Both the position numbers and the translations under genes were made by a program. From NCBI GenBank assembly GCA_949752745.1, contig OX457027.1, positions 84,059,936-84,123,935 of the forward strand: a stretch of 64,000 bases of DNA, given 5' to 3'. The notes under the pieces are model-generated. The model saw nothing but the letters and a program-made list of their open reading frames with translations, was not told the origin of the DNA and searched no databases. Source of the stretch: Protula sp. h YS-2021. Its lineage: Eukaryota > Annelida > Polychaeta > Sabellida > Serpulidae. How positions within the stretch are numbered: the first letter of the stretch is position 1; the number at the start of each line of letters is the position of its first letter. Shown one piece after another: positions 1-64,000 of the stretch.

Positions 1-3000
1 GAAAGCTTATTTGACCGATTTGGTAACTGAAACTTTACACCAAAACGTGATATTATTGCCCTAACACAAAATTATTGACAGAGGTCCGGCTCAACGTTTC
101 CCGGGGTGGGGGCGGAATATTTAGTGTTGAACTCGACCAAACCCGAAAGTAGGAGAAAATGACATATTTTAATCTCCCAAAAATCACAGAGTTCGATTAG
201 AGAACTGAAATTACACAGGAAGATAGGTCCCATAGAGGGTCCACTTGTGGCACAAAAGTTGACCCGGCCCACGTCACCATGCCCTTGGGTGGAGCATTGG
301 ATAAACCAACGGTTCTATGTTTTCTATATATTTTGATCGATTTTATTTTTGAAAAACTTTATTTGAAAGATTTGGTGACTGAAACTTAACACGAAAACGT
401 GGTAGTATTGCCCCAATATATAAATGTTGACAGAAGTGCGGCTCAACGTTTCCCGGGGTGGAGGCGGCATATTTAGTGTTGAACTCGACCAAACCCGGAA
501 GTAGCACAAAATGACACATTTTATTCTCTCAAAAATCACAGGGTTCGATTAGAGAACTGAAATTACACAGAAAGATAGACCCAATAGAGTGGCCACTTGT
601 GGAGTAAAAATTGACGCGGCCCAGGTCACCATTCTCTTGAGTGGGGCATGGGATAAACCTACGGGTCTATATTTTCTATATATTTTGATCGATTTTATTT
701 TAAAAGAAAGCTTATTTGACCGATTTGGTGACTGAAACTTCACACGAAAACGGCGCAGTATTGCCCCAATACATAAATGTTGACAGAACTGCGGCGCAAC
801 GTTTCCCGGGGTGGGGGCGGCATATTCAGTGTTGAACTCGACCAAACCCGAAAGTAGGAGAAAATGACATATTTTAATCTCCCAAAAATCACAGGGCTCG
901 ATTAGAGAACTGAAATTACACAGGAAGATAGGTCCCATAGAGGGGCCACTTGTGGCACAAAAGTTGACCCGGCCCACGTCACCATTCCCTTGGGTGGAGC
1001 ATTGGATAAACCAACGGGTCTATGTTTTCTATATATTTTGATCGATTTTATTTTTGAAAAACTTTATTTGAAAGATTTGGTGACTGAAACTTTACACGAA
1101 AACGTGGTAGTATTGCCCCAATATATAAATGTTGACAGAAGTGCGGCTCAACGTTCCCCGGGGTGGGGGCGGCATATTTAGTGTTGAACTCGACCAAACC
1201 CGGAAGTAGCACAAAATGACACATTTTATTCTCTCAAAAATCACAGGGTTCGATTAGAGAACTGAAATTACACAGAAAGATAGACCCAATAGAGTGGCCA
1301 CTTGTGGAGTAAAAATTGACGCGGCCCAGGTCACCATTCTCTTGAGTGGGGCATGGGATAAACCTACGGGTCTATATTTTCTATATATTTTGATCGATTT
1401 TATTTTAAAAGAAAGCTTATTTGACCGATTTGGTGACTGAAACTTCACACGAAAACGGCGCAGTATTGCCCCAATACATAAATGTTGACAGAACTGCGGC
1501 GCAACGTTTCCCGGGGTGGGGGCGGCATATTCAGTGTTGAACTCGACCAAACCCGAAAGTAGGAGAAAATGACATATTTTAATCTCCCAAAAATCACAGG
1601 GCTCGATTAGAGAACTGAAATTACACAGGAAGATAGGTCCCATAGAGGGGCCACTTGTGGCACAAAAGTTGACCCGGCCCACGTCACCATTCCCTTGGGT
1701 GGAGCATTGGATAAACCAACGGGTCTATGTTTTCTATATATTTTGATCGATTTTATTTTTGAAAAACTTTATTTGAAAGATTTGGTGACTGAAACTTTAC
1801 ACGAAAACGTGGTAGTATTGCCCCAATATATAAATGTTGACAGAAGTGCGGCTCAACGTTCCCCGGGGTGGGGGCGGCATATTTAGTGTTGAACTCGACC
1901 AAACCCGGAAGTAGCACAAAATGACACATATTATTCTCTCAAAAATCACAGGGTTCGATTAGAGAACTGAAATTACACAGAAAGATAGACCGAATAGAGT
2001 GGCCACTTGTGGAGTAAAAATTGACGCGGCCCAGGTCACCATTCTCTTGAGTGGGGCATGGGATAAACCTACGGGTCTATATTTTCTATATATTTTGATC
2101 GATTTTATTTTAAAAGAAAGCTTATTTGACCGATTTGGTGACTGAAACTTCACACGAAAACGGCGCAGTATTGCCCCAATACATAAATGTTGACAGAACT
2201 GCGGCGCAACGTTTCCCGGGGTGGGAGCGGCATATTCAGTGTTGAACTCGACCAAACCCGAAAGTAGGAGAAAATGACATATTTTAATCTCCCAAAAATC
2301 ACAGGGCTCGATTAGAGAACTGAAATTACACAGGAAGATAGGTCCCATAGAGGGGCCACTTGTGGCACAAAAGTTGACCCGGCCCACGTCACCATTCCCT
2401 TGGGTGGAGCATTGGATAAACCAACGGGTCTATGTTTTCTATATATTTTGATCGATTTTATTTTTGAAAAAGCTTTATTTGACCGATTTGGTGACTGAAA
2501 CCTTACATAAAAACGTGGTAGTATTGCCCCAATACATAAATGTTGACAGAACTGCGGCTCAACGTTCCCCGGGGTGGGGGCGGCATATTTAGTGTTGAAC
2601 TCGACCAAACCCGGAAGTAGGACAAAATGACACATTTTATTCTCTCAAAAATCACAGGGTTCGATTAGAGAACTGAAATTACACAGAAAGATAGGCCCAA
2701 CAGAGAGGCCACTTGTGGTGCAAAAACTGACCCGGCACAGGTCACCATTCCCTTGGGTGGGGCGTGGGATAAACAAACAGGTCTATATTTTTTATATATT
2801 TTGATCGATTTTATTTTAAAAGAAAGCTTATTTGACCGATTTGGTGACTGAAACTTTACAAGAAGACGTGGTTGTATTGTCCTAACACAAAATTGTTGAC
2901 AGAAGTGCGTCTCAACGTTTCCCGGGATGGGGGTGGCATATTTAGTGTTGAACTCGACCAAACCCGAAAGTAGGAGAAAATGACATATTTTAATCTCCAA

Positions 3001-4290
3001 AAAGTCACAGGTTCGATTAGAGAACTGAAATTATAAAAGAAAGAAAGGTCCCATAGAGGGGCCATTTGTGGCACAAAAGTTGACCCGGCCCACGTCACCA
3101 TTCCCTTGGGTGGAGCGTTGGATAAACCAACGGGTCTATGTTTTCTATATATTTTGATCGATTTTATTTTTGAAAAAGCTTTATTTGACCGATTTGGTGA
3201 CTGAAACTTTACACGAAAACGTGGTAGTATTGCCCCAATACATAAATGTTGACAGTACTGCGGCTCAACGTTCCCCGGGGTGGGGGCGGCATATTTAGTG
3301 TTGAACTCGACCAAACCCGGAAGTAGCACAAAATGACACATTTTATTCTCTCAAAAATCACAGGGTTCGATTAGAGAACTGAAATTACACACAAAGATAG
3401 GCCTCATAGAGAGGCCACTTGTGGTACAAAAGTTGACCCGGCACACGTCACCATTCCCTTGGGTGGGGCGTGGGATAAACCAACGGGTCTATATTTTCTA
3501 TATATTTTGATCGATTTTATTTTAAAAGAAAGCTTATTTGACCGATTTGGTGACTGAAACTTTACACGAAAACGTGGTAGTATTGCACTAACACAAAATT
3601 GTTGACAGAGGTGCTCCTCAACGTTCCACGGGGTGGGGGCGGCATATTTAGTGTTGAACTCGACCAAACCCGGAAGTAGGACAAAATGACACATTTTATT
3701 CTCTCAAAAATCACAGGGTTCGATTAGAGAACTCAAATCACACAGAAAGATAGGCCCAATAGAGAGGCCACCTTTTGCGTAAAAATTGACCCGGCCCAGG
3801 TCACCATTCCCTTGGGTGGGGCGTGGGATAAACCAACGGGTTTATATTTTCTATATGTTTTGATCGATTTTATTTTAAAAGAAAGCTTATTTGACCGATA
3901 TGGTGACTGAAACTTCACACGAAAACGTGGTAGTATTGCCCAAACACAAATTTGTTGACAGAAGTGCGGCGCAACGTTTCCCGGGGTGGGGGTGGCATAT
4001 TTAGTGTTGAACTCGACCAAACCCGAAAGTAGGAGAAAATGACATATTTTAATCTCCCAAAAATCACAGGGCTGGATTAGAGAACTGAAATTACACAGGA
4101 AGATAGGTCCCATAGAGGGGCCACTTGTGGCACAAAAGTTGACCCGGCCCACGTCACCATTTCCTTGGGTGGGGCGTTGGATAAACCAACGGGTCTATGT
4201 TTTCTATATATTTTGATCGATTTTATTTTAAAAGAAAGCTTATTTGACCGATTTGGTGACTGAAACTTTACACGAAAACGTGGTAGTATA
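1..4290. repeat. Tandem satellite, ~353-bp monomer with 705-bp dimer
   Basis: About twelve head-to-tail copies of a ~353-bp monomer recur, each with the landmarks AAAGCTTATTTGACCGATTTGG, TTTTGATCGATTTTATTTT and CGGGGTGGGGGCGGCATATT in order. Two monomer variants alternate, and the 705-bp dimer at 549-1253 is repeated almost base for base at 1254-1958 and 1959-2390. The flanking monomers are more diverged. Open frames of up to about 160 codons run through the monomers on both strands, but they recur only because the DNA repeats, and no domain is visible. The array continues off the left edge of the window. Confidence 0.93.
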
Positions 4291-4632
4291 AGCCAATTCG
4301 TACTTTTGACTTTTGCCGAAAAGTTTTTGCGTTTCGGCTGAATTCAGGTGGGATAAGGATATAAAGAAATGATAGGGAAAAAACGGCAAAAATCAACAAA
4401 ATTCAATTTTGCCAGAAACATAGTCACATGTTGGTTATTAAAGGGACTGAATAATATGTAAAATAGTTTTTAAAAGCTCATATGATAGCTTTATAAATTC
4501 GAAAGTGTGAATGTTGAAAGAAAATTAGAATTTTGAAGTTTTCCCCTTGTCATTTCTTTATAATTTACCCCCCAACATTTTCAGTCGAAACAACACCTCC
4601 ACCGGAAAAATCCGAAAGTGCGAATTGGCTTA
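4289..4632. mobile_element. MITE-like insertion inside a satellite monomer
   Basis: A ~340-bp block interrupts the satellite monomer between GTGGTAGTA and TTGCCCCAACAC, which are contiguous in intact monomers. Its two ends are inverted copies of each other, starting AGCCAATTCG and continuing imperfectly for about 100 bp to the shared word TATAAAGAAATGA. This is the structure of a small non-autonomous terminal-inverted-repeat element. The target duplication is short (TA or similar) and ambiguous because the ends themselves read TA. Confidence 0.6.
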
Positions 4633-4950
4633 TTGCCCCAACACAAAAGTGTTGACAGAAGTGCGGCTCAACGTTCCCCGGGGTGGGGGCGGCACATTTA
4701 GTGTTGAACTCGACCAAACCAGGAAGTAGGACAAAATGACACATTTTTGCAGTTATCCACCAAAAAAAAAGCTTCTGACAGAGAGATATACGAGGATATA
4801 CGAGATATACGAGGCTATGCAAGTCAGAGCTCACTCGGAGCTTAAGAAAAAAGTGTATTTTTATATATCTAAAAAATCACAGGGTTCGATTTGAGAACTA
4901 AAATTACACACCATGCTAGAGCCCGTAACTGGGCCACTTGTGGCACAAAA
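4633..4950. repeat. Broken terminal satellite monomer
   Basis: Satellite sequence resumes at TTGCCCCAACACAAAAG and continues to about 4745. It is interrupted by ~115 bp of unrelated sequence containing short GAGATATACGAG repeats, then continues from about 4868 to 4950. This is the degenerate right edge of the array. No gene is visible. Confidence 0.7.
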
Positions 4951-5721
4951 ATTGATAATTTTTGCCGAAACTCCGTGGTTATATGAAACAAACATATAAA
5001 GCTTACTATAAGACTTAAGGAGACACAGGCAACAGGTGCTTTGTTCGACCCAATTACTACCCAATGAAATAACGTAAAGCATTATGGAAAGCTTTGCAGC
5101 GCTTCATTTAAAGAAAAGCAGCAAACTTTTAAATTGCTTTTTTTTTCTATGCTCATGCAAAACACAACTTGAACCCTGAAATATAAGGTTTCAAAAAACC
5201 AAAATGTGCTACATATATAAACCAACCCAAAACCGAGTCAAAAATGTATGGAAAAATTAATGTATCTTTTTTTTTAAAAGAAAAGACAAGTTCACGGTGC
5301 GAAATTATACTTTTCATAAATTTCGTGCTAAACCATGTGTAAAGATCTTGAACATTTAAGGAATAAAATACCGGTTGCTATAAAATTTTTTAATACATAA
5401 TATATAGCGGATTTTAAATAAAAACGGCAGTTTTCTCTGGTCTCCTTAAAGCTGATTTTTCGGCAATTGTATTTATACACTGTATAAAGTTGAGGATCAA
5501 ATTAAAAGCTTGTTATCAATTGGCAACACACAAATTTAATTTTAAAACAAAATTTAATATATTCACGATACTATAGAATCATTCGTTTTTTGTTTGCTGT
5601 TTAGTTTCATAACATTTAAAGACGCTAAGAATTAGGTAGACCTACTTTTGGTCTCCCTAAATTTTTGGTCTCCCTAATACTGGTTTTTTAGCAAAAATGG
5701 TCCCCGTATTACTGGAGGTAC

Positions 5722-5791
<70 letters not shown>

Positions 5792-8056
5792 GGATGTGGT
5801 ACCTGCATATGATTTTTTTTTTGGACAACTCATGTCAAGCTTTAATTTCCATGGGAACAGTGCAGATAATTGAAAATCTTGACCAATTATTCTCAGATCT
5901 TAAATATCGAACAAATCTTAGCATTATTAATTTTCAAAAATCTACTTTATGTTACTAGATTATTTTAACTCCAACAAACTTAATTAAGAATTATTGAGGA
6001 TCCTGGAAAGAAACGCGTGTAATTCTACATTTTGTAACGCAAAATTTAAAAAACAGAAATAAAAATCATCTCCAATTGTCTGTGATAATATGTTAGTCCT
6101 AAGTTTCGTCACTCTTTAATGAACACTTCAAATTGTTGTAATAAAATAGACTAGTTTATGATTTGAAGTCTTTAACCATTCATATCCCACTTTTCTCCTG
6201 TTCGAGTTCGGTATCTTCCAAAATGGCGACTTGTCAAAAATTGCCATTTTTTTAGATAACTGTAATGTAAGACTTAGGTGGTTTCCACGCGAGTTTTCCG
6301 AAACTATTTACCCTAGGCATGTGCAGCCTTGCACAGTGAAAATATATACATTGAAGTTGTACAATGTCGTGTTATTTTTCAAATCGGCCAAAAACTGCCA
6401 AAATAGCGACTTGTCAAAACTTGTGATTTTTTGTTTTGTTTTGTATTATTTTTATTCATTATGTTATTTTTATTTAAATATCAATATTAGTTATTTAAAG
6501 ATGTGACGGGGCCCTGGGGTCGAATATCAACCCCGGGGTTTAAAATTTTTGACGGGCCCCGGGCCCCTGGGGAACCCGACCAATCACTACGTCTTACTAT
6601 TACTACTACACTGGCCCTAGGACTCCCAAATCGCTTTGTTTTCCCTTTCATGATTAAAACGCAAAGAAAAAAAAAGAATAGAAAAAAGAAACACTGATTG
6701 TTTTCATGAACAAATACAGTACGTAAATCCTGCAGCAGCATTTGCACAAGCCTTTCGCATGTCCGACAGCCACACTGTCCATTGCATAAATGATGTGTGC
6801 TTTGACTGCATAGGCCAAATACGCTCAACATAGTGAAATTCGGGAGTTGGTTTTATTACAACGGCGCCCGGTCATTTTAAGTACGTTGTACCGACTTCTT
6901 TTTTTTTTTTTTTTTTTGGAAAGGTTTCGAACTTGCAAAATCTTAGAATCTTAAGATCTTAGAAAGGTTTCGGAAGCTTAAAAAAAAAAAAACAACAACA
7001 ACAACACTGGTTAGTCTGCAAAGAAAAGCAACTGTATCTCGAAATTTGCTTCGACGAAATATATGGCTCGGAGAAATTTGGTGCGGCGAATCTTGCCCGA
7101 AAATATATGAAGAAAACGACTGTTATTCTGAACACGAAGTCCTCGTCAGTGCAGAAAATACATGTTTCATCCATGGCTTAGGGGCACTGTCTCCACTATA
7201 AAATGTCACATTTCTTCAAAATTTTACAATCATAAGCACTGTAAAGTGCCATGTTTAAAGATTTAATTCATCCTCTGCTCAAAACTTAAATAATTGCTTA
7301 CGACATAGGCAGGACTGCAGACAATGGTGAAATGGTCAGGCAACTGAGGGTCAGAAGGTACTGGTATTCTGGAGATACCCAGACGGGTTGGCAATGGACC
7401 GCTTGGAAAATCTACACTTGAAAAATGTTCCGTATTCACTCTGGAGTATGGCCAATTATTAAATAATGAAGACCTGAGGTCTTTACATTGTGGTCGATAC
7501 TCAAAAGTCTTCAACATCATGTAAAATATGATGAAAAAAGTTCCTCAAATGTCATTTCTTGCCCATTTTCGGCCCTTATGCCCTCGGGACAGTATCGAGG
7601 ATTCAGCATGGTCTCATCTCCTTTTAAATTAGGATTTTAAAGAACTTGCCGGGCATGAGAAATAAAGTTGACTGAACGACATTTCGGCAATGTATCTGCG
7701 GTAATGTAACACAGGAGCAGACAACATTTCCTGTCTAGTCGCTTTCAAGTTTGATAAAAATTAGTCTTCAGGACTTTTTATCTGGCAAAACATGGATTTA
7801 TTAGGTTATTCTTATCTAGTCATTTTCACATTTGACAGGAATGTTTTTTTTCCTACGTTGGTTATGTAGGTCAATTTTCGATGAAATATCTTCGCGCATT
7901 GTGCTGGGTCTGATGTCCATGGGCATCCTTTCTTTCAATATCTATCAAATCGAACTGAAAAGCCATCGATAAATCAATGGGATCATTTGCAGGAAACAGT
8001 TACGTACGTTTTTTAGTGCGGTCTCTTTGATTGTTATTTTGTACTCTTAATTCCAG
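4951..8056. other. Non-coding stretch with (TA)n microsatellite
   Basis: No supportable gene is seen. A perfect (TA)n run occupies about 5727-5787. Longer open frames here overlap low-complexity poly-A/T or GC palindromes near 6510-6580 and show no domain. The first (signal peptide) exon of receptor gene 1 should lie somewhere in this stretch but could not be picked out. Confidence 0.6.
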
Positions 8057-8066
8057 AGCTGTCAAC

Positions 8067-8973
8067 ATGAATAGTCAAGACGTTACATTTTGCCGCAGTA
8101 ACGAGGAATGTGATTGGAACAGCTACTGTGACGATATGGTGCAATTCTGTCAGCCGTGCAGCAACCTCTGCAAACAGCCATCGGGACTTTGCAAAACCAA
8201 CTGCCCAGGTACAACTCAAAAAAAAAAAAAAACCTCGTAACATACATAAGCCGGTATATATATCCAAAAGAGTTTTAATTTTAAGAAGTACTCTTGAATT
8301 CGAGATTCTTTTATACTAGTGGCGAATGATAAAGGTACCACCGAAATCTTAGATGCGGTTTTATTGAGACAGCCATTTTGTTCTAAAACGAACCACATAA
8401 CAAAGGTTGTTTTTTTCCTGTTATTTCGCCTGTAGACTACGTACCACCGACAGCAGCGGACCTGACCACGCCCGCCATGACTACAGGGATGGTACCCACG
8501 GCAACAGACACAATCGGCGGGACGCAGAATGGCCTTGTCGTTGTCCTATCAATCTTTTGTGTGACCTTCATTGTGTTAGTTGTTGCGATCTTTGTAGTCA
8601 CAGTCTACAAGATCCGCAAAAACAAGAAAACGGACAAGAAACAAATCCAGGGTAAGTCGTCGACATGCGCATGCGCAGGCATTGTCATTATCACTGCTTT
8701 CCCCCTCTTCAATGTTCTTTTATTTGGCATTAGAGCACTATGAATTGTCAATCGGGCTGCGTGTATTTAAATGATGGCGATGACGTCATACATAAACAAC
8801 ATGGTTAGTTTCGACATTACAAAACTATGAGCTGTTCGACACAGCTACCATAGGGCAATAAAAATATGACTCACGTTTCAGATATAGAGGCCAAACTTAC
8901 CGTGCCGGAGATGGCGGCGCCAGATCAAAGCGGCAATGACGTCACGTCCTCTTTAGTGACGTCGAAGTGCTGA
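8067..8973 (+). CDS. TNFR-like single-pass receptor, gene 1 (3 visible exons)
   Basis: The visible exons are 8057-8208, 8436-8651 and 8882-8973, with donors GTACAA and GTAAGT and acceptors TTCCAG, TGTAG and TTTCAG. The two visible introns are phase 1. Exon A encodes an 8-cysteine domain (spacing C-x5-C-x5-C-x6-C-x2-C-x3-C-x6-C-x3-C). Its last five cysteines match BCMA/TACI-type TNF-receptor domains. Exon B gives a Thr/Pro-rich stalk, a ~25-residue hydrophobic helix (GLVVVLSIFCVTFIVLVVAI...) and a basic stop-transfer. Exon C gives a ~30-residue tail ending TSKC and a TGA. From the ATG at 8067 the product is 149 aa but lacks a signal peptide. Exon A has an acceptor at 8056, so a leader exon probably lies upstream. 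There is no death domain, and ligand and function are unknown. Confidence 0.62.
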
Positions 8974-10949
8974 CGAGGTAGTGTTATCGTGTTATCAATA
9001 TCTTTTAATTGTATGTTTTCCATAATTATGAACATAATAGTCATGTTTCGGATCCAATATTTTAAGAATCTGTATCTCATTTTTTTTCAGACAAATTTCA
9101 GAGACAAAAAAAAAATACCACAATTTTTCGCTGAGATAAATAACAACATTTGGAACTGCACAAACGAACCGTACTATAACTGCAGCCTTTAGATATATAA
9201 GGAATTTTCCATGTTGTCTGTCTTTTTATTTGTTTGTTTTTTTTTTTCAGAAAGAACTCACTAAATCATAATATATCTGACAATGTGCAGAGGAGAAACA
9301 TGGAAAAATAACGTAAGGGAGAGAGCATAATACACAAACTGTGATCAAAGGTCCGTTTTTCGCTTCTCTGATCAAACCATTTTGTTAAACGATAGTTGTT
9401 CTTTTAAAAACTGCCGCGTTCAAATTCAGAAGACAGTACACTTCTGTTTGATCAAACATTTGCTCATGATTCAATGCTGCGTAGTGTGGTCGAAAAAGTT
9501 CATAGGAAATTATTAGTGTTCTTTGTGCAGAGCTATAATGTTTCCCGATCCGCATCCAACTGAGGGAAAAATCTGGTTTATATTCAATAAACGCTGCAGT
9601 TGTTCAGCTGAAGTGGATCCCGAAAAATTATAGCCATCTTCATGGTGCAGACAGTTGCATTATTTGTACATGCTTGGGCCGGAACTATTACCGTGCTTGT
9701 ACATTCTTAGGCCGGAACTGTTGCATGACTTGTACATGCTTAGACGGGAACAAACCCTTTTTGTGTACACTGATGAAAATAAGCCCCCCCCACCCCCCCA
9801 CCCCCACCCTTTTCAACGAAATTGCCATTCCGCGTGCACCGCCTCTGGCCTCAAAATTATATCCTTTCTCCCTATTTTTTTTCTTTGGACAAACACGGTA
9901 ACGCACGAGACCGAGTCGCCCAAAGTCACGTGTTTTATGGTGTCTTACAAAGCTTTAATTTGTACAGTGTGTTCTTATTCATTTCCCTGCTTCAAAAAGG
10001 GCTTATATGGTGTCGAATGCATATTGAATGTACATACAAAGTAGCAAGTGTGAACGCGCACATTGTAGCCGTGACCGATGAGGTTGTAAGAAAAACTGGG
10101 TCAGGAAAAACACCCGAGGGGGGGGGGGGGGGGGGTCATTTGGTATCTCGTGTGTCACCTAGTGTGTAAAAGCAAAAAAACGGAGAAAGGAAGGTAATTT
10201 TAATTGCAGACGCGGTCGGTGAGGAGTGCCAATTTCGTTAAAAGAGAGGAGTATTTTTCATTCAATACTCCTAGTCCTGCGTTTCTTGCACAAGGGGGAT
10301 TATTTCGAAATTTCAAACTGCGTTTGGTTGAAAAGGGGAGGGGGTATTATTTTAAAATTAGCACTCCGCAAGTAAGGTTTTAAAACGTCATGGACACGAT
10401 GGTGACCGATTGGTGCGTGAGTGGCGCGCCGGGGTCGGGGGATAGCCTCGGAAAAAAACTATCCAGAGATTAAAACAAAATGGCGCCAGAAAAGGAAAAG
10501 TTCCCTGCTGAGCCAACTTTCTTAAAATATCCGATGACGATGAGGTCAATTTTTCCTGGCCCTTGTGATTTGTTTCGAATTGTCTTGAATGAGTACCCAA
10601 TGTTACACCATTTCATTTCTATATTGTCGTTAACATTGTCTTGAATGAGTACACAATGCTTCAGCATTTTATATTGCCGTTAACATGGCCCTGTTCTTGT
10701 ATGAGAAGGAACCTGCGTTATACGGGGATAGAGATGTGAGATACAGGGTAGAAAAGAGGGCATACTGTGGATATGGGGCATATAAGAGATACAGTAAGGA
10801 GAGGCGCATCTCAGGGGCAGGGGTAAAATTCATCATAATTTGCATTTGTAAAATAACTTGGGAGAAATTTTTGTAAGGTAGGATTTTGTTTCAGTGTAAA
10901 AGTGTATCCTAGTCACTTCATTTTATTTTTTATTTATTATCCGCCGGGA
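8974..10949. other. Non-coding stretch with small repeats
   Basis: No gene is supported. A short imperfect tandem repeat of a ~34-bp word (TGTACATGCTTAGGCCGGAAC and variants) occupies about 9640-9745, and long C and G runs occur at 9782-9810 and 10118-10135. Open frames across these are low complexity. Confidence 0.6.
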
Positions 10950-12395
10950 ACCGGACGGATATAGTTTTCATTCTGTCCGTCTGTCTGTCCGTCCGTCTGT
11001 CCGTCCGTCCGTCTGTGCAATTTCAGTCTCACGCGCCTACAGCCCGCATTAGGGGGTGGATTGATTTCAGATTTTACCCAGGGGTGCTCCTAAGCATCCC
11101 GCAGTGCAGTGACCAGGATTCGACGGGATCGGAGCAAAATTGCCAAAATGGCAAAACTTTAAAAAATTGCAGAAACTGAATAAGGACTTTGCATAACACA
11201 CATCAGTCTCACGCGCCTACAGCCCGCATTAGTGGGTGGATTGATTTAAGATTTTTTTACCCATGGCTGCTCCTAAGCATCCCGCAGTGCAGCGACCAGG
11301 ATTCGACCGGATCCGAGCAAAATTGTCAAAATGACAAAACTTAAAAATATGGAAGAAATGAATTAGGAATGAGCATAACACATATCGGTCTCACGCGCCT
11401 ACAGGCCGCATTAGTGAGTGGATTGATTTAAGATTTTACCCATGGCTGCTCCTAAGCATCCCGCCGTGCAGTGACCAGGATTCGACCGGATCCGAGCAAA
11501 ATTGCCAAAATGGCAAAACTTTAAAAAATTGCAGAAACTGAATAAGGACTTTGCATAACACACATCAGTCTCACGCGCCTACAGCCCGCATTAGTGGGTG
11601 GATTGATTTAAGATTTTACCCAGGGCTGCTCCTAAGCATCCCGCAGTGCAGTGACCAGGATTCGACCGGATCCGACTAAAATTGTCAAAATGACAAAACT
11701 TTAAAAAATGGAAGAAATGAATTAGGAATGAGCATAACACATATCGGTCTCGAGCGCCTACAGGCCGCATTAGTGGGTGGATTGATTTAAGATTTTACCC
11801 ATGGCTGCTCCTAAGCATCCCGCCGTGCAGTGACCAGGATTCGACCGGATCCGAGCAAAATTGCCAAAATGGCAAAACTTTAAAAAATTGCAGAAACTGA
11901 ATAAGGACTTTGCATAACACACATCAGTCTCACGCGCCTACAGCCCGCATTAGTGGGTGGATTGATTTAAGATTTTACCCAGGGCTGCTCCTAAGCATCC
12001 CGCAGTGCAGTGACCAGGATTCGACCGGATCCGACTAAAATTGTCAAAATGACAAAACTTTAAAAAATGGAAGAAATGAATTAGGAATGAGCATAACACA
12101 TATCGGTCTCGAGCGCCTACAGGCCGCATTAGTGGGTGGATTGATTTAAGATTTTACCCATGGCTGCTCCTAAGCATCCCCGCAGTGCAGTGACCAGGAT
12201 TCGACCGGATCCGAGCAAAATTGTCAAAATGAAAAAACTTTAAAATTTGAAGAAACTGAATTAGGAATGAGCTTTACACATATCGGTCTCACGCGCCTAC
12301 AGCCCGCATTAGAGGTTGGATTGATTTAAGATTTTACCAAGGGCTGCTCCTAAGCAGAACCGGACGGATATAGTTTTCATTCTGTCCGTCTGTCT
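10950..12395. repeat. ~180-bp tandem array flanked by direct repeats
   Basis: Eight units of ~180 bp, each beginning near TCTCACGCGCCTACAGCC, start at about 11027, 11207, 11389, 11569, 11748, 11928, 12107 and 12287. Alternate units are more alike (GCATAACACACATCAG versus GCATAACACATATCGG types), giving a ~359-bp dimer. The array is bracketed by direct copies of GAACCGGACGGATATAGTTT with the following CCGTCTGTC tract, at about 10958 and 12357. No coding sequence is seen. Confidence 0.9.
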
Positions 12396-15300
12396 ACAAA
12401 CCTCTACTTCACTGACCACAAGGCTGTATGGTGTTCTTTGGAACAGTTGTTCACAGGAACATCATAATCAGGTATACAATTTGCGCGAACCCGGCGGATT
12501 CATGCTTCTCGAGCATCTAGTTTATTTTATTATTTATTTTTCGCTCTTAATATTTTGCATAAAATGCAGCATTGATCAAGCATATCTGAAACATTGCGCA
12601 ATCACAGCTGAATCACAAAACGTCCATTTTAGATAGTTTTTAACCTCACCCTTCTGTGGTGAAATTATGATTTTCAAAGCGTTTTCTGATGATATTTCCC
12701 ACACTAGACGAATGTCTCCACAAAATAAGTTATTTTAATTTTGGTCTGTTCATCTCCAGGTTCTTCTTTGTCTTTCATTATCATTTTATCACAATTTCGA
12801 AAAAAAAAAGACGCAACGTACCGCGATCCTAAAAATAAACCACTTCTCTTCGCGCTTATTCTGAGCATAACAAAACTATGTCTATATTTCATGAAAGCGT
12901 TACTTTGTTTGTTATATTTGGTATAAGGAGACTTTCATTAAGAACTGATGTTACGAAATGAAAGTATATGGGCAAGTCACTTTCGGATCAGATTTCCAAA
13001 GAATTGGTGGTTTCTAATGCAAGGCCCATCATCATTAAACATATAAGAAGAGAAACGTGGGGTAAAAGACAGGGATATTTTTTCTTCCAAAACAAGTCGA
13101 ATTGCCACTTGCAACAGGATCCTGATAACAATGCTCCTGATTATACACTGCAGTGCTGTTGGTTATAATAATGTGCTGTAACGCACCACGCCTCATATCA
13201 TTAGTGTTTTGTGTCACAATTGTTATTGCACTTTACTGTATTGTGAAGCTTCCAGTTTTTTTTTTGTATTTTGTATTTTTTTTTTTTTGGTTAGTAACGA
13301 AAAGATATTATAAATAGTTGTTCTCTTGGGGATGACGTTATCAAATGAGTCTTTTATCAGTCAGTGAGGGTAAGAAAATTCATAATAAATACTGGCGATC
13401 ACTGAAAATGAAAAGTTATACTTGCAAATGCGCTTCGTCGATGATACTTGTAAATATGCGTCGATACGAACAGATTCAAATATGCTGCATTGCGGCACTA
13501 ATGGGTTTCGACCGCAGTAGTCACAATTGGACTTTTACCGTACATCGCAAATATGCTTCAAATGTAACTCTTGCACACGCGCTTTTGGATGTTAGCTCGT
13601 ACAGACATTTGCGAAAGTCTTTCACAGCCACTTCTTGTTATATTTCATAATATGTAAGTCACACACATAAGAGCCAACATTCATAGGCGTGGCCACCGGG
13701 AAAGGGGAGGGGCCGGGGGGCTCAGCCCTCCCCCCCGCACTTTTCAGAGTGGGGGGGGGATAGCATCCTTCGCCCCCCCCCCCCCCAGTTATAAAAACGT
13801 CTTAGTGTTTAAATGCTTAATATGTAATCATTCAGCCATTATGTTTCAGTGCATGTAGCGCTCTTAATGTGGCGGGGCATTGAATGCCTATTGTACGCAG
13901 CCAATTAAAAATGAATATATTACAGCTGTATCATCATAAGATCGTAATATATATATTCTTAAAGGCTTTTGACCGTAATTGGGAGTGGTATATTGTAACA
14001 TTTAATATGTATTAAATAACAATGATTATTTGTTGTTTTAAACTATAGATGGCTTGTAGAGCGCGGTCTCTGGATGGCTCACGGAACTGAGCCACGGGAT
14101 CGAGTTAAAAAACAGGAGCCAAGCTTTATCGGCGAATAGTCACATTTGCCATATATTTCTAATAAAAGCGATTTATGCCTGTTATCGTCTTTTTATTAAC
14201 AATTTATATTCATTGTATAGCTAGAAGTATGTAGAGGATTTTTAAAGATACCCCCTCCCCCCCCCCCCCCCCCACCGCTCACCTCCCACTTCTTTCTCGC
14301 CCGGCTCAACAGATTGACTTTCACCCTACAGCCAGTCAATACCTGGCCATTGTATTTTTTACCAAGCATACACTTTGGCGATAACCCCCAGCAAAAGGTC
14401 ATGTGACTTATACCACATTACAGTAGGACAAGCTGCGTTTTCTTATTGGATGGACTATGAGCACGTGATCATCGATGATGATAAAACACACAACGCAACG
14501 CATCCACATAAAAGAATCATCTGCTAGCCATTTCGAATACTTCATCTCCAACCCAACGCCCCCACCCACCCACCACCCTACGCCCCAGACCTCTCGCACT
14601 TGTGCTACCTGGCAACACGAGATAACTTTGGCCTGTTCTATTATTGATTTTGTAACCAACACATATATTTAAATACGTTTATTCTGCGTCATTAAGAACA
14701 CAAGTTTTGCACACAGCACCACCTGAAAGGCTTACCCGCGACGCCTCCCCTCAAGCCCTCACGAGTCATCGGTTGGCGGGATCTCCATGGCGAAGTATTC
14801 CACAGTCAAAGTGCAATCACAACGTTATCCTCATTTTTTTTCTACCAGAACACGATTTAACGAGTGTTTTGTTTCGGGGGCTCATATACTTCAGTCCCCC
14901 GCCTTTTGCAGTGAATTCTATGTCCATTTGACTGGCTGATTCGGCTGAAGAGCATGGAGAAGGGGGGAGGGGGGGGTCCGGAAATGAGAGTTTGACCTGC
15001 CCGAAGCACCCGGACTCCCACAGCAGCTGGTGGATCAACACACTGTCCGACACCCGACTTGGCAAGCGTTTCTTTCGAAGTCCTAGCTTTCGCGGAATGC
15101 GCCGCACGCCTGTACACATGGAGTAACAATTTCTTGACTGTCTCGGTTGTTGAGTAGTCGTGTGAGCGCGTGTGTCTGTGGAAGGGGGGGGGGGTGTCTA
15201 ATACAGAAGCAGCAATGCAGTGAAGCAAACACCCATGTTGCTTTCTAAAATGCCTGCCAAAGACACAGCTTTAAAGTATCGCATTCCATTGTCTTTCTCA

Positions 15301-16740
15301 TTCTGGGTACTTCGACTGACCGGGAAGTGGAGTGCATCAGTAACAAAGCGACCATATCAGCTTGCAGGTGTTTCATTGGTCTGTACCGTGTGACGTCATA
15401 ATGACATATCTGGCTTGCATCTTTTTGAAAGTGGATGACTTTATGCTCCTGCGCATCCTATCCGTCTGGCCCCTCCGCTAAATAACTGAAACACGAGATA
15501 GAAAGAGTTCATTTTCGTCCTGCTCTTTCAAGCACTGGTGCGCAGATAAAACAGATATTTGCCAGTGGCAAACAGGGCCAATTCATACAGTACGGCATAG
15601 GAAACCTCAACATATGTGTTTGAGTTAATGGGTGGGTGATCCACAAATCATCGATGAGGATGAGGGGGGCTTAAAATATTGCGATTTTTTGCGTACATAT
15701 TTCATAGATGGCCCCCAAATTTTCAATGGGGGAATTCTTGTCCATCACTAACGCTGGGTCCCGTCAGTAAATGTGTATACCGCATAGGTAGAATCTAACA
15801 ATTCATACACACATCAACACATGGCCAGAAAAAGCTCGGAAATGCCGCCAGATCCTGTTTCAGTAAGTAACGGTGAGCCAAACAAAATGAATGTTGGCTA
15901 AACATCTTAACCATATGGTGATTGCCTGCAAAACCACATGAGGCCGTATTCACAAAAATTAACTGGTTTTACTTTGGATCCCCCTTTCCGAATGGACGAA
16001 TAGGTCAGCTAAGAAAGGTTTGCAAAAAAAACAGACTCGTATTTAAATTTGGCTTTTCATAAGAGTATTGTGAAAAAAGACCAGGCACTGCGCATCAGAA
16101 AATTAATTCGTGCGCCGTGATTGCACATATGGCGCACAATTTTTTTTTCTTGTCCCATGAAAATTCTGTCCAAAATATGGACATCAGTTACGGTGTCCCT
16201 CTATTATGGGGTTAATTTCAATGCAATACTGAAGTTTTAGAAAAATAAAAGTGTCCACTTTCCTGCATCGTGGTTTCTACCATAGCGAAGTGTAATTCCC
16301 ACTTGGTATTGACAATACCAGATGGGGATGGCTTGCCTCGAATTCTTCACCTATTTTTTTATTTCATCCCTTTTTTAAATTTTTTTCTTCTTCCGCCGAA
16401 TCGGTTTCCAGACATCTCCTCCAAGACCGCTGAAGCTAGACCAACCAAACTTATTGGCACTTGTATAGGGGGTCATCTGAAGTGGTGCACCTGATAAAAA
16501 TTTTTGACCTTGACCTTACCGGTATAGTTGGTAGGATTTAGGAGGATATTCTACATTCAGACATGTTTTGAGCTATCATTCCAAGTGGGGTCTAATTCGC
16601 TGTGCGAATTTCGGTCTGGTTAGTACAGTAGCCGATGGCATTTCAAAACTGACAGACAGAAAGTGTCCTAATTAGGCGTATCCAAAATTTGGGAGGACGA
16701 GCCGTTGGTTGGTGTTGACCTGATGTAATGAAACATAACA
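12396..16740. other. Non-coding stretch
   Basis: No gene with recognisable domains or convincing splice structure is visible on either strand. The stretch contains several homopolymer C/G runs (about 13730-13785, 14250-14275, 15180-15195). The open frames that cross them are low complexity. Confidence 0.55.
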
Positions 16741-16841
16741 AGTGGTAGTTTTTGGTGAGTGTGCATGGTTATAAAATGTCATGCTGATCTGATGTTTTGA
16801 AACATCCCAAGTGGTAGTTTTGGTGAGTGTGCATGGTTATA
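16741..16841. repeat. ~80-bp direct duplication and target site of the mini-Polinton
   Basis: AGTGGTAGTTTTTGGTGAGTGTGC... continuing to GGTTATAAAATGTCATGCT occurs once intact (about 16740-16785). A second copy is interrupted: it stops at GGTTATA (16841) and resumes after the inserted element as GTTATAAAATGTCATGCT (21236). The intact copy therefore shows the empty-site sequence. Confidence 0.85.
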
Positions 16842-18024
16842 AGTAGTAGGGAAACGAGAGTTCTTGAACACCCCCTACCCCCCCCCCCCCCTCAAGGGGT
16901 AAGAAAATTCTGTGATTTCAGCATAGTTATCCGTTTCAGACGATTCTGAGCAACTTTGGTTTTTATGCCCCCCACCCCTAGGGATAAGAAAATTTTGCGA
17001 TTTCAGCATAGATATATGTTTCAGACGATTCTGAAGAACTTTGGTTGTTATGACCCCCCCCCCATCATGTAACAATGTGTAGTTGAACAGCCACAGACAT
17101 CATTCAAAGACGAGAGCAGACCTTTTTGTTCACCTTGGAAAAATTTGGACAAACTTTTTGGTTTTTGGTTTTTGTGACTCTGTGACATTATGTGACAACA
17201 TGCGACTGTGACATTATGTGACTTTATGTGATCTGTGACATTATGTGACTCTGTGACTTTTTTTAACATAATAGCCATATTTCTATGTCTATTTTCACTA
17301 TTATTATTATGATAATATTTAATAAGTTATATTTCAATGGTTCTATTACAATAACCACACGCACACACAGAATAGGAATAAGTACATGAAAGGTCTCAGA
17401 GTGTGTGGAAACGATAAATTTCAGAGTGCACTCGTTCAGAGCGTGGGAACGATCAATAATTTGAGAAGGAATGGGATATGATATATAAAATAAGTTTTAG
17501 CATTTTACCATGCTACTTATTCAAATGTTCTAAAGTTATAGTGGTGCAGAAATGGTGCTTCTAGACCAACTTTAACAAATTTAGTTTTTCACGTTTCAAA
17601 CGATTCCAACACTTGGTTGGTTAGTTGATTGTTAGAAAATGGGAAGTGAAAATGTGGATAGTTATGTAGGAAAACTGCGCCCATTCAAACATGTGTTCGA
17701 ATGGCAAGCCCATTTAAAAGACGTTTTCGAATGGCAAGCCCATTCAAAACACGTGTTCGAATAATTTTTGGAAGATATTACGTTGTGGTATTGTTCAACA
17801 AATTGTTCAACATGTTCAACATGTTCAACAAGTTCAACATGTTCAACATGTTCAACAAGTTCAACATGTGCAACAAGTTCAACATGTTCAACATGTTGTT
17901 GTTCAACAAGTTGTTCTATATAAAGCTATGTTTAAAGACTTTCTCATCATTTGAATAGTGTAGGTTGAACCAAAAGGATGTATAAATGCAACATTTGTTC
18001 AAAATCTTACAATTGGCCACAAAG
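16842..18024 (+). repeat. Left terminal inverted repeat of mini-Polinton
   Basis: This copy of ~1183 bp matches the reverse complement of 20020-21235. It contains a poly-C minisatellite-like region with two CGATTTCAGCATAGAT-type units, TGTGACATTATG repeats (about 17173-17258), TTCGAATGG / CCATTCAAA words, and (TTCAACATG)n at 17797-17898. A TATATAAAG box lies at 17917-17925. A 19-codon remnant of the zinc-finger gene start follows (17978-18037), truncated where the repeat ends. Confidence 0.88.
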
Positions 18025-18075
18025 GCAAACGTGGTAAAGTTATTTCAAAACATATTAAGTCAACACACTATAAAG

Positions 18076-18083
18076 TATAAAAG
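18076..18083 (+). promoter_or_regulatory. TATA box of the PC4-like gene
   Basis: TATAAAAG lies 54 bp upstream of the ATG at 18138, just inside the left inverted repeat. The same layout precedes other genes of the Polinton-family elements in this window. Confidence 0.65.
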
Positions 18084-18137
18084 GCAGCCGCCCTCAGACT
18101 TAACACACATTCTGTATCAAGATACTGAAGAGTGAAC

Positions 18138-18704
18138 ATGTCTGAAATGAGCGAGCAACAACTACCATCTATGACAATGCCTGTAGAAAAGTCTGAGACA
18201 ATGCCTGCAGAAAATTTTATAGTAAAGCCTGAGACAATACCTACAGCAAAGTCTAAGGCAATGCCCATGGTAAAGTCTAATGCGAAGCCATGTCAGCAGC
18301 ATCAAAAGCGACCACATCTTAGAAAGATAAAAAGAGATGAGTTACCAGCCATGACGCCGCCGTGTAAAAAGCGAAAAATTAAGACAGAGCCTAAAATGAA
18401 GTGAGAACCAGAGCGTAAAGCTGCTACCACCATGAAGAAGATGAGTGTAGACGATTTACCGGTTATGATACATATTAATGGAGAAATATATACTAAATTG
18501 GTGAAATATCAACAGAAAGTGATGGTTAACATTCGTGAATATATTACGGATCATATATCTGGGAGGTTACATCCTACCAAGAAGGGAATTTTGTTGTCAT
18601 TGAACGATTGGCACATGTTGAAGGAGCAAATAACGTCAGTGGATCTCATGCTTCAGAAAATGGATCTGTATAAATGCAGTGACTGCCAGAAGATGGTTGA
18701 GTAG
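18138..18704 (+). pseudogene. PC4/Sub1-like gene interrupted by an in-frame TGA
   Basis: The first segment (18138-18404) is a Met/Lys/Pro-rich leader with degenerate 'xxMPxxKS' repeats and two basic clusters (KRPHLRKIKR and CKKRKIK), which are plausible nuclear localisation signals. A TGA at 18402-18404 interrupts it. The same frame continues through 18432-18704 with a domain of the transcription coactivator PC4/Sub1 type: VMVNIREYI, then GRLHPTKKGILLSLNDW and a helix HMLKEQITSVDLMLQKM. That order (strand, strand, lysine-rich loop, GIxLS..W, helix) is characteristic of PC4, which binds single-stranded DNA. A related intact gene is in Polinton 1 (33809-34165). The stop could be an inactivating mutation or a readthrough stop, and the downstream ATG at 18432 could also give a PC4-only protein. 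Confidence 0.7.
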
Positions 18705-18736
18705 ACAGCGAGTTGACTGTATACTGTTTTAACAGC

Positions 18737-18850
18737 ATGACGAGCTTAGTGGGTGCTATGATTTCATCACCCTCAGTTCAGAAGATTGGAGCGAAGGTTT
18801 TGAAGCTTGACAAGAACTTAGCTTTGACTCATATGGACATGTACATTTGA
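18737..18850 (+). CDS. Possible 37-aa small protein, unknown
   Basis: A short ATG-to-TGA frame begins MTSLVGAMISS and is rich in Val, Lys and Leu, 32 bp after the PC4-like stop. It precedes AATAAA signals at 18862 and 19023, so it would sit on the same transcript. No family is recognised, and support is only position and unbiased composition. Confidence 0.25.
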   Translation: MTSLVGAMISSPSVQKIGAKVLKLDKNLALTHMDMYI

Positions 18851-19460
18851 TATGTAGTTCAAATAAAATTGTCTTCATATGTAGACTATGAAATTAACAT
18901 GATCTATGTTCCTGTGAAGTCAGTTGTTATAAAATGGTAAGTTCTTGTGAATCTGCACATGTATTAACATAATATATATTTGAAATAGTTTTGTATCATA
19001 ATTGTACATATTTGTGATATTCAATAAAAACACATATGATGCTTTTCAACTTTTTATTTTTATCATACAATACTTGGATATAATACATAATAAAACAATA
19101 CTTGAATATAATACATAATAATACAATTCTTGAATATAATACATAATAATACAAAATTAACTATAATACCTAACATATGATATATGATATGTGGTTTAAG
19201 GGTCCATTAAAACCGTGTCAGGAGCCTTACGACTTTATATGTTGCAAAGTATGACCTATATTAATACACAACGCTAAGTTAATAAAATATTACAACATTT
19301 ATAAAGTCTTTATCATAAAGTTTAGTCAAATAGGTCTATTTTTCTTCATCTGTTTCACTCTGTTCACTCTCCATGTCACTTTCTTCATCACTGCTGTCAT
19401 CCTCCTCTTCCTTATCTAGTAGCTCTTTAAAGAATGCATTGTTTTTCCTTATAGCCGCCT

Positions 19461-20066
19461 TTAGTGCCTTTGAATACTTATAATGTTTTCATCCACAAAG
19501 TAATTAAAGTCCTTTAAAATCTTTTGATAATGTTGGCTTTGTTCTAGACGCTGGGTATATTTGAATAGTCTCATAAACAGTTGTTTAAGTCCATGTTTAT
19601 AAATGGGTCGAAGGTCATATCTCGCTATTTCACGCACATCTTCAAGTCCTTGTTCCTCATATTCTGAAACCTTTTCTTGAAATTTGTCATCATAGTCATT
19701 GTAGACTTCTTGAACCATATCACACCAAACAGAGTCTATTTCTGACTCACGTTCAAAGTCTGTTTCTGACTCACTTTCAGAACTCCTGTCATCAGCATCC
19801 TCACCACAGTGCTCCATATGTTTGAGCAAAGCTTCTTCGCTGTTGTATAATGTACCACATTCTGTACAAGCATGTGCATTCTTTTCAGCCATGTTAACGC
19901 TTTCACTTTCCATAGAAGACTCATCGAAAGTTTCCGTGAAAGGTAGTTTTACAGGGTTTTCCATATCCGATTCTTCATCCACTTCTGATGCGTGAGCAAA
20001 CTTTAAGTGTCTTTTAAGACTTTGTGGCCAGTTGTAAGATTTCGAACAAATGTTGCATTTATACAT
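19461..20066 (-). CDS. C2H2 zinc-finger protein of mini-Polinton, C-terminus frameshifted
   Basis: The product is 201 aa. The first finger is at residues 2-25 (C4, C7, H20, H25; YKCNICSKSYNWPQSLKRH), and a second C2HC-type finger is near 65-90 (ACTECGTLYNSEEALLKHM). A strongly acidic Ser/Glu stretch follows, then an aromatic/basic helical region. The ATG lies in the right inverted repeat, so the left repeat carries a 19-codon remnant of the same start. Near 19484 an A-rich run shifts the frame: the other frame continues open for ~48 highly acidic codons to a TAG at 19336-19338, so the original protein probably had an acidic tail. A nuclear DNA-binding role is inferred, and the target is unknown. 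Confidence 0.72.
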   Translation of the reverse strand: MYKCNICSKSYNWPQSLKRHLKFAHASEVDEESDMENPVKLPFTETFDESSMESESVNMAEKNAHACTECGTLYNSEEALLKHMEHCGEDADDRSSESESETDFERESEIDSVWCDMVQEVYNDYDDKFQEKVSEYEEQGLEDVREIARYDLRPIYKHGLKQLFMRLFKYTQRLEQSQHYQKILKDFNYFVDENIISIQRH

Positions 20067-21235
20067 CCTTTTGGTTCAACCTACACTATTCAAATGATGA
20101 GAAAGTCTTTAAACATAGCTTTATATACAACAACTTGTTGAACAACAACATGTTGAACTTGTTGAACATGTTGAACATGTTGAACACGTTGAACAACTTG
20201 TTGAACATGTTGAACATGTTGAACAATTTGTTGAACAATACCACAACGTAATATCTTCCAAAAGTTATTCGAACACGTGTTTTGAATGGGCTTGCCATTC
20301 GAAGACGTCTTTTAAATGGGCTTGCCATTCGAACACATGTTTGAATGGGCGCAGTTTTCCTACATCACTATCCACATTTTCACTTCCCATTTTCCAACAA
20401 TCAACCAACCAACCAAGTGTTAGAATCGTTTGAAACGTGAAAAACTAAATTTGTTAAAGTTGGTCTAGAAGCACCATTTCTGCACCACTATAACTTTAGA
20501 ACATTTGAATAAGTAGCATGGTAAAATGCTAAAACTTATTTTATATATCATATCCCATTCCTTCTCAAATTATTGATCGTTCCCACGCTCTGAACGAGTG
20601 CACTCTGAAATTTATCGATCAGTTTCCCCACACTCTGAGACCTTTCATGTACTTATTCCTATGCTGTGTGTGCGTGTGGTTATTGTAATAGAACCATTGA
20701 AATATGACTAATTAAATATTATCAATAATAATAGTGAAAATAGACACAGAAATATGGCTATTATGTTAAAAAAAGTCACAGAGTCACATAATGTCACAGA
20801 TCACATAAAGTCACATAATCTCACAGTCGCATGTTGTCACATAATGTCACAGAGTCACAAAAACCAAAAACCAAAAGTTTGTCCAAGTTTTTCCAAGGAG
20901 AACAAAAAGGTCTGCTCTCGTCTTTAAATGATGTCTGTGGCTGTTCAACTACACAGTGTTACATGATGGGGGGGGGGGGGGGGGTCATAACAACCAAAGT
21001 TCTTCAGAATCGTCTGAAACATATATCTATGCTGAAATCGCAAAATTTTCTTACCCCTGGGGGTGGGGGTCATAAAAACCAAAGTTGCTCAGAATCGTCT
21101 GAAACGGATAACTATGCTGAAATCACAAAATCTTCTCACCGCCAGGGGGGTAGGGGGTTGGGGGGTTGGGGGTGGGGGGTAGGGTAGGGGGGTATGAGGG
21201 GGTATGTGTTCCAGAACTCTCGTTTCCCTACTACT
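20020..21235 (-). repeat. Right terminal inverted repeat of mini-Polinton
   Basis: This ~1216-bp copy is inverted relative to 16842-18024. It carries the TATATAAAG box (20119-20127, minus) and the functional start of the zinc-finger gene, (TGTTGAACA)n repeats at about 20130-20235, and TGTGACATTATG-type repeats near 20775-20860. Long G runs at 20967-20984 and 21140-21190 are inverted relative to the left copy. Confidence 0.88.
20119..20127 (-). promoter_or_regulatory. TATA box of the zinc-finger gene
   Basis: TATATAAAG on the minus strand lies ~53 bp upstream of the ATG at 20066. An identical box at 17917-17925 in the left repeat faces the truncated copy. Confidence 0.6.
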
Positions 21236-21252
21236 GTTATAAAATGTCATGC

Positions 21253-21260
21253 TATATAAG
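21253..21260 (+). promoter_or_regulatory. TATA box of receptor gene 2
   Basis: TATATAAG lies 40 bp upstream of the ATG at 21300. It is only 18 bp from the end of the mini-Polinton, so upstream promoter elements of this host gene have been displaced by 4.4 kb. Confidence 0.55.
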
Positions 21261-21299
21261 TAAGGTAAACGCGCGAAGTCCAGTGTTCAGTATTACAAG

Positions 21300-23541
21300 A
21301 TGAAAGTCAAAGGATTAAAATGTTACATGTGGCGTTTGTTTGCGTGCTTTGGTGTTTGTTTATGGAGGGTAAAATCTGCAGAAGAAAAACATGGCGACAT
21401 CTTTCAGAAGCCTTGCAAAACACAAAGCGATTGCCCTGGGATAGATTTTTACTGCGACACTCAGCTGCTCGCAGTTTGTGATACCTGTGAGAATCTCTGC
21501 CGCCAGCGTTCCATGCAGTACTGGTGCCTTCAGTTTTGCAACGGTCAGATATATCCAATTGTAGAACTTAATGTTTTTATTTTTTAATTTACTGCTGTAA
21601 CATGTTCCTACAGGTTGAAAAAAAGTTTCTAATGTAGTCAAATTCTAAATAGACCATTCATACAATAACAAATATACTGTCTGCAGCAAATCCATTAACT
21701 TTCCGGTATCCGTATAATATCTATTTCAAATCAACACAACATAGGCGTTTTTAATGTTTAATTCAAAGTCCAGATAATACCTGTACTGAGACGATATTTA
21801 TGATGTACTTAGGTACAATAAGGACTCAAATACAACAGAACAGCAGCATAAAGAACGTCCTTAACCTAATTTCACACAATAAATACTTTTCTTTTTGTAC
21901 ACACTGTTTACATGAACACAAGGACTGTAAATAATTCACGAGGAAAGGCCACGGTATTCTATATAAAAACCCCAAATGGTGCCGCATATATCTACGTGAC
22001 ATATATTTACTGCTTTGTGTGTACAAAAACTTCAGAATGCTAGTATCTGAAAGTGGGATATGGCAAAATTAAATTACCATACATATCATATCATATCATA
22101 TTAAATATATTACAAAAACTAAAAAGAAAATCAAAACTAATTGCTAAATTATCGAAATGGTATGTAACTGACAAGCTGCAATTTCTGAGTACAACAAAAA
22201 ATAAATTTATTATTATATCTTATTATGGAGACCCAACATACTTCCCCTACTTCGGCAAAAGATTAAAACATGAAGTTTGTAGAACAGCTCCAGAACACAC
22301 CTATGCTGTGTTTCCCAAAGCGTCGGGGCTTCTCGTAGCCCCCTACTCGGTTAACATTTTTTACTTATGCTGGGTATGCGGAATAAAAAGATTAGTACCG
22401 TTATCGAATTTCGCTGCATGGTTACTATAGTAGTAGGGAAGAAACGAGAGTTCTGGCACAGGAAGTGACGTCATCATGACGTCAGGAGGTGTGCTAGAAC
22501 TCTCATGAGAGTTCAAGCACAGTGACGTCATAATGACGTCATAGGGTGTTCTGAAACAGATATTAAAGCGCGCGCCCGTGTCAATGACGTCATTCGTCAC
22601 GTGACCTGTCAATCATGTGTCACATGACCTGTCAATCATGTGTCACATGACCTGTCAATCATGTATATGAGGAAAATTTTCCCGATCATAAACCTTCTGG
22701 CCTGAATGGCTCAGTTGGTAGAGCGCAGGGCCCGTGAGCGGAACCATGATCTGAAGGTCAATGGATCGAACCCGCCCTCGGGCATCACTTTCATATCATG
22801 GGGACCCCCCCCCCCTGGTGAAGAATCATATACCATGGGGACCCCCCCCCCTGGTCAAGAATCATATACCATGGGGACCCCCCCCCCCCTGGTCAAGAAT
22901 CATATACCATGGGGACCCCCCCCCCCTGGTCAAGAATCATATACCATGGGGACCCCCCCCCCCCCAGGATGTGATTCAACACTCCTATAAGAGCACATTG
23001 TCTGTGCACATATGCATCATTCATGCTCTGACTGCCGTTGGATACACATGGAAAAAAAAGTGAAAACAGTTGCTCTTACCTATTGTGTTGTGCTGTGCTG
23101 TTGAAGAACAAGTGAAGGATTGACTGGAATACACATAGGAGACGAAGTGAAACTAGGATGTGATTCAACACTCCTATAAGAGCACATTGTCTGTGTACAT
23201 TTGCATCATTCATGCTCTGACTGCCGTTGGATACACATGGAAAAAAAAAAGTGAAAACAGTTGCTCTTACCTATTGTGTTGTGCTGTTGAAGAACAAGTG
23301 AAGGATTGACTGGAATACACATAGGAGACGAAGTGAAACATTAGTTATTCTTTGGAAAAGGAAAGTGAACGATTGGTTATTCTTTGGAAAGGAAGTGAAA
23401 GATTGGAGACGAATTGGCTAAACAGTCGTGGTAAGTTTTTTTTTTTTTTTTTTTTTTTTGTTCACTTTTATGACTCTGTGACATTATGTGACAACATGTG
23501 ACTGTGACATCATGTGACTCTGTGACATTATGTGACTGTGT

Positions 23542-23579
<38 letters not shown>

Positions 23580-26500
23580 TATTATTATTATGATAATATT
23601 TAATTAGTCATATTTCAATGGTTTCCCCATTACAGTAACCACACACATAGCATAAGTACATGTGTACAGAGTGTGGGGGAAAACCGACTGAGAAATTTCA
23701 GAGTGCACTCGTACAGAGTGTGGTGGAAAACCGATCGATAATTTCAGAGTGCACTCGTACAGAGTGTGAGGGAAAACCGATCGATAATTTCAGAGTGCAC
23801 TCGTACAGAGTGTAAGGGAAAACCGATCGATAATTTCAGAGTGCACTCGTACAGAGTGTGAGGGAAAACCGATCGATAATTTCAGAGTGCGCTCGAGTGT
23901 GGGAACAATCAATAAATTTGAGAAGGAATGGGATTTTCCCTACGTTAAGTCCAATGTTATGTTCTAAAGTTATAGTAGTTGGAAAATGACACTTCTAAAG
24001 CACATTTAACAAATGTAGTTTTTTGATAACATATAATATATAAAATAAATTTGAACATTTTAGCATGCTACTTATTTGAATGTTCTAAAGTTATAGTAGT
24101 GGGAAAATGGTGGTTCTAGACCAACTTTAACAAATTTAGTTTTTAACACCATATGATATATAAAATAAGTTTGAACATTTTAGCACGCTACTTATTTGAA
24201 TATTCTAAAGTCATAGTAGTTGAAAAATGGTGGTTCTAGACCAATTTTAACAAATTTTGTTTTTTGACAAAATATGATGTATAAAATAAGTTTAAACATT
24301 ATACAATGGTGTAGTAGGGTAAAAATGAGGGTTCTAGACCAACTTTAACAAATGTAGTTTTTTGATAACATATAATATATAAAATAAATTTGAACATTTT
24401 AGCATGCTACTTATTTGAATGTTCTAAAGTTATAGTAGTGGGAAAATGGTGGTTCTAGACCAACTTTAACAAATTTAGTTTTTAACACCATATGATATAT
24501 AAAATAAGTTTGAACATTTTAGCACGCTACTTATTTGAATATTCTAAAGTCATAGTAGTTGAAAAATGGTGGTTCTAGACCAATTTTAACAAATTTTGTT
24601 TTTTGACAAAATATGATGTATAAAATAAGTTTAAACATTATACAATGGTGTAGTAGGGTAAAAATGAGGGTTCTAGACCAACTTTAACAAATTTTGTTTT
24701 TTGACATAATATGATGTATAAAATAAGTTTGAACATTTTACCATGGTGTAGTAGAGTAAAAATGAGGGTTCTAATCCAAAATTTAATTTTTTTGAAAACA
24801 TATTATGCTTTTCTTTTCTTAATGCTTTCAGGTATCGTCAGAACACATCGCTCTCCGCTTTCACCTGATTATTAACAATGTCAACATTACTTCTTCACCG
24901 ATGTGTAGAGACCATGGATGACGTCTTCAAAGTGAACTATGTTGACTATGTGTTTTCAAAGCTTCCTACTTTTGAATCTAATTGGATTTTACAAGTGAAG
25001 AATTTGCGTAAGCATTGGGAAGCTGTTGGAAAGATAATTCCAAGAGATGAATTCATCCACTCTTTTCTACACGAATGTGAAGAACTACTTTTACCATCAA
25101 CTTACGACATTGATTCAGCATTTATCCGCGCGAATACAACTTGGGCAGCTGAACTCATGCTAGCTGTAGCTGCTAGAATTATTTTACATTATGATGATGG
25201 CGTTCCATTGACGACGAATGCATCAGAACTTGTTCGATTCAACAATGAACGAGTTGAAGTGAATTCAAAGCTTTGTAAAATGTTTGAAGAACTATAAAAA
25301 AGCTGACTCTGCAATTTCTAATGGTATAAAAGGAGAAGGGTGAAGTGAAGTCATCATTCAACGCGCAGCCATGGAGAAGACAAGCAGCTTTAAAATTAGT
25401 GCAAACTTAACTATTACTGTGGAGCATGGAGAATTTGGGCTATTTCTTCGAATCAAACGTGGAGAGAGATGGCTTGCTTTATCACCATCCTTGTGGAAGA
25501 TTGTGTGTCAGAACTTGGCAAGATTACGCAACATTGGCTTCAAACTGTACTTAACGCAAACGAAGTGGCTTGAAGTCATTTCATACTTGGATATGCGCTA
25601 TGTGAGTTTTGTGCAAACATCACTGTTTGAAGGGAAAGAATATACGCGTTACATCAACATGAATGATGGTGAATGGGGGACATTGCTTCAGGAAATCCAT
25701 AGCATAACCTCAACCTTACTGCCATGTACGGAATGTCATGGGAAGAAAAATCCTATCAAGCTGCACAAGGACAATCGAATGAAAGTGTCAAAGCTTTCCA
25801 AGAAAAGACTGGCTGAAGTTCAATTGGAGAATATGGACGTGCAAAATCAACTTGGACTTACCTGTGAATATTGTGGTGCTTACGGATATGCTGAGGATTA
25901 TGATTGTCACTGCCACAAATACAATTGCAAGTTGTGTGAACCTGACAACTTCTGCAACAAGTGTGGCTCACTAACAGTATCTGCCGAGTAAGACTACAAG
26001 TCATTTGCTTACCAGTCATCAAAGTGTGTAGACGTGTCATATGGATATGTGAAAGATGGATGTAGAAACGTTTTTCAAGGAGACGTATGTGGACTACATG
26101 ATAAGTGAACTGGCGCGTTTTGGATCTATTCAACAACAACTGGAACACTTTGACATCTATTGGGAACTTGCTCATTCCACGCTGAACGTACCGAAATTAC
26201 GTGAGGATTTCATCAAAGAGTGTGTGCTTTCAAACATTGACGGAGCTGAGGAGTTTGATGTGGAAGCAGCATATCACTTTGCTCGATTTGATCCAAGACT
26301 GTTTTATGAAGTGAGAGAGTGGCTAATCTACATTGCAGTATAATGACAGACATTACATTGAGACAATATATTGTGCAAAAGACATATTGTGAAGAAATGT
26401 TATTAGCTGTAAAAAAGTTTGCATGTTTAGTATGTCCTGCTTGTCAAAATGAAGAGTGTTCAGAACATACTTGTCATTCTGCATGTGTCTATACATATTG

Positions 26501-29500
26501 GAATGAAGCTAAATATTACATTCATTTAGATAAAGTGTTAGATAATGCAAATCAACGTTGTGAAAAATATGGTGTAGATGCTATCACATTTGATGAATTA
26601 AGTAGTTGGTTAATGTACATTGAAGATCAATGGACTCCAATTATTCACACCATTGTATCAATACTTGATTTGTAAGATATGTTGATAAAATGCAAGATGT
26701 GTTGATAAAATAAAATACAAGATATGTTAACAAGTGTTAATCATTTAGTGTTAACATGTCGACGTGGAAAGACTACTTAACCAATATTTATTTTAAACCT
26801 GGTCAACCCGGGGCATTTGCTGGTCCTTACAAACTATATCACATATTAAGAAAACATGATCAACCAGTCACTCATTCACAAGTGAAGAAATGGTTACAGG
26901 ATCAAGATGCCTTCAGTTTACTACAACCTATAAAATATAGGTTTAAAAGGCAACGTGTCATTACACGTGGAATTGATGACATGTGGGATATTGATTTAGC
27001 TGACATGGGAAACATAGCTTCCTATAATGATGACACCCGTTTTTTATTAGTTGTCATTGATGTGTTTTCCAAATATTTATGGGTGCAACCAATGCCTAAT
27101 AAATCACATACGAGTGTCATAGAAGCCTTTCAAAAGATTTTTCATGAAACACAACGAAGACCACGAACTCTAAGGTCAGACAAAGGAACTGAATTTAAAA
27201 ACAGATGGGTAAAAGCATTTATGAAGAAGGAGGGAATACATGCCTATACGACAAAGAATGAAACCAAAGCCAACTTTGCTGAGAGAGTCATTCGTACTCT
27301 AAAGGGAATGATGTATCGATATTTCCTACATAATCAAACGTATCGATATATGGACATCCTTCCAGACTTAGTGTATAATTACAACCATAGACCTCATGGC
27401 TCCCTCCCTAATAAGTATGCTCCTGCAGATATTCGTAAAGACAACGAATCGAAAGTGTGGAAATATATGTATGTAGACAAATTGAAATTAAAACCGAAGA
27501 AGAAAAAACCCTACAAATTTAAAATTGGTGATCAGGTTCGCATTTCTCACATAAAATATGTATTTCAACGAGATTATCATATAAAGTGGACGCAAGAAGT
27601 CTTCATTATCACACATCGTTGTAAGAAGCAAGGAGTACACTTGTATCGTGTGAAAGACTTTTTGGATGAAGATATTGATGGACATTTCTATGAAGAAGAA
27701 CTACAGAAAGTGACAAAAGATATTGAATCAGTCTACAGAATTGAAAAGGTCTTGAAAACACGAAGAAGACGAGGTGTTAAAGAATTATTTGTGAAGTGGT
27801 TAGGTTGGCCAAAGAAGTTTAACAGTTGGGTGAAAGAAACAGATATTCGAAAATGAAGCATCCATTCACGTGTTTGGTCTCTGGACCTACAGGCAGTGGT
27901 AAAACTTCTCTAGTTAGAGAAATTCTAGAACAAAAGTTAATTAAACCCTCTCCAAAAACCATTTTATGGCTCTATGCAGCAGATCAGCCTTTGTATAAGG
28001 GAATGAAAGGTGTGGAATTTTACCAAGGCATTCCAGATGACATTGAAGAGCGTTTTAACCCGAAAAAACCAAACTTACTCATCATTGATGACTTAATGAC
28101 CAAATGTCATAGTGATGAGCGAATGACACGTCTATTTAGTGTTGGCAGCAGTCATCAAAATCTAAGCATTATTTTTATTGTGCATAATTTGTTTCATCAT
28201 GGTAGAGAAATGCGAAATATTAGTTTGAATACACATTACATCATTCTGTTTAAAAATCCTAGAGACAGTCAACAAATAAGTACATTAGCGCGACAAATGT
28301 ATCCTGGAAAATCTCAATTTCTCATAGAAGCCTATCAAGATGCTACGAGCAAACCTCATGGCTATTTATTCATTGATTTGAAGCCGAAGACAAATGATCA
28401 ACTACGTATTCGTACAGGCATTTTACCAAAAGATACACATTACGTATATGTTGATAAGGTCGCGTATGAACAAGAACCAAGTCACTTGACCATTCGCAAC
28501 CAAGATGTCTAAACGTATTCAAGCGAATCAACCATTTCTTCACTTGCTCGCACGCAGCGGGCCTAAACGACGTAAATCCTTGCTACAACAAGCTACTAAG
28601 GAAGAATTAACTAGCTTGTTTGAAATTTGTTTGAATATATTGCGAGGACATTTACCCTTAAGCTCAAAAAGGTATAAGGTATTCAAGCGTGAACGTCATA
28701 CCCTACGTACACTAGCAGATAAGAAGATATCACTTCGAAGAAAAAAGAAGTTGGTTAATCAGAAAGGAGGATTCATTGGAGCTATTGCTAAATTTGCATT
28801 ACCCTTGTTAGCTCAGTTGCTGTTAAAATGAAACATACTATGAAAATGGTCCTCATTCCTGAATATGAATATAAAATGTTGTTAGAAAAGAAGGGAAAAG
28901 ATGGTGAAATCAAAACGAAAGTGAATAAACTTTTACGTGGGAAACGAACTCGTGAAAAGGCAATAGAAATGTCTCAAGTTCTTGGCCGTCATTTACGAAC
29001 AATTCAGTCGCAACAACAGCGGCAAAAGTCTGTTACATCATCCAAAGCAGAAAAATCAGAAAAGTCCCAACAGTTTCTAAGTCATTTTCAACCTATTTAT
29101 CATGTAAAACTAACACAACTTCTAGCAGAACTTAAGAAATATGGTACGAGATGGACAGATAAAAATGAACTTGTTTTAAAAACAGGTACTGTCATTACAA
29201 ATTCCAACATTATTGATTTGTTGAAAGAAGCATTGGTTGCTACAAGAAGAAAAGAACAACGAGAACCACCGCATGGTTGGAAGCAGTTTATTGAGGAAAT
29301 TGTAGATGCTAATATTCCAAAAACTGTTTTTGGTAAAAAGACAACTCGTGAAGATATTACAAAAGAGATACAACAACGTCAACAAAGGTTGTTTCCAGAA
29401 GGATGGGAAACTTTTTAACATGGATTAAAGAGCTATGGTGTTGTTGTTGTAAAGAAAATGGAAATAAAAATACTATTCCTGTAAAAATTAGGTGTGTTAG

Positions 29501-32500
29501 TGCTTGTTGTCAGGGAGAAGTAGTAGATACCAATTTAGATCATGTAGATAGTAATTTAGACAATAATGTAGACAGCAATGTAGAAAGTGAGGATGAAGAG
29601 TGTCAAACATGAAGTAATGTATATACACATCTAGTCTATCTACATCACATAAACGATTTAGCTGCCATGGAGTCAACAAGTTTTTACATTACTTTACCCA
29701 GCAATGCTAGTATGAACTATTATCCCAACAACAAGACTTCGAATTATCAAATTCGTATGCCTCGAACCATCTATCTGAACGGAAAATATGAAGTGGCATT
29801 AGCTGAAATTCAATATCCACATACATGGACAACCATAAGACATGGAATGGACTATTCTATTCAGTATCGACAACAACCACTGAATGATGTTGTTCTTGAC
29901 ACAATCAATATTCCTTATGGTTACTACAGATCCATACAAGAAATATGTCATGCAGTTAATGAAGAAGCGACTAATTCTATGAAAGATGACCTTAAAGAAG
30001 GTATTCGGATAAAGTATGATAAAATTAGACGACGCGTTTTTCTATATCTAAATTATGGTTTTGAAGTGTCATTCTCCACTGGATTAGCTGAGATTTTAGG
30101 ATTTATCCCAAATCAATGGTATACTGAAACGTGTACAGCTGAATATAAAGCTGATGTGAAACAGGGGTTTTATACACTTTATGTGTATTGTAGTATTTGT
30201 GAGCCACAAGTTGTTGGTGATTATTATGTTCCTTTGCTACGTTCTGTTGCAATACAAGGACATGATGGAGACATTATCATGAAAACTTATGGAGAACCTC
30301 ATTATGTTCCTGTAAACACATCCAAATTTGACGTGATAGAAATGAATATTAAGGATGACACAGACCATAATGTTCCATTTCAAACTGGGAAGGTGATCTG
30401 TAAACTTCATTTTCGACCAAAAGCATTATGAAAGCATACACACATAATCCATCTATTTATCGCAACCATTTTCTTCGTCAAGTGGGTGGAGAATTACCAG
30501 GATTTAAAGGAGCGCGAATACAATATGGAGATGGTATTGGTTCAATACTGGGATCATTGGCTCGAAAAGCTATTCCACTGCTTAAGGCAGGGGCTAAAAT
30601 CGTTGCACCACATCTTAAAAAGGCTGCAAAAGATGTCGCGAAAGATGTTACAGGTCGAGTAGCACAACGTATGTTTGGTGATGAGTTAGGAGGACAAAAG
30701 AGAGCGAAATCAGCAAAACCTGTCAGAAGGCGAAAGGCAGCTAAACGGATAACATCAACAAAATATAAGAAAGATATTTTTTAATCATGTCTTTAATTCA
30801 TAATCATTCTTGTGAATGTAGTCTTTCTCCATTAGAATGGTTTCACATACCACCAACGCAAACTGCTGTAGAAAAAAGCTATAATGTAGACTATCAACCA
30901 CTAACTACTATTAGAGAAGGTGCTCCAATAGAATTCTACATTCCTGCGAGTACCGAAGAATATCTAGATTTAAAGAACAGTAAACTCCATATTGTATGTC
31001 GCATTGTAAAGGTTGATGGAGAAGCGTGTGGTGTAGATGATAACGTGTCATGTATCAATGATTTGTTTAATGGGTTATGGTCTAATATTGAATTATTTCT
31101 AAATGATCGATTGGTATCACATAGTAACAATACTCATGGTTATACCAGCATCATATCTCATCTCATTCATGACTCGGAAGAAAGTCTCAATTCTGAGCGC
31201 TCTATGCGTCTCATCTATAAAGATACTGCCGGGTCAATGAATACTCATCAGGTGAAAAGACCTAATCATGAAAGATATGTATCAGGTTTTCATGTAAATA
31301 TTGAAGGTGGTGATATAGCTGAAACAGGAAATAATGGTTTACATAATCGCTATTTGCATACACGTCTAAGCCGTGAGTTTATGCTTACAGGTGGTTTAAG
31401 GGTAGATTTGTTTGAGCAGGATCGTTATCTTCCCAATGGTGTTAGTATGAAATTACGTTTACATAGACAAAAAGATGAATATGTATTAATGGCTGCAAAT
31501 AATGGTTTTAAAGTAGAAGTGAGAGAAGCGTTTGTAACCATTCGCAAAGTGAGGGTTAGTCCAGGTATTCAGTTGGGACATGCAGATGCGTTGATGAAAA
31601 GTCCTGCTAAGTTTATTGTTACTAGAAAAGAATGTAAAGTTTTAGCTATTCCAACTGGATTTCAATCTTTTGTGAAAGATAGCATCTTTTTAGGTCAATT
31701 ACCAAAACGTATTGTCATTGGAATGGTTCATAATGAATCCTTTGCTGGAACAGTATTGAGAAATCCATACAATTTTGAACATTTCAATCTTAACTTTATG
31801 CAGCTTTACTCTGATGGTGAACCAGTCCTATCAAAACCTCTCAAGCTTGATATAAATCAAGGCAAATATCTTGATGCTTTTGAAACACTTTACAAATCTT
31901 TTGATAGACTGGATGGTGAGAAAAGTTCGATTATAAAACGGGAAGATTGGCCTAGAGGTTATTCTTTATTTTCTTTTGACTTAACACCTGATTATGATGG
32001 TGCGGATCATTATGCCCTTATCAAACATGGGAATTTGAGACTAGAAATGAATTTTGCTGGTGCCTTGCAAAATACAGTCAATGTTATAGTGTATGCTGAA
32101 TTTGATAACATTGTTGAAATAAGTGCAAATCGTAGCATTCAATTCGACTACCAGTCATGAACACGAAGCAGATAGAAGCCATCCTATCCCATGATGCCAC
32201 GACAAAAGACTTGTTTCAAGGTGTGTTTGCCATGGACCAGTTACCATCTTTACAACGCGGTGCCTATGTCATCAACACAGACGATCATGATGAGCCAGGA
32301 GAGCATTGGGTGGCAGTATATTATGACGAAGACCCTGCAGAATATTTTGACTCTTATGGACTTTTACCTATAGACAGTCGTTTGAATAAGTTTTTAAAGT
32401 TTAATTTCATTTATAATTCAGTTCCATTACAAACACCAATATCCTCTACATGTGGATTTTATTGTGTGTATTATATAATTCAAAGAGCTCGAGGACATAG

Positions 32501-35500
32501 TCCTTTTGAAATCATTGATGTATTAAGAAGAAGTGATGGTGATTTTGTTGTAAAGGATTTTGTATATAGACATTATAAACCATTATTTTATTGATGTTGT
32601 ATTAGTTAAGTTGTATTAGTTAAGTTATTGGTAATTGTGAATTGTATTATGAATATTGTAAATAAACAAGACAGTTTTATACAACATTCTTTGTTTATTG
32701 TGTTATACATTATTTACATTTCAACAATTATTTCACATTGAATTTTTATTTTACAAATACATTCAATACATCAATAAACACATGCCATTCATACCAATCT
32801 AAATTAATATATGTATCATAGACATTACATTCACGTTTGTAAATGCTATGAAAACTAGCATAACACTGTCCACTACCAAACTTTATTATTTTAACATCTT
32901 CATGTTCAGACAGTTTCAGTTCATATCCATGATCATTCATGTCAATGTTCATCACCATAACACACATGGGATGCGTCAGTTCAATGGACTTGGTGCCTCG
33001 CATGAGTTGCACTCCTTCCTCTTTGAATTCAAGCGTCAGGTTCTTTCCAATCCAATGCTTGTAACAGAGCGTGCCATTCCACTGTGTTGAGGGTGATGTA
33101 GTCGTAGCATTTTGTAAGCTCGTCATATTGGCGAAATCGTACAAACACGTCTAAATAGTTCTCAGTCACACGCACTTCTAAATCCTCTGAGAGTTTCAGG
33201 AGAAAGCCAGGTATCCTCAGCTTCTCTAGATGGTCTTTCAACACAGATTGTTCGTCAGTTGATAGAATGATATACTTTCCAAAATGTTTTAGCACGATGT
33301 CATCATATACGTTTCTCAGATATGAGAATCCATGCGTAATGGGTTCATATTCCGATAAAAAGTCTTCCATCTCGTTCAACAGTCAGATGAACTATGAGCT
33401 GTCTCCTTGTCTGCAAAGACGTTTTTATGCTCGCAAGATGGTGAAGAGTGGATGTTGTATCACTTCTAGGAATCGTAAGACTGCGCGCCAGTTCTTGATA
33501 TCAAAGATGATCAAATCTGTATATGGTATATCTGGCACAACTCCCTTATAATCCTCTGGATAATCCTGTAAAAGATTTCTACAGATTTCTACACGTATGT
33601 TAGAATCATATTCAGCCACCGTCACTTCCACTTTATTTTCAAGTCTACGTTTAAACCCATGTTCAAGTGGTATGTTTTTAAAGTCTTTCCACACTTCAGG
33701 TTTAAACCGATGATAACTTGTCTGAGAACCTAGTATCACTTCATTCCTATCATTTACAGTAAGGTAAGCACCACGGTTCAGCATGAGTGCATTCATGTTT
33801 TTACCTTGTTATGAGTCGTCTTCTTGTCTGCGAAGCCTTTTATCCACTTCTTTCACCTGCTTCTTCAACATTTTCCATTCAGGTATTGTCAGCAAGATTC
33901 CCTTTTTCGTTGGACGGTTTTTTCCAGTCCCCTCATCTCTCAGGTACTTGCGAATGTTTACCACTCCTTCATTGCTTTGTTTCATAATCTTGATATACTT
34001 TCCATTTCCTAGAGAAAGCATTCCATCCCACGACTGTGGTGTTGGTGCTGTCTCCACTTTCAATTTCTTGATGGTAGTGGTAGGATTTTTCACTTTTAAG
34101 TCTTTAACTGCATCTGCAAGAGTATCCATATCAGTTGTAGATCTCTTACGACTTTCACGTTCCATGTTAACACTTCAATGTTCACACCTCAAATAACTCT
34201 TCCGTTGGAGGACCTCCCCCTTTTATACCACAGCCTTGTAATGTCCATGCGCTAAAGTGGAATAGCCATCACTCATCACATATCGCTTGTCGTCATATGG
34301 GGAGAGGGCTACTTTCCTCAACTTCTCCGAGAAAAGCTGGTGACTATGACTTCGGATAATGTGTCCTGTAGCCATCGTTTGAGTTTTCTTAAACAAACTG
34401 TCTCTATACTGCACATGTTTAATGCGTCTTTGACACGCGCGAGTGATGCCTTTGGCCGTACGTTTTTCTTTCCCACCACACAATAAACTGTACATTTTCG
34501 GTCTGAGTCCAACAAACTCTTCAATAGGGACGCCTGCCGTCTTATCCTTCATTTTCCCGAGCACTTTTTTGTTCACGTTGGAATGTAGGAAATGATCCGG
34601 TGGATAGTCACTTGTGTCGAACAGGTCAGCATCCTGCTGCATATCCTTGTAGATATCTTCCGTTTCTATGTCGTAACATAGACTGTCGGTGTCGCTGAAC
34701 AATAACTTGGCATTGGGATACTTGGCCATGATGTAGTTGTAATGAAAGTTGAACATAAGCACTTTGCTGAGGTCGAGAATGGTGAAACCGACTTGAATGG
34801 GTTTATCCAGAAGCAAATCCACTTTGCGCAAATGTACCGCGGTCAAATCTTCGTTGAAAATTTTGAATTTGTGGAAAGAAGGTTTTGCTACAAGTTTCTT
34901 GAACCGCTTTTCCTTGTGAACAAGTTCAACATTGATTCGCTTTCTCACATTTTCCATGGTTTTGCCAAACACCGAGTTGTTCATCAGTTTGAAGAAGTCT
35001 TTCTCAAATGGGTTCTTGGCCAATTTTCTCTTTTCCGTGTTCAAGGTAATGTATTTTGCCAACCATTTGCTCTGTTCAAACATGATGGCGCGATGTACTT
35101 TAGTGACTTTCAACCCCAGTGAGACGTACTGTTGTAAATTCCTGTAATGAAGTACATATTTCTTCTTGTCAGACAAGTTAGGAATGAGCTTTTCACTGGG
35201 TTTGCCTTTCATGTTTAGATCTTCCAGTAGCTTCTGACTGTACTCTGACAATTCTCCAAATTTGACACATTTCCGTTCTGGAGCCACTGGGTAGTAATTA
35301 TGACGATCATGGATTGAATTTGGATATTCTAAATCCACTTCCAAAATGAATCCAATGTCATCATCTTCATCCACATCCATGAAGTCAATGGATTCTGGCT
35401 CGCTCACCCACATAAATCCTCTTTGTGGCATGCTTTGTGACATGGCCCAGCCATACAAGTTGTTTGCGTCGAGGTACATCAGGTAGTTGTTTGGTATCTC

Positions 35501-38500
35501 AGAATTGTATTCTGCTACGTAGGGATTATTTGCTTTCGCATACTTGTGTGTGATCACGGATATTCCTCCACGTATGCCTTGCTCAACCATTTGGTACATG
35601 TCAATGTCATTGATCAATTCCAACTTCACCTTTGTCGCTTTTAACATTGCATCCCACGACAGTCCTGGTGCTGTATAGTAATGAGCAGGATCCAATTCAT
35701 ACGTGTTGAGGCATACTTGACGAAAGTTTTCAAACACGTCAGCTAGTAATAACACATCTGATTTCAGGTACAGGTCGTGGTATTCACCAAATGTTGTACA
35801 GTTGAATGTATCCCACACCTTCTGCGCATGTGCATAATCCTCATCGCTAATGTCCTCTTCGCTAAGCTGACTATAAAACTTGTCCTTTGATGGTAGCTGT
35901 GTTTCAGCAAACTTGGATGGCTCGTCCACGTAATCGTAGGGGTACACTCCCTTTCTCAGCAGCAAATCTTGCTGGTTACTATCGTGAATGTGAGAGGTCA
36001 TGTTGTAGAAGTTGTCTTTGCCTTCTGCTGCAAGGTTGGATACCAACTTCTGTAGAGAGGTACTCATGAACTGAAAGCTGTCTGTAAATTTCAGATTGCT
36101 CATGGTGAATGCAATATATTTCTCAATGGTGTTGGGAATGACTGTAATCGTTTCATCTTTGAATTTCCCAATTTCCTCCATGATAAGGTGACTGTCATAA
36201 CCTCGCAAATTGTGGAAAAACACAGGAATGATAAAAGAATCTTTATCCCCCTGCTTATCCTTTCTAAGTCGGAATTGTAAGTTGCATTCACTATGTGCAG
36301 CTCCGCGATATTTGCCATTGATATGGTCATGATCTCTCACACGATCTGCTCCTAGAGGTTCATGACAAATGTAGCAATCAACAGCGTTCTTAAAATTCTC
36401 TTTGTCTTCGGAAGTCATAACCATTTCCTTTGGCCGCTCTAAACCACGTACAATACGATCACGTTCATTCAACATATGGTCTAAAAAGACCTTTACGGCA
36501 TTGTCTCCTCGATACACGACTGGTGCACGTGTGTTGTACTGGCTCACAACCACATAGGCAAAGCTGTTTGGACGATGATGTTGATACTTGTCTCCTTCAT
36601 GCTTTTGCGTGAAACATTCAAAGTCTGCATAAATCACAAACGGTGCTCGTTGTTGTTTAGCCACATTCTTGAACTTGATGAAGGGTTCCTTGGGAAATGA
36701 TAAACGTTGCGCGCCATGCTTGCCACACACTTCACGATGCTCATCTAAAAGCTCTTGTCGCATAAACCCGTGAAGACAGTTGAAACAATAAAAAGCTGCA
36801 CCATTATGCTTTGATCGATAAGACATAAGTCTGCTGAAATTCTTGATGAGGCAGTAATGCCTTTTCTTGTCATCGCTAATCAAAAGCAAGTTGATTTCTC
36901 TCGCATTGGTGTTTCGACTCAGTTGTATTGGAACAACTACATCTTGTTCATATCCAAACACGTTAATGGACATATCATTCTCCTTTTCAAACTTTGGAAT
37001 GTCTGTAATCGGTGTCGGAAATGCCATACCCTCTACCTTTAATTCCTTCTCAAATGGCTTGTAATTATTCACGCGATTTGCATTTCTGTCATGAGGGTGA
37101 AGGTATGCCAATACTGACCATAAGAAACACTTGTTGTCATCATTCTTAATGTTTATCACACCTTTTGTTTTCTTCACTTTCTTCGGTAGTGGAATAAAAC
37201 TACTCGCATCCAGTGGCGCTGACGTAGCTGTATGTACTTCAATGTACAGTATGTTATCCAATACCCAGCCAGAGCCTTGTCGCTCATGTTCATCAAACTT
37301 AGTAAACAATTCTTTATAGGCGTCTGGCAAGTCCTGCTCAATATCTGCTGGGTTGTATGCTGTATACGTTGGACTGCTGATAAATGAATTATCCACTTGT
37401 TCTACCATAACACCTTCAGCATTCGCTGTCAGTTTCTTGAAACGTGCATGAACGACAATGTACCATTTCATTCCATAGTTTAAGGTCTCCAACAAATGTG
37501 TCTTGATACGGTTCTCTTGTTGTCGCATTTCAAGCAGTAAATCCGATCCATCCTCAGACTCAAATCGTCTTTCCTGTGCGTTTTCTCCCAGACTAACCCT
37601 TCTACCTCTCCCTACTTGTCCTGTTTTTTCTTTCTGTGAAACATGTTCTTCATGAGACGCATTTTCCATCTCAGCTGGTATGCATGCATGTGCCTCAAAT
37701 GCATCCATAGATGGAAATATTTTAATGCATTCACAGCAGAGGACTGGATGAGGTCTGATAACACCATCTTGTACCGTCTTTCGTCTCTTGGCTTCAATCA
37801 TCTCAACAAGCTCTTCATTAGCACGTTTCATCTTAGCTGGTTTGCATGTATGTGCTACGAACAATTCCAGAGATGGAAATGTTACATTACAATCATGACA
37901 GACGACTGATGTGTCTGAATTAGATGCCATTGTTGTTGTCACGTCAATTGCTTAAACTGATATGATGAAATGTAGGTCTCACTCATCCTATTTATACCAC
38001 CTAGGCATGTATTGCAGAGACATCTAGCGGAGAGCGATGTGTTCTGACGATACCTGAAAGCATTAAGAAAAGAAAAGCATAATATGTTTTCAAAAAAATT
38101 AAATTTTGGATTAGAACCCTCATTTTTACTCTACTACACCATGGTAAAATGTTCAAACTTATTTTATACATCATATTATGTCAAAAAACAAAATTTGTTA
38201 AAGTTGGTCTAGAACCCTCATTTTTACCCTACTACACCATTGTATAATGTTTAAACTTATTTTATACATCATATTTTGTCAAAAAACAAAATTTGTTAAA
38301 ATTGGTCTAGAACCACCATTTTTCAACTACTATGACTTTAGAATATTCAAATAAGTAGCGTGCTAAAATGTTCAAACTTATTTTATATATCATATGGTGT
38401 TAAAAACTAAATTTGTTAAAGTTGGTCTAGAACCACCATTTTCCCACTACTATAACTTTAGAACATTCAAATAAGTAGCATGCTAAAATGTTCAAATTTA

Positions 38501-39077
38501 TTTTATATATTATATGTTATCAAAAAACTACATTTGTTAAATGTGCTTTAGAAGTGTCATTTTCCAACTACTATAACTTTAGAACATAACATTGGACTTA
38601 ACGTAGGGAAAATCCCATTCCTTCTCAAATTTATTGATTGTTCCCACACTCGAGCGCACTCTGAAATTATCGATCGGTTTTCCCTCACACTCTGTACGAG
38701 TGCACTCTGAAATTATCGATCGGTTTTCCCTTACACTCTGTACGAGTGCACTCTGAAATTATCGATCGGTTTTCCCTCACACTCTGTACGAGTGCACTCT
38801 GAAATTATCGATCGGTTTTCCACCACACTCTGTACGAGTGCACTCTGAAATTTCTCAGTCGGTTTTCCCCCACACTCTGTACACATGTACTTATGCTATG
38901 TGTGTGGTTACTGTAATGGGGAAACCATTGAAATATGACTAATTAAATATTATCATAATAATAATAATAATAAAAAAAAAAAAAAAAAAAAAAGTTACAC
39001 AGTCACATAATGTCACAGAGTCACATGATGTCACAGTCACATGTTGTCACATAATGTCACAGAGTCATAAAAGTGAA

Positions 39078-39118
<41 letters not shown>

Positions 39119-41306
39119 ACTTACCACGACTGTTTAGCCAATTCGTCTCCAATCTTTCACTTCCTTTCCAAAGAATAACCAATCGTTCACTTTCCTTTTC
39201 CAAAGAATAACTAATGTTTCACTTCGTCTCCTATGTGTATTCCAGTCAATCCTTCACTTGTTCTTCAACAGCACAACACAATAGGTAAGAGCAACTGTTT
39301 TCACTTTTTTTTTCCATGTGTATCCAACGGCAGTCAGAGCATGAATGATGCAAATGTACACAGACAATGTGCTCTTATAGGAGTGTTGAATCACATCCTG
39401 GGGGGGGGGGGGTCCCCATGGTATATGATTCTTGACCAGGGGGGGGGGTCCCCATGGTATATGATTCTTCACCAGGGGGGGGGGGGGGTCCCCATGGTAT
39501 ATGATTCTTCACCAGGGGGGGGGGTCCCCATGGTATATGATTCTTCACCAGGGGGGGGGGTCCCCATGATATGAAAGTGATGCCCGAGGGCGGGTTCGAT
39601 CCATTGACCTTCAGATCATGGTTCCGCTCACGGGCCCTGCGCTCTACCAACTGAGCCATTCAGGCCAGAAGGTTTATGATCGGGAAAATTTTCCTCATAT
39701 ACATGATTGACAGGTCATGTGACACATGATTGACAGGTCATGTGACACATGATTGACAGGTCACGTGACGAATGACGTCATTGACACGGGCGCGCGCTTT
39801 AATATCTGTTTCAGAACACCCTATGACGTCATTATGACGTCACTGTGCTTGAACTCTCATGAGAGTTCTAGCACACCTCCTGACGTCATGATGACGTCAC
39901 TTCCTGTGCCAGAACTCTCGTTTCTTCCCTACTTATAGTGGTATATTTGAACAAAAAATCAAAACGTACATGTTGTATATTTTATTTTTTTTCTCGCGTT
40001 CATTTGAATGGCCTCGCAGCAATTTTCTTCTATGTTATTTGACTATTTATATCGCGCTCTTTAATTTCGCGATAATTTTATCGCGCACCATAATTAAACG
40101 TCTTGTTTTTTAAAGAACGTTTTTCTGTCCATGCGTTTTATCACGTAATTTAATTTCTTGGTTACAGCTGGTTGCGCCCTTCATAGTGCGGCAACGGACA
40201 TCACAAACTTTAATACGAACCCACCACACTCGTGTCCCTGACTATATCACACCCTTCTCAGTTGCGCTTATTAATGTTTCAGAATGGCACGAAATACAGA
40301 AAAATCGCACAACTGTACCAGACGGCGACACAGGGTCCCCTGCACCTTCTGCAGAGCCAGGTCTGTGCCAGGAGTTCAAATCTTTTCTACACGATGCTTG
40401 AAAACTATTTTCTGGAGAAATAAGCGAAGTGTTTTCAATCGTTTTGTGACGCGAAATGTGCTGGAGGCGAGGTGAGGGGCGGGGTGAAGGGCTTAAAGGT
40501 GATGGTGCTTTAGGGCACTTGTCAGCGTAACGGATAACCATGAAAATACCCCGCTCAGACCAATATACAAATTATCCCGTTGAAAGTAAAAAAAAAAAAA
40601 AACAATACAGTGGCTCTTTTTCTTTAACATATATCTAGTAAACTTTTTGTCTGACGTGACGATGGATTCTTATACCTGTAATTACATAACTGAAAAAGTT
40701 AATAATGTTATTGTGTTCACAGACTACACAAATGCTAGTCACAACAAAGTTCCGTATGTTCTCTCCGCGGCGGCACTGGGTATCGTCAGTCTCATCATTA
40801 TAGTAGTTACGATGCGCAAATGCTACAAGGAAGGCATCCGTCAGAAACTGCTTGAGATATGCAACAGAAATCGCCCTGACATCAACACTGAAGAAGGTAT
40901 CCTAACTACTTCATTAAAAGTATCGGATATATTTGCTATATTTGTCATATTTCACGCATTCCAAGCATGTGGCTCCCGCAGTTTTACACTAAATATAGCA
41001 TCAACAAACAATAAACACTCTTCAAACTCTACATGGAACTCTTATAACGCAAATGATTATTGCAAAACAAATAAATTTATCAGTCAATACTTTGAAATGT
41101 TAAATAACACTCCTGGCATAATCAACCCTCATGTATAATAAGAATGTAATCTTTTTTCGGCTTTTGCAGAACATCCCCTCCAGAATACCGAAATAGTGAC
41201 GAACCATTCAAAGTTGTCACCTGGGTGTGAAAGAAACGAAGACCTCTCGACCACAAAAATCACGCTTGACACAGACACGCCGGAGATACTGACAATTCAG
41301 ATCTGA
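21300..41306 (+). CDS. TNFR-like single-pass receptor, gene 2, split by Polinton 1
   Basis: The exons are 21300-21543, 40723-40896 and 41170-41306, all joined in phase 1, predicting 184 aa. Exon 1 carries a signal peptide (hydrophobic MWRLFACFGVCLW, probable cleavage after KSA) and the 8-cysteine domain ending CLQFC. Exon 2 starts after CACAG with DYTNAS, then a transmembrane helix (YVLSAAALGIVSLIIIVVTM) and a basic juxtamembrane segment. Exon 3 follows TTTTGCAG and ends DTPEILTIQI with TGA; AATAAA follows at 41583. The first donor (GTCAGA) is non-canonical after position +2. The first intron is ~19 kb because it contains the whole of Polinton 1; without it the intron would be ~1.7 kb. An additional stalk exon, as in gene 3, may have been missed. 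Pairing of exon 1 with the distant exons rests on phase and order and is inferred. Confidence 0.6.
22426..22431. repeat. Target-site duplication (left) of Polinton 1
   Basis: TATAGT immediately precedes the terminal AGTAGGGAAG. The identical hexamer follows the other end at 39934-39939. Six-base duplications are the hallmark of Maverick/Polinton integration. Confidence 0.9.
22446..22541. promoter_or_regulatory. Terminal palindrome with paired CRE/ATF octamers
   Basis: A 14-bp motif (GAGAGTTCTGGCAC) at 22446-22459 recurs inverted at 22491-22504 and direct at 22507-22520, the last two forming a near-perfect hairpin. Between and after them are TGACGTCA octamers at 22466, 22477, 22523 and 22534 (pairs 11 bp apart), with a fifth at 22585. 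TGACGTCA is the cAMP-response/ATF palindrome. The location at the replication end suggests an origin or promoter function, which is inferred. Confidence 0.6.
22699..22784 (+). other. tRNA-like sequence in the inverted repeat
   Basis: TGGCTCAGTTGGTAGAGCG (A-box-like) and GGATCGAACCC (B-box-like) lie ~50 bp apart. The ends GCCTGA and TCGGGC can pair as an acceptor stem. The anticodon arm is abnormal and too long, so this is a tRNA-derived block, possibly a pol III promoter, rather than a functional tRNA. A copy in the right arm (39581-39666, minus) retains the same boxes. Confidence 0.5.
22797..22970. repeat. Poly-C minisatellite, 5 units
   Basis: Five units of ~39 bp follow the pattern ATACCATGGGGACCC, then a run of C, then TGGTCAAGAATCAT. 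C-run lengths vary between units. The inverted counterpart is at 39400-39570. Open frames through it (PPPPGQESYTMGT-like) are artefacts. Confidence 0.85.
23431..24831 (+). other. Candidate intron within the left inverted repeat
   Basis: GTG|GTAAGT at 23431 is a consensus donor. A pyrimidine tract ending GCTTTCAG at 24831 is a good acceptor, 46 bp before the ATG of the first Polinton ORF. The right arm has the same signals inverted (donor 39119-39124, acceptor 38054-38056), upstream of PolB. Both arms could therefore supply a spliced untranslated leader. This is inference from splice consensus only. Confidence 0.35.
24878..25297 (+). CDS. Polinton accessory protein, 139 aa, unknown (paralogue of 26056 gene)
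   Basis: This is the first ORF inside the left inverted repeat. It is mostly helical in appearance. Residues 12-75 align with the 95-aa protein at 26056-26343: both share FK-x-x-YVDY, an aromatic/acidic helix, an R-x-x-F-I-x-x-x-x-x-EC segment and an acidic D-x-x-[AS]-[AF] stretch. It has no catalytic motif, zinc site or signal peptide. The ATG was chosen because it is the first ATG after the inverted repeat. Function is unknown. Confidence 0.6.
   Translation: MSTLLLHRCVETMDDVFKVNYVDYVFSKLPTFESNWILQVKNLRKHWEAVGKIIPRDEFIHSFLHECEELLLPSTYDIDSAFIRANTTWAAELMLAVAARIILHYDDGVPLTTNASELVRFNNERVEVNSKLCKMFEEL
25325..25332 (+). promoter_or_regulatory. TATA box upstream of the 206-aa gene
   Basis: TATAAAAG lies 38 bp upstream of the ATG at 25371, in the 73-bp gap between two Polinton ORFs. 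Confidence 0.6.
25371..25991 (+). CDS. Polinton accessory protein with PC4-like repeats and Cys-rich tail
   Basis: The product is 206 aa. The N-terminal ~110 residues contain two copies of a strand/helix unit ending in [IL]-x-[LM]-x-x-x-x-W-x-x-x-x-x-x-[IL] (GERWLALSPSLWKIVCQNL at 31-49; YTRYINMNDGEWGTLLQEI at 91-109). The same layout occurs in three minus-strand ORFs of this element (32746, 33029, 33425). The GIxLS..W-helix core resembles PC4/Sub1 (ssDNA binding), but this is a distant, by-eye match. The C-terminus is a zinc-binding module with C119/C122, C165/C168, C179/C181, C186/C189 and C195/C198. Its role is not established; nucleic-acid binding is the best inference. Confidence 0.6.
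   Translation: MEKTSSFKISANLTITVEHGEFGLFLRIKRGERWLALSPSLWKIVCQNLARLRNIGFKLYLTQTKWLEVISYLDMRYVSFVQTSLFEGKEYTRYINMNDGEWGTLLQEIHSITSTLLPCTECHGKKNPIKLHKDNRMKVSKLSKKRLAEVQLENMDVQNQLGLTCEYCGAYGYAEDYDCHCHKYNCKLCEPDNFCNKCGSLTVSAE
26056..26343 (+). CDS. Polinton accessory protein, 95 aa, paralogue of 24878 gene
   Basis: This is a small acidic, helical protein that aligns over most of its length with the 139-aa ORF at 24878-25297 (FKETYVDYMISEL, then LREDFIKECV, then an EEFDVEAAY segment). Its stop overlaps the next start as TAATG (26341-26345). No known family is recognised. The shared transcript with the neighbours is inferred from the overlap. Confidence 0.55.
   Translation: MDVETFFKETYVDYMISELARFGSIQQQLEHFDIYWELAHSTLNVPKLREDFIKECVLSNIDGAEEFDVEAAYHFARFDPRLFYEVREWLIYIAV
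26343..26675 (+). CDS. Polinton Cys-rich small protein, 110 aa, unknown
   Basis: The start is set at 26343, where ATG overlaps the preceding TAA. Residues ~25-50 hold a dense cysteine/histidine cluster (CLVC, CPAC, EECSEHTC, HSAC) compatible with a zinc-binding site. The rest is aromatic and helical. It is followed by AATAAA at 26709-26714, which probably ends the first left-block transcript before the integrase. No family is recognised. Confidence 0.5.
   Translation: MTDITLRQYIVQKTYCEEMLLAVKKFACLVCPACQNEECSEHTCHSACVYTYWNEAKYYIHLDKVLDNANQRCEKYGVDAITFDELSSWLMYIEDQWTPIIHTIVSILDL
26756..27856 (+). CDS. INT: Polinton integrase (RVE fold) with C-terminal chromodomain
   Basis: The product is 366 aa. 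It is a retroviral-type integrase that inserts the element and generates the 6-bp duplication. The catalytic triad is visible as D80 (WDIDLADM), D142 (RSDKGTEF) and E176 (ANFAERVIR). The core ends with the NYNHRPHGSLPNKYAPADI signature near residues 208-227. An SH3-like segment (YKFKIGDQVRISH) follows, and the last ~40 residues form a chromodomain (YRIEKVL, then LFVKWLGWPKKFNSWV), implying methyl-histone-directed targeting. The N-terminal zinc-binding HHCC module is not obvious. The stop overlaps the next start as ATGA. Confidence 0.95.
   Translation: MSTWKDYLTNIYFKPGQPGAFAGPYKLYHILRKHDQPVTHSQVKKWLQDQDAFSLLQPIKYRFKRQRVITRGIDDMWDIDLADMGNIASYNDDTRFLLVVIDVFSKYLWVQPMPNKSHTSVIEAFQKIFHETQRRPRTLRSDKGTEFKNRWVKAFMKKEGIHAYTTKNETKANFAERVIRTLKGMMYRYFLHNQTYRYMDILPDLVYNYNHRPHGSLPNKYAPADIRKDNESKVWKYMYVDKLKLKPKKKKPYKFKIGDQVRISHIKYVFQRDYHIKWTQEVFIITHRCKKQGVHLYRVKDFLDEDIDGHFYEEELQKVTKDIESVYRIEKVLKTRRRRGVKELFVKWLGWPKKFNSWVKETDIRK
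27853..28512 (+). CDS. ATP: Genome-packaging ATPase (FtsK/HerA-type)
   Basis: The product is 219 aa. It has Walker A GPTGSGKTSL at residues 11-20 and Walker B NLLIIDDLM at 74-82, followed by FIVHNLFHHGREMRNISLN containing the sensor region. This is the A32-like packaging ATPase shared by Polintons, virophages and NCLDVs. The start is the ATG of the ATGA overlapping the integrase stop; an upstream in-frame ATG (27826) would add nine residues inside the integrase gene. The 3' end overlaps the next ORF by 8 bp. Confidence 0.93.
   Translation: MKHPFTCLVSGPTGSGKTSLVREILEQKLIKPSPKTILWLYAADQPLYKGMKGVEFYQGIPDDIEERFNPKKPNLLIIDDLMTKCHSDERMTRLFSVGSSHQNLSIIFIVHNLFHHGREMRNISLNTHYIILFKNPRDSQQISTLARQMYPGKSQFLIEAYQDATSKPHGYLFIDLKPKTNDQLRIRTGILPKDTHYVYVDKVAYEQEPSHLTIRNQDV
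28505..28831 (+). CDS. Small basic virion-associated protein, 108 aa
   Basis: It is very basic (RRK, KRERH and RRKKK clusters) and ends in a glycine-rich hydrophobic segment QKGGFIGAIAKFALPLLAQL. Similar 'GGFIGAL' C-termini are typical of small Polinton proteins next to the ATPase. A DNA-condensing or membrane-active virion role is inferred. It is joined to the next ORF by ATGA (28828-28831). Confidence 0.6.
   Translation: MSKRIQANQPFLHLLARSGPKRRKSLLQQATKEELTSLFEICLNILRGHLPLSSKRYKVFKRERHTLRTLADKKISLRRKKKLVNQKGGFIGAIAKFALPLLAQLLLK
28828..29418 (+). CDS. Conserved Polinton protein, 196 aa, unknown function
   Basis: It begins MKHTMKMVLIPEYEYKMLLE. It is a Lys/Gln-rich, largely helical protein with a Ser/Gln low-complexity middle (residues 68-92) and a C-terminal helical domain containing PPHGWKQFIEEIV. 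The 'VLIPExEY' N-terminus occurs in a common uncharacterised Polinton family. Its position between the ATPase and the capsid genes suggests a virion or assembly role. The stop overlaps the next ORF by 16 bp. Confidence 0.55.
   Translation: MKHTMKMVLIPEYEYKMLLEKKGKDGEIKTKVNKLLRGKRTREKAIEMSQVLGRHLRTIQSQQQRQKSVTSSKAEKSEKSQQFLSHFQPIYHVKLTQLLAELKKYGTRWTDKNELVLKTGTVITNSNIIDLLKEALVATRRKEQREPPHGWKQFIEEIVDANIPKTVFGKKTTREDITKEIQQRQQRLFPEGWETF
29403..29612 (+). CDS. Putative N-myristoylated, palmitoylated acidic protein
   Basis: The product is 69 aa. MGNFLTWIKELWCCCC fits the N-myristoylation rule (Gly2, Thr6) followed by a Cys4 cluster suited to S-acylation. The remainder is polar and then acidic, with an NLDxVDSNLDNNVDSN repeat and an EDEE tail. 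The start overlaps the preceding gene. Membrane anchoring is inferred; such a protein could act in virion assembly or cell-surface or vesicle association. No homologue is recognised. Confidence 0.55.
   Translation: MGNFLTWIKELWCCCCKENGNKNTIPVKIRCVSACCQGEVVDTNLDHVDSNLDNNVDSNVESEDEECQT
29667..30431 (+). CDS. mCP: Minor capsid protein (penton-type)
   Basis: The product is 254 aa. The N-terminal SFYITLPSNASMNYYPNNKT, the MPRTIYLNGKYEVALAEIQYP segment and the PYGYYRSIQEICHAVN segment are typical of the Polinton/virophage minor capsid protein. In that family a single jelly-roll forms the vertex pentamer. Predicted strands alternate throughout with no membrane segment. The stop and next start overlap as ATGA (30428-30431). 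It acts in the nucleus or cytoplasm as a virion component, by family knowledge. Confidence 0.85.
   Translation: MESTSFYITLPSNASMNYYPNNKTSNYQIRMPRTIYLNGKYEVALAEIQYPHTWTTIRHGMDYSIQYRQQPLNDVVLDTINIPYGYYRSIQEICHAVNEEATNSMKDDLKEGIRIKYDKIRRRVFLYLNYGFEVSFSTGLAEILGFIPNQWYTETCTAEYKADVKQGFYTLYVYCSICEPQVVGDYYVPLLRSVAIQGHDGDIIMKTYGEPHYVPVNTSKFDVIEMNIKDDTDHNVPFQTGKVICKLHFRPKAL
30428..30784 (+). CDS. Basic minor virion protein, adenovirus pVI/pX-like
   Basis: The product is 118 aa. The sequence GDGIGSILGSLARKAIPLLK near residues 36-55 is an amphipathic segment, followed by Ala/Lys-rich helices and a C-terminal basic tail (KPVRRRKAAKR). This layout resembles adenoviral pVI/pX-type proteins seen in Polintons. 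QYGDG could be a cleavage site for the adenain-like protease encoded downstream (pattern [MILNQ]-x-G-x-G), which is inferred. The MCP start lies two bases beyond the stop. Confidence 0.65.
   Translation: MKAYTHNPSIYRNHFLRQVGGELPGFKGARIQYGDGIGSILGSLARKAIPLLKAGAKIVAPHLKKAAKDVAKDVTGRVAQRMFGDELGGQKRAKSAKPVRRRKAAKRITSTKYKKDIF
30787..32160 (+). CDS. MCP: Major capsid protein (double jelly-roll)
   Basis: The product is 457 aa. PIEFYIPASTEEYLDLKNSK near residues 46-65, the NGLWSNIELFLNDRLVS segment and the C-terminal DLTPDYDGADHYALIKHGNL segment are hallmark blocks of the Polinton major capsid protein. That protein forms the pseudo-hexameric T-number shell in predicted 'polintovirus' particles. The sequence is beta-rich, full length for the family (~450-600 aa) and uninterrupted. 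The stop overlaps the protease start as ATGA (32157-32160), coupling the two. Confidence 0.92.
   Translation: MSLIHNHSCECSLSPLEWFHIPPTQTAVEKSYNVDYQPLTTIREGAPIEFYIPASTEEYLDLKNSKLHIVCRIVKVDGEACGVDDNVSCINDLFNGLWSNIELFLNDRLVSHSNNTHGYTSIISHLIHDSEESLNSERSMRLIYKDTAGSMNTHQVKRPNHERYVSGFHVNIEGGDIAETGNNGLHNRYLHTRLSREFMLTGGLRVDLFEQDRYLPNGVSMKLRLHRQKDEYVLMAANNGFKVEVREAFVTIRKVRVSPGIQLGHADALMKSPAKFIVTRKECKVLAIPTGFQSFVKDSIFLGQLPKRIVIGMVHNESFAGTVLRNPYNFEHFNLNFMQLYSDGEPVLSKPLKLDINQGKYLDAFETLYKSFDRLDGEKSSIIKREDWPRGYSLFSFDLTPDYDGADHYALIKHGNLRLEMNFAGALQNTVNVIVYAEFDNIVEISANRSIQFDYQS
32157..32594 (+). CDS. PRO: Adenain-like maturation cysteine protease
   Basis: The product is 145 aa. The catalytic residues in adenain/Ulp1 order are H50 (PGEHWVAVYY), D65 (EYFDSYG), Q92 and C99 (STCGFYCVYY). 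This is the family that processes capsid precursors. It is short but complete. It is the last + strand gene, with AATAAA 67 bp after the stop. Confidence 0.93.
   Translation: MNTKQIEAILSHDATTKDLFQGVFAMDQLPSLQRGAYVINTDDHDEPGEHWVAVYYDEDPAEYFDSYGLLPIDSRLNKFLKFNFIYNSVPLQTPISSTCGFYCVYYIIQRARGHSPFEIIDVLRRSDGDFVVKDFVYRHYKPLFY
32661..32699. terminator. Convergent poly(A) signals
   Basis: AATAAA at 32661-32666 serves the + block, and TTTATT at 32694-32699 (AATAAA on minus) serves the - block. They are ~30 bp apart in the 151-bp gap between the protease and the 85-aa gene. The mini-Polinton has the same arrangement at 19023-19058. Confidence 0.6.
32746..33003 (-). CDS. Polinton small PC4-related protein, 85 aa
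   Basis: The start is set at the ATG at 33003, 25 bp after the stop of the preceding gene; earlier in-frame codons would overlap that gene by over 100 bp. The sequence alternates beta-like stretches (GYELKLSEHEDVKIIKF) and ends YDTYINLDWYEWHVFIDVL, the [YF]-I-x-L-x-x-x-x-W-helix signature shared with 33029, 33425 and 25371. No characterised homologue is known. ssDNA binding is a hypothesis based on resemblance to PC4. Confidence 0.5.
   Translation of the reverse strand: MRGTKSIELTHPMCVMVMNIDMNDHGYELKLSEHEDVKIIKFGSGQCYASFHSIYKRECNVYDTYINLDWYEWHVFIDVLNVFVK
33029..33370 (-). CDS. Polinton PC4-related protein, 113 aa
   Basis: It starts at the ATG at 33370. It contains two strand-helix units: GKYIILSTDEQSVLKDHL in the first half, then GFLLKLSEDLEVRV / DVFVRFRQ and YDYITLNTVEWHALLQAL at the end. 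The same two-unit order is seen in the 206-aa protein at 25371. It sits in a minus-strand run of four small genes separated by 12-54 bp. Function is unknown. Confidence 0.55.
   Translation of the reverse strand: MEDFLSEYEPITHGFSYLRNVYDDIVLKHFGKYIILSTDEQSVLKDHLEKLRIPGFLLKLSEDLEVRVTENYLDVFVRFRQYDELTKCYDYITLNTVEWHALLQALDWKEPDA
33425..33796 (-). CDS. Polinton PC4-related protein, 123 aa
   Basis: It is beta-rich, with FKPEVWKDFKNIPLEHGF in the first half, VEVTVAEYDSNIRVEI in the middle and LIIFDIKNWRAVLRFL at the end. It is the most divergent of the family, with the final [IV]-x-[IL]-x-x-x-x-W-helix still present. The start ATG lies 12 bp beyond the PC4-gene stop, so it is likely on the same message. 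Confidence 0.5.
   Translation of the reverse strand: MNALMLNRGAYLTVNDRNEVILGSQTSYHRFKPEVWKDFKNIPLEHGFKRRLENKVEVTVAEYDSNIRVEICRNLLQDYPEDYKGVVPDIPYTDLIIFDIKNWRAVLRFLEVIQHPLFTILRA
33809..34165 (-). CDS. PC4/Sub1-like transcription-coactivator domain protein
   Basis: The product is 118 aa. The N-terminus is basic (RKRS) with a short helical stretch. The PC4 domain spans residues ~50-112: YIKIMKQSNEGVVNIRKYL, then the Lys loop RPTKKGILLTIPEW and a helix KMLKKQVKEVDKRL. PC4 binds single-stranded DNA and promotes transcription or replication. Located next to PolB, a replication ssDNA-binding role is plausible (inference). A related domain with a stop codon is in the mini-Polinton, and a start-less copy is at the end of the window in Polinton 2. 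Confidence 0.75.
   Translation of the reverse strand: MERESRKRSTTDMDTLADAVKDLKVKNPTTTIKKLKVETAPTPQSWDGMLSLGNGKYIKIMKQSNEGVVNIRKYLRDEGTGKNRPTKKGILLTIPEWKMLKKQVKEVDKRLRRQEDDS
34220..34227 (-). promoter_or_regulatory. TATA box of the PC4 gene, overlapping the PolB stop
   Basis: TATAAAAG (minus) contains the PolB termination codon (34223-34225) and lies 55 bp upstream of the PC4 ATG. In Polinton 2 the matching site (about 63780-63788) reads CATAAAAG. Confidence 0.6.
34223..37930 (-). CDS. POLB: Protein-primed family B DNA polymerase, Polinton 1
   Basis: The product is 1235 aa from the ATG at 37930. The order is: two C2H2/C2HC-like fingers (C11/C14...H27/C29 and C65/C68...H81/C83); an OTU-like block with C268 (NDDNKCFLWSVLAYL) and H358; and a further finger (C382/C385...H398/C402). 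The exonuclease motifs are ExoI YADFECF (434-440), ExoII NLRGYDSH (574-581) and ExoIII YLKSD (721-725). An endonuclease VII-like zinc/HNH insert is also present (C519/C522, RDHDH at 532-536, C549). Polymerase motif A has D821 (YLDANNLYG), motif B spans K981-G989 (NNSVFGKT) and motif C is DTDS at 1080-1083. All key residues are present, so it is probably functional. It replicates the linear element by protein priming at the inverted repeats. Confidence 0.96.
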   Translation of the reverse strand: MASNSDTSVVCHDCNVTFPSLELFVAHTCKPAKMKRANEELVEMIEAKRRKTVQDGVIRPHPVLCCECIKIFPSMDAFEAHACIPAEMENASHEEHVSQKEKTGQVGRGRRVSLGENAQERRFESEDGSDLLLEMRQQENRIKTHLLETLNYGMKWYIVVHARFKKLTANAEGVMVEQVDNSFISSPTYTAYNPADIEQDLPDAYKELFTKFDEHERQGSGWVLDNILYIEVHTATSAPLDASSFIPLPKKVKKTKGVINIKNDDNKCFLWSVLAYLHPHDRNANRVNNYKPFEKELKVEGMAFPTPITDIPKFEKENDMSINVFGYEQDVVVPIQLSRNTNAREINLLLISDDKKRHYCLIKNFSRLMSYRSKHNGAAFYCFNCLHGFMRQELLDEHREVCGKHGAQRLSFPKEPFIKFKNVAKQQRAPFVIYADFECFTQKHEGDKYQHHRPNSFAYVVVSQYNTRAPVVYRGDNAVKVFLDHMLNERDRIVRGLERPKEMVMTSEDKENFKNAVDCYICHEPLGADRVRDHDHINGKYRGAAHSECNLQFRLRKDKQGDKDSFIIPVFFHNLRGYDSHLIMEEIGKFKDETITVIPNTIEKYIAFTMSNLKFTDSFQFMSTSLQKLVSNLAAEGKDNFYNMTSHIHDSNQQDLLLRKGVYPYDYVDEPSKFAETQLPSKDKFYSQLSEEDISDEDYAHAQKVWDTFNCTTFGEYHDLYLKSDVLLLADVFENFRQVCLNTYELDPAHYYTAPGLSWDAMLKATKVKLELINDIDMYQMVEQGIRGGISVITHKYAKANNPYVAEYNSEIPNNYLMYLDANNLYGWAMSQSMPQRGFMWVSEPESIDFMDVDEDDDIGFILEVDLEYPNSIHDRHNYYPVAPERKCVKFGELSEYSQKLLEDLNMKGKPSEKLIPNLSDKKKYVLHYRNLQQYVSLGLKVTKVHRAIMFEQSKWLAKYITLNTEKRKLAKNPFEKDFFKLMNNSVFGKTMENVRKRINVELVHKEKRFKKLVAKPSFHKFKIFNEDLTAVHLRKVDLLLDKPIQVGFTILDLSKVLMFNFHYNYIMAKYPNAKLLFSDTDSLCYDIETEDIYKDMQQDADLFDTSDYPPDHFLHSNVNKKVLGKMKDKTAGVPIEEFVGLRPKMYSLLCGGKEKRTAKGITRACQRRIKHVQYRDSLFKKTQTMATGHIIRSHSHQLFSEKLRKVALSPYDDKRYVMSDGYSTLAHGHYKAVV
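37987..37996 (-). promoter_or_regulatory. TATA box of PolB
   Basis: TATAAATAGG on the minus strand lies 57 bp upstream of the PolB ATG, just inside the right inverted repeat. Confidence 0.6.
38026..39933 (-). repeat. Right terminal inverted repeat of Polinton 1
   Basis: This ~1908-bp repeat mirrors 22432-24859 but lacks the two internal tandem duplications of the left arm. It includes the five-copy ~46-bp repeat (about 38640-38870), a five-unit poly-G minisatellite (39400-39570), the tRNA-like block (39581-39666) and the terminal CRE palindrome (39825-39900). Confidence 0.92.
39581..39666 (-). other. tRNA-like sequence, right arm copy
   Basis: This is the inverted counterpart of 22699-22784. 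It keeps the A-box-like and B-box-like words unchanged and the same acceptor-stem pairing. Confidence 0.5.
39934..39939. repeat. Target-site duplication (right) of Polinton 1
   Basis: TATAGT directly follows the terminal CCCTACT, matching 22426-22431. Confidence 0.9.
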
Positions 41307-42204
41307 ACATCAATACGGGCGTTAGTGGTTGATAATAACAATACCTATATCTGTAAATGTCATTTGTTAGCTTAGTAAAATTATTGCACCAAGGAAACGT
41401 CACTAAGGTAATTTGCAAGCCCGAGTCAAACTGTCCATACAGAAATGAAAGCGAATACCAGTCCATTGGTAACCTTCTGTCTCCATCATTTTCAAAACCA
41501 ATTAATGCAACCAATTAAATTAATATTTCGATGTACTTGTATTGCCAATAGTTCAACACAATGCGAAACCATTGAGTGTGTTAATAAATTATAGAGATCT
41601 TAAGGCAGCCACGTCATATTCTTAGTTGGAAAAAATGTCTGTGCTTGGTGTGTCTGAGTATAAGTGTGAAACCAAAGAACGCTTTATCAAATATTATTAA
41701 TAGTTTACCTGTCTAAGTAATTATGACGTAATATACGTAATATCAACGGGGACAGTTGTGGGTCATATTGGTTTTGATATTGATATTGAGCCACTGTTTC
41801 TGTTCCTGATCATCACTCTATCGCGCTAATTTCCGATGAGAATTCTGTCCAAGCCTCTGTCGAAATATTATTGAAAATGAAAATTTTATGTGTAATTAAC
41901 TGTGTTGCAACTAAAGTATATTAAGAAACTCGGTGCTTCAACACCAAGTAGCGTGTTATATATTTGCCTACGAGTAAGAATAAATCCCTATTACGAATGT
42001 GAATGAAAGTTGTGGCGTCAGTTTATTTTTCTGCAATGAAAACCTAATAAAATTATTTGAAAAACAAAAAAAACAAAAAAAAAAAAAATCAAGTGTTAAA
42101 CAAGATCTACTGTGATATCTAGGCTTTTGCACTTAGGCATTTTTAATCCCCACAGTTAATTGAACTCGTACGATTCGTTAAGGTGTTTTCGTATGACTTC
42201 TTAC

Positions 42205-42724
42205 TAACACTTGACAAGGCTTTGGCTTGCAAGGGTTATATGAATTTGTGCGAGCAAAAGTCGTCCTTTTTCCTTCTTGACAGTTTTTCCGATTTTTTGT
42301 GTCTTCTTCTTCTCTGACACTATGGGCCCTACGACCATGAAACTTGGGGCTTATGAAGAGCTTGATCTGAACATGTGCATGTCACTTTTTATTTTCGTCT
42401 TTGATTTCGTTTTCTTTGTTAAAACGCCATGTGAAAAGAGTGTATTTTTTGCAAGTAAATGCGAAGCATTTAACGACAGCACAGAATACACATTTGTTCA
42501 GTGAGCTTTGTGCGAGCTCTCACTGCGTAAATAGACAACAAGGCGTATGCCTGATCAGTCAACAAAACTTTAAGTCAACAACAACCAAACACTACTCGGC
42601 TTATAAGACGTATTCAAGCTGTGTTGTTTGCAATATATTATTCAAGAAATAACCCATTGAAGGCAGTATGTTTGCGTTTTAATTTTGTCAAGTGTTTAAC
42701 ATTTCGCTAGCGGAATGAGCTTCT
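42205..42724. repeat. Dispersed repeat, copy 1 (~520 bp)
   Basis: The block from AACACTTGACAAGGCTTTGG to CGCTAGCGGAATGAGCTTCT is repeated in direct orientation at 51536-52039 with few differences, including the word GGGCCCTACGACCATGAAAC. It has no coding domain; a non-autonomous transposon is likely. Confidence 0.8.
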
Positions 42725-43159
42725 CCTTTTTAACATCATCCATGAGGTTTCATCAGGTGAGCTCATGATTGGAAAAAGGTTCGATCAATACAAAGTAATG
42801 CCACAAAACATCCTTTCAATGCCAAATACAGTTACTACTGTCATTGCTTCTCTCCTGGCGATTAACAATTAATATCCATTCCAAACACTGCCGTGTCCGT
42901 GCGATTAAGCACCCAGGTTACAGATGCATATAAAACGGACATAGAAATCTGTATTGCAACCAGTTATGGTCCCGAAGGAGTTAGAAGCAAATCGGTGTTG
43001 ATATCAGCAATCTACCGCTCACAGATAAGGGATGCTGTTCTGTTGTGGTGACAGTGGATTACCAACCAAAAAAAAACATTGGCTAAAGTATTTATTTGGT
43101 GAATAAAAGTGATCACTATGTCATTTTTTGGTACGTTGCATGTGTATTAGGACAGCACT

Positions 43160-43675
43160 TAAATCGATTCTGTGCTACTTTGTATCACTGTGTACTTCCA
43201 TAGACTCTGCTATTTTGTATCAATGTGTATTTCCATAAACCTCTGCTACTTTGTATCACTATGTACTTCCATAGACCTCTGGTACTTTGCATTACTGTGT
43301 ACTTCCATAGACCTCTGCTACTTTGTATTACTGTGTACTTCCATAGACCTCTGCTACTTTGTATTACTGTGTACTTCCATAGACCTCTGGTACTTTGTAT
43401 TACTGTGTACTTCCATAGACCTCTGGTACTTTGTATTACTGTGTACTTCCATAGACTTCTGCTACTTTGTATTACTGTGTACTTCCATAGACCTCTGGTA
43501 CTTTGTATTACTGTGTACTTCCATAGCCTTCTGCTACTTTGTATTACTGTGTACTTCCATAGACCGCTGGTACTTTGTATTGCTGTGTACTTCCATAGAC
43601 CTCTGCTACTTTGTATTACTGTGTACTTCCAAAGACCTCTGGTACTTTGTATTACTGCGTATTTCCGCAGACTGC
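43160..43675. repeat. 36-bp minisatellite, ~14 copies
   Basis: The unit is TACTTTGTATTACTGTGTAC followed by TTCCATAGACCTCTGG or TTCCATAGACCTCTGC. Because 36 is divisible by three, two frames stay open for ~160 codons as 12-residue repeats. There is no codon-level conservation beyond the DNA repeat, so a gene is not claimed. Confidence 0.9.
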
Positions 43676-44699
43676 ATATTGTAGCATGTGTTGAGATTGA
43701 GCTTTAGATGTCTTATTTATTATGACTTAATTGGTGCAAATAAAACGAAACCACAATATCTTTAAAAGATAATAAGATATTACCATTTATTGAAAAGAAG
43801 TGGGGGATAGTAAAATAGAGGTGGAAACGTATTACATATTACTTTCTCGGGGAGGGAATAGTAATATATATTACTGGTCCCGGGGTATTAAAAGTATTAT
43901 GGGGGAAAAATATTTCCTTACACCGCTACACACCGGTATAAATATGTTTATAAGGGAATATGACCGCATTATGGAAATTATTCCCAACCATATACTCTGG
44001 CAAGCTTATGACGATTTACTCCGGATAACTGACCTGCTCTGAAATTATGGTGTGTTAAAAACACCGAAGTTCTTTTACATTCCAGGCATGATGACCCGTA
44101 GGCATTATGAGTAGAAGGCCCACAGGCTAGCCAATTTCGTACTACAAGTGCTACAGGCTGCAGGGAGGTTTTTCAGATCAGTCTGCCCACTCATGTGGCT
44201 TTGTCATTATTCTGTGTTAAGAGCAAAAGTCGGGAAAACCGTCATGCTTCAAGAAGTACATCAGCATTACGTCAGATCACGTAATAAAAAACATAACAAA
44301 ACATATTATGCGTATGTTTATATTAAAAAATTCATAATGGAATAAGAGTTTTGAAGTCAGTCGAATTACAACGCCGGGAATCGATCATTACAGTATATGA
44401 ACTAACATAAGAAAGAGTTAGTAAGTGCAGGTCTTTTGAAAAACATTGACCTGCCTCCCCTTCCCCAAAACAAGTTCAGCGCTCACAGAGAAATCGTTCT
44501 CAGAAACTAAACTAGCGGCAATAAAAGACACTCATACCATCCCAAGAGCCCCTACCCTCAACCCCTTAAATATGTTTCAATCCAACAACATACGTTAAAA
44601 TTTTGAACTATTATCACAGAAATTTTCAGCCTTTCAGGCAGCGTGACTATGTTTTCAATTTTTCAATACCCATACCAGTGTTTTAAATTAAAAACAATA

Positions 44700-45225
44700 C
44701 AAAATACTTCAAGTATGTCAGCAAAACTGACTAAGTCCCCCGCAGGCGTGCAATCACAGGATTTCAACCAAAAATTAGTAGCTTGAACAGTTACGGCTAC
44801 ATGGCGCAGACAAGCAGCCATTCTACAAATCATTACGATGAAATTCTAACAATTCTTTCCATTTTCCCAATTTTTGCGAAATTTTCAAAATAACCCCTCG
44901 TTGCACAGGCCCACTACATAGCCTTTGCATGTGCACGAGAACAATTGATTCGCTTCAATGGTTACGGAGAGATGACGCCGACAAACACCGCTGAATAACT
45001 CGATTGTCTTGAATTTTCAAAGCTTTGCCATTATTCATATTTTTGCGAAAATATCAAAATAACCCCTTAGCACAGCTCCACTGTATGTGCAAGAGAATAA
45101 TTTAATCAATTCAGTGATTATGGAGATACAGCGCCGACAAAAAAGTGTCGACGGACGGATAAACGGACGGACGGACCCGAATCCTATAGTCCCCTGCTTC
45201 GCGCTACGCGGTTAATAAGACGTGT
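44700..45225. repeat. Dispersed repeat with imperfect internal duplication
   Basis: Two related segments (TTTTTGCGAAATTTTCAAAATAACCCCT and TTTTTGCGAAAATATCAAAATAACCCCT, ~175 bp apart), each followed by a GGTTACGGAGA or GATTATGGAGA word and CGCCGACAAA, end in a GGACGGACGG tract. The final ATCCTATAGTCCCCTGCTTC-type terminus suggests a mollusc dispersed repeat end. No ORF is seen. Confidence 0.45.
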
Positions 45226-45460
45226 GACTGACAACATTAACCCCTTGTAAACAAACACACAATAAATGCATCGAAGTATTATCTGCAGTATATTGTACTG
45301 ACCATAAAAGGCAAGAGGCCGGCATAAGTTTTAAGTAGTTAATATCAACTACAGAAAACCCCTTCTGTAACTGTCCCTTCATATGCAGTCCTGTTTCTGC
45401 TGAAAAAGGCTGATGTATGTTAGAATTTCTATAATTACATATATTAAGTAATGAAGTAAT

Positions 45461-45590
45461 GGGGTGACGGTTAGTTCAGTTCCTTAGAGCGTTGGTCTGG
45501 TAATCCCAAAGCCCCTAGTTCGACTCCAGCTCGGGGTGTTAAGCAGAGGATTGGCGCGGGTTAGATCACTCACCACTGAATTCCAAAAAA
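45461..45590 (+). mobile_element. tRNA-derived SINE-like sequence
   Basis: GGGGTGACGGTTAGTTCAGT...TTAGAGC (A-box) and AGTTCGACTCC (B-box) are ~50 bp apart, followed by a short tail ending TTCCAAAAAAAA. This resembles a pol III-promoted SINE head. It is truncated or very short, and no target duplication was identified. Confidence 0.45.
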
Positions 45591-46493
45591 AATCGGCCAC
45601 ATAGTTAAAAATATTATGTAGAAAAATATGTAAGAAAACTTTAATTAAGACAACATAACAAAGGACACTTTAATATGCTTATCATATGTCTATGTCATAA
45701 CACATTCTAAACAAGTAACAAGCTCAAGTGCTTCACAGTCATTATTTTCCAGTTAATTTGAATTTCCTGAAAAAAAAAAACATGGCCTTCCTATGGCACG
45801 AATTGATGAAGCAAACCTGTACGAAAATACAATAATCCTTACTAATATGTAGTACTTAAATGTGATACAGACAAAGTAAAAAATGTCGGTGTTGCGGTTG
45901 GAAGCAGCCACACCTTCTTCATTGACTCCGCACACATAATATTATTAACAATTCAATTTTAGTATAGTTTCAATCGCTATACATTACATAACCATTAGGC
46001 AAATACTTTATTCTTGCGGGTTGAGGCAAAACGAAGCAAGAGATTTGGATGGTTGTCTTTGATTGCTACTAGAAAGAAGAATATTTTACACCCTATTGTA
46101 TTTGCATATTATGCTCCTCCCAACACTCGAATGGGATTCACTGGGCTATTCATAAATAGTGCAACTAAACGGAATGAGAAATAAAGACAAAAATAGATTT
46201 AACCGTGTTATTTCATGTTGATTTATGTTAAATTGTAACATCCGGATAAAAAACAGGTCTTAAATTCAAATGAGGCCTCGATATTAAGGTTTTCGTCGAT
46301 CACCTTTGAATGGGACAATTTTCTGCGGGAAATAACCTAAATGCAACACCACACATTGCGCTGCGTTCCGCATAAGTTATAACCAGGCTCAGCCGGAAAA
46401 TAAATTTAGATAACTAATTTTATATGCTGGATTAATTTTCACAGAACTGAAAAATTATACATATTTAAACTATATTTGGAAAGCAGTTGAACA

Positions 46494-47467
46494 ATGTCAG
46501 AAAGGAAATATAAAGCGTTCCTGGTGATATCTTGTCTAATGGTAGCAAGGGGATTCCCAATACCGGCGACTTACTGCAAGCGTGACAATGACTGTGAGCA
46601 AGGATTTTTCTGTGATTCTGTGACAAAAATGTGTGACTCCTGTGCTATATTATGTGGGCCTGAGAAGTGGCAAGCACTTTGTGCTACAAACTGTAAAAGT
46701 AAGTGTCATTTTATTCTTTAATTCACACTTGTTCTCAGGGAGGAGAATTGAAGTCACTACGCTTTGTATTGAAACGATGGTGCATACGTCTGCACAACTT
46801 TTAAATACTTTCATTACTGAACCTTTAAATTGTTAATCCAACAACTGTATCCAACACGAAAAGCACTTTACGACCTATGTATTATCCCCCTCCCCCTCCC
46901 GGTTGTTGTATGTGTGGTTATGAATACCAATCCATATCTGGCAATGCCACGTGTTTTGTTACTGTTTAGTCACTTGTGAGAATAGCATCTTAGAGTAACA
47001 AGTCAATCGAAATTATCCGTGCGTTTTACTGTGTTTCTAATTACTACGAACGATTAATACCGTAACCAAATATTACACCGGTAATCTGCCCATCGGTAAT
47101 CTGCCCCCCCCCTCAAATCTGCCTCCAGGTTATCTGCCCCCTCCGAAAAGCACTTCAAGACCTGTGAACCTGTCTCATGCCGACCAACTCCCGTGATTTT
47201 TTCCTCCTCCTTTCAATATCTGATGTGGTATTTATTCACTTCTACTGTCATTTTTACGGTTGGAAGGTAAAAATTAATTTGACATATACAAGGCATAGTT
47301 GACTTCAGTATTAACCCCTGCACGAGTGGCACGTGTTCTGCGCCATCGATCGGTTTGGAGTGGCGATCGTTTTTGCTGGTTTCCACTGCCTCTTCCCATA
47401 ACATCCACATTCCCTGCCCCGTCGTAGTTAAGAAAGACCTTTATGGTATCTGAATAAAGCCATATAA

Positions 47468-47552
<85 letters not shown>

Positions 47553-48332
47553 AAAGTTTACACCTTCTTTTGTTGTAGAACATGACGCAAGAGTGCGGGG
47601 ACCGGAAATAGCATCAGAAGTTCCAAAGAACGAAAACTTAAAATTGGAGCACGGGAATTCACAGCCAACATCAGGACCTGTGCCCGAGCGCGGCAATGCA
47701 CAAAGTGAGTTCTTATGCTTTCTTTTAGCTCCTACATTTTGATAAGCACTTTTTAAAGTTTATCGATATGAAACACAGCAAGAGAAATGTATTTTTTTTT
47801 TTAGATTTCCACACATTTGTTAGTGACAAGAATATTAGTTATCATATAACGGCATTGGTAGCGACTGTCCCACTTCTTGGTTTGATCGTCTGTCTCCTCG
47901 GCGTTGTCTATTGCTGGAACAAACAAGTGGCAAAAATGACGTCATCACCGTCAGGTATGATCATGCTTTATCCTCTCGTAACAGCAACCATGTGCATGTA
48001 AACGAGAATTGAAAAATTAAAATATCGCTTCTCATTTTACCAGAGCCCTTATTTACTCAAAATATTTGATGTGATAGTTATGATGTCAAAGGCAAAACAG
48101 TTGCTAAAACTGATGAGCAAGTTACTATTTTTATGAATTTGGTGATTTTTAAATTTGAGTGTTGTCCAATGTTTCTGTTGCAGGTATGCAGACAAGTGAG
48201 AAGACCTCAGCTGTCGTAAATCACTCACCAAACACAAAATGTGTCAGTCGATTTCAGCAGGAATCGAATCAAGAGCAAGTGCAGGAAATCACCAGCAACT
48301 CCCGCACATTGCCCCGTACACAGAACTCATGA
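46494..48332 (+). CDS. TNFR-like single-pass receptor, gene 3 (4 exons)
   Basis: The exons are 46494-46698, 47579-47704, 47805-47954 and 48184-48332; all introns are GT-AG and phase 1, giving 209 aa. Exon 1 has a signal peptide (KAFLVISCLMVARG) and the 8-cysteine domain (YCKRDNDC...FFCD...CDSC...CATNC). Exon 2 is a 42-residue polar stalk not seen in the sister genes. Exon 3 holds the transmembrane helix (ITALVATVPLLGLIVCLLGV). Exon 4 is a ~49-residue cytoplasmic tail containing SNQE, which fits the [PSAT]-x-[QE]-E TRAF-binding rule. A long (CT)n run abuts the exon 2 acceptor. Receptor identity is inferred from cysteine spacing; there is no death domain. Confidence 0.66.
47470..47548. repeat. 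(CT)n microsatellite
   Basis: This perfect dinucleotide run of ~79 bp lies in intron 1 of receptor gene 3, 30 bp upstream of the exon 2 acceptor, so it may act as an extended pyrimidine tract. Minus-strand frames read Arg-Glu repeats, which are not a gene. Confidence 0.95.
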
Positions 48333-51300
48333 TCAACAGAACTGTTAGGTTCATGGGTTAATTTAACAGACCCCTGATCAATAGAAAAACGGCAAGACGC
48401 GTTGTAGGAAGTGTTGCAAACTGTAAGACGTCCGCTTCTTGAAAGAGTCACTTTTTGGCTGTTTTTGTTTTGTTTTGTTTTGCTTGTGTGTTTTTTTTTT
48501 TGTTTTTTGTTTTTTTTTTAGTTCGAGCTACATTTTTACTGGATGTGACTGGTTTTGGCTTAAGTCACCACGACATATTACTAAGCTAAGCAAGTGGTTT
48601 TCTTCATCGCTGCACTGATATGAGGAGGTGGGGTTGGGTATAAATGCTTTTGAATGGATTCACACAATAGATAGCGGTGTCTATAAACATACTTCCCTGA
48701 CATATTATGTGCGATCTCCGATGCCATGTGCAAAAGAAAAAAATAGGAATGGCAAAAAGATGTAGTGGGATTTTTTTCTGTGTCGCATGTGGCCATTTAA
48801 AAACCTATAATTTAATGGATAGAACAGTCTGTATAACGGTTCTGTGGTTTCGGTGAAATCAGAACACATTCTAACTCATCAGAAAATAGTAACTTCAGAT
48901 AATTACTACTATTTCTTATATATGTCATAGATGCACAGCCTAGAAGATTCTAACTGAACCTATATAATGAAATTTGACATTTTGTGGTAATACAGGATCT
49001 ATGCAGATATGTTCCAGCAAACACATCTGTGAGGATATTAGGTTCGCCTTCAACAAGTGCAGTTCCAATACAACAGTGCCCATGGAATTGAAGAAAAAAA
49101 AACTAGTATTATCCCGTCCCAAACAATGCCCTCCAACATAGTTCGCTTTTCATATATTTCATACAAATCGCATAAGGCAATTACGGAGACATTGCACTCC
49201 AAACTTGATTTTAGTCCATGGCAATTCAGAACTTCGATACTTACCAGCAAAAAAAAAAAAAAAAAACGAAAACAAAACAAAAACAAAAACAAACAAACAA
49301 ATGGCTTGGTGACTCTGTATTTGCTTTGTAGCATACTTCAAAGACTTTTTCTTAAAAAATAAATATTCACATATAATTCATTTTTCAGGAAAACCACTCG
49401 TTAAAAGAATCGACTTCCAAAGCTAGAGTCGATACAGAATTCGCTTAAATTAGTTTTCTATAAAATTTATTAGATTTTGGACACATTCAAACATTTTTGC
49501 GCTGCCCGTACTACGTGCAAATAGTCTGATATGATCTACCAATGATTTTCCACAGTATTTGGCACACGCATTTTTAAAGTATTTCTGGTTGGTATCAGGT
49601 GGAATATTCAATATCATCCCCGGTGGGGGGGGGGGGGGGGGAGACAGACTAGGCTCCCTATCTCTATCTCCCCCCCCCCTCCACCTGGTATTTTTTGTCC
49701 CTATTGGTATCACTTTCTAAAAGGAAGATGTAGTTGAACATACAAGAAAGTGCTTCTTGAATAATGTGGATGTTATTTATGATAATCTTAGCGATCAGGA
49801 GTATCCATCTGGGTCCTTTAAATGCTAAAAAGGATAAATAGAAAAAAATAAAGAATTTGTGATCAAGGACGCCTTTTTATATTTTGTTTGAATTATGTTG
49901 AATTTAGTCAATAAAGTGCTTCAAGATAGTTTTATACAGTTTGAGTCCCTTTATTCTCTTGAACAAATATTATCAAATATATTTACACGCAAAAAAGTTC
50001 GAGGTGGAGGGGGCTAAATATACTGAAGGGGGAAGATAGCCTAGGATAGCTTCCCAAGGGTGGGGGGGGGGGGGGCTGTACAGGGGATAAGATAGCGTGT
50101 TACACCGGGTATGTTGTTCAAATTTCTTCCAACCAGGAAGAATGACGACATTTCATGATAATTTGAGTAATGTTAGAAGCATTGTGACCAGTTGCGTGGT
50201 GACAGATTTGTTTTTTTTTGGTTTATTTTCTAATGATAATTTTTTTGTTATCAAAGGGTTCTTAAATTTGAAGAAACAACGTGCGCATGTTTTCTCATAA
50301 TATGACATGACTGCTTGTTCGAGGAATCGGTGGTAGTTTTTGAGCAATCGGTGGGCGTTTTTGAGCAATCGGTGGGCGTTGTCGAAATCACACTGAATAT
50401 TTTTTCTCCAATAAGGAAATTATCAAGAATAATTTATTATTATTACAAGACTCTTTTGCGTGTTTCATTGGGTGTCTATTTCAAATACATTGAAACAACT
50501 GATCAACAAGCAAACTGGTACGTAAAAAGCTTAAAAGACACGTTGTCTTTGTAGTACACTGCATAATTTTGTTACTACAGCAGCATCGGGGACGCAAAAT
50601 TGCACTTTTCAGAACTTCACTATGAAAAAGTTACGTTTTGCAGCATTTTAATTATATTAAAACGTTAAACATTCCAAGTTAAATATAACCTACAGAAATC
50701 GAACTGGTGACAGTGGAGGCGTTCGCAGAGTCAAAAAGTATTAAAACGCAGTGGAACAACCCACAGCAATCCATCATTCATATATTTATCATGCCCCAAA
50801 TGGACAATTTGACAGTACCGTTGTGATCTCCGCAACCCCCCCCCCCCCCATACAACAAATAAAAAACTGTAGCCATTTCTTCCAATCTTTTAAAGGCTTT
50901 ATTTTTGTTTTTTTTTTTTTAAGGGGCAGGTCTGGGCATGGTAGGAAGGACGGGTAGGGTGTCTAAGCTCAGCGTTTAGTTTTTTTATGGAGTAATGTTT
51001 CGACATAGAATGTGGGTAGCGTCTTTAAACATACTTTATTATTTTTTTTTTTTGGGGGGGGGGGGGGAGTACAGATATTTTAAGAGAGTGGCTGCAACAA
51101 AGGAACAAGATTTTAGGAAAATCATTTAAGGCACTTCCTGATGCTTTAAATTCCATGGATTATGATTTGCAAACGAACGCAGAAAATATTGTCAGACAGT
51201 CAGACCGACAGACACGCGGCCGATCGCATATAATCCCCTATGGGGAATGAAAAAAATAATTTTGAACTATATCACTCTTTATCATAAATTCTCAGGTGTC

Positions 51301-51535
51301 ACATTAAAACATCAAACTAATAACCGTCACTTACACGGGGAACTTTTGCAGTAGGGTATTTACTCCAGAGTGACAGTTAATCATCAAAAGAAAAATGCCT
51401 ACTCAATAACAAAAGCGTTCCAGTCACTGCCTACTAGCTCCTTAGTTCATACAAAAGGCCGTTATAAGTCGGATTAGTCTCAGATGCCATCTCACGTGTA
51501 AATAGTTACCTCAGTATTTACCCGCACACAGTAAT
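48333..51535. other. Non-coding stretch
   Basis: No gene is supported. It contains homopolymer G/C runs (49625-49680, 50060-50074, 51052-51066) and a short triplicated TTTTTGAGCAATCGGTGGGCG word (50310-50380). Confidence 0.55.
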
Positions 51536-52039
51536 TAACACTTGACAAGCCTTTGGCTTGCAAGAGTTTTTTGAATTTGTGCGAGCAAAATTCGTCCTTT
51601 TTTTTTTTCTTCTTGACACTTTTTCCGATTTTTTGTGTCTTCTTCTTCTCTGACACTATGGGCCCTACGACCATGAAACTTGGGACTTACGAAGAGCTTG
51701 ATCTGAACATGTGCATGTCACTTTTTATTTTCGTCTTTCGTTTCGTTTTCTTTGTTAAAACGCCATGTGAAAAGAGTGTATTTTTTGCAAGTTAATGCGT
51801 AGCATTTAAGCCACATCACACACAGTTGCTCAGTGAGCTTTGTGCGAGCTCTCACTGTGTATGCTAGATCAGTCAATAAAACCTTAAGTCAACAGAAACT
51901 AAACACTACTCGGCTTATAAGACGTATTCAAGCTGTGTTGTTTGCCATATATTATTCAAGAAATAACCCATTGAAGCCAGTATTTTTGCGTTTTAATTTT
52001 TGTCAAGTGTTTAACATTTCGCTAGCGGAATGAGCTTCT
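51536..52039. repeat. Dispersed repeat, copy 2
   Basis: This is a direct copy of 42205-42724, slightly shorter, with the same end words. The two copies flank receptor gene 3. Confidence 0.8.
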
Positions 52040-52766
52040 AGTTACAATCCGGATTAGGCAGAGGTGTCAAAAATATTTGATGAAAAAACTAGGTTTTTTT
52101 TTTAATTTAGACGAACTGTCGTACCTTGTAGATTTAGACGAAACGTCGCTAGACGAACTGTCGCTAGACGAAAAGCCGGGATACCATCGGTGTTAGGTGC
52201 ATGACTTTATAAAAAGACCCATCTGCTAAAAATAAATGCCGTCTCAGAAATCGTGAAATTCAATGGTATATGATAAATAACAATTATTCATAGCCTCTGG
52301 TTCATCCTGTAAATCGTCAAATAGAGTGTAATCATGCTCAGATACACGCAATCCCGCGACGTAAATAAAATAAATAGATAAACACCCCCAAGAGGATTTT
52401 CCTGTCCTTAAACACCCAAGAGGATTTCCCTCTTCTTAAACTGTACCAAAGACGTCAGGGGTTCCTACGCGGTATATATCAAAATAACTTCCATATAAGG
52501 CTTAACCCAAGAAGAAAGGTATAAAATGCATATATGTTTCAAGAAAGATTGACGTCACTTGAATAAGAATTATCTATATATAGTTACAGCAATCTGTCAT
52601 TCATAAATAAAGTTTTAGTCACACCACTAAGTTGTTGTGTATATATACAAACGAAATTCTGCAAAAGGGAAATCATTTATCTGAAACAAGCGCAACTTCA
52701 TTTGAACTTCAAAGCTTTTGGAATATTTGATTTCAAAGTTTGAAAAAGTTACAATAACACAAAATA

Positions 52767-55700
52767 ATGAAGGCAAACAGTGTTTGGATGCTAGTAGTTG
52801 CAGGACTGGCCATGTTGTTTGGGACTGTTGCAGCTCTGCCAACCATAGAATGCAGACGGGATAATGATTGTTACGAGAACATGTATTGCGATAACGTCAT
52901 CGGTCTGTGCGACGACTGCATTACGATGTGCAGGAGCCATGTTAAGGAGAACGATTGCAAGCGACATTGCAAAGGTTAACAAATTAAACCTTAATATTTT
53001 TATACTCTTTTAAGTATTATTGTTTTTTTTTTAATTTGTTTTTCTTGGGGTGTAGTTATCAGGGGTGTAGGATAACTGACAAACTTCATTATTTGGCTTT
53101 TTTTTTTTTTCGCTAAAAGGAAACCTTACTCCGGAGTAACAAGACAAAATAAAAGAAGGAAAACCTGCATCATAAGCATAACCTTATAATCCCCTGCCTG
53201 TCATCGGGGGCCACTATTATACGAGTATTAAATGCCCACAGTGATCCCCGAGCCTCTTGCTACACAAGAGGAATTGATCCTTTGCAGTCTTAGGTGTTGT
53301 CTCAGGGGAATCAGTTTTTTTTATATAAATACCGGTCGTTTCGACATTTGTACTGCCGTTAAAATCGAATCCGGGACAAAATGACTCCGCCCAAAATGAC
53401 TCCGTCCAAAATGCCTCCAAAAACTGCAAGGGGGGACAAAATGACTCCGCCCAAAATGCCCCGAAATATTATTTCGAATTTTTTTTAACTATTTCTGGCA
53501 AAGTGCCAGAAAATGTGTTTTGAGTAGACGGGCTTAATCCTGATCACGGGGAGTGTGAGAGGTGTGGCTTCGTTTCCGCAAAGCTGCCAGTAACGGTGTT
53601 TTGAGTAGACGCACTTAATCCCCCTGCAGTGCACTGCCGGCCTGAAACGCATGTTAATCCCACTCCGGAGGACTTTGATAAGCGTGGTTTTGTTTCCACA
53701 AAGCTGCCAGAAACTGTTTTGAGTAGACACACTTAATCCCGCAGCAGTGTAATGCATGCGCAGAACTCCCCCACGATTCCCACCAGAGGTTTGGAATGTT
53801 CACGACGCGACCATCAAGGATGAGCCGAGGACCAACAACCAATGTGAGGGATTTAACAATAGATTCTTCCACCTGGTTGGCCACCATCATCCAACCATCT
53901 GGACGTTCATCACGGCTATTCGGCAGGAAGACTGTGCCGTCCGTGCAGCTATTGAGCAAGATTTGCGCGGAGAACCACCGAAAAAACGAATTCGCAAGGA
54001 GTATGTGGCACTTCAAAGACGACTCAAGACCCTGTGCACAGATCGCGCCGAAGGACGGAGAACTATGGCAGACTTCATCGACGGTATCGGTTACAACGTG
54101 CGTTGGATGCCAGTGAACTTGGAAAACCAAGAACTCCAGGGTTGATTTGCCAGCGAGTTAAGAGACACTGTGATTTTTAACTGAGTTGATGAGTAAAGTG
54201 AGCCACTGAGTGAGTGAGTTAGAGACACTGTGATTGCTAACTGAGTTGATTAGCTAAATGCGCCAGTGAACTTGGAGAAACAAGAACTCTGATTATCAGT
54301 TTTGATAAAATGTGAATTAACAAGAGTTGTCTTTTTCATTTATTAAAATAAACCATTCTTCCCTTCACTTTGAAAAAATAAGATTTCGAGGTATTTTGGG
54401 CGGAGTCATTTTGTCCCCCCTTGCAGTTTTTGGAGGCATTTTGGGCGGAGTCATTTTGGGCGGAGTCATTTTGGGCGGATACCGTTAAAATCACCACTAC
54501 AACAACAATGGAAATCTTGACAACTCAGCGTGGTTGTCAGGAACTGTGCCCAGATGGCCACATGTATGTCAAGCAAATTGGAAAGGCTGACAGTAGTTTT
54601 TTTGTCAAGGAAGTAATAAGTAGCCTGTTGAATTTATTTCTCATGCATTTAGTAGCATGCGGGAAGAAAGAAACAAATAAAATGAAAGAGCTGATCAGTT
54701 ATCCGTTTTTTTTCATTAAGGCGTTGTCAGTTGTTCGTTGGTCAGTTTGTATGTACCCCGGGATCAGGACTATGATGACGCGATCAGTAGTGTCCTTATG
54801 CATCAAGAGAATGTTGGCATTCAGCTTTCTTTCAAAAGGTCCACAATTTTGCCTTCGCATTTAATGGATGGCTTATAGGTTATGATATCTCTGGAACTAA
54901 AATATGTTTTACTTAAAGATTTTTAAAGATTTCCACTCATGCCACCACTAAAACACTGGCCACAGAAAGCCATTCGAAAATTAAAAGACTTAGACTTCAG
55001 CACTGTACCAGCCGTATGATTGGAGATTTTTAAAATAAGAAATCATTAGGTTTACCACCAAATCAAATTGTTTCCCTGCCTATATAATAAATGTACGGAG
55101 TCGCACCCTTTTTTACATTTACTCATTCTGTCTAAATGAGGCAGTGTGTCGTATATTTATTTGCAGATACGTACGAGAAAATGAAGAGCACACTACCTAC
55201 ACCAAAAGCAGAACCCCGCCACCAGATGGACGACCCAGAAAACGATCCAGGCTCCAGGGACTACACGAACGCTATCTATGTCGCCCTGGCCGTGGTAGGC
55301 GTCGTGGCCATTACAATGGCAGTAGTAGTGGGCATCATCTATTACAGGAAGAGGCCGCAGGGCCATAATCCCATACCCATCCAAGGTCAGTTGCATTTAG
55401 GGAAAAGTTTTCGTGTATATTCGTACAGTAATAATTAAAGGACAAGTATGCCACATGGTGCAGGTTTTGTTTCCTTATTTTTATAGTAAATGTTTATAGT
55501 TATTCATTACTTCTTAGAGATACATCAAAAGGAATATTTCGAAGCAAAAAACACGTGCTTGGTTATATCTTTTCGTAATCTGTTGATCAAGTGACATGTA
55601 GCACAGTCACTGGGTTAACAAGTGTGTTAGGTTAACACGTATGTTAGGTTACCCGTTAATTCCATACATTCTGGCTGAATAACAACGCGGAAATAAGTGT

Positions 55701-55859
55701 TCATGATTTAGCATAGCTGATGCAGTTTTCCATGTATTTCTAATGTATGTTTACCTCTTTTTAACAGATACCGACGGGAACCACCTGCCGCGCACCACCT
55801 GCCCACAGCAACAGCAAACAAACCTCAGACATTCTCAAGAACGCCTTGCCGTGAATTAA
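52767..55859 (+). CDS. TNFR-like single-pass receptor, gene 4 (3 exons)
   Basis: The exons are 52767-52974, 55167-55385 and 55768-55859, phase 1 throughout, giving 172 aa. Exon 1 has a textbook signal peptide (SVWMLVVAGLAMLFGTVAA) and the 8-cysteine domain (ECRRDNDC, MYCD, LCDDC, then DCKRHC). Exon 2 is a Pro/charged stalk followed by the helix YVALAVVGVVAITMAVVVGI and the basic stop YYRKRPQ. Exon 3 is a Gln-rich 30-residue tail ending ERLAVN, the same size as that of gene 1. AATAAA lies at 56356. Intron 1 holds a MULE remnant. It is closest to gene 3 in the cysteine domain (both CKRDNDC/CRRDNDC). Ligand is unknown. Confidence 0.68.
53367..54481. mobile_element. MULE remnant (~1.1 kb) with 11-bp target duplication
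   Basis: Inverted ends rich in CAAAATGACTCCGCCC lie at 53367-53460 and 54389-54481, flanked by CCGTTAAAATC at 53356-53366 and 54482-54492. Duplications of 9-11 bp are typical of Mutator-like elements. Inside are three imperfect ~80-bp repeats (GAGTAGACGCACTTAATCC words, 53515-53750) and a transposase fragment. It is nested in intron 1 of receptor gene 4. Confidence 0.75.
53756..54145 (+). pseudogene. MULE transposase C-terminal fragment
   Basis: The 130-codon frame contains RTNNQCEGFNNRF, GHHHPTIWTFITAIRQE and KKRIRKEYVALQRRL. This matches the conserved 'NNxxEgxN..f...HP.iW.fi..lr.e' tail of MULE/FLYWCH-associated transposases. The catalytic DDE core is absent, so this is a truncated copy. 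Confidence 0.7.
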
Positions 55860-57893
55860 ATCCCGGAAGCCCCTATTCGTTCTTACTTACCGACATTTCA
55901 AGGCTGAGATGACAGTGCAGTTATCGACACATCGATACGGACTTTCTCTCGCGAACGTCTGGGTATGATTCGGTGTAGTCAAGATGCCGTCCCTCCCACC
56001 CCTCTGCGAGAGTTTCTAAGGCAGCAAAAACTTTGAGCAACTGCGACCGGACTGCAAAAGGGCCGATGGCACCAGGAACGGATGCGCCGGTGTTGGGTGC
56101 AGACAAAAAGTCTTCGTGCAAACAAACCTCCACGTTTGTTTGCACGCTACGGAGATATGCAGGGAAAAGTCCCTAACCCCATTAGTATAATCCCCCGTAG
56201 GTCTTGTTGACATTTGTAATTTTCCATGATGCTTGCATAGTTTGTGTAGTTTATTTCAATGTTCCCACAGATAATTTTTTCAAAAAAACAACTCTTTTAA
56301 AGACCATTAACAACCTTTTCTATTATTTTGTGGACCTACGTAGCTGCTACAGTCAAATAAATCATAACCTTCCCTGCCCCCCCCCCCCCCTCCTCGCACT
56401 CCAACTCGGACCTCTTTGCCTTCCTGGTGGAATCGCTCTTGAATTTTCTAATTGTCTTATTTTTCCACTTTTGAGGATTTACAGTTGACACAGGCGTACA
56501 GTTCACCCGTTAAACAACACATGTTGGATGAAATCTTTGAAAAATATCTATTCCATTTTGAGAATTATTCTACTTTTTGAATACTTCTCTTAGATTTAAT
56601 ATTTTCACCACTATTTTCATCAGTATTGTTTTCCACGATTTAACAAAATTGAAGTTAAAAGACGGATGATTTACCTGTATATATACCGCTGTGGAATTTA
56701 CTTAAGATAATTTTCTACGGTTTAAAAAATCACGCTTCAGATTAATGAATTCACGTGCAGGGGTTTTCTCCGGTTCTGGAATCGTGCAAGTCCATGACTT
56801 GATGAGGGAGAAGTAAGGATTATTTTATGGATAATCGCTTTAAATTTAAAATTGAGATCAATGGATTCATGAGTAATATCAACTGGATAAATGTAGAGGA
56901 TTAACAGAGCCATTTAATGTTGTGAGTCTCTGATGTCGGAGATAAACCCAAGGGCGTATTAAGAAACTTAAAAACAAGTGGTCGGCATCAGTGAAAAATG
57001 AAAGGCCTTTTTGGGAAAGGACGTTTTGGGAAAGGCCCTTATGTCCAAGGCCCTTTTGTCCAAGGCCCTTCTGTTTGGACACCGTGAAAAATACCTGACC
57101 GTATTGCGGGTGATGTCTCACTGTTATTCAGCTCTTTTGTCAATATCAGTATAAAAAAACAATAGGTTTGCCCCACCCTCCCTTTTTACTCCATCCCTTT
57201 CCCATTTTCCCAATTGTTAATTCTGTCTTCTTTTCATGTGATTGTGAATTGTCTCATCACTTTAAAAAGAGGTTGGGGTGTAAATGTAATGCAAAAAAGA
57301 AAAAAAAAACCGATATATTAAGCGCAATGACATGTACATTTGCAAACGATAAAAATTATTAATTTGAAACAAAATCAAAGTTATTTTCTGCACACGTGTT
57401 ATTTGCTTCTTGGTGTGTTAACTGCAAATAAAACTTTACCAAACATATTCACTGTGTGTGTTTGTGTTTTTTTTAAGTAGTAATGCCCGAACGACTTCAG
57501 TACACATATTTTTAAAGTTCCGACGAGATGAATGGTAAAGAATGGTATCAGCTGATTCTAATTAATGTGATGAAATGGAATATATTCGTCAATTTTCCTT
57601 TGCAGTTGCTTTAGCTCGATTTCTTCACCTTTTTCATGGGTTAAACAAACGCAAACTGGCATGCGTATTCGCACTTTTCAATTCAGTTGACCATTATCTA
57701 GAAAACCGTTAGATGGGCAAGCTTATTCTTACACTTTTGCATTAAAAGACCTTGCATAATAGGTGCCTTGTCAGTAAAGGTCCAGGTGTGAAATCTAAGT
57801 TCACCATTTTACCGGAAATCTTTTGACAAAGAGCGATTTTAAGTTCATTTTCGACCAACTTGATTTTCCAACCATGTATCAGCGTTACACAAG
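55860..57893. other. Non-coding stretch
   Basis: No gene is seen. A short tandem of GGCCCTTTTGTCCAA-like words lies at 56999-57075. The rest is AT-rich with no splice-supported frames. Confidence 0.55.
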
Positions 57894-57899
57894 TTTATC

Positions 57900-58265
57900 A
57901 GTAGGGTAAAAGTGGGGTTCCGAAAACAGGAAGTGACGTTATAATGACGTCAGGAGGTGTTTTCGGAGCCCCATGGGGTTCCGAAAACAGTGATGTCATA
58001 TTGACGTCATATTGACGTCATATGGTTGTCATATGGTTGTCATATGGTTGTCATATGGTTATCATATGGTTGCCATATGGACGTCATAATGACGTCAGGA
58101 GGTGTTTTCGGAGCCCCATGGGGTTCCGAAAACAGTGACGTCATATTGACGTCATATTGACGTCATATGGACGTGTTATTGACGTGATATGGAGATCATA
58201 TGGAGATCATATGGAGGTCATATGGAGGTTATATGAACGTCATATGAACGTCATAATGACGTAAT
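57900..58265. promoter_or_regulatory. Terminal palindromes with arrayed CRE/ATF octamers
   Basis: The motif GGGGTTCCGAAAACA, its inverse and another direct copy form a hairpin around CCCCATGGGG (about 57952-57987), and the block repeats near 58090-58135. At least seven TGACGTCA octamers occur, plus many TCATATGG words. The layout (motif, CRE pair 11 bp apart, hairpin, CRE pair) matches the end of Polinton 1 although the motif itself is different. Confidence 0.6.
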
Positions 58266-58267
58266 AT

Positions 58268-58395
58268 GGAGAGTGGGCGGCCATTCAAACGGGCGACCAT
58301 TCAAACGGCATTCAAACGGGCGACCACTCAAACGGCATTCAAACGGGCGGCCATTCAAACGACCATTCAAACGGGCGGCCATTCAAACAACCATC
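58268..58395. repeat. CATTCAAACGGGCG short tandem repeat
   Basis: Imperfect ~16-bp units (CCATTCAAACGGGCGGC) occur. The related words CCCATTCAAA and TTCGAATGGC occur in the mini-Polinton inverted repeats. Confidence 0.7.
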
Positions 58396-58645
58396 CAACG
58401 GCAGACGGTCAGATGAGACACCTCCCCAAACGTACAAGTTCTCCATTTTATAAATAGAGAACTCATAGCTACATGGTTAGAGCTCACCTATAAAGCCCCC
58501 TTAAAGTAAAAAAAGGGGGTATAAAAAAGGGGTAAAAAAATAGTCCCCCCCCTTTTTTTTTTTTTTTAGCATTTCCCACACTCTCATGCATACACATACA
58601 TACTAACACCATGACACGATTAGCGCTTATTTCGTATTAGTGGAT

Positions 58646-58661
58646 GGCCCTTAGAAGGGCC
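58646..58661 (-). terminator. Histone-type 3' stem-loop after the RING gene
   Basis: On the minus strand GGCCCTTCTAAGGGCC is an exact match to the metazoan histone mRNA consensus GGYYCTTYTNAGRRCC (6-bp stem, 4-base loop TCTA). It lies 66 bp after the RING stop. About 13 bases further on is a purine-rich GAAATAAG stretch, where the U7 snRNA-binding element of histone genes sits. The identical hairpin follows the zinc-ribbon gene at 59912-59927. Confidence 0.6.
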
Positions 58662-58727
58662 GGAAGGTTTTTGCTGCCAGACTTAGAAAAATTCGACAAT
58701 GTCTTGGATTGGCCTTGCGCAGTGTGT

Positions 58728-59237
58728 TTATTGCTGGCTGTTGAAAACGTAATGATCCGTTTTCAGTCCGCAGGTGAAGCATGCAGTCGTGTATTCATCA
58801 GCAAGCGCCGTCATGTGAGTCCAAATTGCAGCGCAGTAAATACATGATTTATGGCCGCAATCCACAGCAATAACGCGATCAGGACTGAGCATGCAGCCGC
58901 ATGAGATACATATGTCGAGGTCTTGCTGGAGGAAGAATCTTCCCCATGCTGGATACTCTTCCTCCTCAAGTCTTGATGGTATCGATTCCCCCAGCATGGT
59001 GCATCGGAAGTAAGCCTCGACGTAATGTCCCTGCTCAATATTTTCCAACCGCTTTCCCAGCGTCACCCTCCGGTTAAAAAAGACCGGAACACAGAGGACC
59101 TTGGCGTTGGCAGGGTTCGGCAGCATCTGGTAGAAAAAAAATCTCTCAGGCTGGAACGCTGGCGGCACCACCGGCACTTGCACCTCCCTGACTTCCCTCA
59201 CCGTGAGAACATCGTTTAACGCATAGAAGAGCTCCAT
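58728..59237 (-). CDS. RING-type zinc-finger protein of Polinton 2
   Basis: The product is 169 aa from the ATG at 59237, chosen because upstream in-frame sequence is poly-C minisatellite and a TATA box lies 50 bp upstream. The N-terminal ~100 residues are unrecognised. The C-terminus has RING-like spacing: CISCG, then CGHKSCIYCA and CFTCG (C-x2-C, C-x-H-x2-C-x2-C, C-x2-C), the fold of ubiquitin E3 ligases. No intron. It is divergent from the zinc-ribbon gene and absent from Polinton 1 in this position. E3 activity is inferred. Confidence 0.62.
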   Translation of the reverse strand: MELFYALNDVLTVREVREVQVPVVPPAFQPERFFFYQMLPNPANAKVLCVPVFFNRRVTLGKRLENIEQGHYVEAYFRCTMLGESIPSRLEEEEYPAWGRFFLQQDLDICISCGCMLSPDRVIAVDCGHKSCIYCAAIWTHMTALADEYTTACFTCGLKTDHYVFNSQQ

Positions 59238-59286
59238 AGCCGTGAGTGATGAAAGCGGTTGTGAGCCTGAACTGAAATGGCTACCA

Positions 59287-59294
59287 CTTATATA
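59287..59294 (-). promoter_or_regulatory. TATA box of the RING gene
   Basis: TATATAAG (minus) lies 50 bp upstream of the ATG at 59237, at the left edge of the 295-bp divergent promoter region. Confidence 0.6.
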
Positions 59295-59304
59295 CCACTT
59301 GAAG

Positions 59305-59460
59305 TAAGGACCCCCCCCCCCCGGCAGCAGATATGAAGCAAGGACCCCCCCTGGCAGCAGATATGAAGCAAGGACCCCCCCTAGGCAGCGGATATGAAGC
59401 AAGAACCCCCCCACCATGGGCAGCGAATACGAAGCAAGGACCCCCCCCCCCCCATTCAGC
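59305..59460. repeat. Poly-C minisatellite in the divergent promoter
   Basis: Four to five ~36-bp units follow the pattern GCAGCAGATATGAAGCAAGGACCC plus a C run. They separate the RING and zinc-ribbon promoters. Confidence 0.8.
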
Positions 59461-59487
59461 ATATAATGCGAGGATGGTCGCTAGTAG

Positions 59488-59496
59488 TATATAAAG
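59488..59496 (+). promoter_or_regulatory. TATA box of the zinc-ribbon gene
   Basis: TATATAAAG lies 37 bp upstream of the ATG at 59534. Confidence 0.6.
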
Positions 59497-59533
59497 GTGG
59501 GTTACAGCTACATTATCCAACACAAGCAGCAAG

Positions 59534-59887
59534 ATGTCGACAAGTCGTAAAATCACAGTGATGCGAAACGGCAAGGCAGTGACGCTAACGACTGAGTGTT
59601 ATAAGTGTTGGGTATGGTTGGAGTACCCAGGTCAACCACACAACTGCCCGGTGCACCACAATGCACCACGACATTACTGCTGCAAAACTTGCGGTGGACT
59701 GCTCTGGTACAAGTTTACTGCGAGATTGCCAGGACCGGAGCCATGCACGGACTGCTGGTGGTGCGGTGCGACGCTGAAAAACTTTGGCTACTATAACTTC
59801 CATCCGTTCAAGTGTGCACGAAGACCGTTCTCCATGGTACAATTTTACAGATATCAGTGTGATTGTGGAAATCCGACTTGTTGGTGA
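59534..59887 (+). CDS. Cys-rich zinc-ribbon-like protein of Polinton 2
   Basis: The product is 117 aa with many Cys/His pairs: CYKC, NCPVHH, CCKTCGG, CTDCWWCGA and CDCGNPTCW. These are compatible with two or three zinc knuckles or ribbons. It is basic and aromatic, with no signal or membrane segment and no intron. It is divergent from the RING gene and ends with the same histone-type stem-loop 24 bp after the stop. Family is not recognised. Confidence 0.6.
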   Translation: MSTSRKITVMRNGKAVTLTTECYKCWVWLEYPGQPHNCPVHHNAPRHYCCKTCGGLLWYKFTARLPGPEPCTDCWWCGATLKNFGYYNFHPFKCARRPFSMVQFYRYQCDCGNPTCW

Positions 59888-59911
59888 AGAGCCAACTCAC
59901 TAACATCTTTC

Positions 59912-59927
59912 GGCCCTTCTAAGGGCC
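59912..59927 (+). terminator. Histone-type 3' stem-loop after the zinc-ribbon gene
   Basis: GGCCCTTCTAAGGGCC matches the histone mRNA stem-loop consensus at every position. It is followed after ~11 bases by purine-rich GAAATGAAAACG (U7-binding-element-like). Flanking bases CGG and ATCC are shared with the inverted copy at 58646-58661. Confidence 0.6.
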
Positions 59928-59976
59928 ATCCTCTGCTGTGAAATGAAAACGCAAATTCTGTCTATGTATGAGTGTG

Positions 59977-59984
59977 TATAAAAG
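59977..59984 (+). promoter_or_regulatory. TATA box of Polinton 2 PolB
   Basis: TATAAAAG lies 107 bp upstream of the PolB ATG at 60092. A short upstream ATG frame (60049) precedes the main start. Confidence 0.5.
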
Positions 59985-60091
59985 GGGTATGTCTGAGATT
60001 ACATTTCAGCATTTCAGTTTCAGCAGTTGACGGAACAACAACCAGCTATGATGAAAAGTGAAGAGCATGGAAAGGAGTAAAGAGACAAAGG

Positions 60092-63000
60092 ATGGAAGAA
60101 GATGACATTTGGCCATACGGTCAAGTTCAGTGTATGGAATGCAATGTGAAATTTCCATCTATGGATACTTATGAGACACATACATGCAGTAAAGCTGAGA
60201 TGAAAGGAGCAAAGAGACAAAAGATGGAAGAAGATGACATTTGGCCATACGGTCAAGTTCAGTGTATGGAATGCAATTTAAAATTTCCATCTATGGATAC
60301 TTATGAGGCACATGCATGCATACCAGCTGAGATGGACAATGTACCTCATGAAGAACATGTTTCAAAGAAACAAAAGACAGGACAAGTAGGGAGAGGTAGA
60401 AGGCTTAGTCTTGGTGAAAACGCGCAGGAAAAACGGTTTGAATCTGAGGATGGATCAGATTTACTGCTTGAAATGCGACAGCAAGAGAACCGTATCAAGA
60501 CACATTTGTTGGAGACCTTAAACCATGGAATGAAATGGTACATTGTCGTACATGCACGTTTCAAGAAACTGACAGCAAATGATGAAGGTGTTATGGTAGA
60601 ACAAGTGGATAATGCATTTATCAGCAGTCCAACATATGCAGCATACAATCCAGCAGATATTGAGCAGGACCTGCCAGAAGCCTATAAAGAATTATTTACC
60701 AAGTTTGACGAACATGAGCGACAAGGCTCTGGCTGGGTATTGGATAACATACTTTACATTGAAGTACATACAGCTACGTTGGTTCCTCTAGAAGCGAGTA
60801 GTTATGTTCCACTACCGAAGAAAGTGAAGAAAACAGAAGGTGTGATAAACATTAAGAATGATGATAACAAGTGTTTCTTATGGTCAGTATTGGCTTACCT
60901 TCACCCTCATGACAACAACCCAAATCGCGTGAATCATTACAAGCCATTTGAGAAGGAATTAAAGGTAGAGGGTATGACATTTCCGACACCAATTACTGAC
61001 ATTCCAAAGTTTGAAAAGGAGAACGATGTAGCCATCAACGTGTTTGGATATGAACAAGATGTAGTTGTTCCAATACAACTTAGTCGAAACGTCAGTGTGA
61101 GAGAAATCAACTTACTTCTGATTAGCAATGACAAGACGAGGCATTACTGCCTAATCAAGAATTTTAGCAGACTTAAGTCTTATCGATCAAAGCATAAGGC
61201 TGCATATTTTTATTGTTTCAACTGTCTTCACGGGTTTGTACGACAAGATCTTTTAGATAAACATCGTGAAGTGTGTGACAAGAATGGAGCACAACGTTTA
61301 TCATTTCCCAAGGAACCCTTCATCAAGTTCAAGAATGTGGCTAAACAACAGCGAGCACCTTTTGTGATTTATGCCGACTTTGAATGTTTCACGCAAAAGC
61401 ATGAAGAAGGAGACAAGTATCAACATCATCGTCCAAACAGCTTTGCCTATGTGGTTGTAAGCCAGTACGACACACGTGCACCAGTTGTGTATCGAGGAGA
61501 CAATGCTGTGAAAGTCTTTTTAGACCATATGGTGAATGAACGTGATCGTATTGTACGTGGTTTAGAGCGGCCAAAGGAAATGGTGATGACTCGTGAAGAC
61601 AAAAGGAATTTCAAGAACGCTGTTGATTGCTACATTTGTCATGAACCTCTAGGAGCAGATCGTGTGAGAGATCATGACCATACCAATGGCAAATATCGTG
61701 GAGCAGCGCACAATGAATGCAACTTACAATTCCGACTTAGAAAGGATCAGCAAGGGGATAAAGATTCTTTTATCATTCCCGTGTTTTTCCACAATTTGCG
61801 AGGCTATGACAGTCACCTGATCATGGAGGAAATTGGGAAATTCAAAGGTGAAACGATTACAGTCATTCCCAACACCATTGAAAAATATATTGCATTCACC
61901 GTGAGCAATCTGAAATTTACAGACAGCTTTCAGTTCATGAGTACCTCTCTACAGAAGTTGGTATCCAACCTTGCAGCAGAAGGGAAAGATAACTTCTACA
62001 ACATGACCTCTCACATTCACGATAGTGACCAACAAGATTTGTTGTTGAGAAAGGGAGTGTACCCCTATGATTATGAGGACGAACCATCCAAGTTTGCTAA
62101 AAAAAACACAGCTGCCATCAAAGGACAAGTTTTATAGTCAGCTTAGCGAAGAGGACATTAGCGATGAGGATTATGCGCATGCACAGAAGGTGTGGGATAC
62201 ATTCAACTGTACCACATTTGGTGAATACCAAGACCTGTACCTGAAATCAGATGTGTTATTACTAGCTGACGTGTTTGAAAATTTTCGTCAAGTATGCCTC
62301 AACACGTATGAATTGGATCCTGCTCACTACTATACAGCACCAGGACTGTCGTGGGATGCAATGTTGAAAGCGACAAAGGTGAAGTTGGAATTGATCAATG
62401 ACATTGACATGTATCAAATGGTTGAGCAAGGCATACGCGGAGGAATATCTGTGATCACACACAAGTATGCGAAAGCGAATAATCCCTACGTAGCAGATTA
62501 CAATTCTGAGATACCAAGCAACTATCTAATGTACCTCGACGCAAAAACTTGTATGGCTGGGCCATGTCACAAAGCATGCCGCAAAGAGGATTTATGTGGG
62601 TGAGCGAGCCAGAATCCCTCGACTGCATGGATGTAGCTGAAGATCATGACATTGGATTCATTTTGGAAGTGGATTTAGAATATCCAAATTCAATTAATGA
62701 TCGTCATAATCACTACCCACTGGCTCCAGAACGGAAATGTGTCAAAGTTGGAGAATTGTCAGAGTACAGTCAGAAGCTGCGGAAAGATCTAAACATGAAA
62801 GAGAAACCCAGTGAAAAGCTCATTCCTAACTTGTCTGACAAGAAGAAATATGTACTTCATTACAGGAATTTACAACAGTACGTCTCACTGGGGTTGAAAG
62901 TCACTAAAGTTCATCGCGCTATCATGTTTGAACAGAGCAAATGGCTGGCGAAATACATTACCTTGAACACGGAAAAGAGAAAATTGGCCAAGAACCCATT

Positions 63001-63784
63001 TGAGAAAGACTTCTTCAAACTGATGAACAACTCGTTGTTTGGCAAAACCATGGAAAATGTGAGAAAGCGAATCAATGTTGAACTTGTTCACAAGGAAAAG
63101 CGGTTCAAGAAACTTGTAGCCAAACCTTCTTTCCACAAATTCAAAATTTTGAACGAAGATTTGACCGCGGTACATTTACGCAAAGTGGACTTGCTTATGG
63201 ATAAACCCATTCAAGTTGGCTTCACCATTCTCGACCTCAGCAAAGTGCTTATGTTCAACTTTCATTACAACTACATCATGGTCAAGTATCCCAATGCCAA
63301 GTTGTTGTTCAGCGACACCGACAGTCTATGTTACGACATAGAAACGGAAGATATCTACAAGGATATGCAGCAAGATGCTGACCTGTTCGACACAAGTGAC
63401 TATCCGCCAGATCACTTCCTACATTCCAACTTGAACAAAAACGTGCTTGGGAAAATGAAGGATGAGACGGCAGGCATCCCCATTGAAGAGTTTGTTGGAC
63501 TCAGACCGAAAATGTACAGTTTATTGTGCGGTGGGAAAGAAAAACATACAGTTAAAGGCATCACTCGAGCTTGTCAAAGACGCATTAAACATGCGCAGTA
63601 TAGAGACAGTTTGTTCAAGAAAACTCAAACGATGGCTACAGGACACATTATTCGAAGTCATAGTCACCAGCTTTTCTCGGAGAAGTTGAGGAAAATAGCC
63701 CTATCCCCATATGACGACAAGCGATATGTATTGGATGATGGCTATTCCACTTTAGCGTATGGACATTACAAAGCAATAGCATAA
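60092..63784 (+). pseudogene. POLB: Family B DNA polymerase of Polinton 2, frameshifted twice
   Basis: It is collinear with Polinton 1 PolB and most residues are identical by eye. The N-terminal finger region carries a local duplication (DIWPYGQVQCMECN twice). ExoI YADFECF, the endonuclease VII-like RDHDH insert and ExoII NLRGYDSH are intact in the first frame (60092-62137). An A-run near 62098-62106 is four bases longer than in Polinton 1 and shifts the frame. A one-base deletion near 62541, inside polymerase motif A, shifts it back. The segment between (62100-62541, including ExoIII) is therefore out of frame and motif A is damaged. Motifs B (NNSLFGKT) and C (DTDS) are intact in 62549-63784. 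It is non-functional unless frames are corrected during expression. Confidence 0.9.
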
Positions 63785-64000
63785 AAGAGGGAGGTCCTCC
63801 AACGGAAGAGTTATTTGAGGTGTGAACATTGAAGTGTAAGAGATCTACAACTCGTAAGAGATCTACAACTGATATGGATACTCTTACAGATACAGTTAAA
63901 GACTTAAAAGATCTACAACTCGTAAGAGATCTACAACTGATATGGATACTCTTACAGATACAGTTAAAGACTTAAAAGTGAAAAATCCTACCACTACCAT
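63785..64000 (+). pseudogene. 5' part of a PC4-like gene, start lost (cut by window)
   Basis: Sequence after PolB matches the Polinton 1 region upstream of and into its PC4 gene (GGTCCTCCAACGGAAGAGTT onward). The ATG and first codons are deleted, the TATA box reads CATAAAAG, and a ~65-bp segment (AGATCTACAACTGATATGGA...) is tandemly duplicated. Coding continues past the window edge toward the PC4 domain. Confidence 0.7.

Follow-up and report, generated by a model that had tools for sequence, protein, structure and literature searches.

The window (the whole 64-kb stretch of DNA that was analysed) carries two Polinton-type elements. The first encodes an integrase with a chromodomain, an adenovirus-type protease that falls just short of its cut-off (20.9 versus 21.3) and an IVa2/A32-like ATPase, and is bounded by long (terminal) inverted repeats. 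The second element, which is likened to the first by its polymerase gene alone, carries the cassette described here: two small, intronless and divergent genes that encode a RING-like protein and a zinc-ribbon (ZnR) protein, each with a TATA box ~40-50 nt upstream of its ATG (Table 1). We take the adjoining frame, which begins at 60092, ~165 nt past the ZnR hairpin, to be a protein-primed DNA polymerase B on the basis of motifs and gene order; neither Pfam (polymerase families, E 0.01) nor the PDB (E 1) gave a match for it. The TATA scan covered 21 sequences; the RING-side box is missing in L084, and L073 and L091 lay outside the 19 starts displayed, while on the ZnR side only sequences with TATAA were displayed, L080 and L091 not being among them. 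Outside the Polintons, positions 549-2387 hold three near-identical 142-aa minus-strand frames that form a tandem repeat with 705 bp spacing.

Table 1. Features of the divergent cassette and the neighbouring polymerase frame, in window positions.
Feature	Position	Strand	Basis
GAAATAA, histone-downstream-element-like	58627..58633	-	direct reading; element common to host histone genes at 11-13 nt
Histone-type 3' stem-loop, RING-like gene	58646..58661	-	exact consensus; RF00032 28.7 bits; RING-tail model 67.5 bits
RING-like gene, frame from MELFY, ends early versus most copies	58728..59237	-	C3HC4-type spacing by eye; sub-cut-off Pfam RING matches
TATATAA box, RING-like gene	59288..59294	-	direct reading; present in 18/19 RING starts displayed
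TATATAAA box, zinc-ribbon gene	59488..59495	+	direct reading; present in 19/21 sequences scanned
Zinc-ribbon (ZnR) gene, 117 aa, Cys-rich, intronless	59534..59887	+	open frame; 2,544 first-look genome candidates, 150 scored
Histone-type 3' stem-loop, zinc-ribbon gene	59912..59927	+	exact consensus; RF00032 22.8 bits; RING-tail model 39.6 bits
GAAATGA, histone-downstream-element-like	59940..59946	+	direct reading; element common to host H3, H4, H2B at 11-13 nt
Presumed DNA polymerase B gene, same Polinton, split into three overlapping open frames	60092..63784	+	~93% DNA identity to first Polinton's counterpart

The two cassette proteins are poorly matched by known families. RING-like proteins reach at best 14.2 bits against the Pfam RING domain (cut-off 21; L006 has no match) and weakly match TRIM RING domains (E 0.2). 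Neither protein matches a histone in Pfam, protein searches with the two returned no homologue, a PHROGs search returned nothing, and IMG/VR contained no relative when searched with the polymerase or with ZnR. Possible but weakly supported roles are ubiquitin ligase for the RING-like protein and regulator for the zinc-ribbon protein. Purifying selection acts on both proteins, as the median dN/dS is 0.054 among 17 distinct ZnR frames (114 pairs with dS > 0.1; median dS 0.59) and 0.077 among 10 RING frames (9 pairs with dS > 0.1, the 6 listed all including L073; median dS 1.40). Because these frames came from loci fetched by their hairpin, the ratios report constraint on the proteins and not on the hairpin; constraint on the hairpin is read from the sampled copies described below.

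The first-pass annotation had described a histone-type stem-loop that fits the consensus at all 16 positions after both genes, each followed by a GAAAT(G/A)A element, and both observations hold. The sequence GGCCCTTCTAAGGGCC matches the histone consensus GGYYCTTYTNAGRRCC with 0 mismatches at the two sites, and the downstream element, which is the same as that of host histone genes, starts exactly 12 nt past each hairpin. These are the only exact consensus matches in the window. When up to 2 mismatches are allowed there are 6 matches, 2 of them being opposite-strand readings of the exact sites, and 6 matches were reached in 1/100 shuffles. Both hairpins score below the gathering score of 34 for Rfam RF00032 (Histone3). 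The ZnR hairpin lies 24 nt past its stop codon, and the RING hairpin 66 nt past its own, as compared to 17-42 nt in most relatives, because the window's RING frame stops ~15 codons short of most of them. When a covariance model was trained on 35 RING tails other than the window's, it recovered both sites, and its next best match in the rest of the window scored 12.9 bits (E 0.75). With this model no stem-loop was found after the polymerase gene up to the window end, and the other Polinton genes of the window show no histone-type signal. Several further features surround the RING tail. Behind the hairpin, positions 57913-58260 are dense in CATATG repeats and in TGACGTCA repeats, the latter being CRE-like palindromes, and part of this region shares 79% identity with the inverted repeats of the window's first Polinton. 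Rfam microRNA matches at 57997-58105 fall in the CATATG repeats, and the microRNA reading was dropped. A further short TGTCATGG-like motif follows the downstream element in the window (58600-58625) and in many tails of the RING-tail alignment, and the host H4 tail contains TTGTCATG near its downstream element.

The host genome that was scanned (863 Mb in 218 contigs; all results come from this one genome) contains 2,229 exact matches to the consensus as compared to 20 for the reversed pattern. Histone, SLBP and Polinton content points to an animal, and the N-terminus of H2B is lophotrochozoan-like. Among the first 30 exact-match loci (L001-L030), in which a cassette is sometimes represented by both its ends, 28 adjoin a ZnR or RING gene as judged by tblastn. 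The remaining two (L020 and L021, position 1501) have a histone-type hairpin without ZnR or RING nearby and possibly belong to another gene family. At position 1501 of L001, a ZnR copy has a hairpin whose loop reads as the reverse complement, as if flipped. Of the exact matches genome-wide, just 12 have a stem whose pair 4 is a C-A mismatch (GGCCCT..AGAGCC). Searches by protein gave 2,544 first-look candidates for ZnR (150 scored, 3 with an internal stop), 2,020 for a second ZnR lineage that is ~63% identical (150 scored) and 2,160 for RING (150 scored); the three candidate sets overlap, and such first-look counts are not numbers of verified copies.

Copies chosen by their protein rather than by their hairpin bear out what the first-pass annotation had suggested looking for, the same hairpin in other Polinton copies. 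All 20 copies of ZnR lineage 1, hand-picked from the 150 scored and close relatives of the window copy, have the exact hairpin, and in all 20 the polymerase frame follows ~165 nt downstream. For lineage 2, of which 20 copies were picked from 150, the exact hairpin is present in 19 (in L129 a G-C pair has become G.U) and GAAATGA is present in all 20 by eye. The 431 nt fetched for these copies contain no polymerase match, being too short to reach the polymerase; in the one lineage-2 element followed further (G000:C6:52955902-52971643, loci L133-L135) the polymerase match starts ~480 nt past ZnR. This Polinton has ZnR at both of its ends, ~15 kb apart, the gene lying inside a terminal inverted repeat that is 98.8% identical over 321 nt; the capsid, polymerase and other proteins of the element share 82-93% identity with their counterparts in the window's first Polinton.

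The RING sample is more varied, as its 40 copies were hand-picked for divergence from the 150 scored and are 47-100% identical to the query. A hairpin with a score of at least 13 and six pairs is present in 27/40 tails versus 6/8,000 dinucleotide shuffles, and one with a score of at least 14 and six pairs in 24/40 versus 0/8,000; the exact consensus occurs in 8/40. Five tails have no usable hairpin (L145, L149, L152, L153 and L174) and 8 more are short of full pairing or score, which leaves 13/40 below the criterion. By hand tally, the RING hairpin is kept in 17/25 copies without an internal stop and in 10/15 with one, and its loss did not clearly track loss of the frame. Among L001-L030, 11 distinct cassettes combine an exact-hairpin ZnR gene with an adjacent RING C-terminus. 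On their RING side the hairpin matches exactly in 6 cassettes, varies but still pairs in 2 (L006 and L017), and has decayed or been lost in 3 (L007, L008 and L030).

To examine the RING stem, the 5 hairpin-less tails were dropped from the 40, leaving 35 tails and 33 distinct rows. The hairpin register is the best-scoring 16-mer, a rule that favours pairing and that was also applied to the dinucleotide shuffles of the RING tails. In this set 95.9% of 197 cells pair, and both sides have changed in 26 cells. The covariation score is 0.386 (reached in 0/500 shuffles), as compared to 0.168 for shuffled tails and at most 0.147 for slid structures, so the compensatory stem changes that the first-pass annotation had proposed as a check were found. 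On two weaker covariation measures the shuffles equalled the tails more often, in 36/500 for the number of pairs with a double change and in 122/500 for the number of further pair types. Variation is seen at stem pair 1 (C-G, G-C, U.G and U-A), which one RING lineage has changed to C-G or U.G, and at pair 4 (U-A and C-G), while pair 2 is G-C in 31/33 rows. In the simulations described in PMC10388802, SLBP Arg181 contacts G7, and retention of the second G-C pair is what would be expected if SLBP reads its G. Uridines 1 and 3 of the loop are retained in 32/35 tails. In L136-L144, which belong to the RING lineage of L006, the stem appears by eye to reach ~9 bp via adjacent GGC/GCC pairing.

The host's own histone genes provide the closest comparison. 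PF00125 gave 60 matches in the host genome, mainly in the C7 cluster, and 30 of these loci were fetched. The H4, H3 and H2B tails carry GGCTCTTTTGAGAGCC, GGCTCTTTTAAGAGCC and GGCTCTTTTCAGAGCC, respectively, 20-35 nt past the stop codon, and each of these hairpins is followed by GAAATAA or GAAATGA. Across distinct tails, GAAATRA lies 11-13 nt past the hairpin in 6/7 host histone tails and 12-13 nt past it in 20/29 other tails (L001, L020 and L021 included). The purine element singled out by the first-pass annotation equals the host histone downstream element and lies at nearly the same distance. Among the 35 hairpin-bearing RING tails, GAAAT is present in 22, one lineage having AAAAT instead, and AAATAA, AAATGA or GAATAA begins 13-17 nt past the 16-mer in 34. 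A covariance model made from RING tails only finds matches in 28/30 host histone loci (none in L047 and L056), with scores of 41 bits for H4 (E 1e-7 in 100 kb), 31 bits for H3 and 34.7 to 16.5 bits at the other loci, the weakest with an E of 0.15. Under RF00032 the cassette hairpins score 22.7-32.0 bits, a range that overlaps host H3 (33.9) and an H3 variant (24.4); at E 0.1 this model has no match for host H4 or H2B, nor for the RING tails L136, L147 and L165. Its gathering score of 34 is reached by no cassette hairpin and by none of the 3 host histone loci tested, and is thus not discriminating here. Upstream, by-eye comparison of cassette and host histone promoters side by side revealed nothing evident in common beyond a TATA-like box.

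Candidates for the processing factors are encoded in the host. Exons of the SLBP domain yield 5 PF15247 matches over the cut-off, the best with one in-frame stop, and a candidate U7 snRNA scores 29.9 bits (gathering score 34; genome-wide E 0.057). Through its UAUUUC this candidate can base-pair with the GAAAUR of host H3 and of cassette tails, the core pairing being the same. Of the comparison with U7 that the first-pass annotation had proposed, the ability to pair stood but its energy was not significant: duplex energies are better than those of shuffles (P 0.05) in 0/29 cassette tails and 2/7 host tails. The pairing is consistent with histone-type processing and is no proof of it.

As judged from sequence, both genes carry a stem-loop that has the loop uridines of histone genes and a G-C as its second pair, together with a host-like downstream element whose core is identical, and whose spacing is nearly identical, to that of host histone genes and which is kept in most sampled copies; the signal is kept across deep divergence, with compensatory changes in its stem. 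It is very likely that in this Polinton lineage the two divergent accessory genes are equipped with a working host-type replication-dependent histone 3' end signal, and the element has probably co-opted the S-phase mRNA machinery of the cell.

Three other explanations for the hairpins were weighed against a working histone signal. Giant viruses and virophages follow a hairpin rule at gene ends, and the hairpins could accordingly be generic 3' poly(A) or termination hairpins of the sort that virus-like elements can use, their likeness to histone genes being coincidental; AATAAA is in fact found within the downstream element in 10/20 lineage-1 ZnR tails (searched to 100 nt; ATTAAA in 1), which means that a poly(A) end is possible there. 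However, AATAAA is missing within 100 nt in all 20 lineage-2 ZnR tails and in 29/35 RING tails (present in 6), and poly(A) signals are not conserved in cassette tails. The loop uridines and second G-C pair are also retained beyond what mere pairing would ask, the downstream element is the host histone element and the RING-only model recovers host histone tails, so that we regard generic hairpins as improbable.

Still less probable is that the cassette took its signal from a host histone gene and that recent copying has preserved it without a function. The flanks do resemble host H4 and H3 tails, and many copies are near-identical. When RING_L002 is aligned with the region upstream of the H4 hairpin, 0/1,000 shuffles score as high; RING downstream flanks align with H4 at P 0.000-0.009 and ZnR flanks with H3 and H2B at P 0.002-0.014, where the P values derive from 1,000 mononucleotide shuffles, are uncorrected for 36 comparisons and stand beside many other pairs that were not significant. 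These alignments suggest that the cassette flanks are akin to host histone tails; as the downstream stretch contains the functional element, capture and convergence are inseparable. What argues against a functionless remnant is that hairpins persist, with compensatory changes, in RING copies that are ~50% identical in protein, and that synonymous divergence reaches values above 1 among hairpin-bearing RING copies (loci fetched by hairpin).

The first-pass annotation had raised the alternative that the hairpins are simply the inverted ends of a captured cassette. Taken as a DNA-level feature retained for recombination or excision, this is similarly improbable: the cassette is divergent and its two tails in the window are 81% complementary as an inverted repeat of 43 nt, but lineage-2 ZnR retains its hairpin with no RING found at its locus L022, a single cassette may have two unlike hairpins (as in L002), the likeness to host histone tails runs into the downstream flank, the compensatory changes and the strand-specific, asymmetrically retained loop uridines fit an RNA, and the model trained on RING tails alone also picks out the 3' ends of host histone genes.

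The simplest mechanism for a working histone signal is as follows. Host SLBP would bind the stem-loop on the nascent ZnR or RING RNA, and the U7 snRNP would pair with GAAAURA and cut ~4-5 nt past the stem, as PMC7026596 describes for histone pre-mRNA (4-5 nt past the stem). The expected products would be short, intronless, non-polyadenylated mRNAs with the hairpin mostly 17-42 nt past the stop codon, and S phase would set the timing of their synthesis, export, translation and destruction, as it does for histone mRNAs. We infer such S-phase coupling for both genes; its timing would suit an element that carries out its own DNA replication and needs to act in dividing germ or cleavage-stage cells. 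In its fullest form, which we hold to be somewhat favoured, a large animal DNA transposon family would have taken over the histone 3' end pathway: the tail would have been captured from a host histone gene, the two regulatory genes would be the first known non-histone animal stem-loop mRNAs processed by SLBP and U7, and their expression would be confined to the time of host DNA replication, probably the S phases of germline or cleavage-stage cells. If true, this would provide a mechanism by which transposition or virus-like replication is tied to S phase, and a family with ~two thousand hairpins would be a natural source of divergent SLBP/U7 substrates with an evolutionary history outside histone genes. 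Genes with such ends would escape poly(A)-selected RNA-seq.

Literature searches at the level of titles and abstract openings showed no precedent that connects histone stem-loops or SLBP with Polintons, adintoviruses, mobile elements or viruses. Scans of IMG/VR for the hairpin plus GAAA returned 4 and 2 stretches (L070 and L071 being the same sequence); upon inspection of 60-nt flanks and upstream frames they resembled, by eye, phage terminators or chance matches, and were dropped as instances of the same signal. The ZnR and RING proteins differ from the 'Oncoid' accessory proteins of adintoviruses in that they show no LxCxE motif by eye and have no relative in protein searches. They are like them in being small, virus-like accessory proteins, a class that, in PMC11071296, is defined by short linear motifs. 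Polinton/Maverick elements and adintoviruses share with the window's first element the chromodomain-bearing integrase, the adenovirus-type protease, the IVa2/A32-like ATPase and the long inverted repeats, and the cassette's own Polinton context is its position directly upstream of the polymerase frame in 20/20 sampled copies. The nearest known system is the metazoan replication-dependent histone 3' end (RF00032, SLBP, the histone downstream element and U7 snRNP). The cassette differs from it in that its proteins are not histones and its genes sit in a transposon, and in that one RING lineage has C-G or U.G as pair 1 and an apparently lengthened stem. The two systems have in common a 6-bp stem with a G-C second pair, a 4-nt loop with U1 and U3, a short spacer from the stop codon, GAAATRA 11-13 nt past the stem and intronless, TATA-driven genes, and the cassette tails are near-identical to those of host H3, H4 and H2B.
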